IMG/VR virus record: IMGVR_UViG_3300030099_004806 | Coordinates: 1 to 32,270 of that record | DNA length: 32,270 nt | Strand: one strand, 5' to 3' | Origin: a virus | In this document: in pieces, positions 1 to 32,270 of the stretch | How the letters are laid out: each line of letters begins with the position of its first letter | Position numbering within the stretch: the first letter of the stretch is position 1 | The notes under the pieces: model-generated | The model's database searches: none | What the model saw: the letters and a program-made list of their open reading frames with translations, nothing else | Told to the model about the DNA's origin: nothing | Translations under genes and position numbers: made by a program

Positions 1-20
1 TCTTTGATTACATCTGTCAT
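1..20 (-). CDS. Start of next tail gene, partial
   Basis: The stop codon of the GpM-like tail gene overlaps an ATG on the minus strand (ATGA overlap) that opens a frame reading MTDVIK and then leaves the window. In lambda-like tail modules GpM is followed by GpL, so a minor tail protein is expected here. Only six codons are visible, so the product cannot be identified. Confidence 0.4.
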
Positions 21-388
21 GATTCATAAACTCTTCTAAATCTTGCAGTACACCCATAAAAATCACCATACGTATACACTTGACTCCAATTTTCACAAAT
101 AACTTGTATAGTCGTTTCTCCGCTATTATTTGAGTCTGGGATTGTAAAATCAAATTTAGTTACTCCACCTTTACTTACAAAAAATGCAGTAATATCATCT
201 ATCTCTTCCTTTGTTCGATTGTTAAATGATACGCTAAAAGATTGCTCTAAAGAATTTATTCCATCTGTAATTCTTTGTTGGTAACCATCACCAAACTGTG
301 CCACAAAACGTCTTGGTGTTGATTGATAGCTAAATCCTTTATCAGGGCGTCTAACTGTGCTTGTTAAATCTGTAAATCCTATCGCCAT
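17..388 (-). CDS. Minor tail protein, lambda GpM-like
   Basis: A 123-residue protein directly downstream of the tape measure gene. The FGDGYQQR motif near residue 33, followed by the ITDGIN stretch and a C-terminal aromatic-rich part, resembles the phage minor tail family typified by lambda GpM, which helps build the tail tip that closes the tube. Length is usual for the family. Its start overlaps the tape measure stop and its stop overlaps the next ATG, as expected of a co-translated tail operon. The family assignment is by motif and position only. Confidence 0.7.
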   Translation of the reverse strand: MAIGFTDLTSTVRRPDKGFSYQSTPRRFVAQFGDGYQQRITDGINSLEQSFSVSFNNRTKEEIDDITAFFVSKGGVTKFDFTIPDSNNSGETTIQVICENWSQVYTYGDFYGCTARFRRVYES

Positions 389-3300
389 TATGAGGGTCCT
401 CCGATCGGACTAAGTAATCCGCCTGGTCTTTGTTGTTTTAACATCTCTTCTTGAACTGCAGCAGAAACTGCTTTTCCAAGATCTTGAGCTCGTTGTCCAC
501 CATTTGATGTCATATTTGAAGTTGTTTGTCCATCTCCAGAAATATTTACATTTACAATGGTGCTTCCACCTACTCCGCCTCTCATCTCAACAGGTATGCT
601 TCTACCGTCAGGCAGAGGTACGATTGCTTCATTATGTTTTCCTTCACCTACTAAATAAGTGGGCTCAGTTGCAATTCCTCCTCCACGATAGCCTTTTGGT
701 CTAATTCCTCCTCCTGCCATTGGAATTATCCCACCTCTTGCAAATGGTATTGGAAATCCAAAAGCCATAGCAGCAGATTCAATTGCTTTCATTGCTATAA
801 GTTTTGCAATAATTTGTGCGATTGCTTGAAGCACTGCTTTTGCCATATCTAAGAAACCCTCTTTCATTGATTTTGTTCCATCAATTACTCCTACGATTGC
901 ATTAGATAGTCCCTGTTCAATATTTACAGCCGCTGCTGCTCCTATCTGCTGTAAAGGATCAATAGCTTTTTTTGCTTCTTCATTCGATTGCGTCATAAGT
1001 GCTATTTCGGTTTCTAAAGCTAGCTTTTTAATATTAAATTGCTCTTGTTCTGCTTGACTCATGGAGGTGCTTTGCTGATCTATCAATTTATTTAATTCTA
1101 ATTTTTTCTTTCCAATACTAACTTCTGCTTGTTCAATTTTAAATTTTGCAGACATTCTTTTACCTGCCATAGTACCACCAATAATACTACTTCCAAAGGC
1201 TTGTGCTTGACTTTTTAATTCATTTTCTCTAGCAAGTAGTTTTTCTTGACCATCTATAAACGCTTGTTGGGCTTTCTGAAGTCTTACAAGTTTAGCTAAT
1301 TCTTCTGCTCCTGTAAACTGTGTAGAAGACGTTCCTTGAGCTGCTTGAGAGGCTCGTTCTTCTTGTAGTAGCTTAATTCTCTCCTTAAGTTGCATATTTA
1401 ACTGTTGTGCTGCACTTGCTCTTCCTATCGTTCCATCGTTTAGGGTTTTGTTAAATTTTTCTTGACTTGCATCAAGTTGCTTAGTTGCATTTGTCCCTGT
1501 GATTAGGGTTGCTATAAAGTCATCCTGTATTTTACTGACAGGTATGCCTGCTCTAATTCTATCCCCTATACCTCTAAGTCTTCCCATGCCATCACTTTCA
1601 GATATAGCGTCCATTCTGTCTGCAAGGTCGCTTCTTCCTTTTAACGCTGCATTCAATATGCTTTCTTCTGCTTTAAACGCTCCAGTCTTTGATATAGTGT
1701 CACCTGTAATCTTAAAAGCTGTACCATCCTTAATCATTTTAGCCATTTTAGCTTCTTGTTCGGTAATAGTTGTATTAAAAGTAGCTAAGTTTTCCATGCC
1801 TGCACTTGCAACCATTTGTCCTCCAGTTTTTGCAATCATTCCTATTGCAGGGTTCTCATCTTCTAACATAAGTTTTCTTGCTTTTAACATTCTTTCAATT
1901 TCATCATTTAAATTTGATTGCACATCTGCTAGTCTTTGAACCTCATGCCTTGCAGTATCTGCAGAATCGCCATATAATCCAAAAAAGCTTCCTGCTTGTT
2001 TTAAAATATCAATTAATAAAAATCCAACACTAATCCAACCAATAGCTCCGAGGGCTTTATTAGCCGCACTTACAACTGCAGTTTGTGCTCTTTTAATCCC
2101 AAGCATAGCTTTTTCCCAAGTAACTTGAATTTTTGCACTTGTAGCTTGCCAATTAAACTGTAGTTTCTTTGTTCCTGCAGCAACTTTTGACACCATTACT
2201 TTATGTTCTGCTGCCATTGCGTCTAAAGTAGCTTTCCAGTTATTACGAATTTGTGCGTCCATATTTTTAAAGATTCCAACTTCTCTTGTTAATTGTGATC
2301 TTAAGTTACCAAGTTGTCTTCCTGTTAATTTTCCACCACCTTGTAGCGCTGCAAGACCTGATCCTGCTCTTCCGGGTGCAACACCCATAGAAAGTGCTTG
2401 AGCTTGTTGTAAACTTTTTGCATAACCTTTGGCTGCTTGAGCCTGCCCTCGAGTTGTTACTTCCGCAAAAGCAGCAGCTTTAGCTCGAGCTTCATCTAGT
2501 TTCATGTTATGTCGAGATATTGCTCGTACAGACTTTTGTTCAAATTCTTCAAAACTAGGAATAATAGTTGATATGATTGGAGTAGCTATAAGTGCAAGAG
2601 CTCCTGCAGCTGCAAGAAGGTTCTCACTAAAGAATGTAGCTAAGGCACTTGCAGGGCCTGCTATAAATAGTTTGAATGAGTTCTGTAAGTCATCAAAAGA
2701 TTTTGCCATTTGGTTTATCTTGTTGACTTCAGGATCCATTAGTTCTGCAATTATACCAAACTTTGACTCAGCTTGCTCAAGTACATCATTTGTAATCGCT
2801 TGTGATTTTTCAAACTGACTTAGTTCGTTTTTGCTTTTATTTATTTGAGTTGCATATTTTTCAAGAGCAGTATCTAGTCTAAGTATTATACCTAATTCAT
2901 CTAAGAGTTCTGGTTCTGCTTTTGTTGTACCTCTTATCAATCTATTGAAAGAATCTGTAACATCTCTTCCTAAAGCAATAGAAGCGAGTTTTGCAGCCTC
3001 ACCTAACCTAAATAACTGATCTGCTTGTAAGCCTGCCGCTGTTCCGATAGCAGCAGCTTGTGCAGCATCTTGATATCGAATTTGCCCATCAGTTGCATCT
3101 TGTATTGTTTTTGTTAAAGTTTGATAAGCAACTCCTGTTACAGCTGCATACTGCTTTTGACCTTCAATTAAGATTTTAAAATCTGCAGCTTGTTGTAGAA
3201 AACGGAAAGCAGCACTTAACGCAAATACGTTTGCTGCTAATGTAGCATAGGCAGGAACTAACCCTCCGGTTAATCCCTGAGACATTTTTGAAAAGTTTTT

Positions 3301-3471
3301 AGTAGTGTTAGATGACTGATTAGAAATACCTTTCATTGCACGATCAGCACTATGTGTCTGATCAGTCATTCCTTTTAGGTTTTTTCCTGCCTGTTTAGCT
3401 TTTCGCCCAGTTTCTTTTAGACTACCATCATCGGTAACCTTAACACCTACTTTAGTTTCATTTTTTGCCAT
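388..3471 (-). CDS. Tail tape measure protein
   Basis: At 1027 residues this is the longest gene in the window. It lies immediately downstream of the tail chaperone frameshift pair, the standard tape measure position. It has a charged alpha-helical N-terminus, hydrophobic segments near residues 70-95, 275-305 and 470-500, long Lys/Gln/Ala-rich helical stretches, and a glycine-rich C-terminus (ARGGIIPMAGGG, then YLVGEGKHNEAIVPLPDG) that is characteristic of tape measure proteins. It sets tail length and is ejected into the cell envelope at infection. At about 1.5 angstrom per residue its length would predict a tail of roughly 150 nm (inference). The ATG start overlaps the stop of the frameshifted chaperone. 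Confidence 0.92.
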   Translation of the reverse strand: MAKNETKVGVKVTDDGSLKETGRKAKQAGKNLKGMTDQTHSADRAMKGISNQSSNTTKNFSKMSQGLTGGLVPAYATLAANVFALSAAFRFLQQAADFKILIEGQKQYAAVTGVAYQTLTKTIQDATDGQIRYQDAAQAAAIGTAAGLQADQLFRLGEAAKLASIALGRDVTDSFNRLIRGTTKAEPELLDELGIILRLDTALEKYATQINKSKNELSQFEKSQAITNDVLEQAESKFGIIAELMDPEVNKINQMAKSFDDLQNSFKLFIAGPASALATFFSENLLAAAGALALIATPIISTIIPSFEEFEQKSVRAISRHNMKLDEARAKAAAFAEVTTRGQAQAAKGYAKSLQQAQALSMGVAPGRAGSGLAALQGGGKLTGRQLGNLRSQLTREVGIFKNMDAQIRNNWKATLDAMAAEHKVMVSKVAAGTKKLQFNWQATSAKIQVTWEKAMLGIKRAQTAVVSAANKALGAIGWISVGFLLIDILKQAGSFFGLYGDSADTARHEVQRLADVQSNLNDEIERMLKARKLMLEDENPAIGMIAKTGGQMVASAGMENLATFNTTITEQEAKMAKMIKDGTAFKITGDTISKTGAFKAEESILNAALKGRSDLADRMDAISESDGMGRLRGIGDRIRAGIPVSKIQDDFIATLITGTNATKQLDASQEKFNKTLNDGTIGRASAAQQLNMQLKERIKLLQEERASQAAQGTSSTQFTGAEELAKLVRLQKAQQAFIDGQEKLLARENELKSQAQAFGSSIIGGTMAGKRMSAKFKIEQAEVSIGKKKLELNKLIDQQSTSMSQAEQEQFNIKKLALETEIALMTQSNEEAKKAIDPLQQIGAAAAVNIEQGLSNAIVGVIDGTKSMKEGFLDMAKAVLQAIAQIIAKLIAMKAIESAAMAFGFPIPFARGGIIPMAGGGIRPKGYRGGGIATEPTYLVGEGKHNEAIVPLPDGRSIPVEMRGGVGGSTIVNVNISGDGQTTSNMTSNGGQRAQDLGKAVSAAVQEEMLKQQRPGGLLSPIGGPS

Positions 3472-3887
3472 TACCTTTTTATTGCTGTGCTTGGAGCTTG
3501 AATCTTACGCTCTCGTGCTTTCCTTTCTTTATCTGCTTGTGCATTTATTTTTTTCGTATTATAGTACTCTACAAATTTTAGATAGATTATTAAGTCTTTT
3601 GGATGAGCGACTTCGTGTATTTTAAATAGTAATTCCAAAGAGCTCCAATCCTTTCCTAAGTGCGTACCATTCATACCGTCCCATCTATCTGGTAGTAAGT
3701 TATGAATAAATATCGCTTGTTGCACTTCAAATGGAAAATGATATATTTGCAATGGTGCTTTAGAAGGATCAGGTTCTCTACCTAAGCGTTCCATTACTAA
3801 TACATATTCATCATAACTTCTAAACTGAGAGTTTATATTATAATATTGTTCAAGTAGCCGATCAATTTCAGCTACTTGCTCTTGGTA
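3471..3887 (-). CDS. Tail assembly chaperone, frameshifted extension (gpT-like)
   Basis: This frame is open from 3887 down to the stop at 3471, but its first ATG is only at 3794. The stretch 3888-3795 is stop-free and continuous with the end of the upstream chaperone after a -1 shift at 3887-3893. It therefore probably exists mainly as the C-terminal half of a gpG-gpT type fusion of about 278 residues (140 from the upstream frame plus 138 here). Such fusions bind the tape measure and tail tube subunits during assembly and are absent from the virion. The frame ends in a basic segment and abuts the tape measure. Independent expression from 3794 is possible but there is no obvious ribosome binding site. 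Confidence 0.75.
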   Translation of the reverse strand, partial: YQEQVAEIDRLLEQYYNINSQFRSYDEYVLVMERLGREPDPSKAPLQIYHFPFEVQQAIFIHNLLPDRWDGMNGTHLGKDWSSLELLFKIHEVAHPKDLIIYLKFVEYYNTKKINAQADKERKARERKIQAPSTAIKR

Positions 3888-4306
3888 AAATTTTCGAGAT
3901 CACCTACTGTCTCAGTAACCCAAGTATCAAAATCACTTGAATTTTTCATCATTATCTCTGCATTTTCGGAAGTAAATGGTAGTTCATCTTCTAAATCTAT
4001 AGAGTCAGTATCAATTAAAATAAGCTGTCTAAGGTAGTCATATTTTAATCCTTTCCAACCTTTGATTACTGCCGCGACATACTCAACTAAGAAAGTATCT
4101 TCATCAAGAGTCTCTTCGAAGGCACGAGTTTTCTTATTAAATTTTTGTTTTAAGCACTTACCTCTCAGTTTTAGTAGCTCTTCTCTTGCAAGATAACAAA
4201 GATCAACAACAAATCCGTCCATTCCAGGAAAATCAATAGATACCGTTTTACTTGCTGTCATTAATGTTGATAATGATACAGGTGGTTTTTTTGTTTGTTC
4301 GTTCAT
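3872..4306 (-). CDS. Tail assembly chaperone (gpG-like)
   Basis: A 144-residue protein between the major tail protein and the tape measure, the invariant location of tail assembly chaperones in siphoviruses. It has an acidic, helical character (for example LIDTDSIDLEDELPF near residue 110) and no signal peptide. Its last codons contain a slippery heptamer, so a fraction of ribosomes should continue into the downstream frame. Sequence similarity to lambda gpG is not obvious by eye; the assignment rests on position, size and the frameshift. Confidence 0.75.
   Translation of the reverse strand: MNEQTKKPPVSLSTLMTASKTVSIDFPGMDGFVVDLCYLAREELLKLRGKCLKQKFNKKTRAFEETLDEDTFLVEYVAAVIKGWKGLKYDYLRQLILIDTDSIDLEDELPFTSENAEIMMKNSSDFDTWVTETVGDLENFTKSK
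3887..3893 (-). other. Programmed -1 ribosomal frameshift site
   Basis: On the minus strand the chaperone frame reads GAA AAT TTT ACC, giving the canonical X XXY YYZ heptamer A AAT TTT four codons before the stop. A -1 slip gives AAA TTT TAC and enters a frame open for 138 more codons to the tape measure gene. Programmed -1 shifts at exactly this place are conserved in long-tailed phages. No strong downstream stimulatory hairpin was identified. Confidence 0.8.
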
Positions 4307-4335
4307 GCTGGTTCCTATTATAAGGGTTAATAAAA

Positions 4336-4366
4336 GTATCAGGGCGGCGGGTAACCGCCCAGATAC
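4336..4366 (-). terminator. Rho-independent terminator after major tail protein
   Basis: Minus-strand inverted repeat with GTATC/GATAC arms enclosing a GGGCGG/CCGCC GC-rich helix, followed on the minus strand by TTTTATT. It lies between the major tail protein and the chaperone genes, where many phages reduce readthrough so that tail tube protein exceeds the chaperones. Confidence 0.7.
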
Positions 4367-4372
4367 ACTAGT

Positions 4373-5548
4373 TTACGCGTTAACGTCTTTACCTACAAAT
4401 TGAAATACTGAGATTTCATCTGTTGAGTCAAAGTCGCTTGGTAACGCATGGAAATTAGTTTCCAATGAAATTACCTCATCAATTGAATGAGTAGGTATCT
4501 CTAAGTGTGCAGTAGGCATTGTAATAATACAATGTGGAGTACCGCTTCCACCAATATCAAAAGTCAAACTAAATGAATTTTGAATATCAGAAGTTGCTTC
4601 TACGATATCTTCGTAGAACTCTGCACTTGAAGTACTACTAGCATTGTCAAGGTAACAAGTAAAGTTACCATTAATACTCTTAGTGCCTGTAACATGACCT
4701 AAAGGTTGATTTACTACTCCTAGAGTTTCTGGTGTTAGATAAGTTAGATTATTACCCCATGAGATGTTTCCACCTGTAAGAGTACTTGTATAAGTTACTG
4801 AACTTCCAGAAGGATCTCCTGTAATTGTTAAATCAGATATTCTATTACGAATAAATCCTGAAGTATTTGTTACACCTTCATTAATAAATGCATCTGATGA
4901 TGATAAATTAAGGGTTGCTTCTTCTGTAATTAACTTTCCGTTTCCAGACCAGTTTACAGTAGCAATTCCATCTAAATCAAAATCAAATGATGCTTCTCCA
5001 ACCGAACAGTCAGTGATTTTATAAATCATCTGATTTGCGGTAGCAGCTCCTGTTGTAAAGTTATAATCAGTAGCTGCTTGAGATGCTCCCATTACAAAGA
5101 ATAAGTCAAAAACACCAACAGTTGCTTTATTTGCTCCTGTTTGAACTATGTCTAGATTAGTTGTATCAGACGTTATGCCTGCATTTACAGTTTGTCCAAA
5201 AAACATAGCCCATAATGCTTCTGTTACTTCACAATGTGCTCCATCAGTAGCACTTCCTTTTCCTGAAGTACCTTTAGTACCTCCTGCAGAAGTGTAAGGC
5301 ATCATGTAAGTAGAGAAACTCCACTCAACTGGTGCGTAAGAGTCGTTAAACATTGCACGACCTCTTCTACTTGCTCCTGATGTACTTTGTGCTTCATTCA
5401 AAGTAATTTCACTAGTATTTGTTGCTTGAGAAAACGAAAACCCATCTAATACAGGAATATCATAGAACATACTTTTTGTAGCTGCAGATGACTGCGGCAT
5501 ATGTGCTATGACTTTCGTATCTCGAGAAAAATACAATTTACTTGCCAT
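4373..5548 (-). CDS. Major tail (tube) protein
   Basis: A 391-residue, beta-rich, Ser/Thr/Gly-rich protein with no signal peptide, placed between a tail-terminator-like gene and the chaperone pair. That position, its size and the strong terminator directly downstream fit the major tail tube subunit. It is longer than a minimal tube protein, so an additional surface domain is likely in the C-terminal third (inference). The ATG is preceded by a GGAGAC-type ribosome binding site. Confidence 0.7.
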   Translation of the reverse strand: MASKLYFSRDTKVIAHMPQSSAATKSMFYDIPVLDGFSFSQATNTSEITLNEAQSTSGASRRGRAMFNDSYAPVEWSFSTYMMPYTSAGGTKGTSGKGSATDGAHCEVTEALWAMFFGQTVNAGITSDTTNLDIVQTGANKATVGVFDLFFVMGASQAATDYNFTTGAATANQMIYKITDCSVGEASFDFDLDGIATVNWSGNGKLITEEATLNLSSSDAFINEGVTNTSGFIRNRISDLTITGDPSGSSVTYTSTLTGGNISWGNNLTYLTPETLGVVNQPLGHVTGTKSINGNFTCYLDNASSTSSAEFYEDIVEATSDIQNSFSLTFDIGGSGTPHCIITMPTAHLEIPTHSIDEVISLETNFHALPSDFDSTDEISVFQFVGKDVNA

Positions 5549-5609
5549 TATAGTCTCCTATGTGGCTTGAAAAGCGAATACGTTTGCTTTTGCTAAAGTA
5601 CTCGGTTTT

Positions 5610-6056
5610 CTAATAACGCACCTCTATTATCATTTCGCCAATGCCGAGAGGTGCAAGCACTCCTTCGTCAGTATCTATAGATATGACTGTGATTTGCGCG
5701 ACACTAGCTGTTCCATATGAGTCTGTATAAGATATTTGATTATTGTTATCTATTACAAACTCTACATCTTCGAGTAGTAAGCAAAGAGCTTCCGTTGGAT
5801 CCTCTTGGTTTACATAACATCGAATTGTAATTGTTAAAAATCTCCACCTCTGTCCACCACCAAAGTACTCTCTTGTTTCAGTACCTGCGGACATATGTAT
5901 AGCAGGATAAGTTTGTATTTCATCCCAAAATTTCATCTGAGGAAATACTTGATTTGAGATATTAGTACGAAAATCGCCTGTCCCATTTATATCTTTTAGT
6001 TTTACAACTAAAGCATCTAATATTTGTGATCTTCTTGTTGATATACTTCTTGCCAT
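5610..6056 (-). CDS. Tail terminator/tail completion protein candidate
   Basis: A 148-residue protein directly upstream of the major tail protein. It begins with a helical segment (RRSQILDALVVKLKDI), followed by beta strands including FLTITIRCYV and a C-terminal IIEVRY. This alpha-plus-beta layout is common to lambda gpU-like tail terminator proteins, which cap the tail tube at the head-proximal end. The assignment is by order and fold impression, not by an unambiguous motif. Its start overlaps the stop of the upstream gene by one base. Confidence 0.55.
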   Translation of the reverse strand: MARSISTRRSQILDALVVKLKDINGTGDFRTNISNQVFPQMKFWDEIQTYPAIHMSAGTETREYFGGGQRWRFLTITIRCYVNQEDPTEALCLLLEDVEFVIDNNNQISYTDSYGTASVAQITVISIDTDEGVLAPLGIGEMIIEVRY

Positions 6057-7621
6057 TATACTCTCTTAGTTCTAACTAATCCAAACTTACTGCCCATTAT
6101 CGATTGAGCTATTTCTCTAATTGTTGAACCTATAATTCTTTTTGGGTCTCTTCCAAATGATGCTAATTCATTACCAAATTCAGGTTCAAATACTTGATAA
6201 GGATCTTTTTGGTAGCTATATTGAATTTCAACAGATTTAGGTAGTATAGCAACATTTGTTACTTCTGCACTTGACGCAAATCTACCTGTTCTATTTTCTA
6301 GTCTACGAGGGTAAGGCCCCATGTTTTTCTTTACTTGAGCCCCTAAAGTTTTATTTAATAATGCAGTTAATCCTACAGGACTAGTTACTTGTCGTTGTTG
6401 ACTTCTAGTTGCCGCTGCCGATCCTGCTCTTGCAACTGCTCCACCTTTTAATTTTGCGTTTCTACTACCTTTTGTAGCTTTTCTTTCTACTTTCTTTTTA
6501 CCCGTTCTTCCTTTTATTGTTCGTTTCCGTGTTCCACCTTTTGCTTTTTCAGAAGTAGTTGTAACTTTTTTTGCTCCTTTACTTTTTGATACTTCATTGC
6601 CTAATGCATTTACAATGGTTTCGGCTGCTAATTTACGTGTTCTATTTCTAGGAGAGGGTGATCCCTTTAAATCAGGGTACATACCTATATTTGCTTTAAT
6701 ATATGCTTTAACTTGTCTTTCTGTTTCTTGTCTAGCCTGAGTGATTAGCTTTTTCATTTCTAGCCCTACTCTGAGCTTAGCTTGACCACTTCTATCGTAT
6801 GGATTCATTATATTAGCAGAAGTTTTACCGTAGACTATTCTATACATGTACTCATCATCTAACTCTGCAGGTACTGTTACTGCTCTATTAGGTCTTTGTG
6901 TGTTTTGTGTTACACCCCAAAGAAGAGAGTAATTCTCATTTATAACATCCATCATATTCCACCAAAAAATATCAGAATAACTGGCTACTATACTTGGGTC
7001 AAACGCATCTAATTCTACTGTCGCTAAGTCTTTATCAACTTTACTAGTTCTAATTTGTGCCTCATTTGTTATAGCTCCTGTAGCATATGTTGTTTTAGGG
7101 TCAGATCCAAGTGTACCGCCATGATGTCCTGTAGCGAATCCTTTTGCGTTTAATTCTGGAAATCCATTTTTTCCAAATGCTTTTCGAAGTTTTTTATTAA
7201 CAAATCTTTCCATTGTATCTCGAGCACCATCTACATCCTTTGTAAGTATGTTTCTCCACGCGCTACTTTCAAAAGTTAGTTTATGACCAGTTAAGTAAAT
7301 AACTAAACCTCCTTTGAAAGTTGATACATGAACATTTTTCCATGCTTGTACTTTACGTCTACCTCTTAAAGTCTCTCTAGCTGTTCGTACAAATACTTTT
7401 GCACCTTGTTTAAAAATTGGAAATAGAGGAGAGTTGCTTGTAAGATTAGGAAATCCTGACTGTTTTTTATAATGTTCAAATATAGCGTCAGTAAGATCTG
7501 TTGTATGTAAAACTACTTCATTACAGTAAAGTCTTGCTAGTTTTTTACGAGCAGCACTTTGTTTTTTCTTCGTAGTACCAATTAACTTTTGTATTTCTGT
7601 TTGTAAGCTTTCTCTAGCCAT
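6056..7621 (-). CDS. Neck/virion protein of unknown function
   Basis: A 521-residue protein between the head-tail connector and the tail terminator, where head-closure and HK97 gp10-like neck proteins are normally found. The N-terminal half is mixed alpha/beta; around residues 340-410 it has a very basic low-complexity linker rich in Lys, Gly, Ala and Thr; the last 80 residues (VTNVAILPKSVEIQYSYQKD) are again ordered. It is much longer than usual neck proteins (about 100-150 residues), so it may be a fusion or carry an unrelated N-terminal domain. I do not recognise a catalytic motif. Confidence 0.5.
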   Translation of the reverse strand: MARESLQTEIQKLIGTTKKKQSAARKKLARLYCNEVVLHTTDLTDAIFEHYKKQSGFPNLTSNSPLFPIFKQGAKVFVRTARETLRGRRKVQAWKNVHVSTFKGGLVIYLTGHKLTFESSAWRNILTKDVDGARDTMERFVNKKLRKAFGKNGFPELNAKGFATGHHGGTLGSDPKTTYATGAITNEAQIRTSKVDKDLATVELDAFDPSIVASYSDIFWWNMMDVINENYSLLWGVTQNTQRPNRAVTVPAELDDEYMYRIVYGKTSANIMNPYDRSGQAKLRVGLEMKKLITQARQETERQVKAYIKANIGMYPDLKGSPSPRNRTRKLAAETIVNALGNEVSKSKGAKKVTTTSEKAKGGTRKRTIKGRTGKKKVERKATKGSRNAKLKGGAVARAGSAAATRSQQRQVTSPVGLTALLNKTLGAQVKKNMGPYPRRLENRTGRFASSAEVTNVAILPKSVEIQYSYQKDPYQVFEPEFGNELASFGRDPKRIIGSTIREIAQSIMGSKFGLVRTKRV

Positions 7622-8220
7622 TATACTACATCTATAATTTTATAAAGATCTAGTACCCTTTTAATATGATCTGGAAACCCTATATCATTTCTAATTGAAG
7701 TACTGCCTTCATTTCTTAGGGTGGTTCCAGCAATTGAACGTTGTGTTTTGTATTCTTCTTTTAGGTAATAAGTAATTAAGTCATAAACTGCTAACTTCAA
7801 ATCAGCGGGCACAGCAGCATATCCTGCATTGTACACCACTTGTACTGATCCAAACCCTTGCGGCCAATAATCGACCCCTCTATCTCCATCTATTCTTCTG
7901 ATGCGATCATGTTCTATATCTATATAATAATCGACATTCTCAGTTAGAGTGGTAAAGCTGCTAGCTATAGAGAGTCTTTCCTTTACCGAAGAAACACTTA
8001 CGAGTGGAGATTCTGTGAGAAAAATCTCCGAAGTGAGTTGATCCTCTATATCGAAAGTTTCCAGTTTAGTAGCTGAATAGAAATCAATTATAGAGTGTCC
8101 ACAATATGTTTTAACCATTTGACTTATAGAGGCAACTAAGGTATCGATTTTAGCATCGTCCTTATTGTGATCCATCTGTTTGTAGTCTTTGTACTGTTTA
8201 GTAGTAATTAGATTTGCCAT
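7621..8220 (-). CDS. Head-tail connector (HK97 gp6-like adaptor)
   Basis: A 199-residue protein just after the capsid gene. The N-terminal helical part (IDTLVASISQMVKTYCG), the central beta section and the C-terminal ADLKLAVYDLITYYLKE helix resemble the gp6-like connector family that forms the ring joining portal to tail. Position immediately after the capsid supports this. The ATG overlaps the next gene by one base at its end, as in the rest of this operon. Confidence 0.75.
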   Translation of the reverse strand: MANLITTKQYKDYKQMDHNKDDAKIDTLVASISQMVKTYCGHSIIDFYSATKLETFDIEDQLTSEIFLTESPLVSVSSVKERLSIASSFTTLTENVDYYIDIEHDRIRRIDGDRGVDYWPQGFGSVQVVYNAGYAAVPADLKLAVYDLITYYLKEEYKTQRSIAGTTLRNEGSTSIRNDIGFPDHIKRVLDLYKIIDVV

Positions 8221-8241
8221 TTTGTGTCCTTAAAAGGTGAA

Positions 8242-8308
8242 ACTTGGAGGAGCCTTTACTCCCCCAAGTCACCCAGCATATTTCTTCATATCCGCGTAGC
8301 GCGGTATG
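8242..8308. other. Two hairpins between capsid and connector genes
   Basis: The 90-base gap holds an 11-bp inverted repeat with one mismatch (ACTTGGAGGAG / CTCCCCCAAGT, 8242-8269) and a second hairpin (CCGCG TAG CGCGG with CATA/TATG flanks, 8287-8308). Neither is followed by a good U-run, so they may be mRNA-stabilising or partial terminator structures downstream of the highly expressed capsid gene. Confidence 0.5.
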
Positions 8309-8313
8309 TATTA

Positions 8314-10326
8314 TTAAGAAGCTTTATACATTAGTCCCCACTTAGAAGTAGCACCATCAATTAGATCGATGAAACCAAGTCTTTGTGAAGCCACTAGTAC
8401 TCTTCTTTGTTCTGCCACTTGATAGTCTGACTCAACAGTCACACCACGAAGTCTTGGCACCACATAGTTTCTAGGATATACTGCAATCGCGTGGAATTTA
8501 GATACAGCAGGCGTTGCGAACTCGTCACAAACGATTACTCTAGATCCAAATACCGTTCCGATTTCTCCAGAAAGCTTAGTAGCCATATCGCCCACTAAGT
8601 TTACATCTTGGAACTCAGCATCTTCTAGAAGTTGATAGTATCCTGTTTGTGATACTACATAAATTACTTCTTCTGGCTTTAAGCCGTATTTGCCCATATT
8701 CTTTCTAGCAGCTAAAAGTTGTAGTGCTGTTAGAGAGTCAGAAGCAAATGCTGTTGAAGATTGTGTAAAGTCCGAATCATTTCTTGACAAGTGCAAGAGT
8801 CCTTCGAACGTTGCTCCACTTGTGCCGTATACGCCATCAGCGTCATCACCAGCAAGTAAAGCATTTTCCACGCCTCTAGCGTGTGATCTAATCATTGATT
8901 CACGAATTAGAGGAAGAATTGGTAGAATCGCATCTTCTTCTGTCTCGTTTCCTAAGAATGATTGAGAGATCAGTTTTTTGGTTGTAAGGGTTCTTTCAGT
9001 CATTACGATACCCGCACCATTTGAAGGATCATAAGCATCTCCTCTTGGGTCTAAGTTACCATGAGGCGCTGATCCTGATGCTGTTTGGTTGCTTGTAAAT
9101 TCAGCATAACCAGCATCTGGTAGGATTGGTAATATCTGAGTTGCAGAAGTCATAGCTATTTCTCTAAATAGAGGAGCTAATACTAGTTCGTTTTGAATAT
9201 CTCTTTCAATGTTAGTTGAAACAGTTTGCTCAAAATCTGCAGAGGATACATCAATACCTGAATGACCATTGACTTTTTCCATAGTCTCCTGTCCAAATTT
9301 AGTATTTAGTCCTTTACCAGTAGCTTTACCTAGTAGCCATACATCTTCCAAATCTGAGGCATAGGCTTCTAAACCGCCGCCTTTTTGTCTTTCACCAAAG
9401 ATTCTTTTAGACTCTCTGATTTGTGCGATTTCTTCAGATTTTTCTTGTAGCTCAGCTTTCAGGCTTTCTACTACTTCTTCAACGTTAGAATATTGACTAT
9501 CGATACGCTTCTCTAAATCAGAAACTAGTGTTTCTGCTCCAGATGTTCCAGCTTCGATAATAGCTGTTACTTCAGCTTTCTTTTCTTCGAGTTTTGCATC
9601 TTCTATTGCTTTCTCTTCGGCTGCCTTCTCTGCAACTGCTTTTTCTTCAGCTTCAGCGGAAGCTTTTGCTTCGGCTTGTTGCATCGCGATGGCTGCCGTA
9701 GTTTCTTTAGCAACTGTTTTTGCAAACTCTTCAAGATTAAAGTCTTTATTTTCTGACATTTTATTTTCCTTGAAGACAGACATTTTGTCTGTATCTTGAG
9801 GCTTTTTAGCCTCGGTTGGTTTGACAAATTGCTTTTTCCACTCAGAGTATTCCTCTTGAGTATCAAAAGACTTCGCCACAGAGAAGGTGGCTGATTGATT
9901 AGCGGGTACGGATACCACGCTTACTTCAAACAACTCCGCATCTTTAATCAAGTATCCATCGCCTTCTTCCATATAATCTGCGTCTTTGACGCGGAAGCCG
10001 ACACTGAATGCTCTTAGAATACCCTCTTTCACTAAATTGGTTACATCACCAGCACTTTTTGACAGGTTTGCTGTAATCTTTAGTCCCTTTTCGTCAGTCT
10101 CTAATGAGGTGGCTCTGCCGATAGGTTTATTGTAGTCATGATTAAAAAGAATGATTGGATTATTTGTAAAATTATCTAATCCTCCTTTCTCCCACGACTC
10201 TTTCATAATAACATCTCCTGCACGATCTGTGTCGTTAGTGCTGGCATATCCTTTGATATTAACACTTCCATCTTCGTTGGGTTCAACGGATTTGAAAGTT
10301 GATGTTAAATTAAAAATCTTTTGCAT
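8314..10326 (-). CDS. Fused prohead protease / scaffold / HK97-fold major capsid protein
   Basis: A 670-residue fusion. Residues 1-160 match the HK97 prohead protease (U35 type): NIKGYASTNDTDRAGDVI, FNHDYNKPIG with probable catalytic His63, and FSVGF with probable nucleophile Ser108. Residues about 195-310 are a Glu/Ala/Lys-rich coiled coil, equivalent to a scaffolding delta domain. Residues 320-670 are the HK97-fold capsid subunit (ILPDAGYAEF, AVYPRNYVVPRLRG, near-terminal LGFIDLIDGA). In separate-gene relatives these are two or three proteins; here the protease must cut itself from the capsid part during maturation. The portal lies upstream and the connector downstream. Confidence 0.9.
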   Translation of the reverse strand: MQKIFNLTSTFKSVEPNEDGSVNIKGYASTNDTDRAGDVIMKESWEKGGLDNFTNNPIILFNHDYNKPIGRATSLETDEKGLKITANLSKSAGDVTNLVKEGILRAFSVGFRVKDADYMEEGDGYLIKDAELFEVSVVSVPANQSATFSVAKSFDTQEEYSEWKKQFVKPTEAKKPQDTDKMSVFKENKMSENKDFNLEEFAKTVAKETTAAIAMQQAEAKASAEAEEKAVAEKAAEEKAIEDAKLEEKKAEVTAIIEAGTSGAETLVSDLEKRIDSQYSNVEEVVESLKAELQEKSEEIAQIRESKRIFGERQKGGGLEAYASDLEDVWLLGKATGKGLNTKFGQETMEKVNGHSGIDVSSADFEQTVSTNIERDIQNELVLAPLFREIAMTSATQILPILPDAGYAEFTSNQTASGSAPHGNLDPRGDAYDPSNGAGIVMTERTLTTKKLISQSFLGNETEEDAILPILPLIRESMIRSHARGVENALLAGDDADGVYGTSGATFEGLLHLSRNDSDFTQSSTAFASDSLTALQLLAARKNMGKYGLKPEEVIYVVSQTGYYQLLEDAEFQDVNLVGDMATKLSGEIGTVFGSRVIVCDEFATPAVSKFHAIAVYPRNYVVPRLRGVTVESDYQVAEQRRVLVASQRLGFIDLIDGATSKWGLMYKAS

Positions 10327-10328
10327 AA

Positions 10329-10613
10329 TTATTTCCCCTTTGTTGCCTTAGGCTTTGTAGCAGCCTTAGTAGCTTTTTTAGGTGCAGGCTTTGGTGCTTC
10401 CTCCACTACAGGAGTATTCATCTTAGCCCATTCCTCAGGATAATTAGTTTTTATCATTGAAGCTACTCGCGACCAAGATCCAAAAGGCCTTTTAGCGATT
10501 ACAAATCTCATTGGAGCATCTTCTGCAGCTTTGTACTCTGCAGCCGATAAAAACTTACCTTTTTCAGCAAAATAATCAGCTAGTTGTTTTAATAATTGTT
10601 TTTTATTCGCCAT
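10329..10613 (-). CDS. Small basic-tailed protein between portal and capsid
   Basis: A 94-residue protein. The chosen ATG (10613) follows a strong AAGAGGAAG ribosome binding site; an in-frame GTG upstream is less likely. The N-terminal 60 residues (LADYFAEKGKFLSAAEYK, then RPFGSWSRVASMI) are helical. The C-terminal 30 residues are a Lys/Ala/Pro repeat (KPAPKKATKAATKPKATKGK), resembling a histone-H1-like disordered DNA-binding tail. It overlaps the portal gene by 11 bases. The function is not known; a DNA-binding or virion role is inferred from charge and place. Confidence 0.6.
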   Translation of the reverse strand: MANKKQLLKQLADYFAEKGKFLSAAEYKAAEDAPMRFVIAKRPFGSWSRVASMIKTNYPEEWAKMNTPVVEEAPKPAPKKATKAATKPKATKGK

Positions 10614-11823
10614 TATCTTCCTCTTGTTCAGGTCTTCCACCTACTGATGGATTCGCTGCTGAGCCTGCTATATTAGCAGGCACTCTTAAGTCGTCATGCC
10701 CTTCTAACGGCTTCATTCTCATTGCATCTCTGACTTCGTTAGGTGTCATAATACCAGTATTAACTAAAGTACTGTAATATGCCGCCTGGTCTTTCAGTTC
10801 GGGCTGAAGAGCAGGTATATTGCTCACATCTTCTGAAAGGTCAAAACCAAAGAAGCGTTCAAATGCAAAGTTAATCTTTCTTACAATAGGTAGTACTGTT
10901 TCTAAGTAGTACAACCTATGATTAGGTCTAATATTTGCATTGTTCCCACTATCCAATAGCAATGGTGGTACACCTATTGCTTGTAGTATAATCTTTTCAT
11001 TTGCCTCAATAGCTGCTTGGAAGTCTAGGTCTTTGAAGTTTACCTCCGTCAAGTTATCTATTTCTAAACCACCATCTAGTATCAATGGTCGTCTCCCTCC
11101 TGTGCTCGGGTTGTAACGGGCTCTCCAAGCAGCTAGCATACGTTCTTTTATTTTTTCGCTTAGTGTATTAGGACTTTTAAGTACTAGTCCTGGCACTGCT
11201 CCATTCTTAAAAAAGTTATCTTGAAAGTTTCTCATACTAGATAAAAGTTGCATAGTTCTAAATGCAGGCTTTAATCTTGGAACTCCTCTATATATTGAAT
11301 TAAATGAGTTCTCTTTAATATGGATTATCTCAGTTGGAGTATAATCTATCATTCCGTCATACGTATACTTGCTTATGTACGTTTTTTCATCTGTTTCTAT
11401 ATTTACATTTTCAGCAGGCAAATGATACATGCCTTGTCCATCAAAGTAAATAAATATATTACCATCAATCAGTAAATCAATTATCAGATTTCTTTTAAAA
11501 GTATTTACATCTTGAAATGGGTTTGGTTGTACATTAAGTAAGTTATTAACAGTAACTTTTCTAATATTTTTAAATACAGGATTTAGACCAGGTATTTTTG
11601 GTCCAACATCGCTTGGTATCTCTGCGACATCATCTACTACAATGTTTACTGCACGATTTACAACTTCTAGTTTTTCATAAGCATCACGATATCTAGTAAC
11701 GACTTCTCTAGACTCTATAGTTAAACCCTCCTCTCTACCGATTAGGTATTGAGCAGGATTATGTTTTTCGTCATCGCTGTAGATATTTGTTTGTCTACCT
11801 AGTATTCTGTCATACCATGCCAT
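10603..11823 (-). CDS. Portal protein (HK97-type)
   Basis: A 406-residue protein between HNH endonuclease and capsid. It shows the typical HK97 portal pattern: an N-terminal alpha region, the central PTEIIHIKENSFNSIYRG strand-turn, RTMQLLSSMRNFQDNFFKNG, then QAAIEANEKIILQAIGVPPLL and a C-terminal NTGIMTPNEVRDAMRMKPLEG motif found in this family. The dodecameric ring is the DNA entry channel and docks the terminase. The length is normal for the family. Its start overlaps the HNH stop by 14 bases. Confidence 0.92.
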   Translation of the reverse strand: MAWYDRILGRQTNIYSDDEKHNPAQYLIGREEGLTIESREVVTRYRDAYEKLEVVNRAVNIVVDDVAEIPSDVGPKIPGLNPVFKNIRKVTVNNLLNVQPNPFQDVNTFKRNLIIDLLIDGNIFIYFDGQGMYHLPAENVNIETDEKTYISKYTYDGMIDYTPTEIIHIKENSFNSIYRGVPRLKPAFRTMQLLSSMRNFQDNFFKNGAVPGLVLKSPNTLSEKIKERMLAAWRARYNPSTGGRRPLILDGGLEIDNLTEVNFKDLDFQAAIEANEKIILQAIGVPPLLLDSGNNANIRPNHRLYYLETVLPIVRKINFAFERFFGFDLSEDVSNIPALQPELKDQAAYYSTLVNTGIMTPNEVRDAMRMKPLEGHDDLRVPANIAGSAANPSVGGRPEQEEDNGE

Positions 11824-12181
11824 ATTTTTCTCTTTGTTTTAATACCCAACGCTTTTGTTTTTGGGCTGTGAATAGTTTGGGTCGTTTTCCATAAATGGAA
11901 TGTAATCTTAAATGGTGATCATGACAAAGAGTTACAGCCTCTTCGTATAGTTCTGAAATATGCTCCTGTATAAACGTATCTCTAACTTCCATTATTTCTT
12001 CAGCGCTATCAATATTTAATTTATTCTCTCTTAACCACTTCTCTAACAGTTCCGTCATTCCGTAGAAGTGATGAAAGTCCAGATTTTCCTTACTTCCGCA
12101 AATGAGACATTCCGTTCCCTTGTCGTATTTTGACTTTGCTTTGTCTCTAACGTATTTGACTAAGTCTCGCTTAAGATTCAT
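11810..12181 (-). CDS. HNH endonuclease
   Basis: A 123-residue protein with a CxxC pair (Cys25, Cys28), the DFHHFYG core (His37-His38) and the TLCHDHHLRLHSIYG block near residues 84-98. The order matches zinc-supported HNH nucleases. HNH proteins encoded beside portal and terminase genes in HK97-like phages are known to act with the terminase in cutting cohesive ends, which is the likely role here rather than a homing function. It is the first gene after a strong promoter. Confidence 0.88.
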   Translation of the reverse strand: MNLKRDLVKYVRDKAKSKYDKGTECLICGSKENLDFHHFYGMTELLEKWLRENKLNIDSAEEIMEVRDTFIQEHISELYEEAVTLCHDHHLRLHSIYGKRPKLFTAQKQKRWVLKQREKYGMV

Positions 12182-12201
12182 TTATTTTTCTCTTATCTTG
12201 T

Positions 12202-12230
12202 ATTATACTAAAATACCACGAAAAAGTCAA
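12202..12230 (-). promoter_or_regulatory. Sigma70-type promoter before HNH-portal-capsid-tail genes
   Basis: Minus strand TTGACT, 17-bp spacer, TATAAT, preceded by an A-tract and TTC (the shared AAAAAATnnTTCTTGAC context). The predicted start is about 14 bases before the HNH ATG. It heads the block from HNH to the tail genes. Confidence 0.85.
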
Positions 12231-12258
12231 GAAACATTTTTTCGTAGGTGTGGTTAAT

Positions 12259-13563
12259 TTAAAAAGTTGTTGCTGATGTCTCAAAAGTATACAGCGCATA
12301 TCTGAGAGCATCTGACATATGAGAGAATCTATCATGTCGTGGCTTTTCTTTCATAAGATTAGGATTTGGATCCCACTGATATTGGTCTAAACATTCAAGA
12401 GTGTGAAAGCATCTTTGATCAACTATAAGTTTATTATTATCTACTATACTTGCAACTTCTCCAATACCATCAAGCACAGACTTCTTAGCATTAATAGTAG
12501 TTACATCATAGTTTTGTGCAAAGTCAAATCTAGTCTGTTGAGCTGCTGAGTCTATGTAAATCCAATCAATACTATACTTTTCTTGTAGTGCTTTTATTTG
12601 CATAGCATGTTGCTCAGTCGTTCGTTCTGCATCTAAATATTCATCTAGTACATAGAAGTTGCCTGAGTCCCAATCGTATGCTATGACACATAATGCTGTA
12701 GGATCTTTGTAACCTACGTCAAGTCCTGCGATAACATCCATTTGACTTGTATCAAGTTCACTCAAATCTGCAATACAGTTTTCATGATCAAAAGCCCATA
12801 TCTGACCTTCATAAGTATTAAAGTCAGCCATATATTCTTGAGCGAACTCTGCTCCTGACATAGACCTTCTTGCCTCTACAATATCTTCCTCACTAAAGCG
12901 TGGATTTTCGTGATAGGTTGCTCGGATCGAGCACCACTCTTGAAACTCGTCTGAGAATCCACGATAAAAGAAATCTGCAAACCAGTTATTTCTACCACGA
13001 GGTGTAGAGATAAATATTGCTTTTGAGTTATCTTTGTCTAGTGTTGGACGAAGTGCGACATTAAAAGCATCTCTGCCATCTACTAAAGCTGCCTCATCAA
13101 AAATGATTAAGTCATATGATCTACCTACACATGAATCTACTTGATTAATAGACCCCATACGAATTGTAGAACCATTTGATATTTCTATCACTCTATCTTT
13201 TGCATTATCTTTTGTTACTTCTAAATCGAAGTGTCGTATAAGTTGCCTTTGTAAGTCAAAAGATATTTGAGAGAGTGAGTAGTTAGGCGACATAATTAAT
13301 ATGTGCGTATTTGGAACAAGCGCTGTAAGCTGTCCAATTATATTTGATATGTAAGTTTTTCCTTGTCGTCTTGATACTGCACCACAGACAAAACGATACT
13401 TAGGATTATTGATTGCATTGATGATTGCTATTTGAGATGCAATAGGAGTAACTCCCAATAGTTCCATATATGGTTCTATTGGAAGTTTGATAAACCTATC
13501 TTCTGATTGATAAGAGGTTAGTTCCCTTCCCTCTATGTCTTTGCGACTGATTTCTAGTGTCAA
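12259..13563 (-). CDS. terL: Terminase large subunit
   Basis: ATPase-nuclease motor that packages phage DNA. It shows a Walker A variant SRRQGKT (about residue 64), Walker B LIIFDEA (about 152), coupling motif FISTPRG, and RNase H-like nuclease acidic residues in AGLDVGYKDPT, WIYIDSA and SHMSDALRYAL. I chose the TTG start at 13563 because it overlaps the stop of the preceding gene as TTGA and begins MTLEISRKDIEG. A longer frame reaches a GTG at 13641, but its N-terminal 26 residues overlap the upstream gene and look non-native. The protein is 434 residues. The small-subunit candidate lies more than 10 kb away at 23815, which is unusual. Confidence 0.93.
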   Translation of the reverse strand: MTLEISRKDIEGRELTSYQSEDRFIKLPIEPYMELLGVTPIASQIAIINAINNPKYRFVCGAVSRRQGKTYISNIIGQLTALVPNTHILIMSPNYSLSQISFDLQRQLIRHFDLEVTKDNAKDRVIEISNGSTIRMGSINQVDSCVGRSYDLIIFDEAALVDGRDAFNVALRPTLDKDNSKAIFISTPRGRNNWFADFFYRGFSDEFQEWCSIRATYHENPRFSEEDIVEARRSMSGAEFAQEYMADFNTYEGQIWAFDHENCIADLSELDTSQMDVIAGLDVGYKDPTALCVIAYDWDSGNFYVLDEYLDAERTTEQHAMQIKALQEKYSIDWIYIDSAAQQTRFDFAQNYDVTTINAKKSVLDGIGEVASIVDNNKLIVDQRCFHTLECLDQYQWDPNPNLMKEKPRHDRFSHMSDALRYALYTFETSATTF

Positions 13564-13787
13564 TGTTTCGTTATATTGTCTATTGAATGAATGATTTGAT
13601 GGGATTGAGCAAGATGGTATAGATATAGGAATCCTCCACACAATGCAGAGATCTGCAAGTTTTCTTCGGTGAGTTGACCTGTCTTAGAAGCCTCTTTGTC
13701 TACTTTATCTAATACTGCTGTTGCTGACTCTGAAAGATTTTCAAGCCAACTCTCATCCAAATATCTTAAATCTATATCTTCTACCAT
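13560..13787 (-). CDS. Small protein of unknown function upstream of terL
   Basis: A 75-residue protein from the ATG at 13787 (a TTG at 13805 is also in frame). It has an acidic N-terminal half (VEDIDLRYLDESWLENLSE), a helical middle and a hydrophobic GGFLYLYHLAQ segment. No recognisable domain. Its stop overlaps the terL start, so terL translation is probably coupled to it. Confidence 0.6.
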   Translation of the reverse strand: MVEDIDLRYLDESWLENLSESATAVLDKVDKEASKTGQLTEENLQISALCGGFLYLYHLAQSHQIIHSIDNITKH

Positions 13788-14080
13788 TTTACTCTGTTTG
13801 CCCAATATGCTGCGGACATTTTTCCTTTTCTTATATTTCTACGATGTCTTGCTTTGAATGATGCTCTTTTACGCTTCATTCTTTCAGACTCCCCTTTCTT
13901 CGGTTTACCCGCTGTTTTTGCTCCCTGTTGCCCAAATCGAATAGTTTTTATTTTGTTTCCGACTTTTGCAACAACAATGTGCGACTTTTTAGGGTGACCT
14001 GGAGTTCTTTTAGGTTTATTATATCCTGATACACCTGCCCTTTTAAGTCTTGAATCTCTTTTTCTTCGTTTTCTTGGCAT
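13781..14080 (-). CDS. Very basic phage protein, family of unknown function
   Basis: A 99-residue Lys/Arg-rich protein with recognisable segments: RLKRAGVSGYNKPKRTPGHP, KTIRFGQQGAKTAGKPKKGE, RKRASFKARH and C-terminal SAAYWANRVKW. I recall near-identical blocks in hypothetical proteins of marine phages; the function is unknown. The charge suggests nucleic-acid binding, possibly DNA condensation in the head, but this is inference. It overlaps the upstream basic gene by 38 bases and the next ORF by 7. Confidence 0.75.
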   Translation of the reverse strand: MPRKRRKRDSRLKRAGVSGYNKPKRTPGHPKKSHIVVAKVGNKIKTIRFGQQGAKTAGKPKKGESERMKRKRASFKARHRRNIRKGKMSAAYWANRVKW

Positions 14081-14366
14081 TTCTAGCTCTCCTTAACCCT
14101 GCTTTGGCTGATTTGAATACTTTAGCTACACTTTTCTTACCCATTACTTTTGCTCTTTGTTCTCCTACAGTTAGTATTTGAATTTTTCTAGCATAAGATT
14201 TACGAACTCTTTTTACTTTTCGTACAGTTGCTCTTGCATTTTTTACAGTAGCAAACTTTATTCTAACAGTATCTTTTGGGTTTTCGTCAGTATAAAGTCT
14301 CCTTCCAGAGTTCTTAGGCTTTTTACCTGTTCCTTTTTTTGGATCTCGCTTTTTTCTTCTTACCAT
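14043..14366 (-). CDS. Basic phage protein with RRLYTDENPKDTV motif
   Basis: A 107-residue, strongly basic protein. The GRRLYTDENPKDTVRIKF block is familiar from marine phage hypotheticals, followed by ARKIQILTVGEQRAKVMG and a Lys/Arg tail. Function unknown. It overlaps the upstream 50-residue gene by 44 bases in another frame, so the first codons of one of the two may be misplaced. Confidence 0.7.
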   Translation of the reverse strand: MVRRKKRDPKKGTGKKPKNSGRRLYTDENPKDTVRIKFATVKNARATVRKVKRVRKSYARKIQILTVGEQRAKVMGKKSVAKVFKSAKAGLRRARNAKKTKKKRFKT

Positions 14367-14475
14367 AACCTGATGCGTATATCGCTCTGCCTTGACGCTC
14401 AGCGTCTTTTTTGTTTTTGTAAATCTTACCTGATTTACCCCAACGATAGCCGCCTTTAACCTTTCTTACGGGCAC
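14323..14475 (-). CDS. Small basic protein with KVKGGYRWGKSGKIY motif
   Basis: A 50-residue protein from a GTG start at 14475, giving PVRKVKGGYRWGKSGKIY, KDAERQGRAIYASGY and a Lys/Arg-rich end. It overlaps the end of the upstream 47-residue gene by 20 bases. The KGGYRWGKSGK...AERQGRAIYASGY layout is one I associate with short conserved proteins of marine phages and plasmids. Function unknown. Confidence 0.7.
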   Translation of the reverse strand: MPVRKVKGGYRWGKSGKIYKNKKDAERQGRAIYASGYGKKKKARSKKRNR

Positions 14476-14599
14476 GACGCTTCTTTCTTTTCATACCTTT
14501 CTTTTTAGTGCCATTCTTTTTGCCGTTTTTCTTTTGTTTAGCCAGAATAGCTTTTTGTAAAGCCATTGGTAATTTCTTTTGCTTTGCTGTTAAAGCCAT
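14456..14599 (-). CDS. Small basic protein with ALTAKQKKLP motif
   Basis: A 47-residue protein starting ATG at 14599, with a GGGAGA ribosome binding site seven or so bases upstream. The N-terminus ALTAKQKKLPMALQKAILAK recurs in small marine-phage proteins; the rest is Lys/Arg-rich. Likely nucleic-acid-binding by composition only. Confidence 0.7.
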   Translation of the reverse strand: MALTAKQKKLPMALQKAILAKQKKNGKKNGTKKKGMKRKKRRARKKG

Positions 14600-14601
14600 A
14601 T

Positions 14602-14901
14602 TTATCTCCCTCTACGACGAGTCCTACGTCTACGTCGTCCTTTTCTAGCAACAGTTTTTACGTAAGTGGGCTTACCACCTACTCCCTGTCTCTTAGATCT
14701 TTTTCGTCTTACAGCTGACTTAATCTGTGATTTACTCATGCGTGCAGCTTTTGATGCAGGCACACACTTTGGATATCCTTTTCGACCTTTCTTGGCTTTT
14801 TTTCTTCCACATTTATGAAATCCACCACCTTTCTTTGGTCTACCAATATCAACCCAATTTTCGGAAAACCACTTTCCTAAGCCACCTCTACCTCTAGACA
14901 T
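14602..14901 (-). CDS. Basic phage protein, DUF5872-like
   Basis: A 99-residue protein with GLGKWFSENWVDIGRPKKGG, two cysteines in CGRKKAKKGRKGYPKC, then VPASKAARMSKSQIKSAVRR and an Arg-rich tail. This block order matches what I recall as DUF5872, found in marine phages and large DNA viruses; the family number is from memory. The cysteine pair could bind zinc or form a disulphide. Its ATG overlaps the stop of the upstream gene by one base. Confidence 0.75.
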   Translation of the reverse strand: MSRGRGGLGKWFSENWVDIGRPKKGGGFHKCGRKKAKKGRKGYPKCVPASKAARMSKSQIKSAVRRKRSKRQGVGGKPTYVKTVARKGRRRRRTRRRGR

Positions 14902-15053
14902 TATTTACCTACCTTTCTCTTCGCGGCTCTATGAGCTGCTCCAAAAGTTTTGCCTTCTCTCATAAGCCTTCTCATCATAGACATATGTCTTTTAGTATGA
15001 TGTGCAGAGTGTCTACGTAGCGTAGCTTGTTGTCGCTTAGTAAGTTTTTTCAT
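14901..15053 (-). CDS. Small His/Arg-rich protein
   Basis: A 50-residue frame starting ATG at 15053: KKLTKRQQATLRRHSAHHTK, then MSMMRRLMREGKTFGAAHRA and a basic end. It fits the KLTKRQ...RHSxHHTxxHM pattern of short marine-phage proteins. Unknown function. It overlaps the next gene start by one base (TAATG), which supports it as real. Confidence 0.7.
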   Translation of the reverse strand: MKKLTKRQQATLRRHSAHHTKRHMSMMRRLMREGKTFGAAHRAAKRKVGK

Positions 15054-15063
15054 TTTTTTCTTT

Positions 15064-15255
15064 TTAGCCACGACGATATCTCCCTCCTCGCTTCTTGTAT
15101 TCTCTTACAAGATATGCGTTTGCATAGGCACTGGGATAAACTGCAAACTTTCTTTTAGTTGCTGCTTTTACCCTTGCGTATAGCTTTTTATTAGTTGGAA
15201 TGTTTCTAAGTTTTTTTGATTTAGTAGACTTACGTCTACGCTTTCTAACAGCCAT
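15064..15255 (-). CDS. Small basic protein with YPSAYANAYLVREYKKRGG motif
   Basis: A 63-residue protein with a Lys/Arg-rich N-terminus and the very characteristic C-terminal KFAVYPSAYANAYLVREY. That motif is widespread in small viral basic proteins of unknown function. Composition suggests nucleic-acid binding. Its start overlaps the upstream 30-residue gene by 11 bases. Confidence 0.75.
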   Translation of the reverse strand: MAVRKRRRKSTKSKKLRNIPTNKKLYARVKAATKRKFAVYPSAYANAYLVREYKKRGGRYRRG

Positions 15256-15337
15256 GATGGCCTCTCATTCCTTTTCTTTTCTTTTTACCGTTCTTTTTCT
15301 TTTTCTTCTTTTTAGTCCCTCCATAGTGATATGGCAT
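15245..15337 (-). CDS. Micro-protein, 30 residues, Lys-rich
   Basis: Starts ATG at 15337 after a strong AAAAGGAG ribosome binding site with eight-base spacing, beginning MPYHYGG, followed by a Lys/Arg/Gly stretch and ending RGHHGC. It is very short, but the ribosome binding site and position between two similar genes support it. Function unknown. Confidence 0.55.
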   Translation of the reverse strand: MPYHYGGTKKKKKKKNGKKKRKGMRGHHGC

Positions 15338-15339
15338 AA

Positions 15340-15492
15340 CTAGCTCCTTTTACCCAGTCTCTGAGTCCTGGACTTAGTAAACCTTTGATACTTAGTCCTT
15401 CTTTTTGATAATCCCCTCGATTTTAAATACTTCTGATATGCTGATCTACCTCTGGCAGCTTTGCGAGTATTTCTTAAATTTTTTCGTACCAC
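15340..15492 (-). CDS. Small Arg/Lys-rich protein (GTG start)
   Basis: A 50-residue frame beginning at a GTG (15492) that overlaps the TAG stop of the upstream gene by one base and follows a GAAGGA element. It contains AARGRSAYQKYLKSRGLSKR, then RTKYQRFTKSRTQRLG. No recognised family. The frame fills the gap exactly between its neighbours, which supports it. Confidence 0.6.
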   Translation of the reverse strand: MVRKNLRNTRKAARGRSAYQKYLKSRGLSKRRTKYQRFTKSRTQRLGKRS

Positions 15493-15758
15493 TATCCTTC
15501 GGTAAGAACTGCTGTACCTTTCACCTCTGCATTTGCAGCGAATACTTGGTCGGTAGATTTTTTCTTTATCACAACGGTTTCTCCGCCTGCTAAAGAAAGT
15601 GTTCCTAATGTGGCATCTGCGGCATTTGCAACTGTAACTAGTCTTACTGTAGTCCCTACATTTATCAATCTAACATCTGTAGATCCATCGAATGTAGATG
15701 CAGCACCAACACTAGTTCCGCAAGCAGCTTCTGTTCCGAGCACTCTTAAAGCTCCCAT
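15492..15758 (-). CDS. Small beta-rich protein, possible virion decoration protein
   Basis: An 88-residue protein, unlike its basic neighbours: Gly/Ala/Thr/Val-rich with alternating strands, RLINVGTTVRLVTVANA, then LSLAGGETVVIKKKSTDQVF and VKGTAVL. The short beta-sandwich impression and lack of signal peptide fit a capsid or fibre accessory protein, but this is inference from composition. A good AAGGAGAAATAAT ribosome binding site precedes the ATG. Confidence 0.6.
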   Translation of the reverse strand: MGALRVLGTEAACGTSVGAASTFDGSTDVRLINVGTTVRLVTVANAADATLGTLSLAGGETVVIKKKSTDQVFAANAEVKGTAVLTEG

Positions 15759-15759
15759 A

Positions 15760-15906
15760 TTATTTCTCCTTATTTATCTTGTCCTCTGCAGAGGCTTTTG
15801 TTTTCTCTTCTGCGGCAATCATTTTATCATGGATATCTACAGTGCCGTCCCAGTTTTTATCTGAGCCGTTTATGATATTCCATATTTTCTTAAACCACTT
15901 ACTCAT
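15760..15906 (-). CDS. Small protein with EF-hand-like loop
   Basis: A 48-residue frame starting ATG at 15906: a Trp-rich N-terminus SKWFKKIWNIING, then the acidic loop DKNWDGTVDIHD, followed by a Lys/Glu helix. The loop has acidic or Asn residues at positions 1, 3, 5, 9 and 12 and Gly at 6, the EF-hand/dockerin calcium-loop spacing. Calcium binding is inferred. It starts inside the end of the upstream gene (8-base overlap). Confidence 0.6.
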   Translation of the reverse strand: MSKWFKKIWNIINGSDKNWDGTVDIHDKMIAAEEKTKASAEDKINKEK

Positions 15907-16075
15907 GTTCCTCCAAAGCTTTTTCAGCTTCTTCTTTTGTTTTAAATTTATGCAACCTACCTGCTTTACAACGAAACTTCCATAGTCCTCTACTTTCGTA
16001 AATTTCTATGCCTGGTTTCTTGGGAGCTGTAGACTCCTTTGCGGGCGCTGCCATCTTGGTTTCATAATCAACCAT
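15899..16075 (-). CDS. Small protein of unknown function
   Basis: A 58-residue frame starting ATG at 16075, overlapping the end of the IscU-like gene by 8 bases. It has a Pro/Ala/Lys-rich N-terminus and a compact C-terminal part (GIEIYESRGLWKFRCKAGRL, then KTKEEAEKALEEH) that looks like a small beta-beta-alpha fold of the kind seen in AP2/SPOR-like mini-domains. No firm family assignment. Confidence 0.6.
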   Translation of the reverse strand: MVDYETKMAAPAKESTAPKKPGIEIYESRGLWKFRCKAGRLHKFKTKEEAEKALEEHE

Positions 16076-16481
16076 CGCTACTCCTATAATTATCTTTTCG
16101 TCTATAATCAGCTAATGCTTGTTGTATAGACTCCTGTGCTAAAACGGAGCAATGTATCTTGATAGGTGGTAAGTCCAATATCTCAGCTATTTGTTTATTT
16201 GTGACGGCCTCCGCCTGTTCCAGTGTTTTGCCCCGTAGCATGTCTACTAACTCACTTGAGCTCGCTATTGCTGAGCCACAACCGTAAGTTTTAAACTTTA
16301 CATCTTGTATAATATCCTTTTCTACTTGCAACTGTAAACGCATGACATCTCCACAAGCGGGAGCTCCAACCATCCCTGTTCCAACATTTGCATCATTTGG
16401 GTCAAAACGACCAACGCTATGTTTTTCGGGTTCTTTTAGTACATTTTCGAATCTTTCTACTACTCTTTTTGAATATGCCAT
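16068..16481 (-). CDS. iscU: Fe-S cluster assembly scaffold, IscU/NifU-N family
   Basis: A 137-residue protein with the complete IscU pattern: MVGAPACGDVMRLQL with Cys43 and Asp45, FKTYGCGSAIASSS with Cys68, and LPPIKIHCSVLAQESI with Cys111 and the LPPxK chaperone-recognition motif for HscA. All three cluster-ligating cysteines and the Asp are kept, so it is probably functional. In bacteria IscU receives sulfur from IscS and passes 2Fe-2S clusters to apo-proteins. No IscS or HscA is seen here, so it would work with host partners. It sits among phage structural and basic-protein genes, so it is an acquired metabolic gene. Confidence 0.93.
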   Translation of the reverse strand: MAYSKRVVERFENVLKEPEKHSVGRFDPNDANVGTGMVGAPACGDVMRLQLQVEKDIIQDVKFKTYGCGSAIASSSELVDMLRGKTLEQAEAVTNKQIAEILDLPPIKIHCSVLAQESIQQALADYRRKDNYRSSDG

Positions 16482-16482
16482 G

Positions 16483-16713
16483 TTACGCCATTGTTACAAA
16501 GGTGAAGACAACAGTTGCTAAACCTATTATTCCGCCTCCTGCAGCTGAAAAGAGAATCATCTCTAATCTACTTATGGAATCTTCTACGTTATCAAATCGT
16601 TTAGCAGAGCGCTTCTCTATACCTTCTAACTGATTAAATACAGTTTTCCAGCGTTCAGCACAAATTGCTTCATGAGTTGATAGTCTAGTCTCTATATCTT
16701 CGTCCCTCTCCAT
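16483..16713 (-). CDS. Coiled-coil plus C-terminal membrane anchor, XhlA-like
   Basis: A 76-residue protein: about 48 residues of charged helix (STHEAICAERWKTVFNQLEG, then DNVEDSISRLE) and a C-terminal hydrophobic segment (MILFSAAGGGIIGLATVVFT). This layout is that of the XhlA/haemolysin-type phage lysis accessory proteins, which sit at the inner membrane and help holin-endolysin lysis. No endolysin is visible in this window, so the lysis role is inferred. It is the first gene after a strong promoter. Confidence 0.6.
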   Translation of the reverse strand: MERDEDIETRLSTHEAICAERWKTVFNQLEGIEKRSAKRFDNVEDSISRLEMILFSAAGGGIIGLATVVFTFVTMA

Positions 16714-16758
16714 TATTTATGTGTCTAGTTGCCTTGAATATTAAATTCATTTATAGGT

Positions 16759-16787
16759 ATTTTATCAAAATATGAATGAAATGTCAA
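16759..16787 (-). promoter_or_regulatory. Sigma70-type promoter
   Basis: Minus strand TTGACA, 17-bp spacer, TAAAAT, preceded by the same ACGAAAAAATAATTC context as the 12202-12230 promoter. It lies in the 92-base gap after the cyclase gene and would drive the XhlA-like gene, iscU, the basic proteins and terL. Confidence 0.82.
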
Positions 16788-16805
16788 GAATTATTTTTTC
16801 GTATC

Positions 16806-18644
16806 TTATGATTTTTGCAACTTTCTTATTTTTACCCCAAAGTATGGTGCAAAAATCTTCACAGGCTCTTCTTTCCCTTTAACTTTTATTGTATCAAGCT
16901 GTTTACATTTCATTTCAGAGGGTAACTGAGTATAAGTGTGTTCTGATAAAAGTATTGGAGTGTCGTAGTGTCTAGTTTGTACTTCAAGTCTTGCTCCTAA
17001 ATTAACAGCATCGCCAACTACAGAGTAGTCAAATCTAGATTCACTCCCCATATTTCCAACTATGCAAGGGCCAGTATTAATTCCTGAGCCTATTACTACA
17101 GGAGGCAGATTTAATCCTTTGTCTTTTAATTCCTGATTTAATTGTTCAGTAAGGATTTCTATTTCTATGGCAGATTTTAGTGCCATTTCTGCATGGTTTT
17201 CACATGGTAACGGTGCGTTCCAAAATGCCATGATACAGTCTCCCATATATTTATCAATAGTTCCTCCATTTTTCAGTATAACTTTTGTCATTCTGTCTAA
17301 AAATAAATTTATAAGCTCTACAAGTCCTTCTGGATCGTCTTTTCTCATGTAAGCTTCTGAAATTGGAGTAAATCCTACAATATCTGCAAATAAAAATGTC
17401 ATTTCTTTACGATCGCCACCTAATTTCATAAGTGATGGATCTTTTACAAGCATTTCTACCATATCTGGAGATAGATAAGTGCCAAATTGACCTTTGATTT
17501 GTCGTCTAAGCAAGAATTGTTTTACAAAATTTCTAAAAGTAACAATAGACCAGTAAATAAGTAGTATTAAAATGACTCCACTTACGTCTATCAGTAGTCC
17601 TTGTTGAAAACCATACCATGCTCCATAACCTAAACCACCGATTGTAGCTATAAGTATAGGAACAGAAGCATAAATAGATGCGGCAGCAAAAGCTAGGATC
17701 AATATTCCTAGTGTACCAATGCCTAGCTCTGCCGCTCGAGACCATGATGGCTCAGAAGGACTATCACCCGCGATTAGTCCATGAAGAATATTTGCCTGAA
17801 CCTCATGAGCATACATAGATCCATTTGGAGTAGGCACAGGATTTGCTACTCCTTCTGCTGTTACTCCAAATATTACAAAAGTTGCTCCCTGCAATGGGCT
17901 TCTTAAAAACTCTGCTGCTGTTTGTCTATAAAATTTAGTGTTCCACGTAGTCCAAACTCGTGCTCGAGGATCTGTTGTAATGAGTGGATACTCTGGTATT
18001 CTTAACCACTCAACTCCTGTTTCTTGAGTAGATAGTTGATAGCTAATGTTCCCGGTAGCTACTCTTAACATCTCAAGTGCAAATGCAGGATATATCTTAT
18101 CGTCTACGTTTACGGCGAGAGGAACTCTTCTTACGACGCCGTCTACTTCTGGTGCGGTTGTTATTAATCCTACTCCTGCGGATTGTTCTGCTAGGGCGGG
18201 TAGTTGTCTTAAAATTCCTGGATACTGAAATAGCCATTCTCTTGGATTTTCTCCTAATGAGGCAGTACCTACATGAGGTCCGCCTTCCGTAGCTTGTGTT
18301 GAAGCTGTGTATGCTAAAATAGTTGGTGTAGTGCTAAGATCATAAGCGAATATATTATCTTCTCGATCTCCTCGTAAATCAGGATCTGGCATTAGTACTG
18401 TAATGCCTGGTATTGCATCTGTTCGTGTAATCAGTTTTCCATAGTAACTACGAGGAATAGGATATCCACCCACTGCTTTTACAAACTCTTCGTCAATATC
18501 TACAAGTACAATCATCTCATCTTGCACCTCTGGTTTTGTTGCCATAAGACTATCAAAAACTTTTAGTTCAAGTATTTGTAAAGGAATTGGATTCCATAGT
18601 AAAATACCTAATAGTCCTAAAGCTGCAAATATTCTTGTTTTCAT
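16806..18644 (-). CDS. CHASE2-domain class III adenylate cyclase
   Basis: A 612-residue membrane enzyme. An N-terminal TM segment is followed by a periplasmic CHASE2-like sensor (residues about 30-300), three TM helices (about 305-375) and a cytoplasmic class III cyclase domain. Catalytic features: TFLFADIVGFT (first metal Asp), GTIDKYMGDCIMAFWNAP (the Lys expected for adenine recognition and second metal Asp), and VVGDAVNLGARLE (Asp, Asn and Arg of the transition-state set). It should make cAMP from ATP; the Lys-Asp pair favours adenylate over guanylate. The gene is ATGA-coupled to the secreted-protein gene before it. I recall FecR-domain proteins being frequent neighbours of CHASE2 cyclases in bacteria, as here. 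A membrane sensor cyclase in a phage structural operon is very unusual. Confidence 0.93.
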   Translation of the reverse strand: MKTRIFAALGLLGILLWNPIPLQILELKVFDSLMATKPEVQDEMIVLVDIDEEFVKAVGGYPIPRSYYGKLITRTDAIPGITVLMPDPDLRGDREDNIFAYDLSTTPTILAYTASTQATEGGPHVGTASLGENPREWLFQYPGILRQLPALAEQSAGVGLITTAPEVDGVVRRVPLAVNVDDKIYPAFALEMLRVATGNISYQLSTQETGVEWLRIPEYPLITTDPRARVWTTWNTKFYRQTAAEFLRSPLQGATFVIFGVTAEGVANPVPTPNGSMYAHEVQANILHGLIAGDSPSEPSWSRAAELGIGTLGILILAFAAASIYASVPILIATIGGLGYGAWYGFQQGLLIDVSGVILILLIYWSIVTFRNFVKQFLLRRQIKGQFGTYLSPDMVEMLVKDPSLMKLGGDRKEMTFLFADIVGFTPISEAYMRKDDPEGLVELINLFLDRMTKVILKNGGTIDKYMGDCIMAFWNAPLPCENHAEMALKSAIEIEILTEQLNQELKDKGLNLPPVVIGSGINTGPCIVGNMGSESRFDYSVVGDAVNLGARLEVQTRHYDTPILLSEHTYTQLPSEMKCKQLDTIKVKGKEEPVKIFAPYFGVKIRKLQKS

Positions 18645-19021
18645 ATTCTAAAGTTGATTCGAAGTCCCAGCTCATGATTATTCTGAACTGTTTTTATATA
18701 AATACCGTTCATAATACTTAGAGCGGCTGTTCGGATTCTTGGGTTATCGTCTAATACTTTAAATGCCATGTAATTTATTCCTAGTTTCAAAACGACTACC
18801 GCTTCTTTAGTTGGATAGTTGCCAAGTATAGGATTTGATTCTATAGCTATATTATAGCTTGGATCTTTTTGTTTATCAATTAAATTAAAGGTTTGAAAAG
18901 TATCAACCACATTTAATGCAACATAAGATTTCCATAGACGCTGTTCAGTTTTGTCCCAGTCTTCAAATGCTGCAAAAACTAGCGTAGGTAGTGCTAGTAA
19001 AGTACATATTATATGTTTCAT
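18641..19021 (-). CDS. Secreted protein of unknown function
   Basis: A 126-residue protein with a clear signal peptide (MKHIICTLLALPTLVFA, cleavage expected after Ala17) and a mature part containing WKSYVALNVVDTFQTFNLID and NPILGNYPTKEAVVVLKLGI, two hydrophobic helices. I recall similar proteins as hypotheticals in marine phages, but with no assigned function. It may sit in the periplasm or membrane beside the cyclase sensor. ATGA overlaps join it to the genes on both sides. Confidence 0.7.
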   Translation of the reverse strand: MKHIICTLLALPTLVFAAFEDWDKTEQRLWKSYVALNVVDTFQTFNLIDKQKDPSYNIAIESNPILGNYPTKEAVVVLKLGINYMAFKVLDDNPRIRTAALSIMNGIYIKTVQNNHELGLRINFRI

Positions 19022-19218
19022 TTTTTTCTATTCCAAAGTCGTTCGTGCATATAGTATAAATACATTTTAGTTGCAATCTCAATACTTGCAATACCCCCTG
19101 CAAGTGTCCACTCTCCTGTAATTATCCAACTAATAACAAAAGTATCGGTTGTTGCTAAAATCCGCCAAGTTATAGTCTTAAAGACACTTCTCTTGCGGCT
19201 TTCTGCGAGAGTAGTCAT
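19018..19218 (-). CDS. DUF2061-family membrane protein
   Basis: A 66-residue protein with the DUF2061 pattern: RKRSVFKTITWRILATTDTF, ISWIITGEWTLAGGIASIE, then MYLYYMHERLW. Two TM helices are expected. Bacterial members are inner-membrane proteins of unknown function. Here it is ATGA-coupled to the curlin-repeat gene and to the secreted protein, implying fixed co-expression with the export and signalling genes. Confidence 0.85.
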   Translation of the reverse strand: MTTLAESRKRSVFKTITWRILATTDTFVISWIITGEWTLAGGIASIEIATKMYLYYMHERLWNRKK

Positions 19219-20021
19219 TGCTGTGTAATTGTAATAGTCTTATTACAATTTGAGTTACAATTAAATGTAGCAGAGTATGTTTGTGCTGTAGATCCAAGTT
19301 GTGTTACATCTACATCATAGTTATCTGTGTAGAACTTCATAAGAGCAGTATGTGCACCTGCTCCTGATTGTGTTAAGTCTACATCATTGTTATCGGCATC
19401 TGAATAAAAGTATATATCTGCATCCTTATTTCCAGTGCCAGATTGAGTTACTGTAGTCGAGTTATTATCAGCATTCCCAACATTGTAAACATAAGTGTTA
19501 TGTTGTCCAGTGCCAGACTGTGCGACTGTAACATCTGAATTGTCCGCGAAGGACAAAATTCTTGTGTATTTATTATTTCCTGTTTGTGTGATTGAGTAGT
19601 CATTATTGTCTCCTGATCCTAATTGTTCTGCAGTATTGTTATTTCCTGTGATACTAATACTTGAGGTATTATCGTCTTCATCCTGATCTAGCCATACAAA
19701 GTTATCATCTCCGTCTACACTTATAGTATAAGTGTTATCTGTATGATTTGACCATACAGTATAAAGTCGAATAGTATTGCTACTACCATCAACTGTTGAA
19801 GACCAAGTAGCGTTACTGCAGGTGTGGGCTGTATAAGTCGTGCCAGGAAAAGATCCACTATTATTAGTAGTAGGAGAGCCACAAAGTATATATGTAGCAT
19901 TTCCACTACCAATCTGTTTTGTAGTGATACTAGTTCCCGACCCTTTATAAGTTATTTGCGTAAGATTATCCGCAAAACTAAGGTGACTGAAAAATAATAA
20001 TAGTATTATCGCCCGCGCCAT
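19215..20021 (-). CDS. Curlin-repeat secreted protein (CsgA/CsgB-like)
   Basis: A 268-residue protein with signal peptide MARAIILLLFFSHLSFA. The mature part is Asn/Thr/Ser/Gly/Asp-rich with repeats of about 20-25 residues built on I/V-x-Q-x-G-x-x-N (SITQTGNNKY, TVAQSGTGQHNTY, TVTQSGTGNKDAD, DLTQSGAGAHTAL, DVTQLGSTAQTYS), the curlin signature, and it ends ITITQQ. Such repeats stack as beta-solenoid rungs and polymerise into amyloid fibres outside the cell. A central region (about 45-120) is less regular and has cysteines, as does the C-terminus, unlike E. coli CsgA. It probably passes through the CsgG pore encoded upstream. Its start lies 44 bases inside the FecR gene. Confidence 0.87.
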   Translation of the reverse strand: MARAIILLLFFSHLSFADNLTQITYKGSGTSITTKQIGSGNATYILCGSPTTNNSGSFPGTTYTAHTCSNATWSSTVDGSSNTIRLYTVWSNHTDNTYTISVDGDDNFVWLDQDEDDNTSSISITGNNNTAEQLGSGDNNDYSITQTGNNKYTRILSFADNSDVTVAQSGTGQHNTYVYNVGNADNNSTTVTQSGTGNKDADIYFYSDADNNDVDLTQSGAGAHTALMKFYTDNYDVDVTQLGSTAQTYSATFNCNSNCNKTITITQQ

Positions 20022-21057
20022 TTACTTTTATCTCCATAGGTATTCCTGCAGTATTTATAGATAAATAAGCTGCCGCTGTTTTATCTAGTGCAATATCAAA
20101 AGTATTTGTACCATAGTGTACAAAGTGAATATAGTCACCTTCTACAAAACTATAAGTTTGAAGTTGCGGATCGAATCCAGGTATAATACCTTCTAACTCT
20201 ACACTATTTATAGTTCCTGTTGTACTTTCTTTCTTGCTTGCTGTTTCTACTACTGCGAGTAAATCAATTAAGAAATCAAAACTTAGTAAGTCAATGTCAA
20301 GTCTTGTTATTTCTTCTTCCTCTTCTAAGAAATCTCTGTCTAAATCTGGAGCATCCTCAAAGAAGTCTCGATCTAATTCTGTACGAGGTCCTTGCTGTTG
20401 CTCCTCTACTGCTTGTTCTATTTGTTCTGGTTGATTAATTATCAATAAGTTATTAATCAAGTTTAATGTTAGATTTCCTAGTATCACAGACTTTGTAGGC
20501 TGTGAATCCATAGTCTGCACCATAGTTGCTTGAAACGGTTGATTAAGTACTTCAACTCCTGCCCAAGTTTCTACAGTTATCTCTCCTGATGAAGTTCCAT
20601 CTTCATTTGGTAAAAGTATAATTAAACTTCTACCAAGTTCATCTACTGTGGTTGTAAAGTCTGTACCACGTATGCCAATAGTCGCACTAGGTGTGCGAAT
20701 AGTTATGTTCTTTTTATCTATCTTTCCGAGCTTGCCAGTTATAAATCTAGCAGTTCCTGATGCCATCTTTAGCGCCATCTTGCTTTTGCTCGGGTCTGGA
20801 TCAAATATGTAATTATCTATAATTACTCTTGAATGTTCGGTAAGTTTTAAAACTGTACTATCTATAAACTCTACTGCGAGTCGTCCTTGTCCAGTTCTTA
20901 CTTCATCAAATGAAAAAATATCTGAAGCTAATTCAGCCATGAAAGAGTCGGTCGAGTCCTTTCTCGATATCTCTCCATTACCCCTTAGCTCAGATATTTC
21001 TCCAATTTCTGTTGCGTTTAGTGTACCTACTAATAATATTAACAGCCAGAAGCGCAT
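19978..21057 (-). CDS. FecR-domain periplasmic protein
   Basis: A 359-residue protein with a signal peptide (MRFWLLILLVGTLNA). Residues about 20-165 form a FecR domain: DIFSFDEVRTGQGRLAVEFI, TVLKLTEHSRVIID, SGTARFITGKLG, and the diagnostic IRTPSATIGIRGTDF. Residues about 210-260 are an acidic Gln/Glu/Asp linker, followed by a beta-rich C-terminal part of unknown family. FecR domains are periplasmic signal-relay modules, classically from a transporter to an anti-sigma/sigma pair; many, like this, lack the anti-sigma tail. It lies between two curlin genes and upstream of the CHASE2 cyclase, so it may link the state of the fibre or pore to the sensor (inference). Confidence 0.9.
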   Translation of the reverse strand: MRFWLLILLVGTLNATEIGEISELRGNGEISRKDSTDSFMAELASDIFSFDEVRTGQGRLAVEFIDSTVLKLTEHSRVIIDNYIFDPDPSKSKMALKMASGTARFITGKLGKIDKKNITIRTPSATIGIRGTDFTTTVDELGRSLIILLPNEDGTSSGEITVETWAGVEVLNQPFQATMVQTMDSQPTKSVILGNLTLNLINNLLIINQPEQIEQAVEEQQQGPRTELDRDFFEDAPDLDRDFLEEEEEITRLDIDLLSFDFLIDLLAVVETASKKESTTGTINSVELEGIIPGFDPQLQTYSFVEGDYIHFVHYGTNTFDIALDKTAAAYLSINTAGIPMEIKVNGAGDNTIIIFQSP

Positions 21058-21728
21058 TGGTCTATATTGATTGAACTTCCAGACCCACCACTATTTTGTA
21101 ACAATAAGTTTGCTACGTTTGTGCTAGCAGTATCGGTTTGGTCAATATCAATATCCATTGAACTTCCAGTTAAGTCTACTGTGATTTGATGGTCAGCACT
21201 TCCTGTCTGTGTAGTGTCAATATCATTACTGTTTCCAGTAATATCCCAGTTATTAATACAACCAACTACTTCACAAGTAGCATTTATATTATTACTCGCT
21301 CCACTAATTACAAAATCCTGATTACCACCTGTAGCAGTAGCCGCTGCACCTTGTGTCCAAACTAAAACATTACTGTCACCACCTGAAGCTGTGTAGTCAA
21401 AGTCTGAGTTTGCTACGTCGCCTGTGGCTCCAACTGCAAATGTAGCAGTAGCACTTGACCCTGTGTTTGAGTAAGTCCAGCTTGAGCTATTACCTTGTAG
21501 TATGCTCGCTATGATAGCATTTGATGAACCAATCTGGTCAATATCAACTGTCATAGATGTGCCACCAAGTACTGCTCTTGTTGCTGATGTACCCACGGTA
21601 TTTGTTGCTCCAATCTGATCTATTGTAAGTGTGAGTCCTGTTCCTGTTTGAGTGATATAAATATCATTATTACCCGCATAGGCTGTTGATACAAGTAGTG
21701 CAATTACACTAATCAGTACCTTCTTCAT
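21039..21728 (-). CDS. Curlin-repeat secreted protein (CsgA/CsgB-like)
   Basis: Start chosen at 21728 (MKKVLISVIALLVSTAYA, a textbook signal peptide) with a GGAG ribosome binding site; upstream codons in frame overlap csgG. The 229-residue product begins its mature part GNNDIYITQTGTGLTLTIDQ and has repeats ending in QIG/QTG/DQT (VDIDQIGSSNAI, DTTQTGSADHQITV, DIDIDQTDTASTNVANLL), then a C-terminal pair of cysteines (QCASGC). It is a second fibre subunit; whether it is nucleator or major subunit cannot be told by eye. Its stop overlaps the FecR start by 19 bases. Confidence 0.87.
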   Translation of the reverse strand: MKKVLISVIALLVSTAYAGNNDIYITQTGTGLTLTIDQIGATNTVGTSATRAVLGGTSMTVDIDQIGSSNAIIASILQGNSSSWTYSNTGSSATATFAVGATGDVANSDFDYTASGGDSNVLVWTQGAAATATGGNQDFVISGASNNINATCEVVGCINNWDITGNSNDIDTTQTGSADHQITVDLTGSSMDIDIDQTDTASTNVANLLLQNSGGSGSSINIDQCASGC

Positions 21729-22557
21729 TATTTTCTCCACGAAGTTTGCTATAGTCAAAGTCCCAAACTTCCTTTGCCAGTCCTTGCTGTACTAATCCGT
21801 AAACTGCTGCTTCTATAGCTGCTCGTACTGCATAGGTTACTGGTTCATTATCCGTGCTTCCAGATTCTACTTCAACGAGTTCAGTTCCTAATTCATAGAA
21901 CTTGAAAACGTCTCCACCTTTTGCTGTGGATAATATAGTTTTTGTAGCTGTTACATTTAAGAGTACTTCGCCTGTCTGAACGAGTACAGCTCTAAGGACT
22001 ACAGTTACTTTGTCCTCGCGGTATTGATTCTGCATACCTATTCCTAAGTATCGAGCACCACTTCCGCCTGTCTTTAAATTAGTGTCATATCCTATGACAC
22101 CGCCCTCTAAGATCATACCTGCGTAGAGTAGAGGTTTTAAAATCGTTTTTGCATCTTTTCCACCATTATAACTTTCATAAGTATTTCGCACAAGTTGTCT
22201 TTCTTTTGTAAGAGCATCAAGCCCTGAGCGTTCGACAACTACAAACCAGTTTCCTCTTCCTGCATCTCTCAAAGCTTCGATAAGTATATGAATAGCTCCT
22301 TGAGTGACAGCAGTACTAAAACTAGATATCATATCACTTGGTTTTCTTTGTCCAGTTTCATCACCGAACTTATAGACAGCAACTACTGTTTTCTGATTTG
22401 GTAATGGTAAGTCTAACAGTTGTTGTGCTGCAGTAGGCTCTATAACAGGCCCTTGCTCACAAACAATACCCTTACTACATCCTGTGGCATGTTGAACTCC
22501 GATAGCAGCACAGCCGTTAAGAAATAGTAGTAAAACTAAGCTACGGAGTACAGTCAA
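21709..22557 (-). CDS. csgG: CsgG-like outer-membrane curli secretion lipoprotein
   Basis: Start chosen at TTG 22557, seven bases after a GGAGGG site, giving a lipoprotein signal with lipobox LNGC and lipidated Cys16; a further upstream TTG (22581) gives no better signal. The 282-residue product follows CsgG closely: VAVYKFGDETGQRKP, SSFSTAVTQGA, WFVVVERSGLDAL, ERQLVRNTYE, IGYDTNLKTGGSGARYLGI, VTVVLRAVLVQTGEVL, KTILSTAKGGDVFKF and NEPVTYAVRAAIEAAV. CsgG makes a nonameric pore that exports curli subunits. The two adjacent curlin genes and the CsgF-like gene give it local cargo and partner. Confidence 0.95.
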   Translation of the reverse strand: MTVLRSLVLLLFLNGCAAIGVQHATGCSKGIVCEQGPVIEPTAAQQLLDLPLPNQKTVVAVYKFGDETGQRKPSDMISSFSTAVTQGAIHILIEALRDAGRGNWFVVVERSGLDALTKERQLVRNTYESYNGGKDAKTILKPLLYAGMILEGGVIGYDTNLKTGGSGARYLGIGMQNQYREDKVTVVLRAVLVQTGEVLLNVTATKTILSTAKGGDVFKFYELGTELVEVESGSTDNEPVTYAVRAAIEAAVYGLVQQGLAKEVWDFDYSKLRGENNEEGTD

Positions 22558-23113
22558 GTAAACACCCTCCAAAGCTTCCAATAGGTATTTCGATTTCTGT
22601 AGTACTAATCAGTACTCCGTCTACATACTCTTCAATTATCAGAGTTATAGATACACCATTATTTACCCAAGTTAGTATATTTCCTTCTAAGTTAATTGAT
22701 CCCATAGCCCACGACTCTGGATCATTTATATCAGGTCTTGCTCCTTCATAACTAAAGAGCGATTCTGCAATATCTTTTGCGAGTGTAGAATATATCCTAC
22801 TCTCTAAGTTTCTTGTAAACTTTGCTAAAACTGTATTGTCTGCTTCTCGTTCTGCTTCATCGAGTGCATCTTGTATGTCTGTTGCTATCTTTTGTCTGCG
22901 TGTTCGTTCTTGCTCGTCTATTGTAAGATAGTGTGCGGAGGTTCCTTGACCACTAAAAGAAGGAGACTTAAATTTATGTGTAAGCTCGCTTCCTGTTACT
23001 AGCTTTGAAAGTGTGAGTGTTAAAATGAAAATAATAAACAGTAGAGAATAGTATATTGTCCACTTACTTACTGTCTTGTTGAGTATTCTCTCCTTTATGT
23101 TCTTTCTTCTCAT
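22541..23113 (-). CDS. csgF: CsgF-like curli assembly protein
   Basis: A 190-residue protein from ATG 23113 (a TTG at 23128 is also in frame). After a hydrophobic export segment (IYYSLLFIIFILTLTLSKLV), the mature start LTHKFKSPSFSGQ resembles the conserved N-terminal FxFxNPxFGG peptide of CsgF that inserts into CsgG. Further parts match the CsgF outline: a helical middle (FTRNLESRIYSTLAKDIAES), a Gly/Ser turn, and C-terminal strands (LEGNILTWVNNGVSITLIIE). CsgF couples the pore to the nucleator. It is longer than E. coli CsgF (138 residues). The 16-base overlap with csgG supports pairing. Confidence 0.82.
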   Translation of the reverse strand: MRRKNIKERILNKTVSKWTIYYSLLFIIFILTLTLSKLVTGSELTHKFKSPSFSGQGTSAHYLTIDEQERTRRQKIATDIQDALDEAEREADNTVLAKFTRNLESRIYSTLAKDIAESLFSYEGARPDINDPESWAMGSINLEGNILTWVNNGVSITLIIEEYVDGVLISTTEIEIPIGSFGGCLLDCTP

Positions 23114-23342
23114 TCTCTTGCATTTCAAGTACCGTGTTTACTTTTTCTTGTAAACGAATCATATCTTGGTCGAGTAACCGTAGTTGATCTATTAACCGTA
23201 TTATGGTTAGTTTCATTTGCTCGACTGCGGGATCAACCTTTGTGAGTATTGTTTGGTAGACAAAGTATACGAAATATCCCATACCAACTGCCATCACAAC
23301 TGGAAAACCAAAGTCCTGTATTGCCTTTGTTACCTCTTCCAT
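23064..23342 (-). CDS. Small membrane protein with coiled-coil tail, holin-like candidate
   Basis: A 92-residue protein: N-terminal TM segment (FGFPVVMAVGMGYFVYFVYQ), then a charged coiled-coil (EQMKLTIIRLIDQLRLLDQ) and a Lys/Glu/Gln tail. This matches the BhlA/UviB-like architecture of some small holins or bacteriocin-type membrane proteins. It overlaps csgF by 50 bases. A structural role in the curli system cannot be excluded. Confidence 0.55.
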   Translation of the reverse strand: MEEVTKAIQDFGFPVVMAVGMGYFVYFVYQTILTKVDPAVEQMKLTIIRLIDQLRLLDQDMIRLQEKVNTVLEMQENEKKEHKGENTQQDSK

Positions 23343-23638
23343 TAGTCTCTTCTCGCGTCTATTGTTCCATCTTCCACAAAATTTTCTGCTCGAGCCAACC
23401 TTTGTAGGTCAGGGGCTAAGCCAAGTGCTGCGGACACACTTGTATCAATTCTTATAATATCGTTGTTCATTACTTTTCCTCGAGTAATCAACATTTCTGA
23501 CATACCTTGTACTGTTTTAATATCAGCTACAAGGTTGTCCATAATTTGTTTTATAATTATGAAGATAAACACACCCATAATAAGTGCTCCTGCGATGGGA
23601 GCTCCTACATCTTTTATGAGTGTGAATACTTCTAGCAT
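23342..23638 (-). CDS. Small membrane protein with coiled-coil tail, holin-like candidate
   Basis: A 98-residue protein of the same architecture as its downstream neighbour: DVGAPIAGALIMGVFIFIII TM segment, then a charged helical domain. The starts (MEEVTKAIQDFGFPVV and MLEVFTLIKDVGAPIA) align, suggesting an old tandem duplication. Its ATG abuts the upstream stop, and its stop overlaps the next ATG by one base. Confidence 0.55.
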   Translation of the reverse strand: MLEVFTLIKDVGAPIAGALIMGVFIFIIIKQIMDNLVADIKTVQGMSEMLITRGKVMNNDIIRIDTSVSAALGLAPDLQRLARAENFVEDGTIDARRD

Positions 23639-23812
23639 TTACTTAAATAGTACTCCAAGCATGAACATAGTCAAACCCATAAGTCCTAGCATAGTAAATT
23701 GAATTATTGACATAATAGCTACGAATCCTAGCTGCTTTTCTGCCAATCCACTTAAATCTTCTTGCCATTCTTCCATCTCCTCTTCTAAAGCCTCCTTTCT
23801 TTTTAACTCCAT
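23639..23812 (-). CDS. 57-residue membrane protein
   Basis: Starts ATG at 23812, two bases after the TerS-like stop, and ends abutting the next ATG. It reads MELKRKEALEEEMEEWQEDL, a charged helix, followed by a C-terminal hydrophobic segment (FVAIMSIIQFTMLGLMGLTM). A longer frame overlapping the same bases (23643-23831) reads as a Tyr/Arg-rich string with no membrane or domain logic and is rejected. The order coil-then-TM is the reverse of its two neighbours. Possible lysis-related or envelope protein. Confidence 0.65.
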   Translation of the reverse strand: MELKRKEALEEEMEEWQEDLSGLAEKQLGFVAIMSIIQFTMLGLMGLTMFMLGVLFK

Positions 23813-23814
23813 AT

Positions 23815-24288
23815 TTATTTTTCTGCGTCAAGTAGTTTTTTCATTAAGTTTCCGTAGTTTCCTTGTCCAAAAGGAACTTCACCATCTATGTGTATATTAT
23901 TTTGTGTCAAGGCTTTGATACTTCCCGCCTTCACTTTTTCGATTTCAGTCTGCGCTTTCATTTCATCCATGCGAATCTTATGCTGCATCATTAGCAGGTC
24001 AGCCAAATCTTTATTACTATAAATTTCTGTCTCTTCTGCTTCCTCTAACTTCTGGTCAATTAGTCTGTCCAGCGTTTCTGCAAGTTTAAAACGGTTGCGA
24101 TAGCCTGAATCCATGTATACAGTATCAATGTACTTTTGTATCTCTCTTTTATTCAGTATCTCGACGACTTCATCTCTTGGGACGCCTAATTCTCTACTAA
24201 CCGAGGATACATCTCCGTTCGCCAAATAGCTATTTGCTACTTCCAATCCTTCTGGACTCATTCGGGTTGTTATTTCTTTACTACTCAT
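23815..24288 (-). CDS. Terminase small subunit-like DNA-binding protein
   Basis: Start chosen at ATG 24288 (MSSKEITTRMSPEG); an in-frame TTG at 24312 lies upstream of the promoter -10 and cannot be transcribed from it. The 157-residue product has an N-terminal helix-turn-helix (VANSYLANGDVSSVSRELGV, then PRDEVVEIL), a helical oligomerisation middle (KLAETLDRLIDQKLEEAEET, DLADLLMMQHKIRMDEMKAQ) and a short C-terminal tail. This matches phage small terminases, which recognise the packaging site. It is the first gene of the leftward operon but far from terL. An alternative is a regulatory HTH protein. Confidence 0.65.
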   Translation of the reverse strand: MSSKEITTRMSPEGLEVANSYLANGDVSSVSRELGVPRDEVVEILNKREIQKYIDTVYMDSGYRNRFKLAETLDRLIDQKLEEAEETEIYSNKDLADLLMMQHKIRMDEMKAQTEIEKVKAGSIKALTQNNIHIDGEVPFGQGNYGNLMKKLLDAEK

Positions 24289-24294
24289 ATGCGT

Positions 24295-24323
24295 ATTATA
24301 CAAAATTATCAACCGAATGTCAA
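24295..24323 (-). promoter_or_regulatory. Consensus sigma70 promoter, leaderless start
   Basis: Minus strand TTGACA, exactly 17 bp, TATAAT, with the same upstream AAAAAATAGTTC context. The expected start (about seven bases past the -10) coincides with the ATG at 24288, so the mRNA should be leaderless or nearly so. It heads the TerS-curli-cyclase operon. Confidence 0.9.
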
Positions 24324-24672
24324 GAACTATTTTTTGTTTGCTTAAACTTTTTATACTTCACAAACTTTTGACATAGGTAATCATATTAGTCATAAAAAAT
24401 TTTTTAAATCGGACATAAGTTGCTGGTATAACTCTCAGTCTCTTTTCGAAAATTTTTAAAAATTTTTTGAAAGTGAAGAAAATTTGAGTGTGGGCGTGAA
24501 AGTCTGACCTGTATCCGCGATTTTGCTAAAAAGAGAAGCCTTTTGAATTATCCCAAAGTTTACGTGTGGGGGAGTCGGCCGTCGCTGATTAAAATTTAGT
24601 CAACTAACCGCCTATATCATATATGCGTATATATGTCAACAAATTTATTTTTATCTAGGGGGCATTTTTTTA
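24324..24672. other. Divergent intergenic region, no gene
   Basis: No convincing coding frame. It holds a weak rightward promoter candidate (24368-24396, TTGACA-17-CATAAA), a leftward one (24611-24639, TTGACA-17-TATAGG), an AT-rich inverted repeat around 24448-24475, and a GC-richer block (about 24485-24590, including GTGTGGGGGAGTCGGCCGTC). It separates the leftward and rightward transcription blocks and sits next to a terminase small subunit-like gene, so the GC-rich block could contain a packaging (cos/pac) site; that is inference. Confidence 0.45.
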
Positions 24673-24700
24673 TTGACTCGGTGGCTTATTACTCTACTAT
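24673..24700 (+). promoter_or_regulatory. Rightward early promoter candidate
   Basis: TTGACT, 16-bp spacer, TACTAT. Immediately after it lies a perfect 9-bp inverted repeat (AGATATCAG / CTGATATCT, 24701-24732) at or across the start site, which could be an operator or the first hairpin of the leader. Confidence 0.6.
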
Positions 24701-24928
24701 AGATATCAGCGAGGAATATGAAACTGATATCTAGCAAAAATAAGGCTCATTAGCCGAGACTCGAAAGAGGGCTTAACAGAAAACAGGGAGGACTCGCAGA
24801 CTAGATGAAAATTCTAAATCTGTCGGAACAACGACATAAAACAAAAACGAGACTTTAGGAAAAAAATTTTTAGAATTGGGCAGAGATGCCTAATAGGTGG
24901 GTTGATTAATTTTTGATCAACCTTTTTT
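24701..24928 (+). ncRNA. Structured leader or small RNA ending in a terminator
   Basis: About 220 non-coding bases between the early promoter and an intrinsic terminator. Visible pairings are the AGATATCAG/CTGATATCT hairpin, GGCT-catt-AGCC, CTC-gaaa-GAG, and GGTTGAT/ATCAACC followed by six T (24900-24928). The terminator lies only 25 bases before the ATG of the next gene, an arrangement typical of attenuators or riboswitch-like leaders, but an independent short RNA is equally possible. It matches no RNA family that I recognise. Confidence 0.5.
24900..24928 (+). terminator. Intrinsic terminator just upstream of HTH gene
   Basis: GGTTGAT, nine-base loop, ATCAACC, then TTTTTT. It ends 24 bases before the start of the downstream gene, so expression of that gene requires readthrough or a separate promoter. 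Confidence 0.8.
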
Positions 24929-24952
24929 AAATATATAAGACGAGGAAACAAA

Positions 24953-25243
24953 ATGTCATATAGCAAAACAGAGGAGCAGACGTTGAGAGACAATGCCCCT
25001 ATCACAAAAGAAAAAGCAGAACATTTGGCGAGCCAATTTGGAAAGCCATTGCGTTCTGTAATTTCTAAAGCGGTATCGCTTAAACTTTACGAGAAAGCCA
25101 TTAGGCAGACTGTAAAGGTAACTCACAAAGTCGATCTGGTTCGAGATATCGAAAAAGCGTTGGCAATGCGAAAAGGCGAGCTGGAAGGGTTAGAGAATGG
25201 TCGAGGTACTGCGTTATCTCTACTGCTCATGAATATCCGATAG
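24953..25243 (+). CDS. Small HTH-like DNA-binding protein, paralogue A
   Basis: A 96-residue protein with AEHLASQFGKPLRSVISKAV, a helix-turn-helix-like block, then a linker and VDLVRDIEKALAM. It is clearly homologous to the proteins at 28173 and 29650 along most of its length (AP-I-K-AE-LAS-FG--LRSVISKA; DIEKAL). I have seen this FGK-x-RSVI-x-KL pattern in cyanophage hypotheticals; no function is established. A GAGGAAAC site precedes the ATG. It probably acts as a regulator or nucleoid-associated protein. Confidence 0.8.
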   Translation: MSYSKTEEQTLRDNAPITKEKAEHLASQFGKPLRSVISKAVSLKLYEKAIRQTVKVTHKVDLVRDIEKALAMRKGELEGLENGRGTALSLLLMNIR

Positions 25244-25251
25244 CGAATGAC

Positions 25252-25273
25252 TGGGGAGCGATATTGCTCCCCA
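25252..25273 (+). terminator. Hairpin terminator with GGGGAGC stem
   Basis: TGGGGAGC, six-base loop, GCTCCCCA, followed by a pyrimidine-rich CTCTTTCTTTG. The same GGGGAGC/GCTCCCC stem is used at 26650-26676. The U-run is interrupted, so it may be a weak terminator or a processing hairpin. Confidence 0.6.
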
Positions 25274-25310
25274 CTCTTTCTTTGTCTTACTAATTAATTG
25301 AGGAAAAATT

Positions 25311-25796
25311 ATGGTACGAACACCATTAAACGAAGATTTGGTTTATCTTTACATTATGGGTAGCTTATACAAAGGCGAGGATGCTGTTGTTAAGGTAGGC
25401 ATAGGAAAAGATGCAACTAAGCGAGCATCGGAAGTTGGCGGAGAGGTTTTATTTAGAAGTCGATCCCCACAATTACGACCGATAACTTTATATATGGAGA
25501 AAATACTTCACCTACGCTTAAACTATTTATATGGTTATGCGAAGGTTCGGAAAAGGTCGGGTTCAAAAGAATGGTTTAACTGTTCTTTTGATGAAGCCAT
25601 GACTGAATATAAAAAGGTTCGCCAATGGGTTCTATCCGAATCGCAATCACTCTCAGAGGTTAAAGCGTTTTATACTAGAATAAAACGAAACTATGGGAAC
25701 AAGACTGCTATTAGGAGAAAAGAACAAGCCGAATCTAAGCCGAAAAAAGTTGCGAGCGATATCGAGGGCAAGCAATTAGAATTAGATTTAAAATAA
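25311..25796 (+). CDS. GIY-YIG superfamily nuclease, T5orf172/Mug113-like
   Basis: A 161-residue protein. The opening VYLYIMG (GIY-like strand), VVKVGIGKDATKRASEV (YIG-like strand with the GI-x-KD-x-x-x-R helix holding the Arg), LYMEKILHLRL (Glu) and SGSKEWFNCS at the end of the fold match the T5orf172 type of GIY-YIG domain. A basic C-terminal tail (KPKKVASDIEGKQLELDLK) follows. Possible roles are host DNA degradation, a free-standing homing-type nuclease or a repair function. It sits alone between two hairpins with its own GAGG ribosome site. Confidence 0.75.
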   Translation: MVRTPLNEDLVYLYIMGSLYKGEDAVVKVGIGKDATKRASEVGGEVLFRSRSPQLRPITLYMEKILHLRLNYLYGYAKVRKRSGSKEWFNCSFDEAMTEYKKVRQWVLSESQSLSEVKAFYTRIKRNYGNKTAIRRKEQAESKPKKVASDIEGKQLELDLK

Positions 25797-25813
25797 ATTT
25801 CCTCGATAAAAGG

Positions 25814-25848
25814 ATTGATAGCCCTTTTAAAACTAGCTATCAATTTTG
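25814..25848 (+). terminator. Hairpin terminator after GIY-YIG gene
   Basis: ATTGATAG and CTATCAAT form an 8-bp stem with a 15-base loop, followed by TTTTG. A TATAAT-like element directly after it (25849-25854) may be the -10 of a weak promoter for the next gene, but its -35 (TTTAAA) is poor. Confidence 0.55.
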
Positions 25849-25875
25849 TATAATTAACTTTAGGAGCAAAAAATT

Positions 25876-26142
25876 ATGAGCGAGATTGAATTGCAGAGAG
25901 AAAGATATCGCAGAAAAAAGCTAATGCAACTTAATAAAAGGCAAAGGAAAATAAATGCACTTATTGAGGATGTGATGGAAACTTCAAGACAATTAAAAAG
26001 AATCGGAGCAACTGAAACAAAGGAACAGAAAGCAAGACGCAAGCAGGTTCTTAAATCCTTGAAGAAAAAGCGATTAAAAATTAATCTTGAAATAAATCAA
26101 TTAAATCCTGTATTTAAAGTTGGCGAGGAGGAAATTCACTAA
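25876..26142 (+). CDS. Basic coiled-coil protein of unknown function
   Basis: An 88-residue, almost entirely helical protein with heptad-like spacing (IELQRERYRRKKLMQLNKRQ, then INALIEDVMETSRQLKRI) and many Lys/Arg/Gln/Glu residues. A perfect TTTAGGAG site precedes the ATG. Its stop overlaps the HAD gene start by one base (TAATG). No domain recognised. Confidence 0.7.
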   Translation: MSEIELQRERYRRKKLMQLNKRQRKINALIEDVMETSRQLKRIGATETKEQKARRKQVLKSLKKKRLKINLEINQLNPVFKVGEEEIH

Positions 26143-26642
26143 TGAATAGGTCGCCACTCCGAAGGGATAACTTGATTTTTATTTTTGATTTGGATGGTAC
26201 TGTTATTGATTCGAGCCATCGGCAAGGCGAAAGTCTTGCCGACTGGTTTCGGATGAATACTAGAGAGAATATTTTAAAAGATGAACCTTTGCCACTAAGC
26301 GAAAAACTATTAGAACTTTATCGCAGAGGCTATCAGATTTTAATTTGTACTTCACGTTCATTAAGCAAAAATGATTATGATTATTTGCATGACATTTTAA
26401 ATATTCCTTATGGGATAAAAATGATTGGCAGAAAAGAAGGCGAGCGTACTCCATCATTTACAATGAAGAAGAAAAAATTATCGTATCTTGAGAACTTTAA
26501 ACACTCAAAGGACAAGATAAAAATTCTCATTGATGATGAAGAAAATAATTTGCTTTCATTCGAGGAACTAGGGGGGAACTGCTTAGGCATGACTCCCCAA
26601 CACGCCAACGAATTTATTGATGTTGTGCTTATGGATAAATGA
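26142..26642 (+). CDS. HAD-superfamily phosphatase
   Basis: A 166-residue protein with HAD motif I FIFDLDGTVIDSS (nucleophile Asp16, Asp18), motif II ILICTSRS, a basic residue region (RKEGERTPSFTMKKKK) and motif IV ILIDDEENN. The size and layout resemble the phosphatase domain of phage polynucleotide kinase (PseT) or small acid-phosphatase-like HAD proteins, without the kinase part. The substrate is unknown; end-healing of DNA or RNA, or nucleotide dephosphorylation, are plausible. It is co-transcribed with the coiled-coil gene and followed by a strong terminator. Confidence 0.85.
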   Translation: MNRSPLRRDNLIFIFDLDGTVIDSSHRQGESLADWFRMNTRENILKDEPLPLSEKLLELYRRGYQILICTSRSLSKNDYDYLHDILNIPYGIKMIGRKEGERTPSFTMKKKKLSYLENFKHSKDKIKILIDDEENNLLSFEELGGNCLGMTPQHANEFIDVVLMDK

Positions 26643-26649
26643 GGTCAAA

Positions 26650-26682
26650 GGGGAGCAACCTCTATTAATGCTCCCCATTTTT
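26650..26682 (+). terminator. Rho-independent terminator
   Basis: GGGGAGC, 13-base loop, GCTCCCC, then ATTTTTC. It follows the HAD phosphatase gene by eight bases. The stem is the same as at 25252-25273. Confidence 0.8.
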
Positions 26683-26699
26683 CTTAGGAGAAAAATATA

Positions 26700-26888
26700 A
26701 TGTTAAATAAAATATTAATTATAACTATGACTGGAGGGATTTTAGGCTTTACTGCTCTTGCTTGCTTTCATGGTTCTATCATGTTGGGCAGAGATTGGAT
26801 TGCGGTCGTGGATGTCGCTATTCTCTTTCTATCTGGAGTCATTGCTGGCTTATTACTCAACTCCCTTATAACTGAGGTCGTACAATGA
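26700..26888 (+). CDS. Small two-TM membrane protein
   Basis: A 62-residue protein with two hydrophobic helices (ILIITMTGGILGFTALACFH and VVDVAILFLSGVIAGLLLNS) linked by a short charged loop. A TTAGGAGAAAAATATA site precedes the ATG. Its stop overlaps the next gene as ATGA. The helical hairpin fits a class II-type holin, an antiholin or an envelope-acting early protein; the sequence does not decide between them. Confidence 0.65.
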   Translation: MLNKILIITMTGGILGFTALACFHGSIMLGRDWIAVVDVAILFLSGVIAGLLLNSLITEVVQ

Positions 26889-27196
26889 ACTGGCTAACTT
26901 CTCTCGGAACTTTCGAAACGATTATTTATATTCTAGCTTTTCATTTTATCTTTTTTGGTCTTGCATACATTTGCTTTAAACAAGAAGATAAAATTGTTAT
27001 GGCAAGGAAAATTAATAAGGCAAAGAAAAAAATTAAAGCTGATTCAATCGGTCGTGCTAGTCGCTCAGACTTTGCAAAGCAAGAATGGGCAAATTTAGCA
27101 AGGCAAACAGATTTGCCACGATTTCGAAATGATCCTGTCTTTTCTGATAAAATTGTGAGGGATATCGAAAGGACGATAAAAAAACGAACCTCCTAA
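26885..27196 (+). CDS. Membrane-anchored protein of unknown function
   Basis: A 103-residue protein with an N-terminal TM segment (ETIIYILAFHFIFFGLAYIC) and a basic cytoplasmic domain (ARKINKAKKKIKADSI, then EWANLARQTDLPRFRNDPVF). It is translationally coupled to the two-TM protein, so the pair probably works together in the inner membrane. No family recognised. Confidence 0.65.
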   Translation: MNWLTSLGTFETIIYILAFHFIFFGLAYICFKQEDKIVMARKINKAKKKIKADSIGRASRSDFAKQEWANLARQTDLPRFRNDPVFSDKIVRDIERTIKKRTS

Positions 27197-27200
27197 GGGG

Positions 27201-27260
27201 AATCCGCTCAGGTTTATTTAGTTGGGCGAACTGCAAGGGAACTTGGGCGGATTTCTTTTT
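27201..27260 (+). terminator. Multi-branched hairpin terminator
   Basis: An outer stem AATCCGC (27201-27207) / GCGGATT (27247-27253) encloses two small hairpins, AGTT-gggcg-AACT and CAAG-ggaa-CTTG, and is followed by TTCTTTTTC. Five bases after the membrane-protein stop, it can terminate the operon, but the branched loop is more elaborate than a normal terminator. Confidence 0.6.
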
Positions 27261-27324
27261 CTAAAAATTGGATGAGCAATATCGCTCTAACTTAATACGC
27301 AACCAACAAAAATCCAATTTTATT

Positions 27325-27359
27325 GGGGCTGTTCAATTTTTGAACAGCCCCATTTTTTT
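27325..27359 (+). terminator. Strong rho-independent terminator
   Basis: GGGGCTGTTCA, five-base loop, TGAACAGCCCC (11 bp, perfect) followed by ATTTTTTT. On the minus strand the following bases are less T-rich, so the main direction is plus, although it would also hinder leftward transcripts. Confidence 0.9.
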
Positions 27360-27367
27360 GGGCAAAA

Positions 27368-27396
27368 TTCCAAATGAGAATCATTCTCATTTGGAA
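27368..27396. promoter_or_regulatory. Fur-box-like palindrome 1
   Basis: A perfect 29-bp palindrome, 14-1-14, with core TGAGAATCATTCTCA. This fits the 7-1-7 Fur operator (TGATAATnATTATCA) with only the T-to-G change that is common in natural sites. It lies between a terminator and the promoters at 27448-27582. Confidence 0.7.
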
Positions 27397-27447
27397 AAAA
27401 ATTTGAAAAAAAGACTTGACAATTTCGAAAAATTGTGCCTCGAAAAA

Positions 27448-27476
27448 TTGACAGGCTTGACTTTGCGGTTTAAAAT
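27448..27476 (+). promoter_or_regulatory. Rightward promoter overlapping a palindrome
   Basis: TTGACA, 17-bp spacer, TAAAAT. The -10 lies inside a perfect 13-3-13 inverted repeat (27467-27495, arms GGTTTAAAATTAC/GTAATTTTAAACC) that spans -10 to about +12, an ideal operator position. The downstream gene is at 27648. Confidence 0.65.
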
Positions 27477-27495
27477 TACGAAGTAATTTTAAACC
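27467..27495. repeat. Perfect 13-bp inverted repeat with GAA loop
   Basis: GGTTTAAAATTAC GAA GTAATTTTAAACC. It could be a DNA operator for a dimeric repressor or an RNA hairpin. No U-run follows, so it is not a terminator. It is unrelated in sequence to the Fur-like palindromes. Confidence 0.75.
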
Positions 27496-27520
27496 ACGTC
27501 TGTTTAAGAAACCCAAAAGC

Positions 27521-27543
27521 CAAATGAGAATCATTCTCATTTG
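27521..27543. promoter_or_regulatory. Fur-box-like palindrome 2
   Basis: A perfect 11-1-11 palindrome (CAAATGAGAAT C ATTCTCATTTG), identical in core to palindrome 1. It begins about three bases after the predicted start of the leftward promoter at 27553-27582 and lies about 40-60 bases inside the transcript of the rightward promoter, so a bound repressor would block the former directly. Confidence 0.72.
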
Positions 27544-27552
27544 ACCGCGCCG

Positions 27553-27582
27553 ATTTTACCATGCCGAAATATATTTTGTCAA
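27553..27582 (-). promoter_or_regulatory. Leftward promoter with Fur-like operator
   Basis: Minus strand TTGACA, 18-bp spacer, TAAAAT, followed by CGGCGCGG and then Fur-like palindrome 2. No credible leftward gene follows before the terminator at 27325, so the product may be a short RNA. Confidence 0.6.
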
Positions 27583-27647
27583 CATTTTTCGAAAAAATAA
27601 TTTCGAAATTTCTTGCATTGGTCTGCTAAAAATGAGAAGATAAGCAC

Positions 27648-27851
27648 ATGGAAATATTTAAAAGAAAAAAATATATATACACAGAATACGAAGATAAGCA
27701 TATTGTGAATCTTGAGGAAGCCAACGTGCCTTATGAAATTCGAGAGGAAATTGCATTTCTTGAAATGCTGAAAAAAGGTTATCTCTCTATTTCGGTAATT
27801 GGCGAATTGCTTGTTGTATTCGGTTTGATTTGGGTATTTTTCATTAACTAA
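27648..27851 (+). CDS. Small tail-anchored membrane protein
   Basis: A 67-residue protein with a charged, helical N-terminal half (YEDKHIVNLEEANVPYEIRE) and a C-terminal TM segment (SISVIGELLVVFGLIWVFFI) ending FIN. The ribosome site (GAGAAGATAAGC) is modest. It is the only plausible plus-strand gene in the regulatory island and lies downstream of the Fur-like box 2 promoter region. Function unknown. Confidence 0.6.
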   Translation: MEIFKRKKYIYTEYEDKHIVNLEEANVPYEIREEIAFLEMLKKGYLSISVIGELLVVFGLIWVFFIN

Positions 27852-27860
27852 GAAAAATAC
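27834..27860. terminator. AT-rich hairpin at gene end
   Basis: GTATTTTTC, nine-base loop that includes the stop codon, GAAAAATAC. The stem is 9 bp but AT-rich, with no clear U-run, so this is a weak or bidirectional terminator at best. Confidence 0.35.
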
Positions 27861-27919
27861 TCTATAGCCATTTTTTGAAAAGACTGCGAGAAAGGGACGA
27901 GGCTGGGCGACGTTTTCTA

Positions 27920-27938
27920 AATGAGAATGATTCTCACT
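27920..27938. promoter_or_regulatory. Fur-box-like palindrome 3
   Basis: Core TGAGAATGATTCTCA (27922-27936), a perfect 7-1-7 palindrome with slightly less symmetric flanks. It lies in the 3' part of the leftward transcript predicted from 28095-28123, with no promoter recognised immediately next to it. Confidence 0.65.
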
Positions 27939-27985
27939 TGAGGTTACTGTATTACTACACTAACACACCAGCACAGCGTCAGAGG

Positions 27986-28029
27986 GGCGCAGGCACTGCG
28001 CCAAAGTGCGAAAGTGAAGTGTGAAAGCG
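27986..28029 (-). repeat. GC-rich hairpin repeat, copy 1
   Basis: Read on the minus strand: an ACTTC-ACTTT-CGCACTTTGGCGC segment followed by a GGCGCA/TGCGCC hairpin. It is one of three copies of a roughly 40-base unit (others at 28032-28074 and 28722-28763). The unit is much richer in GC than the phage genes and is non-coding. Confidence 0.65.
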
Positions 28030-28031
28030 AA

Positions 28032-28074
28032 GGCGCTCTGCGCCAAAGTGCGAAAGTGAAGTGCAAAAATGAAG
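28032..28074 (-). repeat. GC-rich hairpin repeat, copy 2
   Basis: Same unit as copy 1: a TTGCACTTC tract, CGCACTTTGGCGC and a GGCGC/GCGCC hairpin with a three-base loop. It begins about 15 bases after the start predicted from the promoter at 28095-28123, together with a GCCGC-TTC-GCGGC hairpin. Confidence 0.65.
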
Positions 28075-28094
28075 TCTGCCGCGAAGCGGCGCCG

Positions 28095-28123
28095 ATTATA
28101 CCACAAATCTCTCAGAAAGTCAA
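28095..28123 (-). promoter_or_regulatory. Leftward sigma70 promoter into non-coding repeats
   Basis: TTGACT, 17-bp spacer, TATAAT on the minus strand, with the shared GTGGTATAATCGGCGC context. The predicted RNA (over 200 bases) carries repeats 1 and 2, several hairpins and Fur-like box 3 but no open frame of note. Confidence 0.8.
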
Positions 28124-28135
28124 GTAATTTTTGCA

Positions 28136-28164
28136 CAAAAAAGGGAAGTTTTTTAAACTTCCCT
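28136..28164 (-). terminator. Terminator of HTH gene B
   Basis: Minus strand AGGGAAGTT, five-base loop, AACTTCCCT, then TTTTTTG. It is nine bases past the stop codon of the HTH gene, which makes that gene monocistronic. Confidence 0.9.
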
Positions 28165-28172
28165 AGTCTGTC

Positions 28173-28460
28173 CTAGGATACTGCGTCAAGCAGTGTCGCT
28201 AGGTCTTTGGCATTAGCATTAACTAAACTGTGTGCGTTGATACCTAAAGCCTTCTCGATGTCTTTGACTATCTGAGCTTTGAGAACTTTGGGCTGAGCCT
28301 TTGTTCTTTCTTCTTTGATATACTCAACTTGCATGTTGATTGCTTTGCTGATTACTGACCTTAAAGTTACGCCAAATTCTGATGCTAATTTCTCCGCCAC
28401 TGCTTTATCGATAGGGGCAGCGTCCCTGATTTTTTGCTCTTGTATGCTAGTGTATGCCAT
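28173..28460 (-). CDS. Small HTH-like DNA-binding protein, paralogue B
   Basis: A 95-residue protein, closely related to the 24953 product: MAYTSIQEQKIRDAAPIDKA, AEKLASEFGVTLRSVISKAI, VKDIEKALGI, then an extra KDLATLLDAV end also seen in the 29650 protein. It has its own consensus promoter, a GGAG ribosome site and a terminator, on the strand opposite to its paralogues. The 5' leader contains a hairpin (GATTcGGGA-atag-TCCCaAATC) just before the ribosome site. Monocistronic control, together with the two paralogues, suggests a phage regulator; a targeted site is not identified. Confidence 0.8.
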   Translation of the reverse strand: MAYTSIQEQKIRDAAPIDKAVAEKLASEFGVTLRSVISKAINMQVEYIKEERTKAQPKVLKAQIVKDIEKALGINAHSLVNANAKDLATLLDAVS

Positions 28461-28508
28461 TGTTGATTCTCCATTTTGATTTGGGACTATTCCCGAATCG
28501 ATAAAAGA

Positions 28509-28537
28509 ATTATAGGGGCAAAAAGGAAAAAAGTCAA
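28509..28537 (-). promoter_or_regulatory. Promoter of HTH gene B
   Basis: TTGACT, 17-bp spacer, TATAAT on the minus strand, preceded by CAAAATTTTTC. The start is predicted near 28502, with a leader of about 40 bases before the ATG at 28460. Confidence 0.88.
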
Positions 28538-28590
28538 GAAAAATTTTGCACTACTGCGGCAAATAATGTCGCAGGACCTGAGGCGCGCCG

Positions 28591-28619
28591 ATTATACCAC
28601 AGAAACCCAAAAAAGTCAA
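28591..28619 (-). promoter_or_regulatory. Second leftward promoter upstream of HTH gene B
   Basis: TTGACT, 17-bp spacer, TATAAT, with the same upstream AAAATTTTTC and GTGGTATAATCGGCGC context as its neighbours. It is in tandem with 28509-28537 and 82 bases upstream; it could add to hth B transcription or make a short GC-rich RNA. Confidence 0.8.
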
Positions 28620-28690
28620 GAAAAATTTTGCGAAAAATAGAAAAAACTTATAATTAACGAGTCTCCGCTGATAAATTTGTATAGATTGGC

Positions 28691-28716
28691 GCAAATGGCT
28701 TTGCAAAGCCGTTTGC
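28691..28716. repeat. 26-bp near-perfect palindrome
   Basis: GCAAATGGCTTTGCAAAGCCGTTTGC on the plus strand when read as two 13-base halves (GCAAATGGCTTTG / CAAAGCCGTTTGC): one T/G mismatch that is a wobble pair in RNA. It lies in the leader of the promoter at 28787-28815. Confidence 0.7.
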
Positions 28717-28721
28717 AGAAG

Positions 28722-28763
28722 GGCGCGCTCCGCGCCAAAGTGCAAAAACGAAGTGCAAAACTG
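28722..28763 (-). repeat. GC-rich hairpin repeat, copy 3
   Basis: Minus strand: TTTTGCACTTC, TTTTTGCACTTTGGCGC and a GGCGCG-GAG-CGCGCC hairpin. It matches copies 1 and 2 some 700 bases away, again at the 5' end of a leftward promoter transcript. Confidence 0.65.
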
Positions 28764-28786
28764 ATGCCGTGCCCACATAAGTGCGG

Positions 28787-28815
28787 ATTATACCACAAAA
28801 CGCTAGATAAGTCAA
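28787..28815 (-). promoter_or_regulatory. Leftward promoter before repeat copy 3
   Basis: TTGACT, 17-bp spacer, TATAAT, then CCGCAC. The transcript begins with repeat copy 3 and the 26-bp palindrome. A 75-codon frame (28551-28778) starts near the 5' end but its content is dictated by the repeats and AT-rich promoter DNA, so I do not call it a gene. Confidence 0.78.
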
Positions 28816-28819
28816 GATA

Positions 28820-28955
28820 AATTTGCTTAAATTGACATAAATTATCGTAAATTTCTGCGTAGCAGAACGATTACGCGTGCCGCCCCTCGGAGGTCGTTTG
28901 CGTGAGTAGTCCGACTAAAAGTTTTTAAAAGTATTTTGTGTAATGAAGTAAATTT
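28820..28955. other. Gap between leftward and rightward promoters
   Basis: No gene. Apart from a GC-rich patch around 28870-28912 (ACGCGTGCCGCCCCTCGGAG), I see only AT-rich DNA separating the leftward promoters from the rightward one at 28959. Confidence 0.4.
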
Positions 28956-28958
28956 TTG

Positions 28959-28987
28959 TTGACATTCGATGCCTTTGCTTTCATAAT
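28959..28987 (+). promoter_or_regulatory. Rightward sigma70 promoter
   Basis: TTGACA, 17-bp spacer, CATAAT. It starts the rightward cluster 29045-29593, about 50 bases before the first ATG. Confidence 0.82.
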
Positions 28988-29044
28988 ACTTATAAATCGA
29001 AATTAAGAAGCAATCAGGCTTTTTATTAACAAGGGAGTAACGAC

Positions 29045-29287
29045 ATGACAACAATAGATATAACAATGATGTGTTTACCAAACTTTCACTTGAACAAGTT
29101 AAGGTTTGACCAAACACCAGAAGGCAAAGCAGCCAGAAAAGAATTGCAAAGAAGAAAGCTAGTAGGCTTCTATATAGAGTGTGATGAAGAGAAAGCTGAG
29201 TTTGTAAAAGAGCAGGAAGAAGCTGCAAGAAGAAAAGCAATAGAAGAAGCTAGAAAACAGGAGTTAAGAGATGGCAGAACTAGGTAA
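29045..29287 (+). CDS. Small charged protein of unknown function
   Basis: An 80-residue protein; N-terminal TIDITMMCLPNFHLNKLRFD is followed by a long Lys/Glu/Ala-rich helix (KAEFVKEQEEAARRKAIEEA). An AAGGGAG ribosome site precedes the ATG. It overlaps the next gene by 17 bases. No domain recognised. Confidence 0.7.
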   Translation: MTTIDITMMCLPNFHLNKLRFDQTPEGKAARKELQRRKLVGFYIECDEEKAEFVKEQEEAARRKAIEEARKQELRDGRTR

Positions 29288-29468
29288 AGGAATAACTTAC
29301 AGCATAGATGACAAAGGTTTATTGTCTATCGAGATAGACACAAATCAAGACTTCGGAAGAAGTACAAGTGGTAAGTCAAACATCATAGCCTCGTCTTCAG
29401 GTAACAAACCTCTAGAAGTAAATGGCAAGACTATTTACTTAGGCTTGAACCTCTACGAGAAAGTATAA
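29271..29468 (+). CDS. Small protein of unknown function, KGLLSIEID / SGKSNIIASS type
   Basis: A 65-residue protein, beta-rich: GLLSIEIDTNQDFGRSTSGK, SNIIASSSGN, KTIYLGLNLYEKV. The DFGxSxSGKxxIIAS pattern recalls small phage proteins of unknown function in which the sequence resembles a P-loop but lacks the usual context. Its stop overlaps the next ATG. Confidence 0.65.
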   Translation: MAELGKGITYSIDDKGLLSIEIDTNQDFGRSTSGKSNIIASSSGNKPLEVNGKTIYLGLNLYEKV

Positions 29469-29593
29469 TGACGACTACTCAGAAGATGAAAGTAAAGGAT
29501 TGGGTGAAGAAGTATGATGTATTACTTGCCACCCTAACCTTTCTGATGATAACCACCACCCTGATAGTGCTAGAACATAAAGAAATTATTTAG
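29468..29593 (+). CDS. 41-residue single-TM protein
   Basis: Starts ATG at 29468 (TAATG overlap with the preceding stop), with a charged N-terminus (TTTQKMKVKDWVKKYDV) and one TM helix (LLATLTFLMITTTLIVLE). A small envelope protein expressed with the two genes before it. Confidence 0.6.
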   Translation: MTTTQKMKVKDWVKKYDVLLATLTFLMITTTLIVLEHKEII

Positions 29594-29613
29594 AGGTAAC
29601 AGAAAAATAATTC

Positions 29614-29642
29614 TTGACTTTTTAGGTAATTTCAATCATAAT
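29614..29642 (+). promoter_or_regulatory. Rightward promoter, leaderless start
   Basis: TTGACT, 17-bp spacer, CATAAT, preceded by ACAGAAAAATAATTC. The start expected about seven bases downstream coincides with the ATG at 29650, so the mRNA is predicted to be leaderless, as for 24288. Confidence 0.85.
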
Positions 29643-29649
29643 ACATAGT

Positions 29650-30006
29650 ATGAAATTCACAGACATAATTAATAAATTAAGGAGAAAACCAGAAGTGGCA
29701 ACAACAACTAATTATACAGATGAACAAGTAGAACAAATGGTTAGCATATATAAAGCTGACCCAACAAGAGCAACAGTCGATGCTCTGGCAGAAAAGTTCG
29801 GTAAAAGTGCGAGAAGCATCATTGCCAAACTAAGTAGAGAAGGCGTATACGTCGCTCAACAAAGGCAGACCAAAGCAGGGAAACCTGTGGTCAGAAAGTC
29901 GGACTTAGTAGGAATGATACAACAGGAGTTAGGGGCTGAGTTTCCAACTCTAGTCAAGGCTTCCAAGACTGACTTAGAACTTTTATTCGCAGCAGTACAG
30001 TCGTAG
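29650..30006 (+). CDS. Small HTH-like DNA-binding protein, paralogue C
   Basis: A 118-residue protein, the longest of the three paralogues, with an extra N-terminal 20 residues, then YTDEQVEQMVSIYKADPTRA, VDALAEKFGKSARSIIAKLS, REGVYVAQQRQTKAGKPVVR and a C-terminal SDLVGMIQQELGAEFPTLVK. The FGKSARSIIAKLxREGVY block resembles conserved cyanophage and pelagiphage hypotheticals. Lacking a ribosome site, it probably starts from a leaderless transcript. It precedes the structured region at 30007. Confidence 0.8.
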   Translation: MKFTDIINKLRRKPEVATTTNYTDEQVEQMVSIYKADPTRATVDALAEKFGKSARSIIAKLSREGVYVAQQRQTKAGKPVVRKSDLVGMIQQELGAEFPTLVKASKTDLELLFAAVQS

Positions 30007-30358
30007 CTACGGCTCTGTTACCTGCAGTCCCGTAAGCAGGTGAAACATGATGGGGGTTTCCTGACTACCGAAGGCAGGGGTGATTGACGCAAGGATACAA
30101 CCAAAATATCATCTTGTAGTGTCTTTCCGATAGACGCTTGAATAAGTTCGGATAGTAGCTATTAGAGTAGCTGGTCATAATTTTCAGAGTGCTTTACAGA
30201 CCTAAACAGAAACCACTCAGGATACTCGGGAAGTGCGAGTCAGATAGTGAATCAGACCAACAAGTAATGTGAGCATAGTATCCACCTGAGGCAAGGAACA
30301 GACTGTTATGGCGTTCCACGTCGAAATTGCGTAGAAGCGGGGGCAGTTCGACTAAATA
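30007..30358 (+). ncRNA. Candidate structured non-coding RNA
   Basis: No coding frame of note; base composition is visibly richer in GC than the flanking genes. Pairings seen: CCTGC/GCAGG, GTCT/AGAC, AGCTA/TAGCT, GAGTG/CACTC, GGAAC/GTTCC, and a longer-range helix of CTCAGGATACT (30216-30226) with AGTAT and CCTGAG (30277-30290, three-base bulge) closing about 50 bases. It lies between the leaderless HTH gene and the next promoter, so it is probably transcribed from 29614. I tested it by eye against tmRNA, RNase P and group I intron landmarks and found no match. Confidence 0.6.
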
Positions 30359-30362
30359 TTTC

Positions 30363-30391
30363 TTGACTTTCTATGTATTTGCAATCATAAT
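30363..30391 (+). promoter_or_regulatory. Rightward sigma70 promoter
   Basis: TTGACT, 17-bp spacer, CATAAT, preceded by AAATATTTC. It drives the group 30436-31782 including the polyphosphate kinase 2 gene. Confidence 0.85.
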
Positions 30392-30435
30392 ACAATCTGA
30401 AAGTTTAATCAATTTAGCGTAAGAGGAGTGCAACA

Positions 30436-30654
30436 ATGTCAGTATTATTTGAAAAAAGAACAAAGTACCTAATCAGAGGTACATCATATGGTTCGTCTAA
30501 TCAAAGAAAGTATGGTATCAAGTTCAGAAGTATGGCTATGGTATCAAAAGAAGAACTGTTCAAGGCTTTGAACAATGACAGAACCAAGCCTAAGATGAAG
30601 GCAAAGATTAGAAATGAACTCGTGAAAAGAGGCATAAGGATAGTGAGAAAATGA
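30436..30654 (+). CDS. Small basic protein of unknown function
   Basis: A 72-residue protein, strongly basic (KYGIKFRSMAMVSKEELFKA, then KMKAKIRNELVKRGIRIVRK), preceded by an AGAGGAG site. The first gene after the promoter at 30363. Its stop overlaps the next start (ATGATGA). Function unknown. Confidence 0.7.
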   Translation: MSVLFEKRTKYLIRGTSYGSSNQRKYGIKFRSMAMVSKEELFKALNNDRTKPKMKAKIRNELVKRGIRIVRK

Positions 30655-30887
30655 TGACTGAATATACAGACAAAGTAGAAAAACAAAAACTTATGCTTGA
30701 AGCAGAAGAGTGGGGTAAAGAATTAAAATACTACCACTTCAACAATGGAATAAGAACTATCGAGTATAACAATGGGTATAAATTAATTCACGATACCCTA
30801 CAAGACAAGGTAAGGGTTGAACCCTACGAGGGTTCTAAGTCTTTACTCGATAGATTCTTAGCCGCAATAAAAGAGTCATGGAATTAG
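30651..30887 (+). CDS. Small protein of unknown function
   Basis: A 78-residue protein. It contains LMLEAEEWGKELKYYHFNNG, YKLIHDTLQDKVRVEPYEG and a C-terminal LLDRFLAAIKESW. It looks like a small alpha/beta soluble protein. Two adjacent Met codons can serve as the start. It overlaps the following micro-protein by 10 bases. Confidence 0.65.
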   Translation: MMTEYTDKVEKQKLMLEAEEWGKELKYYHFNNGIRTIEYNNGYKLIHDTLQDKVRVEPYEGSKSLLDRFLAAIKESWN

Positions 30888-30952
30888 GAATAGCGTTAGT
30901 AATTATTCTAATTCTGTGGATTATGTTTAACAATACAAATGGGAGATACTAA
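30878..30952 (+). CDS. 24-residue membrane micro-protein
   Basis: ATG at 30878 inside the end of the previous gene; MELGIALVIILILWIMFNNT is one short TM helix with a polar C-terminus. It ends one base before the polyphosphate kinase ATG. Too short for certainty, but the spacing suits translational coupling. Confidence 0.45.
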   Translation: MELGIALVIILILWIMFNNTNGRY

Positions 30953-30953
30953 T

Positions 30954-31589
30954 ATGACAAAACTAGAACTACAACAAGTATTACTCAACGAGATAGTTGA
31001 GAAAGATTTTGGACGTGTAGCTGTAATACTAGAAGGTAGAGACACAGCAGGTAAGTCGGGAACTATTCGTGAGTTGACGCACTATCTACCAACAAATAAG
31101 TACTCCGTTTCGTTAAGCAACAAACCAAGTGCTTGGGCTATGAAACATTGGCTTAAGTCTTGGAAAAAGAAGTTGCCTAGCAATAATCAAATCGTATTCT
31201 TTGACAGAAGTTGGTATTCAAGAGCAATGGTTCAGCATCTAAATGGCTGGTGCTCTGAGAAACAATACACCAAGTTTATGAAAGAAGTAAACGAGTGGGA
31301 AAACAAACAGAGAGATGTAACATTCATCAAGCTATGGCTTTCAATCTCTGAGGAAGAACAGGGTGCAAGACTTGCTAACAGACAAGTATGCCCTTTGAAG
31401 AAGTGGAAGTTCTCCCCAAATGATGCGATTGCGTTATCAAAGTATGACCAGATGACTATTCTAAAAGAACGAGTCCTTACACAATGTGGCGAGTGGCATA
31501 CAATAGATTACAATAATAAAGTTGCTGGGCGACTATCTTTAATAACTAAAGTAGTAGATATACTAAGGAGAGAACATGAAGGTATATGA
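30954..31589 (+). CDS. ppk2: Polyphosphate kinase 2 family protein
   Basis: Start chosen at 30954, eight bases after a GGGAGA site, rather than 30939. The 211-residue product shows the PPK2 pattern: Walker A VAVILEGRDTAGKSGTIREL (residues about 22-41), Walker B IVFFDRSWYSRAMVQ (about 80-94), FIKLWLSISEEEQGARLANR (lid region with Arg/Lys) and PLKKWKFSPNDAIALSKYDQ. PPK2 enzymes transfer phosphate between polyphosphate and nucleoside mono- or diphosphates. In a phage it could use host polyphosphate to raise NDP or NTP pools; the substrate preference cannot be read here. It is shorter than typical PPK2 (about 230-300 residues) but the core is present. Confidence 0.88.
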   Translation: MTKLELQQVLLNEIVEKDFGRVAVILEGRDTAGKSGTIRELTHYLPTNKYSVSLSNKPSAWAMKHWLKSWKKKLPSNNQIVFFDRSWYSRAMVQHLNGWCSEKQYTKFMKEVNEWENKQRDVTFIKLWLSISEEEQGARLANRQVCPLKKWKFSPNDAIALSKYDQMTILKERVLTQCGEWHTIDYNNKVAGRLSLITKVVDILRREHEGI

Positions 31590-31782
31590 CGTTGAGATAG
31601 AGCAAGACTTTACACGAACCAAAACATTAAGAATTATAGCATCAGATGAGAATGATTTGATTCTCAAATTAGAAGAAAAGACTGAGGGTGATGCAAAAAG
31701 AATTGGAGCAAGAGATGAGTGGCAGGTAAGTATAGTAGCTATTCATGACGAATTAGAGCTACCTGATGCAAAAAAGTATTAA
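31576..31782 (+). CDS. Small protein of unknown function
   Basis: A 68-residue, mostly beta protein (KVYDVEIEQDFTRTKTLRII, then DEWQVSIVAIHDELELPDAK). Its ATG lies 14 bases inside the PPK2 gene and it is followed by a terminator, so it ends the operon. No family recognised. Confidence 0.65.
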   Translation: MKVYDVEIEQDFTRTKTLRIIASDENDLILKLEEKTEGDAKRIGARDEWQVSIVAIHDELELPDAKKY

Positions 31783-31805
31783 CAGTCGATGCACCCTCGA
31801 AGAAA

Positions 31806-31833
31806 AGGTGGGACAATAGTCCTGCCTTTTTTT
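31806..31833 (+). terminator. Rho-independent terminator after ppk2 operon
   Basis: AGGTGGGAC, four-base loop, GTCCTGCCT: nine pairs including two G-U, then a run of T. It closes the ppk2 transcription unit. Confidence 0.85.
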
Positions 31834-31855
31834 ATACCTGACAGAAAAATAGTTC

Positions 31856-31884
31856 TTGACTTTAAAGTTTAACTTTGATATAAT
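31856..31884 (+). promoter_or_regulatory. Rightward consensus promoter
   Basis: TTGACT, 17-bp spacer, TATAAT, preceded by ACAGAAAAATAGTTC as at 29614. It heads the genes that run off the window. Confidence 0.88.
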
Positions 31885-31925
31885 AGACATACTGAAAAAT
31901 CAGTTAGGAATTTTAGGAGAAAATT

Positions 31926-32177
31926 ATAGATACATTAGAAGATGGTAAGGAGTTATACTCCACATTAATAGAAGAACAACAAATGAACCCCTCGCAAGCA
32001 GTTGATGTTCTAACTAAGTTTTTAAAAATGAGCGAGGAACAAGCATGGACAGTTGCAAAACGATACCATGCAAGGAAAAGGATAATCAATGACGAAACTA
32101 AAAGTAGTACCAAAGAGCAATGTGATTCAGTTTCCAACTCCAATGAGGAGAGAAGAAGTAGAGTTGCTGGCTTGTGA
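31926..32177 (+). CDS. Small protein of unknown function, start codon uncertain
   Basis: A frame of 83 residues if started at the ATA at 31926, or 64 if started at the ATG at 31983. An excellent AGGAG site (31915-31919) lies six bases before the ATA (and three before an ATT) but no ribosome site precedes the ATG. The longer version adds IDTLEDGKELYSTLIEEQQ, a credible acidic helix. The body has SQAVDVLTKFLKMSEEQAWT and a basic stretch. The C-terminus overlaps the next gene. Function unknown. Confidence 0.5.
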   Translation: MDTLEDGKELYSTLIEEQQMNPSQAVDVLTKFLKMSEEQAWTVAKRYHARKRIINDETKSSTKEQCDSVSNSNEERRSRVAGL

Positions 32178-32270
32178 AAAAGAAATACATCTAGTCAAGA
32201 CTCGTATAAAAGAATTGACACATGAGTTGAAATTCTCATCAGAATACATGAAAGAATTACTAGATGAGCA
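32089..32270 (+). CDS. Partial protein at window end
   Basis: ATG at 32089 inside the previous gene, after an AAAGGATAA site, in a frame open to the window end. It begins TKLKVVPKSNVIQFPTPMRR and continues as a charged helix (EVELLACEKEIHLVKTRIKE). Function cannot be judged from 60 residues. Confidence 0.55.
   Translation, partial: MTKLKVVPKSNVIQFPTPMRREEVELLACEKEIHLVKTRIKELTHELKFSSEYMKELLDE

Follow-up and report, generated by a model that had tools for sequence, protein, structure and literature searches.

A curli (type VIII secretion) gene module in a probable T5-like marine siphophage and its lysis-gene neighbourhood in related loci

Curli gene modules carried by phages have been published for pelagimyophages, for podophages of the HTVC023P type and for the OM43 phage Melnitz, and the roles proposed for them include sibling capture, defence against superinfection, uptake and the timing of lysis (PMC7029224, PMC9599517, PMC9004378). 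Phage-encoded curli are abundant in the sea, CsgE has been reported absent from the phage modules, and the upstream gene of the HTVC023P-type module has been labelled a histidine kinase (PMC9599517). In Melnitz, CsgF was described as two long helices and a sheet, csgA and csgB were reported as absent, a pinholin or secretin was proposed from neighbours other than those discussed below, and infected cells showed no clumping in culture (PMC9004378). A literature search on curli together with siphophages, Demerecviridae or spanins returned nothing relevant beyond these three papers, in which the lysis-gene neighbours of the module are not described.

The window, which is the whole stretch of DNA analysed here, is a virus record of 32,270 bases. 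Matches to tailed-phage families were obtained for its terminase, portal, tail tube and tape measure proteins and for a fused protease-capsid protein. Its terminase large subunit (terL) is 49% identical to that of T5-like Vibrio phages, its major tail protein is 31% identical to the T5-like counterpart, and its gene order (terL, HNH, portal, capsid, tail) follows that of Pogseptimavirus (Demerecviridae). Because of these identities and this order, the window appears to be a 32-kb fragment of a marine T5-like siphophage, a class whose genomes run to about 110 kb and carry terminal repeats. It differs from the known T5-like siphophages in the fusion of its protease with the major capsid protein. 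No tRNA was found in the window, and no cultured T5-like record gave a CsgG match.

A curli (type VIII) cassette embedded in a phage had been proposed in a preliminary description of this DNA, and the proposal is borne out by the placement of the genes by Pfam (Table 1) and by the repetition of their order in independent contigs. The same description had set the cassette within a structural operon. The phage context holds, but the module lies in the interval between the terminase small subunit gene (terS) and terL, directly before the capsid and tail genes and not among them. On the minus strand, terS is followed by a 62-aa ORF, by two small membrane proteins with a coiled coil (TMcc-a, then TMcc-b) and by CsgF, CsgG, curlin1, FecR, curlin2 and DUF2061, then by a protein of unknown family, the CHASE2-cyclase, a coiled-coil/TM protein, IscU, small basic proteins and terL. 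The module itself extends from 23638 upstream down to 16806 (CHASE2 cyclase). Each reading frame from TMcc-a to the cyclase overlaps the next one by 1–50 bases, and the frame overlaps in the stretch with CsgG, CsgF and the curlins, already noticed in the preliminary description, amount to 17–50 bases.

Table 1. Features of the terS–terL interval, listed in the direction of the minus strand.
Feature	Position	Strand	Evidence and remarks
Terminase small subunit (terS)	23815..24312	-	phrog_3802, 8.9e-40; upstream border of the cargo interval
TMcc-a, small protein with a single membrane helix at the N-terminus, a coiled coil and a DARRD motif at the C-terminus	23342..23638	-	phrog_18771, 5e-21; no Pfam family
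TMcc-b, paralogue of TMcc-a	23064..23342	-	phrog_18771, 1.7e-26; weak holin match phrog_4898, 4e-4
CsgF-like protein	22541..23113	-	PF10614, 2e-7, 31.7 bits (cut-off 25.8)
CsgG outer-membrane pore lipoprotein	21709..22557	-	PF03783, 5.8e-56, 189.6 bits (cut-off 20.8)
Curlin-like secreted subunit 1 (curlin1)	21039..21728	-	PF07012, 9e-4, 19.6 bits, slightly under the cut-off of 20.7
FecR-domain protein with signal peptide	19978..21057	-	PF04773, 2e-12; phrog_37870, 5.6e-70; between the two curlins
Curlin-like secreted subunit 2 (curlin2)	19215..20021	-	PF07012, 3.6e-13, 49.7 bits, 4 repeats
DUF2061 membrane protein, inserted in the module	19018..19218	-	PF09834, 1.8e-22
Secreted or membrane protein, no convincing family	18641..19021	-	4-base frame overlaps on both sides
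CHASE2 sensor and class III nucleotide cyclase	16806..18644	-	PF05226, 1e-30; PF00211, 1.6e-18
Coiled coil with C-terminal membrane helix	16483..16713	-	directly follows the cyclase; likewise in L004, L005, L016, L299, L322 and L351
Terminase large subunit (terL)	12259..13641	-	phrog_2, 3e-46; downstream border of the interval

The Pfam matches of CsgG, CsgF, curlin2, FecR, CHASE2 and the cyclase are all over their cut-offs, only curlin1 falling slightly under, so that both CsgG and CsgF are found in the families to which they had previously been assigned. The CsgG carries an LNGC lipobox, and the phage CsgG profile matches the solved E. coli CsgG over its full length (3.5e-65). The CsgF keeps the pore-binding stretch HKFKSPSFSG, aligned with FQFRNPNFGG of E. 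coli in a weak alignment (E 0.21, CsgF profile against the solved CsgF N-terminus). Its AlphaFold model (pTM 0.39) combines two long helices with a beta sheet, much as in Melnitz, and gave no significant match in a Foldseek search of the PDB. Both proteins described earlier as curlin-repeat proteins can be retained as such, curlin1 with the help of its AlphaFold model, an all-beta repeat fold of 18 strands (pTM 0.80). This model likewise had no significant Foldseek match in the PDB, the low-scoring hits including several beta-helix or amyloid proteins. The signal peptides of the curlins were judged by eye. The earlier gene list was thus right as to CsgG, CsgF and the curlins, but it lacked FecR, the CHASE2 cyclase and the TMcc pair (23064-23638). 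The active-site residues of the cyclase (the two metal-binding Asp, Lys, Asn and Arg: D421, D469, K465, N548 and R552) are kept in 78–79 of 79 relatives. No CsgE gate was detected among the cassette proteins scanned with Pfam, which are a subset of the ORFs.

An artefact of assembly, or a bacterial contig taken for a virus, can practically be dismissed. Nothing was found in its favour, and the junctions and gene order, looked for in viral metagenomes, are shared by the independent contigs L004, L005, L299, L322, L348 and L351, of which L004 and L005 are relatives of the window with an identical arrangement. Moreover, a second assembly of the same phage (L281) is identical over the shared genes.

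A CsgG scan of IMG/VR yielded 191 relatives, of which 80 were kept for comparison, and the full gene set recurs across these 80 loci, HTVC008M and Melnitz, truncations at contig ends aside. The GenBank phage CsgG relatives of this sort are those of HTVC008M, four Melnitz strains and one 1.5-kb record labelled Salmonella phage. The phage CsgGs form one clade with respect to the alphaproteobacterial CsgGs found in genomes. Marine T5-like phages are common, as seen in a terminase scan (598 stretches). Without curli, their terS–terL interval measures 1.1–4.9 kb in most cases and 7.4 kb in L291; with curli, it reaches 7.9–9.8 kb in L299, L322 and L348, and that of the window is about 10 kb long. 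CsgGs from T5-like phages fail to group together (AU test, p=5.5e-5): the window together with L004, L005 and L351, then L299, L322 and L348, occupy different positions in the tree. This test rejects one common origin for the module in these phages; acquisition or replacement thus took place on more than one occasion, always between terS and terL. In L291, which lacks curli, this site is occupied by an outer-membrane protein of the Gcw_chp family and two secreted-looking Asn/Thr-rich proteins, a cargo which also points to extracellular products. T5-like siphophages are new as carriers of the curli module, and they carry the set repeatedly, which settles the doubt previously expressed about its presence in siphovirus-type genomes.

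The two TMcc proteins are paralogues of 92–98 aa that combine a coiled coil with a single membrane helix, and the pair accompanies nearly every phage curli module. CsgF or CsgG is present in 143 of the 151 IMG/VR loci with TMcc proteins; five others end directly after the pair, and three are devoid of curli (two contigs, L178/L233 and L250). Relatives of TMcc-b in 50,697 phage records come only from the curli phages HTVC008M and Melnitz. The pair is kept even where the order is altered, with one TMcc lying between CsgF and CsgG (L061, L066, L067, L074-L076) or both lying downstream (L072, L082). These two uncharacterised phage proteins can thus be named as partners of the curli module. They are putative holins, with a small size, a single membrane helix, endolysin or spanin neighbours in relatives and a weak PHROG match. 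No kinase family was found in the pair with Pfam or PHROGs, and a histidine kinase, with its dimerisation and ATPase domains, is therefore rejected as the identity of the upstream genes. The published histidine kinase label is called into question, and we take it to be a likely mis-annotation, judging from the genes at the matching position here (PMC9599517).

Of 158 distinct loci with curli, 64 have an endolysin or an Rz/Rz1 spanin at most 2.5 kb from the module, a fraction which is not a probability since the loci are related to one another. Several arrangements are observed. TMcc-a abuts a GH24 lysozyme, or overlaps with it, in L130-L133, L137, L141 and L208. L016 runs from TMcc-a and TMcc-b through CsgF, CsgG, a curlin, FecR, a second curlin, the cyclase and the coiled-coil protein to Rz, Rz1 and a lysozyme. 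Rz/Rz1 and an endolysin come after the last module gene found in L142 and L160, Rz/Rz1 follow the cyclase in L299, L351, L303 and others, and spanins lie upstream of the module in L038, L045 and L068. The T5-like L348 has a CwlJ endolysin within the module. Two curli-less contigs look like natural empty sites, in which the TMcc pair stands before an endolysin: in L178, the pair directly precedes a lysozyme, and in L250, it is followed by Rz/Rz1-like genes and a GH24 lysozyme. Curli-less T5-like intervals hold a CwlJ endolysin (L291, L337) or spanins (L328). This repeated presence of the module among lysis genes of relatives is a new observation, and it suggests that the module acts at the end of infection. 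The link is not universal. The same distance yielded no lysis gene in the other 94 loci, often on account of short flanks; a lysozyme lies 11–20 kb away in G005, G009, G021 and G036, and the CwlJ of Melnitz lies 7 kb away. The whole HTVC008M genome yielded neither a GH24 nor a CwlJ endolysin, and no endolysin or spanin was recognised in the window, its terS–terL interval included.

The explanation that we rank first, and to which we give slightly better than even chances, is a late, lysis-linked curli module that deposits amyloid on the dying cell. The module would be produced late in infection along with the packaging and lysis genes, a timing supported by its position among such genes. The CsgG lipoprotein would form the outer-membrane pore and CsgF would dock in it through its N-terminal peptide. 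The gene content supports secretion of the curlin-like subunits by the infected cell, and we infer that the two repeat proteins would exit through the CsgG pore and assemble as amyloid on the surface. FecR and the CHASE2 cyclase probably constitute a periplasm-to-cytoplasm sensor making cAMP, and the TMcc pair may correspond to holin-like membrane proteins of the lysis cassette that received the module. Given the place of the module in lysis loci, its likeliest benefit would be an amyloid coat that is deposited just ahead of lysis and ties the cell, its debris and the progeny to neighbouring hosts (“sibling capture”). Alternatively, the coat might shut out competing phages. Several results count against this explanation: no endolysin or spanin was recognised in the window, lysis genes are distant or were not found in HTVC008M, Melnitz and many loci, no CsgE was detected among the proteins scanned, the CsgF and curlin1 models had no significant Foldseek match, and Melnitz-infected cells did not clump in culture (PMC9004378).

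The same lysis neighbourhood could be read differently, with the CsgG–CsgF pore itself as a pinholin- or secretin-like lysis machinery that times or completes lysis, the curlins being secondary. Such a role was proposed for Melnitz (PMC9004378), and it agrees with the location of the module within lysis cassettes, next to the holin-like TMcc proteins and to endolysins or spanins. However, a pure lysis pore would have no need of the two signal-peptide curlins conserved in most modules, and the phages concerned often keep a normal Rz/Rz1 pair and an endolysin, leaving nothing for CsgG to replace. The amyloid coat is favoured over a role of the pore alone because of these conserved curlins and ordinary lysis proteins, and we consider the latter unlikely.

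The pore might instead let nutrients or cofactors into the infected cell, with iron hinted at by FecR beside an outer-membrane pore. IscU lies next to the module of the window and to that of L020, and L322 carries both IscU and an A-type Fe-S carrier. FecR domains are, however, found outside iron regulation as well, the conserved CsgF and curlins are not required for uptake, and a place among late and lysis genes would probably be too late to feed replication. Uptake, raised in two of the previous studies (PMC9599517, PMC7029224), thus looks very improbable.

Coming back to the amyloid coat at lysis, a further proposal, to which we give somewhat less than even chances, is that the lysis cassette has the module and the TMcc pair among its functional components, the module having been repeatedly inserted into the lysis loci of unrelated phages. 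The amyloid would then hold debris, virions and neighbouring cells together at lysis, or else the CsgG pore would aid outer-membrane failure. With the extension of curli to T5-like siphophages, the repeated acquisition at one site and the tie to lysis genes in several arrangements, the purpose of phage curli can move from a list of possible functions to a testable claim on timing, at the end of infection.

Compared with known systems, the curli operons of Alphaproteobacteria (Sphingomonads, Rhizobiales) encode CsgGs 43–50% identical to that of the window but falling in a separate clade, and at the thresholds used they have no nearby homologues of its TMcc, CsgF, FecR and cyclase proteins. The type VIII secretion system of the Pelagibacter phage HTVC008M has the gene order of the window, with two TMcc proteins, CsgF, CsgG, a curlin, FecR, a second curlin and a cyclase (52% identity for CsgG and 44% for the cyclase). 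Unlike the window, however, HTVC008M is a T4-like myophage (Kyanoviridae), in which the module adjoins baseplate genes and has no DUF2061 or IscU next to it. Melnitz has the same module as the window, in the same gene order, with curlin repeats and FecR annotated in its record; spanins or holins beside the module are not described in its publication (PMC9004378). The pelagipodophages of the HTVC023P type have the same genes as the window in a podophage (PMC9599517), and it is in P023-type contigs that the CsgG nearest to that of the window is found outside the T5-like phages.

The genes lying between terS and terL in L291, a T5-like contig devoid of curli genes, are alternative cargo at the very site occupied elsewhere by the curli module. 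One encodes a secreted protein rich in Asn and Thr, and another a protein of 884 aa that looks secreted; further genes code for an outer-membrane protein of the Gcw_chp family, a CwlJ endolysin and IscU. An IscU gene (Fe-S scaffold) also adjoins the curli module itself, an arrangement common to the T5-like phages and the compared locus L020. The small Arg/Lys-rich proteins encoded before terL are highly conserved, up to 95%, across marine T5-like contigs, and are found near other phage curli modules as well.

Coordinates of the features discussed
Sequence	Positions	Feature
L291	1459-7363	terS-terL interval without curli
Window	16068-16478	IscU, adjoining the curli module
L322 (T5-like contig with curli)	720-1746	IscU beside the module; A-type Fe-S carrier as additional neighbour
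Window	13781-15255	series of small Arg/Lys-rich proteins before terL
Window	30939-31589	polyphosphate kinase 2 (PF03976, 5e-46)
Window	8314-10326	single 670-aa frame, apparent fusion of prohead protease and major capsid protein

Phage-type curli modules were also observed in L084 and L085. These sequences have been placed in MAGs of Flavobacteriaceae and Pelagibacter, and are probably mis-binned phage contigs. A 1.5-kb GenBank record named Salmonella phage S.Kent 1-2-1 (OR851715.1) contains a CsgG with 42% identity to that of the window; its source is probably not a Salmonella phage.

The polyphosphate kinase 2 gene has counterparts in two other T5-like contigs, L304 and L312. The prohead protease and major capsid protein, apparently fused in the window, are in contrast separate in the T5-like relative vB_ValS_X1.

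What the first reader, a model, noticed from the sequence alone, without database searches (positions are those of the whole stretch)
27201..28960. Promoter-rich, gene-poor island with leftward promoters that lead to no gene
In about 1.7 kb there are only two credible genes but at least five near-consensus leftward promoters (27553, 28095, 28509, 28591, 28787). Three of them transcribe GC-rich hairpin DNA with no plausible open frame. Their cores share GGTATAATCGGCGC or close variants. Possible roles are regulatory RNAs, decoy promoters that titrate host RNA polymerase, or host-derived DNA.
Basis: partly seen in the sequence, partly recalled or inferred. Interest (0 to 1): 0.72.

Follow-up and report, generated by a model that had tools for sequence, protein, structure and literature searches.

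The report
Antisense promoter-hairpin modules in T5-like phages
The leftward promoters are real and belong to a previously unnoticed, phage-specific DNA module (a strong promoter with a fixed GGCGC start region and a hairpin at the start point) that is repeated, always in the same direction and nearly always facing the ends of genes, next to the late-gene block of T5-like phages, where it may control early transcription or the entry of the phage DNA.

Summary
In detail: five leftward sigma-70 promoters (11 of 12 consensus bases) lie in 1.76 kb, against 0.02 expected. Relatives keep four of them wherever their contigs reach.

"No gene" is only half right. P28787, P28591 and P28509 read into the 95-aa gene 28173-28460. 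P28095 and P27553 face the 3' ends of rightward genes.

The window is a fragment of an uncultured T5-like phage. Window 27521-27551 (palindrome plus GCGCC) is identical to a sequence in cultured T5-like phages. There it lies near the right end of the long terminal repeat, at the gene-free injection-stop region.

P27553 is one copy of a recurrent module: TTGACA-N16..18-TGNTAWAAT-YGGCGC with a hairpin at the start point. I found 184 copies in 108 viral loci, none in 398 bacterial genomes, and none with a permuted discriminator. All 58 copies that could be placed are on the terminase strand, 1.9-16.5 kb upstream of it. 90% are antisense to the next gene, whose stop codon is about 80 nt away.

Best reading: polar, cis-acting antisense barriers at the ends of pre-early genes, possibly part of the injection-stop zone. 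Anatomy and family are shown; function is inferred (about 0.4). Host-derived DNA is rejected; decoy and trans-acting sRNA readings are disfavoured.

The parts
27553..27582 (-). Antisense promoter P27553: TTGACA-18-TAAAAT with extended -10 (TG)
   Evidence: conserved in L008, L012, L013; family motif
27547..27552 (-). Discriminator CGGCGC at the start point (GGCGCGG continues to 27545; resembles the T5 nick consensus R/GCGCRGG)
   Evidence: PMC3517423 for the nick consensus
27521..27543 (.). 23-bp palindrome CAAATGAGAATCATTCTCATTTG at +1 of P27553; 27521-27551 is identical to cultured T5-like phages
27371..27394 (.). Second copy of the palindrome, 19 nt after the rightward terminator
27919..27940 (.). 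Third copy of the palindrome, about 70 nt after the stop codon of 27648-27851
27324..27352 (+). Intrinsic terminator of the rightward gene block (13-bp stem, T7 tract)
27448..27495 (+). Rightward promoter TTGACA-17-TAAAAT overlapping the dyad GGTTTAAAATTAC-GAA-GTAATTTTAAACC; presumably for 27648-27851
27648..27851 (+). 67-aa gene with a hydrophobic C-terminal stretch, function unknown; faced by P28095
28095..28123 (-). Antisense promoter P28095: TTGACT-17-TATAAT, discriminator CGGCGC
27990..28090 (-). GC-rich leader of P28095: hairpin GCCGCTTCGCGGC at the start, then CACTTCACTTTCGCACTTTGGCGC repeats (107-nt repeat shared with 28725-28831)
28142..28164 (-). Intrinsic terminator of gene 28173-28460 (10-bp stem, T tract)
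   Evidence: kept in all five aligned sequences with small changes
28173..28460 (-). 95-aa gene, similar in sequence to 24953-25243 (+) by eye; weak phrog_323 'D5-like regulator' match (E 0.019)
28509..28537 (-). P28509: ordinary promoter of gene 28173-28460 (AT-rich discriminator)
28551..28619 (-). P28591 (28591-28619) with discriminator CGGCGC and a short hairpin; part of an 82-bp unit present in the window and L014 only
28691..28815 (-). P28787 (28787-28815) with GC-rich leader and hairpins (28691-28716; GGCGCGGAGCGCGCC); reads toward 28173-28460
28959..28987 (+). Rightward promoter TTGACA-17-CATAAT that opens the block of genes from 29045

Best explanation
The island is the gene-poor zone at the right end of the pre-early block of a T5-like phage, the counterpart of the T5 injection-stop / terminal-repeat-end region. 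P27553, P28095 and P28591 belong to a family of polar antisense modules: a strong host-sigma-70 promoter, a GC-rich YGGCGC discriminator that sets it apart from the phage's AT-rich (ATA) promoters, and a hairpin or palindrome at the start point. A module typically stands just past the stop codon (and sometimes the terminator) of a rightward gene and fires back at it. I infer that the modules work in cis: RNA polymerase loaded there, its short hairpin RNA, and proteins bound to the palindrome form a barrier. The barrier stops or dampens rightward transcription of pre-early genes and keeps it from running on, or from pulling DNA, toward the still-uninjected part of the genome. SHOWN by computation: family, location relative to the terminase, polarity, antisense placement, hairpin selection, phage specificity. 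INFERRED: promoter activity, the cis barrier, any link to the injection stop.
For: T5-like identity: TerL 47-49% identical to T5-type phages, DNA polymerase of relative G001 43%. Homologous place: window 27521-27551 is 31/31 identical to T5-like isolates. In T5_ev219 it lies about 40 nt past the last rightward pre-early gene, before 1.7 kb without genes. In Kenya-K16 it is inside the annotated DTR, 300 nt from its right end. Vibrio phage pVp-1 has the same arrangement. T5's injection-stop zone is described as repeats, palindromes and DnaA boxes (PMC13250531). Module family: 184 elements in 108 loci; 36 of 38 large contigs found by motif or palindrome alone encode a T5-like TerL and/or polymerase. 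Specificity: 0 hits with GCCGGC or CGCGCG in place of GGCGCC, against >=120; 0 in 398 bacterial genomes. Hairpin of >=8 bp at the start point in 72%, against 14% shuffled and 11% upstream. One strand in 43/43 multi-element loci; 58/58 on the TerL strand and upstream of TerL. 155/172 convergent with the next gene, stop codon median 82 nt past GGCGC; sense terminator in between in 30% against 4% shuffled. An engineered gene-terminator-antisense promoter of this layout represses its gene in E. coli (PMC4731013). T5 early and late promoters differ mainly in the discriminator (PMC7472727).
Against: No RNA, binding or genetic data. In 21% of the modules the start-point hairpin is itself an intrinsic terminator (2% in shuffles); such RNAs would not reach the gene, so only RNAP occupancy could act there. 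17 of 172 modules are co-directional with the next gene, including P28591, and P28787 (a variant outside the strict motif) also reads into a gene. Cultured T5-like phages keep the palindrome and GCGCC but no recognisable promoter, so the promoter is not essential to every T5-like phage. The terminal repeat of the window's phage was not observed; its place is inferred by homology. The window island has no DnaA boxes, unlike T5. Placement relative to genes and relative to genome polarity are correlated, so they cannot be fully separated.
Confidence: 0.4

Rival explanations
1. DNA-level anchoring zone: palindromes (Fur-type, parS-type), DnaA boxes and RNAP-bound promoters recruit abundant host DNA-binding proteins that hold the entering DNA at the first-step boundary. 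The promoters serve as RNAP-binding roadblocks and their RNA is irrelevant.
For: In loci fetched by the promoter motif alone, perfect TGAGAATNATTCTCA occurs 14 times (0 expected) and parS TGTTTCACGTGAAACA (<=2 mismatches) 19 times (0.3 expected); those near a module lie at fixed distances of 41-49 and 61-97 nt from the -35. DnaA boxes 85 against 11 expected, mostly in enteric T5-like phages. 82 of 184 promoters have a dyad of >=8 nt across spacer and -10, which lies upstream of the start point and so is not in their own RNA. The published view of the T5 injection stop invokes palindromes, DnaA boxes and host components (PMC13250531).
Against: Most start-point hairpins match no recognised host site. 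Modules are spread over up to 6 kb (L048), not at one stop point. Binding by Fur or ParB was not tested.
Confidence: 0.25
2. Small regulatory RNAs: the modules make abundant hairpin RNAs of about 30-150 nt that act in trans on host or phage mRNAs or proteins.
For: Strong promoters, hairpins at +1 and terminator-like ends in 21%; GC-rich leader repeats conserved in the window's relatives.
Against: Hairpin sequences differ widely between modules while position and strand are fixed; a trans role needs neither. No Rfam family reached its gathering score.
Confidence: 0.15
3. Iron (Fur)-repressed promoters: the palindrome at +1 is a true Fur operator, so the antisense transcript is made only when host iron is low, tuning early genes to host iron status (T5's receptor FhuA is itself Fur-regulated).
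For: TGAGAATNATTCTCA is a perfect 7-1-7 inverted repeat of the Fur-box type (consensus in PMC6922518) placed exactly over the start point of P27553.
Against: Many modules have unrelated hairpins, and some palindromes lose the Fur core while keeping the stem (AAATGAGAACGATTCTCATTT in L099). Two of the three window copies have no promoter beside them. The host is unknown.
Confidence: 0.12
4. The GGCGC is primarily a strand-specific nick site (T5 consensus R/GCGCRGG), and the promoter and hairpin serve nicking, repeat duplication or packaging.
For: The T5 nick consensus begins R/GCGC and nicks lie on one strand only (PMC3517423); the elements are on one strand and on the terminal-repeat side of the terminase; GGCGCGG is kept at P27553 and in cultured T5-like phages.
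Against: Most family members read GGCGCC, which breaks the R after GCGC. A nick site does not need -35 and -10 boxes.
Confidence: 0.07
5. Chance, assembly artefact or captured host DNA.
For: None found beyond the low gene density.
Against: 0.022 promoters expected against 5; five related contigs; 0 of 398 bacterial genomes; no plasmid match.
Confidence: 0.01

Closest known systems
Phage T5 injection-stop signal / right end of the long terminal repeat (Tequintavirus, Demerecviridae)
   Same: Gene-free zone after the last rightward pre-early gene; the identical 31-nt palindrome+GCGCC block; many inverted repeats
   Different: T5 has DnaA boxes and no GGCGC-type antisense promoter there; the window has strong antisense promoters, extra genes (27648, 28173) and no DnaA boxes
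T5 temporal promoter classes (discriminator-defined, gpT5.026)
   Same: Promoter classes differ mainly in the discriminator
   Different: T5 early promoters carry ATATT; the class described here carries YGGCGC and is antisense
Antisense promoters at gene 3' ends, natural and synthetic (terminator plus antisense promoter cassettes)
   Same: Layout gene-terminator-opposing promoter, known to repress by RNAP collision or antisense RNA
   Different: Here repeated, with a conserved discriminator and start-point hairpin, in phages, all in one genome polarity
Fur boxes
   Same: Perfect 7-1-7 inverted repeat TGAGAATNATTCTCA over a promoter start
   Different: Other family members use unrelated hairpins; no binding data

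Membership tests
T5-like phages (Demerecviridae and relatives) | T5-type large terminase and replication proteins | tested here: met
   TerL 47-49% to T5-type isolates; polymerase, helicase, primase, SbcCD and ligase in relative G001, polymerase 43%
T5-like phages (Demerecviridae and relatives) | Long direct terminal repeat holding the pre-early genes | not testable with these tools
   Window is a 32-kb fragment with no end repeats; place inferred from TerL distance and the shared palindrome
T5 injection-stop region | Gene-poor zone after pre-early genes with palindromes and repeats | tested here: met
T5 injection-stop region | DnaA boxes | tested here: not met
   Only one TTATCCACA in the window, at 21925, outside the island
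T5 injection-stop region | DNA transfer pauses there | not testable with these tools
   needs infection experiments
Antisense promoter-hairpin module (defined here) | TTGAC-N16..18-T(G)NTAWAAT-YGGCGC | tested here: met
   P27553, P28095 and P28591 met; P28787 has CCGCAC and P28509 has TTCTTT, so these two are not strict members
Antisense promoter-hairpin module (defined here) | Hairpin starting at the transcription start | tested here: met
   P27553 (23-bp palindrome), P28095 (GCCGCTTCGCGGC); P28591 only a short, weaker one
Antisense promoter-hairpin module (defined here) | Convergent with the next gene | tested here: inconclusive
   Met by P27553 and P28095; not met by P28591 and P28787, which read into 28173-28460
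Fur operator | 7-1-7 inverted repeat | tested here: met
   consensus in PMC6922518
Fur operator | Fur binding and iron response | not testable with these tools
   host unknown
T5 nick site R/GCGCRGG | Full consensus | tested here: not met
   P27553 reads GGCGCGGT (last base differs); most family members read GGCGCC

The most novel reading that the evidence does not exclude
T5-like phages carry a polar array of RNA-polymerase-loading modules and host-protein palindromes (Fur-, ParB- and DnaA-type) in their first-injected DNA that acts as a brake: polymerases loaded by the modules run away from the injection pore and block those running toward it, so that host transcription cannot pull in the genome before the phage permits the second transfer step.
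Probability: 0.15. Interest if true: 0.88.

Novelty: new variant of a known kind. Interest (0 to 1): 0.74.

Why it matters
How T5 stops its DNA entry after 8-9% and switches between its gene classes has been open for decades (PMC13250531 calls the transfer mechanism poorly understood; PMC7472727 says the switching mechanism is unknown). A module conserved across a large uncultured T5-like clade, with fixed polarity, a defining discriminator and a link to the palindrome at the T5 injection-stop region, gives concrete sequences to mutate, bind and map. It also shows a repeated non-coding element that gene-based phage annotation misses.

Tried and rejected
Host-derived island: rejected. tRNA or tmRNA remnants: none by ARAGORN in the window or relatives. 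Known RNA families: nothing near a gathering score. Generic intrinsic terminators: only 21% of start-point hairpins have a T tract, so termination is not the common denominator. Fur regulation as the general explanation: rejected for the family because many modules have unrelated hairpins, kept as a minor rival for P27553. T5 nick site: GGCGC fits only the core. RNAP titration decoy: disfavoured by fixed polarity and placement. Open frames antisense to the gaps (27292-27540, 27960-28136, 28551-28778): low or no coding score in the codon-based call, so not treated as genes. Davison's reviews on T5 injection (PMC4743489, 10.1101/866236) and the 1987 Gene paper are not held, so what they say about this palindrome could not be read; the palindrome in cultured T5 may already be described there. 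A first crude gene caller gave 116 convergent to 49 co-directional; a codon-usage caller gave 155 to 17. A working note says 37 of 38 contigs are T5-like; the correct count is 36 of 38.
Full report
OBSERVATION. All five leftward promoters exist at the stated positions. In 27201-28960 the minus strand holds five promoters with at least 11 of 12 consensus bases; 500 dinucleotide shuffles give 0.022 on average. The core GGTATAATCGGCGC is shared by P28095 and P28591, and with one change by P27553; P28787 has CCGCAC after the -10, and P28509 has an ordinary AT-rich sequence. The title overstates: P28787, P28591 and P28509 are in tandem in front of the 95-aa gene 28173-28460 (-), which ends in a good terminator (28142-28164). 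Only P28095 and P27553 have no gene ahead of them on their strand.

SURROUNDINGS. The window is a virus record. Leftward late genes (tape measure, major tail protein, capsid/protease, portal, terminase) and other leftward genes occupy 17-24312, and rightward small genes follow from 24953. The terminase is 47-49% identical to Vibrio, Providencia and Pectobacterium T5-type phages. A 38-kb relative (G001) carries a T5-like replication set, with a polymerase 43% identical to Vibrio and Aeromonas T5-like phages. The phage is therefore T5-like but uncultured; its host was not identified.

CONSERVATION. Four viral contigs carry the island (alignment A1). P28787, P28509 and P28095 are kept in all, and P27553 in the three contigs that reach it, with changing spacers and constant boxes. 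P28591 sits on an 82-bp unit flanked by exact 23-bp repeats and is present in the window and L014 only. Three perfect palindromes TGAGAATNATTCTCA (27375, 27525, 27922; 0.01 expected) are kept wherever the alignment covers them; only the central base flips C/G.

LINK TO T5. A blastn search of the island against 50,697 phage records returned 152 records, mostly T5-like. The best matches cover only window 27512-27551, with 100% identity over 27521-27551 in many; two Aeromonas phages match the third palindrome instead. In T5_ev219 this sequence follows the last rightward pre-early gene by about 40 nt and opens a 1.7-kb gap without genes. In Salmonella phage Kenya-K16 it lies inside the annotated direct terminal repeat, 300 nt from its end. 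In Vibrio phage pVp-1 it again follows a rightward gene and its terminator and opens a gap. That is the region described as the T5 injection-stop signal: repeats, inverted repeats, palindromes, DnaA boxes (PMC13250531). The window lacks the DnaA boxes. Cultured T5-like phages keep the palindrome and GCGCC but have no promoter reading into it.

A MODULE FAMILY. A scan of IMG/VR for the 23-bp palindrome gave 51 stretches. In many environmental contigs it is preceded, exactly as at P27553, by TTGACA-N-TGNTAAAATYGGCGCC. Two permuted discriminators of the same base composition (GCCGGC, CGCGCG) gave none, and 398 Pseudomonadota genomes gave none. With a slightly relaxed motif I count 184 distinct elements in 108 loci; some come from related contigs, so they are not all independent. 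Of 38 large contigs chosen by motif or palindrome alone, 30 encode a terminase 52-76% identical to the window's and six more a T5-like polymerase, 36 of 38 in all.

ANATOMY OF THE MODULE. The spacing is fixed (18 nt in most, 17 in the rest, whose printed value is one larger). A hairpin of at least 8 bp begins within 12 nt of GGCGC in 72% of elements, against 14% in shuffles and 11% in upstream controls. The hairpins differ widely in sequence, so structure or symmetry is what is kept. In 82 of 184 the spacer and -10 themselves form a dyad of 8 nt or more, a DNA-level feature because it lies upstream of the start point. In 43 of 43 loci with several elements all are on one strand. In 26 contigs where the terminase is present (the window among them), 58 of 58 elements are on the terminase strand and 1.9-16.5 kb upstream of it. 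With a codon-usage gene caller 155 of 172 elements are convergent with the next gene, 120 lie between two tandem genes of the opposite strand, and the stop codon lies a median 82 nt past GGCGC. A sense terminator lies between stop codon and module in 30% (4% shuffled); the start-point hairpin is itself a terminator in 21% (2% shuffled). Loci fetched by the promoter motif alone also contain Fur-type palindromes (14 perfect, 0 expected) and parS-type sites (19 with at most 2 mismatches, 0.3 expected), many at fixed distances downstream of the -35.

INTERPRETATION. Fixed polarity, placement at gene ends and structure-only conservation argue for an action in cis. A terminator followed by an opposing promoter at a gene's 3' end is known to repress that gene in E. 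coli (PMC4731013). In T5 the early and late promoters differ mainly in the discriminator (PMC7472727); here the antisense class is YGGCGC, whereas promoters elsewhere in G001-G004 carry ATA-type discriminators. GC-rich discriminators are typical of stringently controlled rRNA promoters (general knowledge, not tested here). I therefore favour antisense barriers at the ends of pre-early transcription units, perhaps helping to hold transcription, and with it the DNA, at the first-step boundary. The last clause is conjecture.

IN THE WINDOW ITSELF. P27553 is a full module facing 26885-27196 across the terminator at 27324-27352. P28095 is a module with a longer GC-rich leader facing 27648-27851. 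P28591 and P28787 are variants that read into 28173-28460. So the family description fits two of the five promoters fully, P28591 and P28787 partly, and P28509 not at all.

LIMITS. There are no expression or binding data; the terminal repeat of this phage was not seen; the elements were collected by motif, so their frequency in nature is a lower bound; the older T5 literature on the injection stop could not be read here.

Noticed in passing
L044:1186, L054:1679, L115:9412, L143:18/944/1820, L181:6268: Exact bacterial centromere sites (parS, TGTTTCACGTGAAACA) in the same region of environmental T5-like phages, often 60-100 nt downstream of a module's -35; 19 with at most 2 mismatches against 0.3 expected in 0.98 Mb.
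   Followed up: partly
28527-28631: 82-bp promoter+hairpin unit bounded by exact 23-bp repeats, present in the window and L014 but missing from three relatives: recent duplication or loss by repeat recombination.
   Followed up: partly
16806-18644 (-): 612-aa protein 43.6% identical to the adenylate/guanylyl cyclase-annotated protein of Pelagibacter phage HTVC008M; unusual cargo for a T5-like phage.
   Followed up: no
30939-31589 (+): Polyphosphate kinase 2 (PPK2, Pfam E 5e-46) encoded in the block of genes right of the island.
   Followed up: no
26142-26642 (+): HAD-type phosphatase (phrog_415 polynucleotide kinase E 2.5e-15; 5'-3' deoxyribonucleotidase E 1.5e-4), a possible counterpart of the T5 pre-early nucleotidase Dmp.
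   Followed up: no
24953-25243 (+), 28173-28460 (-), 29650-30006 (+): Small proteins with weak matches to the 'D5-like transcriptional regulator' family phrog_323; the first two look like paralogues.
   Followed up: no
L112:1792, L094:1653, L123:10086: In one subgroup the module overlaps an opposing promoter about 30 nt away (face-to-face TTGACA..TATAAT), so two polymerases would collide at once.
   Followed up: no
Phapecoctavirus and other large phage records: Near-copies of the 23-bp palindrome (about 21 nt, 95%) in non-coding or repeat_region stretches of unrelated myophages such as Escherichia phage alia and tuntematon; E-values are weak.
   Followed up: no

Follow-up and report, generated by a model that had tools for sequence, protein, structure and literature searches.

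Large noncoding RNAs are rare in phage genomes, where a kilobase is seldom spent on such a product. Two large structured RNAs of phages, GOLLD and ROOL, form RNA-only cages and carry no assigned function in the account cited here (PMC12286853). According to the same source, GOLLD (RF02032) is often longer than 800 nt, combines a conserved with a less conserved part, and often lies beside tRNA genes; ROOL is a large, ornate RNA of phages and prophages with multiple pseudoknots, for which that account gives no known protein partner; and OLE is a large, highly structured RNA of bacteria (PMC12286853).

Here, we describe a comparative analysis of a viral DNA stretch of 32,270 nucleotides (IMG/VR record IMGVR_UViG_3300030099_004806, positions 1 to 32,270; hereafter the window), in which positions 30007–30358 had been proposed to encode an unassigned structured RNA. 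The proposal was borne out, with strong covariation in homologues, no coding frame and no match in Rfam. Beyond what the single sequence could show, the stretch is a shortened member of an RNA family of about 1 kb, and it probably represents, in compact form, a hitherto undescribed class of noncoding RNAs that are large, modular and structured and belong to uncultivated phages related to T5. As judged from the alignments, the family is almost certainly a real structured RNA, and we predict that most members are very likely noncoding transcripts. Comparison of the relatives demonstrates selection for a pseudoknotted fold; it also shows that strand and context are constant, and it reveals predicted signals for transcription.

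The gene-free stretch and its neighbours

The stretch at 30007–30358 is bounded on one side by the stop of an HTH gene (29650–30006, plus strand) and on the other by a 72-aa ORF beginning at 30436. It is gene-free, as had been claimed: no plus-strand ORF of at least 45 aa occurs in 30007–30435, and the sole ORF of at least 40 aa wholly within 30007–30358 is antisense and 41 aa long. It is also richer in GC, at 46.0% compared with 37.3% for the window, a content equalled by 0.8% of 352-base segments, although elevated GC, offered by the original prediction as a sign of noncoding RNA, is a weak argument on its own. The expected thermodynamic structure was not recovered from the window's sequence, the plus-strand fold having a z score of +0.73, with 72 of 100 shuffles equally good, and the minus-strand fold being just as ordinary (z +0.70). 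Because single-sequence folding was no better than shuffling, the structured-RNA inference needed comparative evidence, and its proof is comparative.

In alignment A1, the conserved RNA extends from about 30075 to 30352. The 5' part of the element (30007–30074, plus strand) is common only to the window and its sister, L002/L019; its possible hairpins, read from the sequence, are CCTGC/GCAGG, GAAAC/GTTTC and CCTG/CAGG. A nucleotide search of 50,697 phage records returned no homologue of the element.

The HTH gene has a probable start at GTG 29695. Its description as leaderless is doubtful, as this in-frame GTG, preceded by AGGAG at 29680–29684, would give a protein in line with relatives such as L012, whose N-termini are shorter. 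By profile similarity, the product resembles phage DNA-binding and T5 D5-like proteins, with matches to phrog_1725 (“DNA binding protein”) in 24 of 25 family members and to the D5-like phrog_323 in 23 of 25. The protein is predicted to be all-helical (pLDDT 88), Foldseek gives generic, weak HTH fold matches only, and tblastn against isolates at E 1e-3 found no match. On the minus strand at 28173–28460, a 95-aa ORF without Pfam or PHROG match has a C-terminal end like that of the HTH protein and by eye is a possible paralogue.

The sole promoter found ahead of the RNA in the window's clade, TTGACT-17-CATAAT at 29614–29642 (plus strand), lies upstream of the HTH gene. A second TTGACT-17-CATAAT at 30363–30391 (plus strand) confirms the new promoter reported after the element; it serves the next genes, is inserted here, and is absent at this place in L003, L004 and L008. 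A consensus match, TTGACG/TATCAT at 30084–30112, falls inside module C of the RNA and is taken as chance. Elsewhere, in the gene-poor interval 28500–28820, repeated minus-strand promoter-like blocks of the form TTGACTT...TGTGGTATAAT were noticed by eye.

The downstream genes (30436–31589, plus strand) encode 72-aa and 78-aa unknown proteins and, in the same cluster, a PPK2-family polyphosphate kinase (30939–31589; PF03976, E 5e-46). The window's terminase is 75–77% identical to those of 10 of the 20 large records that hold an HTH locus, one of them 105 kb, and its best isolated relatives, at 49% identity, are T5-like Vibrio phages. As far as sequence similarity places it, the window phage is a fragment of an uncultivated T5-related lineage. 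Other minus-strand genes of this phage include, within 19215–21758, a curlin-repeat (amyloid-type) protein gene, with PF07012 in 19215–20021, and a neighbour at 21039–21758 of similar look and no Pfam match, and a gene for a CHASE2 plus adenylate/guanylate cyclase protein at 16806–18644.

Relatives and promoter-to-terminator units

Searches with the HTH and ORF72 proteins returned five and seven loci, respectively. The sister, L002/L019, is 98% identical to the window over 882 bases, and the two differ inside one helix by a one-base indel and two paired double changes; four other loci share the position and parts of the element. An HTH-family profile then yielded 370 relatives in viral contigs, the best 80 of which were used, and a second HTH profile gave 80 rows with 78 new locus ids, many contigs being common to both sets. 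A nucleotide profile of module C, the best-conserved segment of the element, matches 68 of the 80 loci in the first set (best 80 of 370) and 63 of the 78 in the second, overlapping one. These matches are always on the HTH strand and, in the first set, start 65 to 1179 nt past the HTH stop, the window's own match starting at 65 nt. Detectable module C is absent from 12 of the 80 and 15 of the 78 HTH loci, and a covariance model recovers one of the 12, L073.

Since these loci had been found through the HTH gene, the collection was also scanned by the module C DNA pattern alone, regardless of HTH. Nineteen contigs were found. In 16 of them an HTH gene lies upstream in the same orientation; the other three end within 470 nt of the motif. 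A corresponding scan with the pattern of module A, a second conserved segment, gave 25 contigs, 15 of them with HTH upstream. Among the matches without HTH, L132 is a contig starting inside the RNA, and L116, L121, L122 and L136 carry a genuine stand-alone A hairpin in another phage context; these near-identical hairpins of about 75 nt look as if the module moves alone. Five further A-pattern matches, about 25 nt inside coding sequence (L117, L118, L123, L124, L131), look like chance. In 15 of 20 large records with an HTH locus, module C is present as one copy per record. A first scan of genome contigs gave no match, and a profile scan of these contigs gave two loci, one of which, L138, has module C; its contig is binned with a Flavobacteriaceae MAG, too weak a basis for a claim about the host.

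In 55 of the 80 loci (best 80 of 370), the HTH gene is followed by a sigma-70-like promoter, an ORF-poor stretch of 634–1533 nt and an intrinsic terminator, with another promoter no more than 90 nt further on. The promoter regex used for these units and for the terminator-promoter counts requires TA at the start of the -10 element and misses CATAAT promoters; a separate scan covers the window. A terminator followed within 90 nt by a promoter occurs 59 times in 129 kb downstream of HTH compared with 34 times in 374 kb elsewhere in the same loci, an approximately fivefold higher density, and unit GC is 0.40–0.46 compared with 0.35–0.39 for the loci. A conserved coding frame in relatives, which would have spoken against the original prediction, is absent, the longest plus-strand ORFs of the 49 distinct units being 26–102 aa; the one-base indel and paired changes that distinguish the window from its sister also speak against one.

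Aligned, 16 full-length relatives give a consensus energy of -74.0 kcal/mol, compared with -3.9 (sd 3.4) for 20 tree-simulated nulls. In a 25-member alignment, 10 pairs reach E<0.05, of which eight are complementary throughout, with three or more pair types, and two are not complementary; in the 16-relative alignment, 14 of 22 pairs at E<0.2 are under 95% complementary, many in one stretch. We read the non-complementary top pairs as reflecting misaligned clade-specific stretches. The unit set behind both alignments includes seven loci whose limits were entered by hand.

The units differ in their modules. The order is A before C in L074 and C before A in the window, L022, L039 and L041, and there are two copies of A in L114 and two of C in L079. 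A hairpin, GAUUCAGCUUUAGCUGUC, is seen at varying places (L114, L079, L090, L062, L039, L044), sometimes as the tip of module A, and is possibly a mobile cassette. In the window's clade, module C is present, accompanied by A in the window and L022, and the body is shortened; no promoter was found to separate HTH from the element, nor a terminator immediately behind the element. Of the features that mark the class, the window has a module C pseudoknot (30078–30121) 3' of a D5-like HTH gene on the same strand, and an own promoter with intrinsic terminator is found in 55 of the 80 relatives, not in the window's clade.

tRNA-like pieces accompany the RNA in many loci. A D-loop-like stretch of the CGGAAGCA type is found in 38 of 81 loci, no more than 700 nt from the HTH stop, and among those listed, all 21 distinct loci with it also have a T-loop-like GTTCRA stretch. 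In L036, L041, L044, L052, L063, L076, L088 and others, a tRNA-like element lies at most about 250 nt past the HTH stop (in L041, at about 515–605) and ahead of the first RNA promoter; it has a D-arm GTGTCTACGGAAGCAC, a T-arm with GTTCGACTC, a long acceptor-like stem and an odd or missing anticodon arm, and is not called by ARAGORN. Genuine tRNA-Glu(UUC) genes stand between HTH and the large RNA at L049:577–651 and L088:2216–2290.

Pseudoknots and covariation

Module C (30075–30119, plus strand) was characterized in alignments of 47 and 65 rows, and its covariance model matches the window at 30078–30121 with E 9e-9. With 30000 added to each position, stem 1 comprises G79-C102, G80-C101 and U81-A100, and stem 2 runs from C90-G116 to G93-C113 and from G94-C110 to A97-U107. 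At alignment columns 2 and 31, the 47 distinct sequences hold GC in 22, CG in 13, AU in 11 and GU in one, with none broken. Across these 47 rows, 90.3% of cells in the eight named pairs are paired, compared with 31–53% in slid controls, and 54 cells are changed on both sides, compared with 16.2 in shuffles.

A blind covariation test was also applied, in which all column pairs were compared by a G-test with average-product correction, against null alignments evolved along a FastTree tree. With 65 distinct sequences, the top two pairs were 14-42 (100% complementary) and 27-55 (91%), each at E<0.01, the next standing at 0.54. As these two top-ranked stems cross, module C is an H-type pseudoknot, and the search for covarying pairs in homologues that the original prediction had recommended places the crossing stems first and second. 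In the 47-row alignment A3, just one C stem passes convincingly, and the small alignments A4 and A6, which are too shallow, yield no pair at E<1. Overall, the named helices contain 90–96% standard pairs compared with 20–53% in slid controls, with G-U pairs among those kept.

Directly 3' of module C, at 30121–30152 (plus strand), a hairpin (30121–30124/30132–30135) with loop 30126–30130 pairing with 30148–30152 forms a second pseudoknot, in which three of five loop pairs and two of four hairpin pairs are changed on both sides. Inspection by eye shows the same loop pairing, formed by unrelated letters, in L074 (AGGGA/UCCCU) and L086 (CUAAC/GUUAG). It is followed by a hairpin, AGCUA..UAGCU (30157–30172, plus strand), with three of five pairs changed on both sides and 100% of cells paired. 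Taken over seven sequences, the pseudoknots and hairpins of the window's clade have 94.0% of cells paired and both-side changes at 8 of the 17 named pairs, with 13 such cells compared with 4.9 in shuffles. A further hairpin, GAGUGCUUU/AAACCACUC (30187–30218, plus strand), contains one C-C mismatch in the window, which is G-C in L002/L019.

Module A (30220–30285, plus strand) consists of a closing helix GGAUACU/AGUAUCC, a second helix GUGC/GCAU, conserved internal-loop strands and a third helix GUC/GAC. In 15 sequences, 96.3% of cells are paired, six of eight pairs are changed on both sides, and 18 cells are so changed compared with 5.9 when shuffled; the window's row in this alignment is offset by two bases in the closing helix. 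The module occurs on the plus strand in 77 loci and on the minus strand in none, and its closing helix exists in many versions among relatives. The longer-range helix first proposed here, 30216–30226 (CTCAGGATACT) facing 30277–30290 (AGTATCCACCTGAG), is present. The inner segment of this helix, GGATACT/AGTATCC, is conserved among relatives and covaries there, and the outer segment, CTCAG/CTGAG, is not preserved in L002/L019, which has CATGCGG at that place. Module D (30290–30352, plus strand), a helix GGAAC/GUUCC followed by GUCGAA/UUCGAC, is found in the window's clade only, and in sister L019, GAGAC/GUCUC replaces GGAAC/GUUCC, a swap of two adjacent base pairs.

Possible roles and comparison with known systems

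We give a role of the large RNA in trans a slightly better than even chance. The transcript would be made with or next to the HTH protein, in a region of non-structural genes, and would fold into a compact multi-domain body. It could then act as a scaffold or decoy via the invariant loops of modules A and C, which may dock RNA copies to each other in self-assembly or hold a factor of the host or of the phage. The window's clade would have an RNA shrunk to about 350 nt, read from the HTH promoter and lying within the 3' portion of the HTH transcript. More tentatively, we envisage phage RNAs of about 1 kb built from interchangeable cassettes (C, A and hairpins such as GAUUCAGCUUUAGCUGUC) that recombine, duplicate and re-order, yielding during infection a self-assembling or partner-binding particle beside the D5-like protein and, in many relatives, tRNA-elbow mimics, with A-type modules also used elsewhere as stand-alone hairpins.

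The element could instead be a cis-acting leader or riboswitch, the 5' region of an ORF72–PPK2 operon or the 3' region of the HTH mRNA, controlling its neighbour's expression or mRNA stability. Compact pseudoknots, as found here, are common in riboswitches; moreover, the window's clade is without a promoter between HTH and the element, and L003, L004 and L008 are without one between the element and the next gene. We nevertheless consider this unlikely, as a new promoter (30363) stands just after the window's element, 55 of 80 relatives end the element in its own terminator and start the next genes from a fresh promoter, the following genes change between clades (L012 and L013 compared with the window), and 634–1533 nt far exceeds riboswitch size. 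Such regulation suits the arrangement in the window itself but does not suit the terminated units that most relatives have.

Mimicry is, in our judgment, rather improbable. On this account, the RNA would hijack the host by imitating the tRNA elbow or a host regulatory RNA, titrating a host enzyme, ribosome factor or antiphage effector. The D-loop-like stretch in 38 of 81 loci, its T-loop-like GTTCRA companion in the 21 distinct loci listed, and the true tRNA-Glu in the same slot of two loci are consistent with it, but the tRNA-like pieces precede the promoter of the main RNA and do not occur in the window's clade, and the main RNA itself matches no RNA family.

A function at the DNA level, as a replication origin, packaging or recombination site with single-stranded DNA hairpins, appears very improbable. 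A single copy per genome record would suit such a site, and paired changes alone cannot separate RNA from single-stranded DNA, but modules C and A always lie on the HTH strand, with no minus-strand matches, the units have their own promoter and terminator, G-U pairs are among the pairs kept, and an origin would not ordinarily contain pseudoknots and about 1 kb of modules. Finally, the reading as a decayed gene or a neutral spacer with only an appearance of structure, to which the high divergence, changing module content and ordinary single-sequence fold might point, is scarcely credible given compensatory changes under a tree-based null and an anatomy conserved in 55 of 80 loci; it is refuted for modules C and A and could still hold for 30007–30074.

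Our preferred reading, a class of large modular phage RNAs, has consequences for the study of such molecules. An RNA class has been kept beside one gene in a diverse, uncultivated T5-related lineage under clear structural selection, and its pseudoknots and changing module order, in dozens of members, make the role of large phage RNAs testable by comparative structure. The window's clade offers a natural short version of about 350 nt, suited to probing and cryo-EM.

The covariance-model search that had been recommended found no family for the element: cmscan of the whole window with all 4227 families of Rfam 15 at gathering scores gave no match to the RNA, nor did any model match it at permissive settings, either in the window region or in 26 distinct related loci. 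The permissive scan of the window yields miRNA (E 1) and snoRNA (E 0.86) hits far below gathering scores, and those of the related loci yield a tRNA and weak miRNA in L012 and a sub-threshold RefA1 in L062 (2762–2940, minus strand), which was dismissed at 34.9 bits with a cut-off of 94 and lies outside the element. The earlier failure to recognize tmRNA, RNase P or intron landmarks agrees with these scans, tmRNA, tRNA, intron, RNase P and riboswitch all being without any model match and ARAGORN finding no tRNA or tmRNA in the window; a mobile element was set aside as no interrupted ORF was seen. No description of such RNAs was found in Rfam and the portion of the literature covered.

As no Rfam model matches the RNA, we do not file it among GOLLD or ROOL members. 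OLE differs in being a bacterial, not a phage, class, and has no match in the Rfam scans. The new RNAs likewise lack a match to Rfam ROOL and have other modules and other neighbours. They differ from GOLLD in having an HTH gene ahead, re-ordered modules and rare tRNA genes, and in giving no match in permissive Rfam scans; a GOLLD search in 20 records was without match, the control genomes being silent too. The proximity to tRNA islands typical of GOLLD is not seen: of 60 loci scanned with ARAGORN, two have a tRNA gene, in both cases a lone tRNA-Glu lying between HTH and the RNA. The D5 locus of T5 is similar in that the HTH proteins match the D5-like PHROG and, among isolates, the window's terminase is nearest to those of T5-like Vibrio phages, but T5 has D6 directly after D5, and the 46 kb of T5 that were searched contain no module C. 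The new RNAs, known here from sequence, resemble GOLLD and ROOL, as the cited account describes them, in their size, their pseudoknots and their occurrence in phages.
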